DNA from: Desulfobacteraceae bacterium
GTDB lineage: Bacteria; Desulfobacterota; Desulfobacteria; Desulfobacterales; BuS5
DNA: 9,328 bases
Reading direction: 5' to 3'
Assembly: GCA_030592105.1 (NCBI GenBank)
Contig: JAUVKE010000077.1
Coordinates: 1-9,328 of the forward strand
The notes under the pieces were generated by a model. That model had not been told where the DNA came from. It saw only the letters and a program-made list of their open reading frames with translations, and searched no databases. Of the stretch, positions 1-9,328 are shown piece by piece; position 1 is the first letter of the stretch; each line of letters starts with the position of its first letter. Position numbers and translations under genes: made by a program.

Positions 1-143
1 ATAACTGCCTCCTCTGCTTTAATTGTATTAGATATTGTGAACCCAAAGCGCTAACCAATGAAAGCCTTGGCGGATTGGAAGATATGATACAAAACCGTAT
101 GCTTGAGTATGGAGAACCTGGAGAAACAAAAATATTTATATGA
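1..143 (+). CDS. C-terminal end of a [4Fe-4S] ferredoxin-type protein (partial)
   Basis: An open frame enters from the left edge (first whole codon at 3) and stops at TGA 141-143, leaving 46 visible residues. It begins with a bacterial-ferredoxin cluster-binding pattern, C-x2-C-x2-C-x3-C-E-P (NCLLCFNCIRYCEPKAL), followed by a short hydrophilic tail ending GETKIFI. The four cysteines and the following proline are the classical signature for one [4Fe-4S] cluster used in electron transfer. The rest of the protein lies outside the window, so the parent enzyme cannot be named; it could be a small ferredoxin or the ferredoxin tail of a larger oxidoreductase. A separate promoter before cobS argues against it being essential to the same transcript. 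Confidence 0.7.
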   Translation, partial: NCLLCFNCIRYCEPKALTNESLGGLEDMIQNRMLEYGEPGETKIFI

Positions 144-154
144 AAAATCAAGGA

Positions 155-222
155 CTTAGGGTTCGCTCGAAAATAAATTAGCAATGCTTAAAATGTAAAG
201 TTATTTTTGAGCACCCCCTTAG
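155..222. repeat. Palindromic intergenic repeat (copy 1)
   Basis: The arms 155-176 and 201-222 are imperfect inverted repeats, with a core of GCTCGAAAATAA (165-176) against TTATTTTTGAGC (201-212). The left part (155-199) recurs at 4892-4936 with 39 of 45 bases identical. It lies 11 bases after the stop of the ferredoxin-type gene and could fold as an RNA hairpin or act as a weak terminator. It resembles a miniature mobile element or the end of an insertion sequence, but no transposase is present. Confidence 0.6.
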
Positions 223-278
223 TTCTAATTTCAGCCTTAATTGAGATGACCTGTTATCCATGCAGAAGAATCAAATTA

Positions 279-306
279 TTGACCCCATGGAGTTTGGGTG
301 TATAAT
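279..306 (+). promoter_or_regulatory. sigma70-type promoter for cobS operon
   Basis: The -35 element TTGACC (279-284) and a perfect -10 TATAAT (301-306) are separated by 16 bases. Transcription would start near 313, giving a leader of about 60 nt before the cobS ATG at 373. The spacer contains an ACCCCA/TTGGGT imperfect dyad (about 282-299) that could be an operator, but this is weak. No cobalamin riboswitch fits in so short a leader. Confidence 0.65.
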
Positions 307-372
307 ATATGAACCGTACATAAATAATTTCACTGCTTTATCGGTCAAAACTTGGGGAGGCGTACAAAAAAA

Positions 373-1098
373 ATGAATCTATTTATTTCTGCATTACAGT
401 TTATGACAATTCTTCCTGTTGGAAAAACCGAGACTCCCGACATAAAGAAAATGCACCAGTACTTCCCCCTTGTGGGAATTTTTTTGGGTGTTATTATATC
501 AATGTTTGACCAGATTGCCCTTATGCTATGGTCGCAGCAGGTTGCATCCCTTCTTGATGTAGTCCTTCTTATAGTTTTAACAGGAGCATTTCATGTGGAC
601 GGCCTTGGGGATACAGCAGACGGTCTTTTAGGTATCCGTACAAAAGATCAGGCTCTTTTAATTATGAAGGACAGCAGGCTGGGAACAATGGCCCTTGCCA
701 CAATCTTTTCTGTTCTGCTGATCAAGTGGTGCGGTATAATGGGAATCGGTTCCAATAGAATTTTACTCCTTATTATAATACCGGCCTACGCAAGGGGAGC
801 TATACTCTTTGGAATATATTATTTCGAATACGGAAGAGAGGAAGGAACAGGAAAAGCCCACTTTGCCAATCCATTAAAGATAACCGATTTCTGGGGTTTA
901 TCCATACCTTTTGTTCTTTCTTTTTTTATTGGCTTTAAAATGATATTGCTTAATCTGGCTTTTATTATACTGGTGGCTATTCTTATCATGTTTTATAAAA
1001 AACGTATTGAATGTATCACCGGAGATATGTTAGGAGCAATGACCGAAATTGTGGAAGCTTTTCTTTTTCTTATTATATCCATGGGATGCTGCATATGA
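373..1098 (+). CDS. cobS: Adenosylcobinamide-GDP ribazoletransferase (cobalamin synthase)
   Basis: CobS is an integral membrane enzyme that joins adenosylcobinamide-GDP to alpha-ribazole (phosphate), the last assembly step of the cobamide nucleotide loop. The 241-residue product has the usual family length and several hydrophobic segments. It carries the hallmark acidic motif HVDGLGDTADGL (residues 74-85, with D76, D80 and D83), then MKDSRLGT (98-105), an ARG motif (140-142), and GDMLGAMTE (217-225) near the C terminus. An in-frame TTG at 352 would add seven residues. I prefer ATG 373 because GGGGAGG (354-360) then serves as its ribosome site and the protein begins in the family style, MNLFISALQFMTILPVG. 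The gene overlaps cbiR by 4 nt, so the two are probably translationally coupled. Confidence 0.93.
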   Translation: MNLFISALQFMTILPVGKTETPDIKKMHQYFPLVGIFLGVIISMFDQIALMLWSQQVASLLDVVLLIVLTGAFHVDGLGDTADGLLGIRTKDQALLIMKDSRLGTMALATIFSVLLIKWCGIMGIGSNRILLLIIIPAYARGAILFGIYYFEYGREEGTGKAHFANPLKITDFWGLSIPFVLSFFIGFKMILLNLAFIILVAILIMFYKKRIECITGDMLGAMTEIVEAFLFLIISMGCCI

Positions 1099-1928
1099 AC
1101 AATTTTCAGGACAAAAACAACCTGTTACCTGACCTTTCAAAATCCTACAGGGGAATTTTTCCCTTTAGCATAGGGACAACATCTTATATTTATCCTGACA
1201 AGATTCTTCCCAATGTTGAAAAGCTTGCCCCTTATTTAGATGAGATAGAGATCTTACTTTTTGAAAGCGACCGGGAAAGCCTCCCTGACAAAGAGGAAAT
1301 CAAGCAGCTTGCAGCCATTGCCGACAATTTTTCAATTTCATATAACATTCACCTTCCCATGGATATTTATCTGGGGTCTGAAGATTTATCTGCAAGAAAT
1401 TATGCCCTAAATACAATCAAACAGATTGTCAACCTTACATCTCCCCTCCCCTGCTCCACCTATACCCTTCATATAGAGTCTTTTTCAAAAGATATGGAGA
1501 AATGGAAGTATCATTCATTTAAAAGCATGGAAAAGCTTGCTGCATCAGGAATAAAACCTGAAAAAATATCCGTTGAAACACTCCTTTACCCCTTTGAATG
1601 GATAGAAAAAATAATAATGGATTTTCCCTTTTCAATATGCATGGATACAGGCCACCTTATGCTGCAGCAAATTGATCCGCTGACCTTTTTTAATAAATAT
1701 ATCGACAGAATCTCCATTATTCACCTCCATGGAGTTGAAAATAAAAGGGATCATATTTCTTTGGCCAGGCTCGGGGGGGAAAAAATCGAAACCATATTAA
1801 ATATATTAAAGAGATTCACAGGAATTGTTTCCATTGAAGTATTCTCCTTTGACGACCTGGATAGTTCACTGAAACTCCTTGATGCTTGTCAGGATATTGT
1901 TTTTTTTGACAATCCTGCTCAATTATAA
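1095..1928 (+). CDS. cbiR: CbiR-like cobamide-remodelling enzyme (AP-endonuclease/xylose-isomerase-type TIM barrel)
   Basis: The 277-residue protein has the pattern of a metal-dependent TIM barrel of the sugar-phosphate isomerase/AP endonuclease 2 superfamily. Candidate metal or catalytic residues fall at strand ends: H86 (NIHLP), H126 and E128 (LHIES), E161 (SVETLL), D184 and H187 (MDTGHL), H210 and H212 (IIHLHG), D219-H220 and E248 (SIEVF). Members beside cobamide genes are CbiR, which hydrolyses the phosphoribosyl bond of a cobamide so the lower ligand can be replaced. The direct overlap with cobS, which re-attaches a new nucleotide, supports that role. ATG 1095 was chosen because it overlaps the cobS stop (ATGA); upstream in-frame starts would overlap cobS coding sequence. 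The barrel family is certain in broad terms; the substrate is inferred from context. Confidence 0.78.
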   Translation: MNNFQDKNNLLPDLSKSYRGIFPFSIGTTSYIYPDKILPNVEKLAPYLDEIEILLFESDRESLPDKEEIKQLAAIADNFSISYNIHLPMDIYLGSEDLSARNYALNTIKQIVNLTSPLPCSTYTLHIESFSKDMEKWKYHSFKSMEKLAASGIKPEKISVETLLYPFEWIEKIIMDFPFSICMDTGHLMLQQIDPLTFFNKYIDRISIIHLHGVENKRDHISLARLGGEKIETILNILKRFTGIVSIEVFSFDDLDSSLKLLDACQDIVFFDNPAQL

Positions 1929-1942
1929 TATTAATACTGATT

Positions 1943-3298
1943 ATGACTACAGCGTCCCTAAAAAAAATTTCCTGCAACAACAATAATCTAAAGCTGATCC
2001 TTGATAATCTTCAGGATGGTGTAATTGCCCATGATTTAAACCGGCGTATATTCTATTTTAATAAAAAAGCTGAAGAGATAACTGAATACAGCAAAAAAGA
2101 TGCTGAGGGGAGGGACTGCCACGAGGTATTTGGCACCCCCTTTTGCGGAGAGCTATGTTCTTTTTGCGGAAAAGGTCCGTCACTTTCAAAAGCTTCAAAC
2201 TATTCAATTAATATTATCACTAAAAATGGTGAAAATCGAAAGCTTGAAATGTCTGTGGTTATGATGAAAGATGAGGATGAAATAGATTTTGGAGTACTTG
2301 CGACATTTAAAGATATTACTGAAATCATAAATCTGGAGATCATGGCGGGGAAGCTTTCCAAATTTTCAAATATTGTAGGCCAGACCCCTGTGATGATCGA
2401 TATTTTTCAGCAGATCAGAGAGCTGGCTACGTATACAGTCCCTGTTCATATTCATGGAGAAACCGGCACAGGGAAAGAGCTTGTTGCCAGGGCAATCCAC
2501 GATGAAAGCGTTCACAAAGATGGGCCTTTTGTGCCGATAAACTGCGGAGCACTCCCTGAAGGGCTTGTCGAAAGTGAGCTTTTCGGGCATGTAAGAGGAG
2601 CTTTTTCAGGGGCAATACGTGACAAAAAAGGCCGATTTGAGCTTGCCCAGGGTGGAACAATTTTTCTGGATGAAATAGCGGAACTGCCTAAACAGGCCCA
2701 GGTAAAAATTTTACGTTTTTTACAGGAAGGTGTTGTTGAAAAAGTAGGATCTGAAAAACTAATAACCGTGGATACAAGAATTATCAGCGCAACAAATAAA
2801 AAACTTAAGGAAGAGACTCAAAAGGGAAATTTTCGAAAAGACCTGTATTACAGGATCAATGTTATTCCCCTCAATATTCCCCCTTTGGAAAAACGAAAAA
2901 ATGACATACCCCTTCTGGTAAAACATTTTTTAAGGCAGGCATCTGAAAAAACTGGTAAAAAACAGAAAAAAATTTCCAGCGAAGCTATTTCACTTATGAT
3001 GGACTACTCATGGCCCGGCAATATCAGAGAACTTGAAAATATCATCCAGTTTGCCACCATCAAATGCAGGGGTGAGACAATAACTTCGGATAATTTTCCT
3101 GATGAGCTTACAAAAAACAACGTTGAAAAAAAACAGGCCCCTGGCCGTTTTAAGAAACTTGATCAGGAATCTGTTAAAAATGCCCTTGTCCAAACAGGTG
3201 GAAATAAAGCAAAAGCTGCAAAAAAACTTGATGTTGGAAGAGCAACACTTTATCGCTTTATAAATGACCATCCGGATATTATACCTGATGGCATTTAA
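1943..3298 (+). CDS. PAS-domain sigma54-dependent transcriptional activator with cysteine cluster
   Basis: The 451-residue enhancer-binding protein has three parts. Residues about 15-130 form a PAS sensor containing C59-H60, C68, C72 and C75. Residues about 140-380 form the AAA+ ATPase: Walker A GETGTGK (172-178), sigma54-contact loop GAFSGA (219-224, a serine variant of GAFTGA), Walker B GGTIFLDE (237-244), arginines R298 and R304, and WPGNIRELEN. Residues about 405-445 form a Fis-type helix-turn-helix (NKAKAAKKLDVGRATLYRFI). It would use ATP to open sigma54 promoters in response to a signal at the PAS domain. It starts 14 nt after cbiR with no strong ribosome site, so coupled translation is likely. 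A sigma54 promoter drives the convergent redox gene, making that gene a plausible target. The ligand is unknown; the cysteines suggest redox or metal sensing. Confidence 0.92.
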   Translation: MTTASLKKISCNNNNLKLILDNLQDGVIAHDLNRRIFYFNKKAEEITEYSKKDAEGRDCHEVFGTPFCGELCSFCGKGPSLSKASNYSINIITKNGENRKLEMSVVMMKDEDEIDFGVLATFKDITEIINLEIMAGKLSKFSNIVGQTPVMIDIFQQIRELATYTVPVHIHGETGTGKELVARAIHDESVHKDGPFVPINCGALPEGLVESELFGHVRGAFSGAIRDKKGRFELAQGGTIFLDEIAELPKQAQVKILRFLQEGVVEKVGSEKLITVDTRIISATNKKLKEETQKGNFRKDLYYRINVIPLNIPPLEKRKNDIPLLVKHFLRQASEKTGKKQKKISSEAISLMMDYSWPGNIRELENIIQFATIKCRGETITSDNFPDELTKNNVEKKQAPGRFKKLDQESVKNALVQTGGNKAKAAKKLDVGRATLYRFINDHPDIIPDGI

Positions 3299-3304
3299 GG
3301 GTAT

Positions 3305-3343
3305 AAGGTAAGGGATATATAAAAAAAATATCCCCTTACCTTT
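3305..3343. terminator. Bidirectional hairpin terminator between convergent genes
   Basis: The left arm AAGGTAAGGG-ATAT (3305-3318) pairs with ATATCCCCTTACCTT (3328-3342), with one bulged base and an A-rich loop. It starts seven bases after the activator stop and 32 bases beyond the stop of the convergent gene, where a shared terminator is expected. Neither flank has a long T tract, so efficiency is uncertain. Confidence 0.55.
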
Positions 3344-3374
3344 GGTATTATACGGCTTTAAACAGATTCAAAAT

Positions 3375-4763
3375 TTACATTTTTACAAAATTACTCTTTT
3401 TTACTCCGCAAACCGGGCATTCCCAGTTATCGGGAATATCCTTAAAATCCGTTCCTGGTTCAATTCCGCCATCTGGATCCCCCTCTGCGGGGTCATAGAT
3501 ATATCCGCATACCTCGCAACGATAAAGATCCCCTTTTGTTTTTTTATTGAGGTCTTCCTTTCTATGGGTGGGGGCATTAGGCGGCTCAGTTCCTTTTTTA
3601 ACATTATGATAGTATGCATAAGACATGGGAATCCCCTGCCTGATTACATCGGCGCTTTGAATCTGCCCCATAAAAATGGTGTGGAACCCTGCGCTTATTT
3701 CGCTGACCACCTTTGCCTCTACAAAACTTAACACATTATCCATGATAATTGGTGCACCGGTTATTCCTGATTTGTATTCTATCTCTCCGAACTTGTTAAT
3801 ATCCCTTCCCGATTTAAATCCGAAATTTGCAATAAAAGGCATGGGAGTCTCTTCTGACAGAATTGAAACGCTGAACACACCGGAATCTTTTATATATTCA
3901 TGGGTCAGGTTATTTTTATTGATGCTCACGGCAATTGTCGGGGGATCATCACTCACCTGAAAAACAGTATTTGCTATCTGCCCATTTGATTTACCATCTT
4001 TGACTGAACCTACTACATATACTCCATAGTTTATATTAAAGAAGGCCTTTTCATTTATTTTAGATGTATCTATATTGTCGGAAACAGCTGTTCTGGTTTC
4101 AACACCTAATTCTCTTTTTAAAACATCAATTCCAACTTCTAAAATGAGCTTTCCCAACCGCATGGGCTTTGTATATTTTTTAAACCGTTCTATGGTCCTC
4201 TTTATAAGGTCAAGGGCCTCGTCATCGGTGAGCCCTTCTGCCAATACCTGTGCAATCATGGGACGGGATGCAGCATTTCCACCTGCCACCACCTTCCATC
4301 CCTTTTTCGTCCCTATCAAGCCAATATCCTTTACCCAGGATTCAGAGCAGCAATTGGTACAGCCTGATACACCGATCTTGAACTTTGATGGAAGTTCATA
4401 ACCATGATAAAGTTCATCCAGCTTTATTCCAATACCAACGGCATCCTGCTGTCCAAGGCGGCAAAAAGTAGTGCCGGGACAAAATTTTATACTTCTTACA
4501 CACATCCCCGCTGCTGCTGCGGGCTTCATGCCGAGATCCTGCCAAATATTATCGAGATCTTCTTCTTTGATCCCCACAATGGCAAGACGCTGGGCACCAG
4601 TTGCTTTAATGGCAGCAGCATTGTATTTTTCAGATGCATCAGCAATCTTGCGCAAAATCTCCGGGCTGCATATACCACCAGGCAGGTGGGGAACTATTGC
4701 AAAAGTTTCACGATCTTTTTGTACAATTGCTCCTTTGTCTAATCTATCTTTTTTTCCCGACAT
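3375..4763 (-). CDS. Fused siroheme sulfite/nitrite reductase-like, flavin reductase and rubredoxin protein
   Basis: Three modules can be read in the 462 residues. Residues 1-220 match the small assimilatory-type sulfite reductase pattern: a ferredoxin-like half domain, then the siroheme-[4Fe-4S] ligands C95-x5-C101 (CPGTTFC) and C135-x3-C139 (SGCTNCC). Residues about 240-395 form an FMN-binding split-barrel flavin reductase ([30 protein letters not shown]). Residues about 413-462 form a rubredoxin with C416-x2-C419 ([10 protein letters not shown]) and C449-x2-C452 (CPVCG). The last two modules resemble the high-molecular-weight rubredoxin Hrb, which passes electrons from NAD(P)H to flavodiiron proteins. 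Electrons could flow from FMN to rubredoxin or internally to siroheme; substrates such as sulfite, nitrite or NO are possible but unproven. All metal ligands are intact. AAGGAG lies 11 nt before the ATG, and a sigma54 promoter lies upstream. Confidence 0.88.
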
Positions 4764-4830
4764 CTCTTAATAATCTCCTTTTTGTTTTAAATTCAATAAC
4801 CATGCTTTATGATAAGTTTTATGACAAAAA

Positions 4831-4848
4831 AGCAAAAACCATACCAGG
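4831..4848 (-). promoter_or_regulatory. sigma54 (-24/-12) promoter of the siroheme-flavin-rubredoxin gene
   Basis: Read on the - strand, CTGGTATGGTTTTTGCT has GG (4845-4844) and GC (4833-4832) exactly 10 bases apart. It fits the consensus YTGGYAYG-N4-TTGCW. Transcription would begin near 4820, about 57 nt before the start codon at 4763. The neighbouring gene at 1943-3298 encodes a sigma54 activator, which fits local control. Confidence 0.65.
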
Positions 4849-4859
4849 TATATTTACTG

Positions 4860-4891
4860 GCCATTAAAATATGGCAAAAAGCCATACCAGG
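4860..4891 (-). repeat. Duplicated sigma54 promoter core with altered spacing and overlapping hairpins
   Basis: Bases 4874-4891 repeat the promoter at 4832-4848 almost exactly, with one extra base, so GG and GC are 11 instead of 10 bases apart. This copy is therefore probably not a working sigma54 promoter. The segment also holds GCCAT (4860-4864), ATGGC (4871-4875) and GCCATA (4881-4886), which give two mutually exclusive hairpins or a repeated half-site for a protein. Confidence 0.5.
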
Positions 4892-4936
4892 CTTAGGGTT
4901 CGGTCAAAAATAAATTAGCAATATATAAAATTTAAA
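4892..4936. repeat. Dispersed intergenic repeat (copy 2)
   Basis: This segment matches 155-199 at 39 of 45 positions, including CTTAGGGTTCG and AAAATAAATTAGCAAT. The right inverted arm seen in copy 1 is decayed or missing here. It abuts the duplicated promoter core. It is most likely a remnant of a small repeat family or insertion-sequence end. Confidence 0.6.
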
Positions 4937-4986
4937 AAAAATAATTTTTAAAAGATAGAAAAGATAGAGATCTTATTGAGAAAGAA

Positions 4987-5000
4987 TGAGACATGTCTCA
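4987..5000. promoter_or_regulatory. Perfect 14-bp palindrome, candidate enhancer-binding site
   Basis: TGAGACATGTCTCA is an uninterrupted perfect dyad in an AT-rich stretch. It lies about 140 bp upstream of the -24 element and about 170 bp before the inferred start of the sigma54-controlled transcript. This is a usual distance for Fis-type activators that act by DNA looping. No second copy was noticed nearby, so binding by the neighbouring activator is inference. Confidence 0.4.
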
Positions 5001-5082
5001 CTTTAAGGTGTTTCAAAAAAATCTTCAGTTTTGATTTGAGGGTAACTGTAGATTAACGGAGTGAAATTATTTATGTGAGGAT

Positions 5083-5202
5083 CAGTAATGTCCGGTTAGA
5101 AGCTTGCGTGGGGGAGTTTAATTGTTTTTGTAGAGTATTTAATAAATTTCGTAGAATTTCTAAGTATTTTATTTTTTGCAGTTTTATAACCGGACACTGC
5201 TG
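5083..5202. repeat. 120-bp element bounded by terminal inverted repeats
   Basis: The ends CAGTAATGTCCGGTTA (5083-5098) and TAACCGGACACTGCTG (5187-5202) are inverted repeats matching at 14 of 16 bases, with a perfect 10-bp core TGTCCGGTTA. The interior of 88 bp is AT-rich and non-coding. This is the architecture of a miniature inverted-repeat element or an internally deleted insertion sequence. No clear target-site duplication is visible. It lies about 50 bp beyond where hicA-like homology stops. Confidence 0.5.
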
Positions 5203-5250
5203 TATAAAAATAGATGATGGCTGTTATGTATGCGGATTTAGACAAAAAAA

Positions 5251-5424
5251 TATTTTTACTAATTTCTGTTGATCTCCCATGATTTTTCACAGGGTATTGA
5301 GGGCCTTTTTTTGATTCTGGCGAGGTTGGTTTTAAGAGGATAATTTCTGAACCTTTACCCCTTTTTCGAGGTAAGCTTTTAGTTTTTTTAGTAAATCTTT
5401 TAAAGCAAAAGGCTTTTTAGGCAC
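5251..5424 (-). pseudogene. Frameshifted and truncated HicA-like toxin remnant
   Basis: From GTG 5424, which overlaps the end of the hicB-like gene by 8 nt, the frame reads VPKKPFALKDLLKKLKAYLE and then stops after 30 codons. In a second frame the sequence continues RKRGKGSEIILLKP, then KKGPQYPVKNHGRSTEISKN, which resembles the basic core and the histidine-containing PVKNHG end of a HicA-type small RNA-interferase toxin. A frame change near an A5/G4 run (about 5360-5367) joins the two halves. Similarity fades after residue STEISKN, so the C terminus is also lost. Order and overlap with a HicB-like gene support the assignment. A sequencing error at the homopolymer could mimic the frameshift but not the lost end. 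Confidence 0.6.
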
Positions 5425-5776
5425 GACAATAATTATTAACCTGGCAGGTGTTGGCTATAATTGACGATGGGACAAAATACCCTTTAGCCTTATTAAAAGT
5501 CCTTTCCAGTTTATACCTTTGTTCACTGTGTTCTTTGCATTTAAAAAACTCTTCCCATACTTCCTTTGGGGCGGGATGGTAAAGATTATCTATATTGTCA
5601 TTACTAAAGGTATAATCAACCTGGGCGCAAACAAGGGCTACAATTTCTCTTTTAGCATCGTCAGGAGTCTTCCCTGTTGCCACAATATCTAATTCAAGAC
5701 AATGGGCAGCATAAAGATTATCCTCTTCTTTAAGCAATATATTAAAAATCATACTGTTTTCTTGAGAAGTTCCCAT
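5417..5776 (-). CDS. HicB-like antitoxin, apparently orphaned
   Basis: The 119-residue protein begins with the HicB-type partial RNase H fold: FNILLKEEDNLYAAHCLELDIVATGKTPDDAKREIVALV (about residues 11-49), including the HCLELDIVATG segment typical of HicB/UPF0150 proteins. The C-terminal part ends in a conserved-looking tail, FVPSSIIANTC. HicB antitoxins bind and block HicA mRNA-cleaving toxins and can repress their own operon. The start is well supported: AAGGAG lies 6-7 nt upstream of ATG 5776. The partner toxin gene downstream is broken, so this is likely an antitoxin left without its toxin. The gene begins 49 nt after tRNA-Arg and may be read through from it. Confidence 0.75.
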   Translation of the reverse strand: MGTSQENSMIFNILLKEEDNLYAAHCLELDIVATGKTPDDAKREIVALVCAQVDYTFSNDNIDNLYHPAPKEVWEEFFKCKEHSEQRYKLERTFNKAKGYFVPSSIIANTCQVNNYCRA

Positions 5777-5825
5777 ATTTATCTCCTTTTTTTTAACATA
5801 TTAGTCACTACTACTTGATTTAATG

Positions 5826-5901
5826 TGGTACGCCCGGCTGGATTCGAACCAGCGATCTTCAGCTCCGGAGGCTGACGCCCTATCCCCTGGGCTACGGGCG
5901 C
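5826..5901 (-). tRNA. tRNA-Arg (anticodon CCG)
   Basis: The 76-nt sequence folds as a standard cloverleaf: acceptor GCGCCCG against CGGGCGT, D stem GCCC/GGGC, anticodon stem TCAGC/GCTGA with loop CTCCGGA, and T arm CTGG-TTCGAAT-CCAG. The loop gives anticodon CCG, reading the arginine codon CGG. The 3' CCA is encoded (5828-5826). No partial copy of its 3' end, as left by an integrated element, was found in the window. Confidence 0.95.
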
Positions 5902-5955
5902 AAATATTGATGGATAAATTACTTTAGTTTCTGTTTTTCGATTTTTTTGGAGTTG

Positions 5956-5984
5956 ATTATAGCTTTTACCATCATAAATCAGAA
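5956..5984 (-). promoter_or_regulatory. Possible promoter of tRNA-Arg
   Basis: On the - strand a perfect TATAAT (5961-5956) lies 17 bases from TTCTGA (5984-5979), a poor -35 element. Transcription would start about 50 nt before the tRNA. The -35 slightly overlaps the inverted repeat at 5983-6068. Confidence 0.35.
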
Positions 5985-6068
5985 CTGAGCTATGGTGAAA
6001 TTTAAAAAACTCTGGTTGTTTAAGCGCAGCGAGTTTCAGAAATTTTCAAATTTTATTATAGCTCAGTT
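5983..6068. repeat. 86-bp imperfect inverted repeat (MITE-like) at the 3' end of the selA operon
   Basis: The arms 5983-6014 and 6037-6068 are inverted repeats matching at about 26 of 32 positions, with a perfect 11-bp end AACTGAGCTAT. They are separated by a 22-base loop containing AAGCGCAGCG. The right arm includes the stop codon (6063-6065) of the deoxyhypusine-synthase-like gene. RNA from either strand would form a long hairpin. There is no T tract after it, so a mobile element or mRNA-end stabiliser fits better than a classic terminator. Confidence 0.6.
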
Positions 6069-7034
6069 ATTGCTGGAATCAGAACCAAGCCCGATTTTTT
6101 CTATAACACCTGCTGCTATAAGGGGGAGCATGATTTCATGGTGACCTATGAGATTAATCCCCTCCCCTCCTTCACTGGTTGGCCTGTTCACCACATTTGT
6201 CATTGGCCGATAGTGACGGATAAAATCCATATTTACCGCTGTAAAATTTTTTACATTATGTCCTAAATTACGTACAATTGTCAAAGCTTTTAAAAATACT
6301 TCCGGAAGAATAACAGCAGATCCCACATTCATATAGACCCCCTGGTCAAGACCTGCAACCACGGAGGCAAAGGTTCTAAAATCTCTGTGGCTTGCGCCCC
6401 CGGCTTCTTTGGGATCAAATTCCGGGTGCATGTGGAGAATATCCGTCCCCATTGCCATATGGACTGTTACCGGAATTTTATATTGTACTGCCGCCGCAAG
6501 TAAACTTATATCTTTATGGGGGAGATCGGCCTCTATAATAGCCGCTCCAACAGCCTCCCCCAAACCGGAAGATTCCCTTCCCCCTTTTTTTATTGCATCA
6601 CTTAAAAAAGTACAGGTCTCATGGGCCATGCCAAAGGTTCCATCCCCCAGGGATTCAGCCACATCCTCTGAGGTTCGGCCGGTCATGGCAAGCTCGAAAT
6701 CATGGATAATACCGGCTCCATTTATAGCAACGGCTGTAATTATACCCCTTTTAATCAGATCGATCAAAACAGGATTCAGCCCCACTTTAATAACATGGGC
6801 GCCCATTGCAAAGAGAACGACTTTTTTGTTTTCATAAGCGGATGCAATTGAAGAGATAACCGTTTTTAGCTGATTTGCCGCAAGCAAATCAGGGAGGCTG
6901 TCTATGAATTTTTCAAAGGTTCCCCCTTTGTTCCATACTTCAGCAAAATCTGCAGATGTAACCTTGCTTTTTCTGCTTAAAAGGGAGTAGGTTTTTATTC
7001 CATTTAAATCGATGGGTTTATAAGAACGAATCAT
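6063..7034 (-). CDS. Deoxyhypusine-synthase-like protein of bacterial type
   Basis: The 323-residue protein has the overall pattern of the deoxyhypusine synthase family: an NAD-binding-type core with VVLFAMGAHVIKVGLNP (about 72-88), INGAGIIHDFELAM (104-117), IPVTVHMAMGTDI (187-199) and LGHNVKNF (257-264). Classical enzymes transfer a butylamine group from spermidine to a lysine of eIF5A through a catalytic lysine in an SWGK motif. Here the equivalent C-terminal region reads NRPTSEGGEGINLIGHHEIM and has no lysine between residues 263 and 312. Bacteria also lack eIF5A, so a true hypusine role is unlikely. The gene starts 4 nt after selA without a clear ribosome site, implying coupled translation. 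The fold family is recognisable; the reaction is unknown. Confidence 0.75.
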   Translation of the reverse strand: MIRSYKPIDLNGIKTYSLLSRKSKVTSADFAEVWNKGGTFEKFIDSLPDLLAANQLKTVISSIASAYENKKVVLFAMGAHVIKVGLNPVLIDLIKRGIITAVAINGAGIIHDFELAMTGRTSEDVAESLGDGTFGMAHETCTFLSDAIKKGGRESSGLGEAVGAAIIEADLPHKDISLLAAAVQYKIPVTVHMAMGTDILHMHPEFDPKEAGGASHRDFRTFASVVAGLDQGVYMNVGSAVILPEVFLKALTIVRNLGHNVKNFTAVNMDFIRHYRPMTNVVNRPTSEGGEGINLIGHHEIMLPLIAAGVIEKIGLGSDSSNN

Positions 7035-7038
7035 ATTG

Positions 7039-8448
7039 CTATAAAGAGGCCAATGCTGTTTTAATAAGGATTAATTCATCATCATGTACTGTTCGCAAAT
7101 CAATGATAAAAGTGTCATCTTCTATTCTTCCGATCACAGGGGGATCATTTTTTCGCATGAATGTTTCAAGGGCATTCGGGGAGTAATTTTCCAGATTCAG
7201 ACCAATGCATTTACTGGGAAGCTGAAGTAATGGAAGTGACCCACCCCCGGCCCTGGAGGACATGTCCATCAGTCTGATTTTCAGCCCGGGATTTCCTATA
7301 TCTTCCAGCATACTGAAAAGTTTCATTGCTCTTTCTTCAATAACAGGCAACTGTACTGTGAGCATACGCAAAGTAGGGATGGTCTCCACAGCATTGTCAA
7401 AATCATTGTAAAGAGAAAGGACGCTTTCCAAAGCCGCAAGGGTAAGTTTATCTATACGAAGCACCCGAGCCATGGGATTTTTCTTAATCCTGTCAACAAA
7501 AGCTTTTTTGCCAAGAATAATTCCTGCCTGGGGACCCCCCAAAAGTTTATCTCCGCTGAATGTGACAAGGTCTGCCCCTGCAGCCACAGATTCCTGCACA
7601 GTCGGCTCTTTAGGGAAACCGTACCTTGAAAAGTCTATGAAAGACCCGCTTCCCAGATCCTCCATAACAGGAATGTCATTTTTTATCCCCAGATCAACCA
7701 GGTCCTTTAATAAAACACTTGCAGTAAATCCCAAAACAGCATAATTACTGGTATGCACCTTTAGCAAAAGGGCTGTGTTTTCAGCTATTTCGTTCTCGTA
7801 GTCCCTCAAGTGAGTTCGGTTTGTGGTTCCCACCTCTTTTAAAAATGCCCCACTTTTTGCCATAACATCCGGAATCCTGAAAGAACCGCCTATCTCAACG
7901 AGCTCACCCCTTGATACTATTACTTCTTTTTCCCTTGCCATTGTATCAAGACATATAAAAACAGCAGCAGCATTATTGTTCACCACCATGGCAGCCTCAG
8001 CACCACATATCTCACAAAGAATATCTTCCACAATGCTGTATCTTGAACCCCGTTTTCCTTTTTCAAGATCAAATTCCAGATTTGAATATTTTCGGGAAAC
8101 AGAAATAATATTTTGCACAGCCTTTTCAGGCAAAAGGGATCTGCCGAGATTGGTATGGACAACAATCCCTGTACCATTTATCACAGGGATAAGATTCGGC
8201 GCCATAATCTGCTGGACATGTTTTTTCACAAACCTGAGTATAAATGAATCGGTTATATCCCTGTTATCGCAGGTATCTATACTGCTAAGAATAGCGATTC
8301 TCTGCTCATCAACTGCAATACGGGCAGCAGTAACAAGGACAGCTTTTGGAATATTTATAAAAAAGGATTCTTTTTTTGATATCTCCAGTATCCGGTCGAT
8401 CCCAGGCAGCCCACGTAAAAGCTTTTGCTGTTTCTCATTCATACTCAT
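7039..8448 (-). CDS. selA: L-seryl-tRNA(Sec) selenium transferase
   Basis: SelA is a cytoplasmic PLP enzyme that converts Ser-tRNA(Sec) to Sec-tRNA(Sec) using selenophosphate. The 469-residue product has full family length and its signatures in order: PVINGTGIVVHTNLGRSLL (about 88-106), SRGELVEIGGSFRIPDVM (179-196), EVGTTNRTHLRDYE (205-218), EDLGSGSF (263-270), and the PLP-lysine motif TFSGDKLLGGPQAG with K301. It predicts that the organism makes selenoproteins, so selB, selC and selD should be elsewhere in the genome. ATG 8448 is used; ATG 8442 two codons later is an alternative, and neither has a strong ribosome site. It lies in line with lysC upstream and the deoxyhypusine-synthase-like gene downstream. 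Confidence 0.96.
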   Translation of the reverse strand: MSMNEKQQKLLRGLPGIDRILEISKKESFFINIPKAVLVTAARIAVDEQRIAILSSIDTCDNRDITDSFILRFVKKHVQQIMAPNLIPVINGTGIVVHTNLGRSLLPEKAVQNIISVSRKYSNLEFDLEKGKRGSRYSIVEDILCEICGAEAAMVVNNNAAAVFICLDTMAREKEVIVSRGELVEIGGSFRIPDVMAKSGAFLKEVGTTNRTHLRDYENEIAENTALLLKVHTSNYAVLGFTASVLLKDLVDLGIKNDIPVMEDLGSGSFIDFSRYGFPKEPTVQESVAAGADLVTFSGDKLLGGPQAGIILGKKAFVDRIKKNPMARVLRIDKLTLAALESVLSLYNDFDNAVETIPTLRMLTVQLPVIEERAMKLFSMLEDIGNPGLKIRLMDMSSRAGGGSLPLLQLPSKCIGLNLENYSPNALETFMRKNDPPVIGRIEDDTFIIDLRTVHDDELILIKTALASL

Positions 8449-8473
8449 AAAAAAATATACTTTTAAAGGTGCC

Positions 8474-8560
8474 TTAAAACATCCTGTAAATGATTATGCT
8501 CAAAAGGATAATTCCCATTATAAAGACAAATATCAGTTGATCAGTACCAAATTTTTTCAT
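8474..8560 (-). CDS. Possible 28-residue single-pass membrane peptide
   Basis: The frame reads MKKFGTDQLIFVFIMGIILL and ends SIIIYRMF, followed by TAA. It has a basic N terminus, one hydrophobic helix of about 17 residues and a short C-terminal tail, as in small membrane proteins. ATG 8560 lies one base after the lysC stop codon (TAGCATG), with AAGAG four bases upstream as a ribosome site, and selA starts 25 nt after its stop. Position and ribosome site make translation plausible. I recognise no family, and so short a frame could arise by chance in AT-rich DNA. Confidence 0.45.
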   Translation of the reverse strand: MKKFGTDQLIFVFIMGIILLSIIIYRMF

Positions 8561-8561
8561 G

Positions 8562-9328
8562 CTACTCTTTTTTATCGAGCCCAAAGGCCGTGTGGAGCAC
8601 CCTGACCGCCAGCTCGGAATATTTTTCTTCGATTATACAGGAAATTCTTATTTCCGAAGTGCTGATCAATCTTATATTAATATTTTCCCTTGCAAGGGTC
8701 TCAAACATTTTTGCTGCAACACCGGAATGGCTCTTCATACCAACCCCTGTTACAGAAACCTTTGCTATATGCTCAGCGGACAATACCTCTGCGGCACCGA
8801 CTTCTTCAGCTATTTTTTTTGATATTTCAAGGGCATGTTTAATATCTCCCCGTGGAACGGTAAATGTAAGATCTGTTTCTCCACCGGTACGGGTATTTTG
8901 GATAATCATATCAACAAGAATTCCGGCTTTTGCAATGGGAGTAAATACCTTGGCAGAAATTCCCGGCTGATCAGGAACTTTTTTTAAAGTTATTCTCGCC
9001 TCATCCTTGTTACTGGTTACACCAGAGACAACCAGCCGTTCCATATCGGCGTCTTCATTAATTACCATTGTTCCATCCTCCTGGGTAAATGATGATCTCA
9101 CATGTACAGGCACATCAAATTTTTTTGCAAATTCAACTGAACGTATCTGGAGAACCTTGGCTCCCAGACTCGACATTTCAAGCATTTCATCATAGGAAAT
9201 CTTATCCAGTTTTACAGCTTTTTTGCAAACATGGGGATCAGCCGTATAAATTCCATTAACATCTGTATAAATTTCACATAAATCAGCCTTAAGAGCCGCA
9301 GCTATGGCAACAGCGGATGTATCAGAAC
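8562..9328 (-). CDS. lysC: Aspartate kinase, C-terminal part (5' end outside window)
   Basis: Aspartate kinase phosphorylates aspartate in the first step to lysine, threonine and methionine. The visible 254 residues enter from the right edge (first whole codon at 9326) with the end of the kinase domain: SDTSAVAIAAALKAD, EIYTDVNGIYTADP and LDKISYDEMLEMSSLGAKVL. Two ACT domains follow, marked by VVSGVTSNKDEARITLKKVP, then KVSVTGVGMKSHSGVAAKMF and INIRLISTSEIRISC, which bind lysine or threonine for feedback control. This matches the single-function LysC/Ask type of about 400-410 residues, so roughly 150-160 residues are missing at the start. ATG 9044 (MERLVVSGV) sits where some relatives begin a separate beta subunit from an internal start. 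It is followed at once by the small frame, selA and the DHS-like gene. Confidence 0.95.
   Translation of the reverse strand, partial: SDTSAVAIAAALKADLCEIYTDVNGIYTADPHVCKKAVKLDKISYDEMLEMSSLGAKVLQIRSVEFAKKFDVPVHVRSSFTQEDGTMVINEDADMERLVVSGVTSNKDEARITLKKVPDQPGISAKVFTPIAKAGILVDMIIQNTRTGGETDLTFTVPRGDIKHALEISKKIAEEVGAAEVLSAEHIAKVSVTGVGMKSHSGVAAKMFETLARENINIRLISTSEIRISCIIEEKYSELAVRVLHTAFGLDKKE

Follow-up and report, generated by a model that had tools for sequence, protein, structure and literature searches.

The minus strand of the 9,328-nucleotide stretch of DNA analysed here (the window) carries, at positions 3375..4763, a gene with an ATG start that encodes a single chain of 462 residues, in which an alSir module (residues 1-222), a split-barrel flavin reductase (residues ~239-399) and a rubredoxin (residues ~412-461) follow one another. 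Reading this chain from its sequence, we suggest, with a probability of about 0.45, that sulfate-reducing bacteria use it as a self-sufficient siroheme reductase, driven by NAD(P)H and most likely acting on nitrite, hydroxylamine or NO, which would be induced by a convergently encoded activator working through the palindrome TGAGACATGTCTCA.

Modules and ligand residues of the chain

Four Pfam families match the chain, all above their curated cut-offs: NIR_SIR_ferr (residues 14-78, E = 3.2e-15) and NIR_SIR (residues 86-222, E = 1e-25) in the alSir module (4098..4763, minus strand), Flavin_Reduct (residues 244-387, E = 1.3e-34) in the flavin reductase module (3567..4049, minus strand), and Rubredoxin (residues 414-459, E = 1.5e-23) in the rubredoxin module (3381..3530, minus strand), which was also delimited by comparison with rubredoxins of the PDB and contains Cys416, Cys419, Cys449 and Cys452. 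Frame 1 of the plus strand across 3375-4763 contains many stops, and the open reading frame of the fusion is that of the minus strand. The presence of three modules in one chain, already claimed in the initial annotation, is borne out by these domains. The parents that it named, a small assimilatory-type sulfite reductase and an Hrb-type flavin reductase-rubredoxin (FR-Rd) protein, likewise agree with the domains and with the comparisons below, the C-terminal half having a Flavin_Reduct domain followed by a rubredoxin with four cysteines, as in Hrb-type proteins. Its description of the ligand sets as complete needs amending: the cysteines of the siroheme-[4Fe-4S] site and of the rubredoxin are present, but only three of the four basic residues that bind sulfite are kept.

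The siroheme-[4Fe-4S] ligands, C95-x5-C101 and C135-x3-C139, fit the motif CX5CXnCX3C given for such sites (PMC10229431) and are kept without exception across the 14 fusion sequences, as are C416 and C419 of the rubredoxin; C449 and C452 occur in 13 of the 14, P0009 stopping before both. The predicted structure (pLDDT 89.1, pTM 0.80) shows dips at residues 221-230 and 401-410, in keeping with mobile linkers there, and across the 14 sequences the linkers are of near-constant length and variable sequence. By fold comparison, in which the rubredoxin module was barely covered (VIA), the siroheme half is closest to Fsr.

Which kind of siroheme protein does the N-terminal half represent? In one pairwise phmmer alignment with MjFsr, whose sulfite-binding residues are Arg355, Arg423, Lys460 and Lys462 (PMC10229431), R90, K127 and K129 of the fusion align with Arg423, Lys460 and Lys462, and Ile23 stands at the position of Arg355, so that the first sulfite-binding residue is absent. 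In the alignment to MjFsr, Ala57 falls opposite the assimilatory-type Arg388, and C95, C101, C135 and C139 fall opposite C428, C434, C468 and C472. No ferredoxin-type Pfam family was found in the fusion protein at E ≤ 0.001. Group I Dsr-like proteins are described as possessing the coupled cluster but neither ferredoxin domains nor a peripheral [4Fe-4S] cluster, and their subgroup a as missing the first of the four sulfite-binding Arg/Lys residues while keeping the other three (PMC3448663); Group I Dsr-LP has been equated with alSir (PMC6286981). Because the siroheme half combines a coupled cluster and no ferredoxin domain with the loss of the first Arg/Lys, it falls within the sequence definition of Group I subgroup a, and by that definition the N-terminal half is an alSir. 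Proteins of the alSir kind are common in these anaerobes: among 389 genomes sampled from the order, 175 matched the alSir half or the FR-Rd half at E ≤ 1e-40, most of the matches listed in that search being to the alSir half. Two of the 389, G001 and G002, contained the whole fusion. Both are Desulfobacteraceae MAGs, and the fusion proteins of their loci L001 (in G001) and L002 (in G002) are 93% and 90% identical to that of the window.

Proposed electron path and substrate

How might electrons reach the siroheme? The Hrb-like FR-Rd half would transfer hydride from NAD(P)H onto FMN, and single electrons would then pass, via the tethered rubredoxin or straight from the FMN, to the siroheme-[4Fe-4S] of the alSir half. 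Such a self-contained path to siroheme, which the initial annotation had also suggested, is the most economical inference from the arrangement of the modules. Since split-barrel flavin reductases are dimers, the fusion chain is probably dimeric as well, and its alSir and rubredoxin arms would be mobile. The substrate would be an oxidised nitrogen species, with nitrite reduced to ammonia and hydroxylamine and NO as related substrates, and the enzyme would protect against nitrosative stress.

It is common for a siroheme reductase to accept nitrite as well as sulfite. The potentials of rubredoxins lie near 0 mV and that of sulfite at about -116 mV, so that a rubredoxin would be a better match for nitrite, hydroxylamine or NO than for sulfite. 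In MtFsr, the siroheme has a potential of -104 mV and the coupled cubane one of -445 mV (PMC10229431); with such a cubane, electron supply from rubredoxin may be inefficient even when nitrite is the substrate, and FMN may feed the siroheme directly. The rubredoxin might then be an exit rather than a wire. During nitrate reduction, DEACI_1836 of the sulfate reducer Acididesulfobacillus acetoxydans (300 aa, PF03460 + PF01077) rises 16-fold in RNA and 29-fold in protein; it adjoins a ferredoxin, and its authors proposed it as a ferredoxin-dependent, NirA-like nitrite reductase (PMC10949509). Its size and domains match those of DUF1858-carrying alSir-like proteins such as P0060, from a Bacillota MAG, and, judged by its length, domains and relatives, it is a probable DUF1858-type alSir. 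If so, nitrate-induction data for alSir already exist. FsrII of ANME-2c, which is more distant, uses F420H2 to reduce nitrite and hydroxylamine (PMC9295563). Hcp was above its cut-off in three of four genomes and was not found in G001 (1.6 Mb covered), so that its presence does not discriminate. The usual rubredoxin potentials, the missing first sulfite Arg and the nitrate induction of a probable alSir relative would together make nitrite, hydroxylamine or NO a more likely substrate than sulfite. The detoxifying reductase for sulfite, nitrite or NO that was proposed at the outset gains indirect support from that nitrate-induced relative and from the apparently single-gene sigma-54 switch described below, although sulfite is now the least favoured of its three substrates.

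Could the protein instead be an NAD(P)H-dependent sulfite reductase, serving sulfite detoxification or assimilation in the manner of Fsr but using NAD(P)H in place of F420H2? In Desulfovibrio, flavoredoxin is a sulfite-reductase donor. We regard a sulfite reductase as not very likely here, although alSir has been described as shown to reduce sulfite, with its physiological role called unclear in 2018 (PMC6286981), three of the four sulfite-binding residues are kept, and Fsr, the closest relative of the siroheme half in fold, is a sulfite-detoxifying fusion (PMC10229431). The first sulfite-binding Arg is replaced by Ile23 and the aSir-type Arg388 by Ala57, and dsrA is above its cut-off in both fusion genomes, as it also is in G053 and G102 (four of four searched), so that sulfate respiration does not call for a second enzyme. 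Moreover, a rubredoxin near 0 mV would be too weak a donor unless it were bypassed.

It is unlikely, too, that the FR-Rd half is a general electron hub for outside partners such as a flavodiiron protein or rubrerythrin, with alSir as a second outlet or fed by ferredoxin. Hrb is said to oxidise NADH and to reduce rubredoxin:oxygen/NO oxidoreductase (PMC5640608), an unfused FR-Rd gene in G174 has a FUR-family regulator on one side and a multihaem cytochrome on the other, and DEACI_1836 has its adjoining ferredoxin (PMC10949509); in the fusion, however, the modules have been kept together at 60-96% identity, as one gene behind one conserved upstream region.

Gene neighbourhood and control region

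On the plus strand of the window lie cobS (adenosylcobinamide-GDP ribazoletransferase; 352-1098) and a gene for CbiR (cobamide-remodelling phosphodiesterase; 1011-1928; 261 bits against a cut-off of 105), whose true start is probably internal, because the match begins at residue 52 of the longest ORF. On the minus strand are a tRNA-Arg with anticodon CCG (5826-5901), upstream of the fusion gene, and a GSU2086-family, deoxyhypusine-synthase-like protein (6063-7034), which adjoins selA (L-seryl-tRNA(Sec) selenium transferase; 7039-8448). Might the fusion act on another oxidant or a metal, as a ferric or corrinoid reductase, or handle siroheme or corrinoids in connection with the adjacent cobS and cbiR? 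We consider this improbable: the match to CobG reached 34 bits against a cut-off of 235, the cluster ligands of the alSir are intact, and, read by eye, no cobS- or cbiR-like ORFs lie beside the fusion in L002. A role in cobalamin metabolism was set aside, since L002 keeps, of the neighbours seen in the window, the regulator alone and its remaining neighbour genes differ.

Beyond the initial annotation, we recognised a promoter-like element, a palindrome and a regulator in all three loci for which DNA was at hand (the window, L001 and L002, the window and L001 being close relatives). Preceding the fusion gene, on the minus strand, are an RBS-like GGAG, read directly from the sequence (4775..4778, 12-15 bases before the ATG), a sigma-54 -24/-12 promoter-like element CTGGTATGGTTTTTGCT (4831..4847) and, ~140 bases upstream of that element, the perfect palindrome TGAGACATGTCTCA (4987..5000), the presumed activator-binding site. 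Convergent with the fusion gene, on the plus strand, is a gene (1943..3298) for a 451-residue activator of PAS - sigma-54 AAA+ - Fis-HTH architecture, which presumably regulates the fusion; L001 and L002 have homologues in the same facing position, 90% and 54% identical to it, respectively. A second, degenerate -24/-12-like copy, CTGGTATGGCTTTTTGCC (4873-4890, minus strand), with a spacing one base longer, lies 43 bases upstream of the main one.

Three observations bear on this control region. First, by a hand-made score built on the -24/-12 consensus, the best sites of the three loci lie at -84, -70 and -71, and base shuffles were as good or better in 0, 5 and 1 of 200. Second, the longest invariant upstream run of the three-way alignment, GAGACATGTCTCAT, lies inside and beside the palindrome TGAGACATGTCTCA, whose L001 copy has one mismatch, its first base being G; the next island upstream of the start codon is TGGTATG-N-TTTTTGC, two stretches of seven bases that L001 and L002 share without a difference. 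Third, among 380 genomes of the order an exact TGAGACATGTCTCA was found only in G002, upstream of the fusion; the reversed control pattern also had an exact match in one genome (G028), so that a chance site elsewhere is possible. Within two mismatches, the single site of G001 is that upstream of the fusion, with one mismatch, and G002 has two further sites with two mismatches, against four matches of the reversed control in G001 and six in G002. The palindrome occurs once in the window, a count that says little, because 56 of 200 shuffles gave at least one match within three mismatches; it is conservation that carries the argument. These features point to a sigma-54 control region that is apparently gene-specific and may serve this gene alone.

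The facing activator probably switches on the fusion gene. Its four-cysteine PAS domain would sense stress or a redox change, and the protein would then bind TGAGACATGTCTCA and fire the sigma-54 promoter. The pattern C-x8-C-x3-C-x2-C is present in the PAS domain in all three loci. A four-cysteine pattern of this kind also recurs in 100 of the best 120 activator relatives (P0179-P0298), a three-cysteine form being found in 118, and this frequency indicates a common type of sensor that is not special to the fusion gene. The family is large, 4,667 of 7,999 scored candidates matching at E ≤ 1e-80. In L002 the regulator is much more diverged than the fusion gene, so that the partner specificity of the activator is uncertain. 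G002, a genome of the order, is absent from the four sampled genomes of G001's family, despite fusions that are ~90% alike. With G002 outside that family sample, and with fusions of L002 and L001 that are 90% and 93% identical to the window's beside regulators at 54% and 90%, horizontal transfer between lineages, or a replacement of the regulator, is possible.

What surrounds the two halves where they are not fused? Unfused alSir and FR-Rd were never neighbours in the loci compared, 22 of alSir and 4 of FR-Rd, most with ~1.5 kb of flank and seven places with longer ones, so that nothing links the two outside the fusion; and because the neighbours of unfused alSir vary among the loci examined, the surroundings of the unfused genes lend no support. 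In L025 (945-2099) a gene for a flavodoxin-like protein stands immediately before the unfused alSir gene, and a ferredoxin-like ORF, recognised by eye, lies near that of L004. The unfused alSir genes of G001's family (L011/L032, L012/L033 and L029/L036) lie near an ArsP_1 permease, identified by Pfam in L032 and L033 and by inspection in L036; an ArsR-type regulator is also present in L033 and, judged by inspection, in L036. Near unfused alSir in L011, L012, L032 and L033 is also a PNPOx-like protein, recognised by eye without a Pfam match and following a glycyl-radical protein in L033; this PNPOx-like protein is a possible other flavin partner. Unfused FR-Rd genes lie near multihaem cytochromes (Multi-haem_cyto, PF13447) in L037 (1902-4358) and L034 (8988-13234), that of L037 behind a FUR-family regulator.

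Family of the fusion and comparison with known systems

The architecture search that the initial annotation had called for indicates that the fusion is rare. Among 5.8 billion proteins, from which 7,997 candidates were scored, 166 matched at E ≤ 1e-30, and the best 120 of these included 13 other near-full-length clusters with the four domains, 60-96% identical to the window protein over 96-100% of the query; in five fusion proteins that were re-scanned, all four domains were found in each. P0014-P0016 are partial chains of the same fusion. With an alignment of the 14 fusions as query (7,997 candidates scored), no further near-full-length fusion appeared in the best 120 of 264 matches at E ≤ 1e-60. 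Fusions such as this may arise from frame errors in metagenomes, but an assembly or annotation artefact that joined separate genes is scarcely credible, given that the 13 further clusters have 446-468 residues (12 of them 460-468, the 446-residue P0009 ending inside the rubredoxin), that the architecture recurs in separate assemblies and that the reading frame has no internal stop in G001 or G002.

By genome, the full fusion was found in one of four sampled members of G001's family (G001 only), in two of 389 genomes of the class (E ≤ 1e-104; G001 and G002) and in one of 395 of the phylum (E ≤ 1e-95; G001 only), the order, family, class and phylum samples overlapping. The contigs were scanned with six peptide patterns from the window protein, which would miss distant members, so that absence elsewhere applies to the sampled genomes and these patterns. 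The alSir gene of G137 (L029) groups with unfused genes in the tree; it is cut by the contig end and may or may not be part of a fusion. No report of a siroheme-flavin reductase-rubredoxin fusion was found in a literature search covering mostly open-access titles and the beginnings of abstracts, and the word 'rubredoxin' occurs nowhere in PMC6286981, PMC3448663, PMC9295563, PMC11237513 and PMC10949509.

In a tree of the alSir half, to which no named reference alSir contributed, the 14 fusions cluster together, apart from the 45 other sequences (SH-aLRT 96), and together with the unfused L031, L011, L012, L029 and P0121 they make a group of 19 (support 94); the nearest unfused alSir rows thus include three genes of G001's own family (L011, L012 and L029). 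In the tree of the FR-Rd half, the fusions fall in one group of 15 (SH-aLRT 99), whose sole extra member, P0016, falls among them, so that two changes are needed for the fusions. Because P0016 starts inside the alSir domain, it is a partial fusion and no counter-example. Both trees are quick IQ-TREE runs with SH-aLRT support only, in which deeper placement is uncertain owing to the long branches of L007, P0045 and P0028. The trees of both halves fit a single fusion event, which is the most economical reading.

How does the fusion compare with systems already described? It joins a catalytic module and a donor module that are both known, and we found no literature report of their combination. 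Like alSir of Group Ia (the type of P590, D. vulgaris DVU_1597), it has a siroheme-[4Fe-4S] module with no ferredoxin domain, from which the first sulfite-binding Arg is absent; the unfused alSir proteins compared here are free-standing or carry DUF1858 and have no built-in donor, whereas the fusion adds a flavin reductase and a rubredoxin. NirB joins NAD(P)H-flavin and siroheme in one protein through an FAD pyridine-nucleotide domain. The fusion resembles it in having NAD(P)H-flavin plus siroheme in one chain, but that domain was not found in it by Pfam, an unrelated flavin module and a rubredoxin standing instead. NirB gave the best NCBIfam match (166.8 bits), below its cut-off of 578.35, and membership was rejected. 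Hrb of the Moorella thermoacetica type has flavin reductase and rubredoxin in the order of the fusion's C-terminal half, to which free-standing FR-Rd proteins are ~44-59% identical, Moorella Hrb itself being outside that comparison. Hrb, however, is a free-standing two-domain protein that serves a separate flavodiiron-type protein (PMC5640608), while the FR-Rd of the fusion is tied to alSir and its acceptor is likely its own siroheme module. Fsr has an N-terminal FpoF-like F420 donor and a Group III siroheme part with an additional cluster (PMC3448663); the fusion differs in both, and no FpoF/FrhB-like F420H2 dehydrogenase domain was found in it by Pfam at E ≤ 0.001. The flavodiiron-rubredoxin-rubredoxin reductase fusions of Trichomonas and C. 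difficile likewise hold the donor chain in one polypeptide (PMC9364112, PMC6033852), but with a diiron O2/NO site where the present fusion has siroheme.

Fsr and flavodiiron proteins already provide examples in which donor and reductase are fused, and the present protein adds a siroheme case to them. It names a candidate donor for alSir, whose role becomes testable with one soluble protein, and its conserved promoter offers a reporter for the inducing compound. Tentatively, we speculate that it may serve as a 'Rosetta stone' for alSir and represent a new class, in sulfate reducers, of siroheme reductases that are linked to NAD(P)H and counter nitrite or NO stress, with FR-Rd as the dedicated donor and a single-target sigma-54 activator whose PAS domain is probably metal- or redox-sensing. 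Such a class would be the siroheme counterpart of the NorR-NorVW system.
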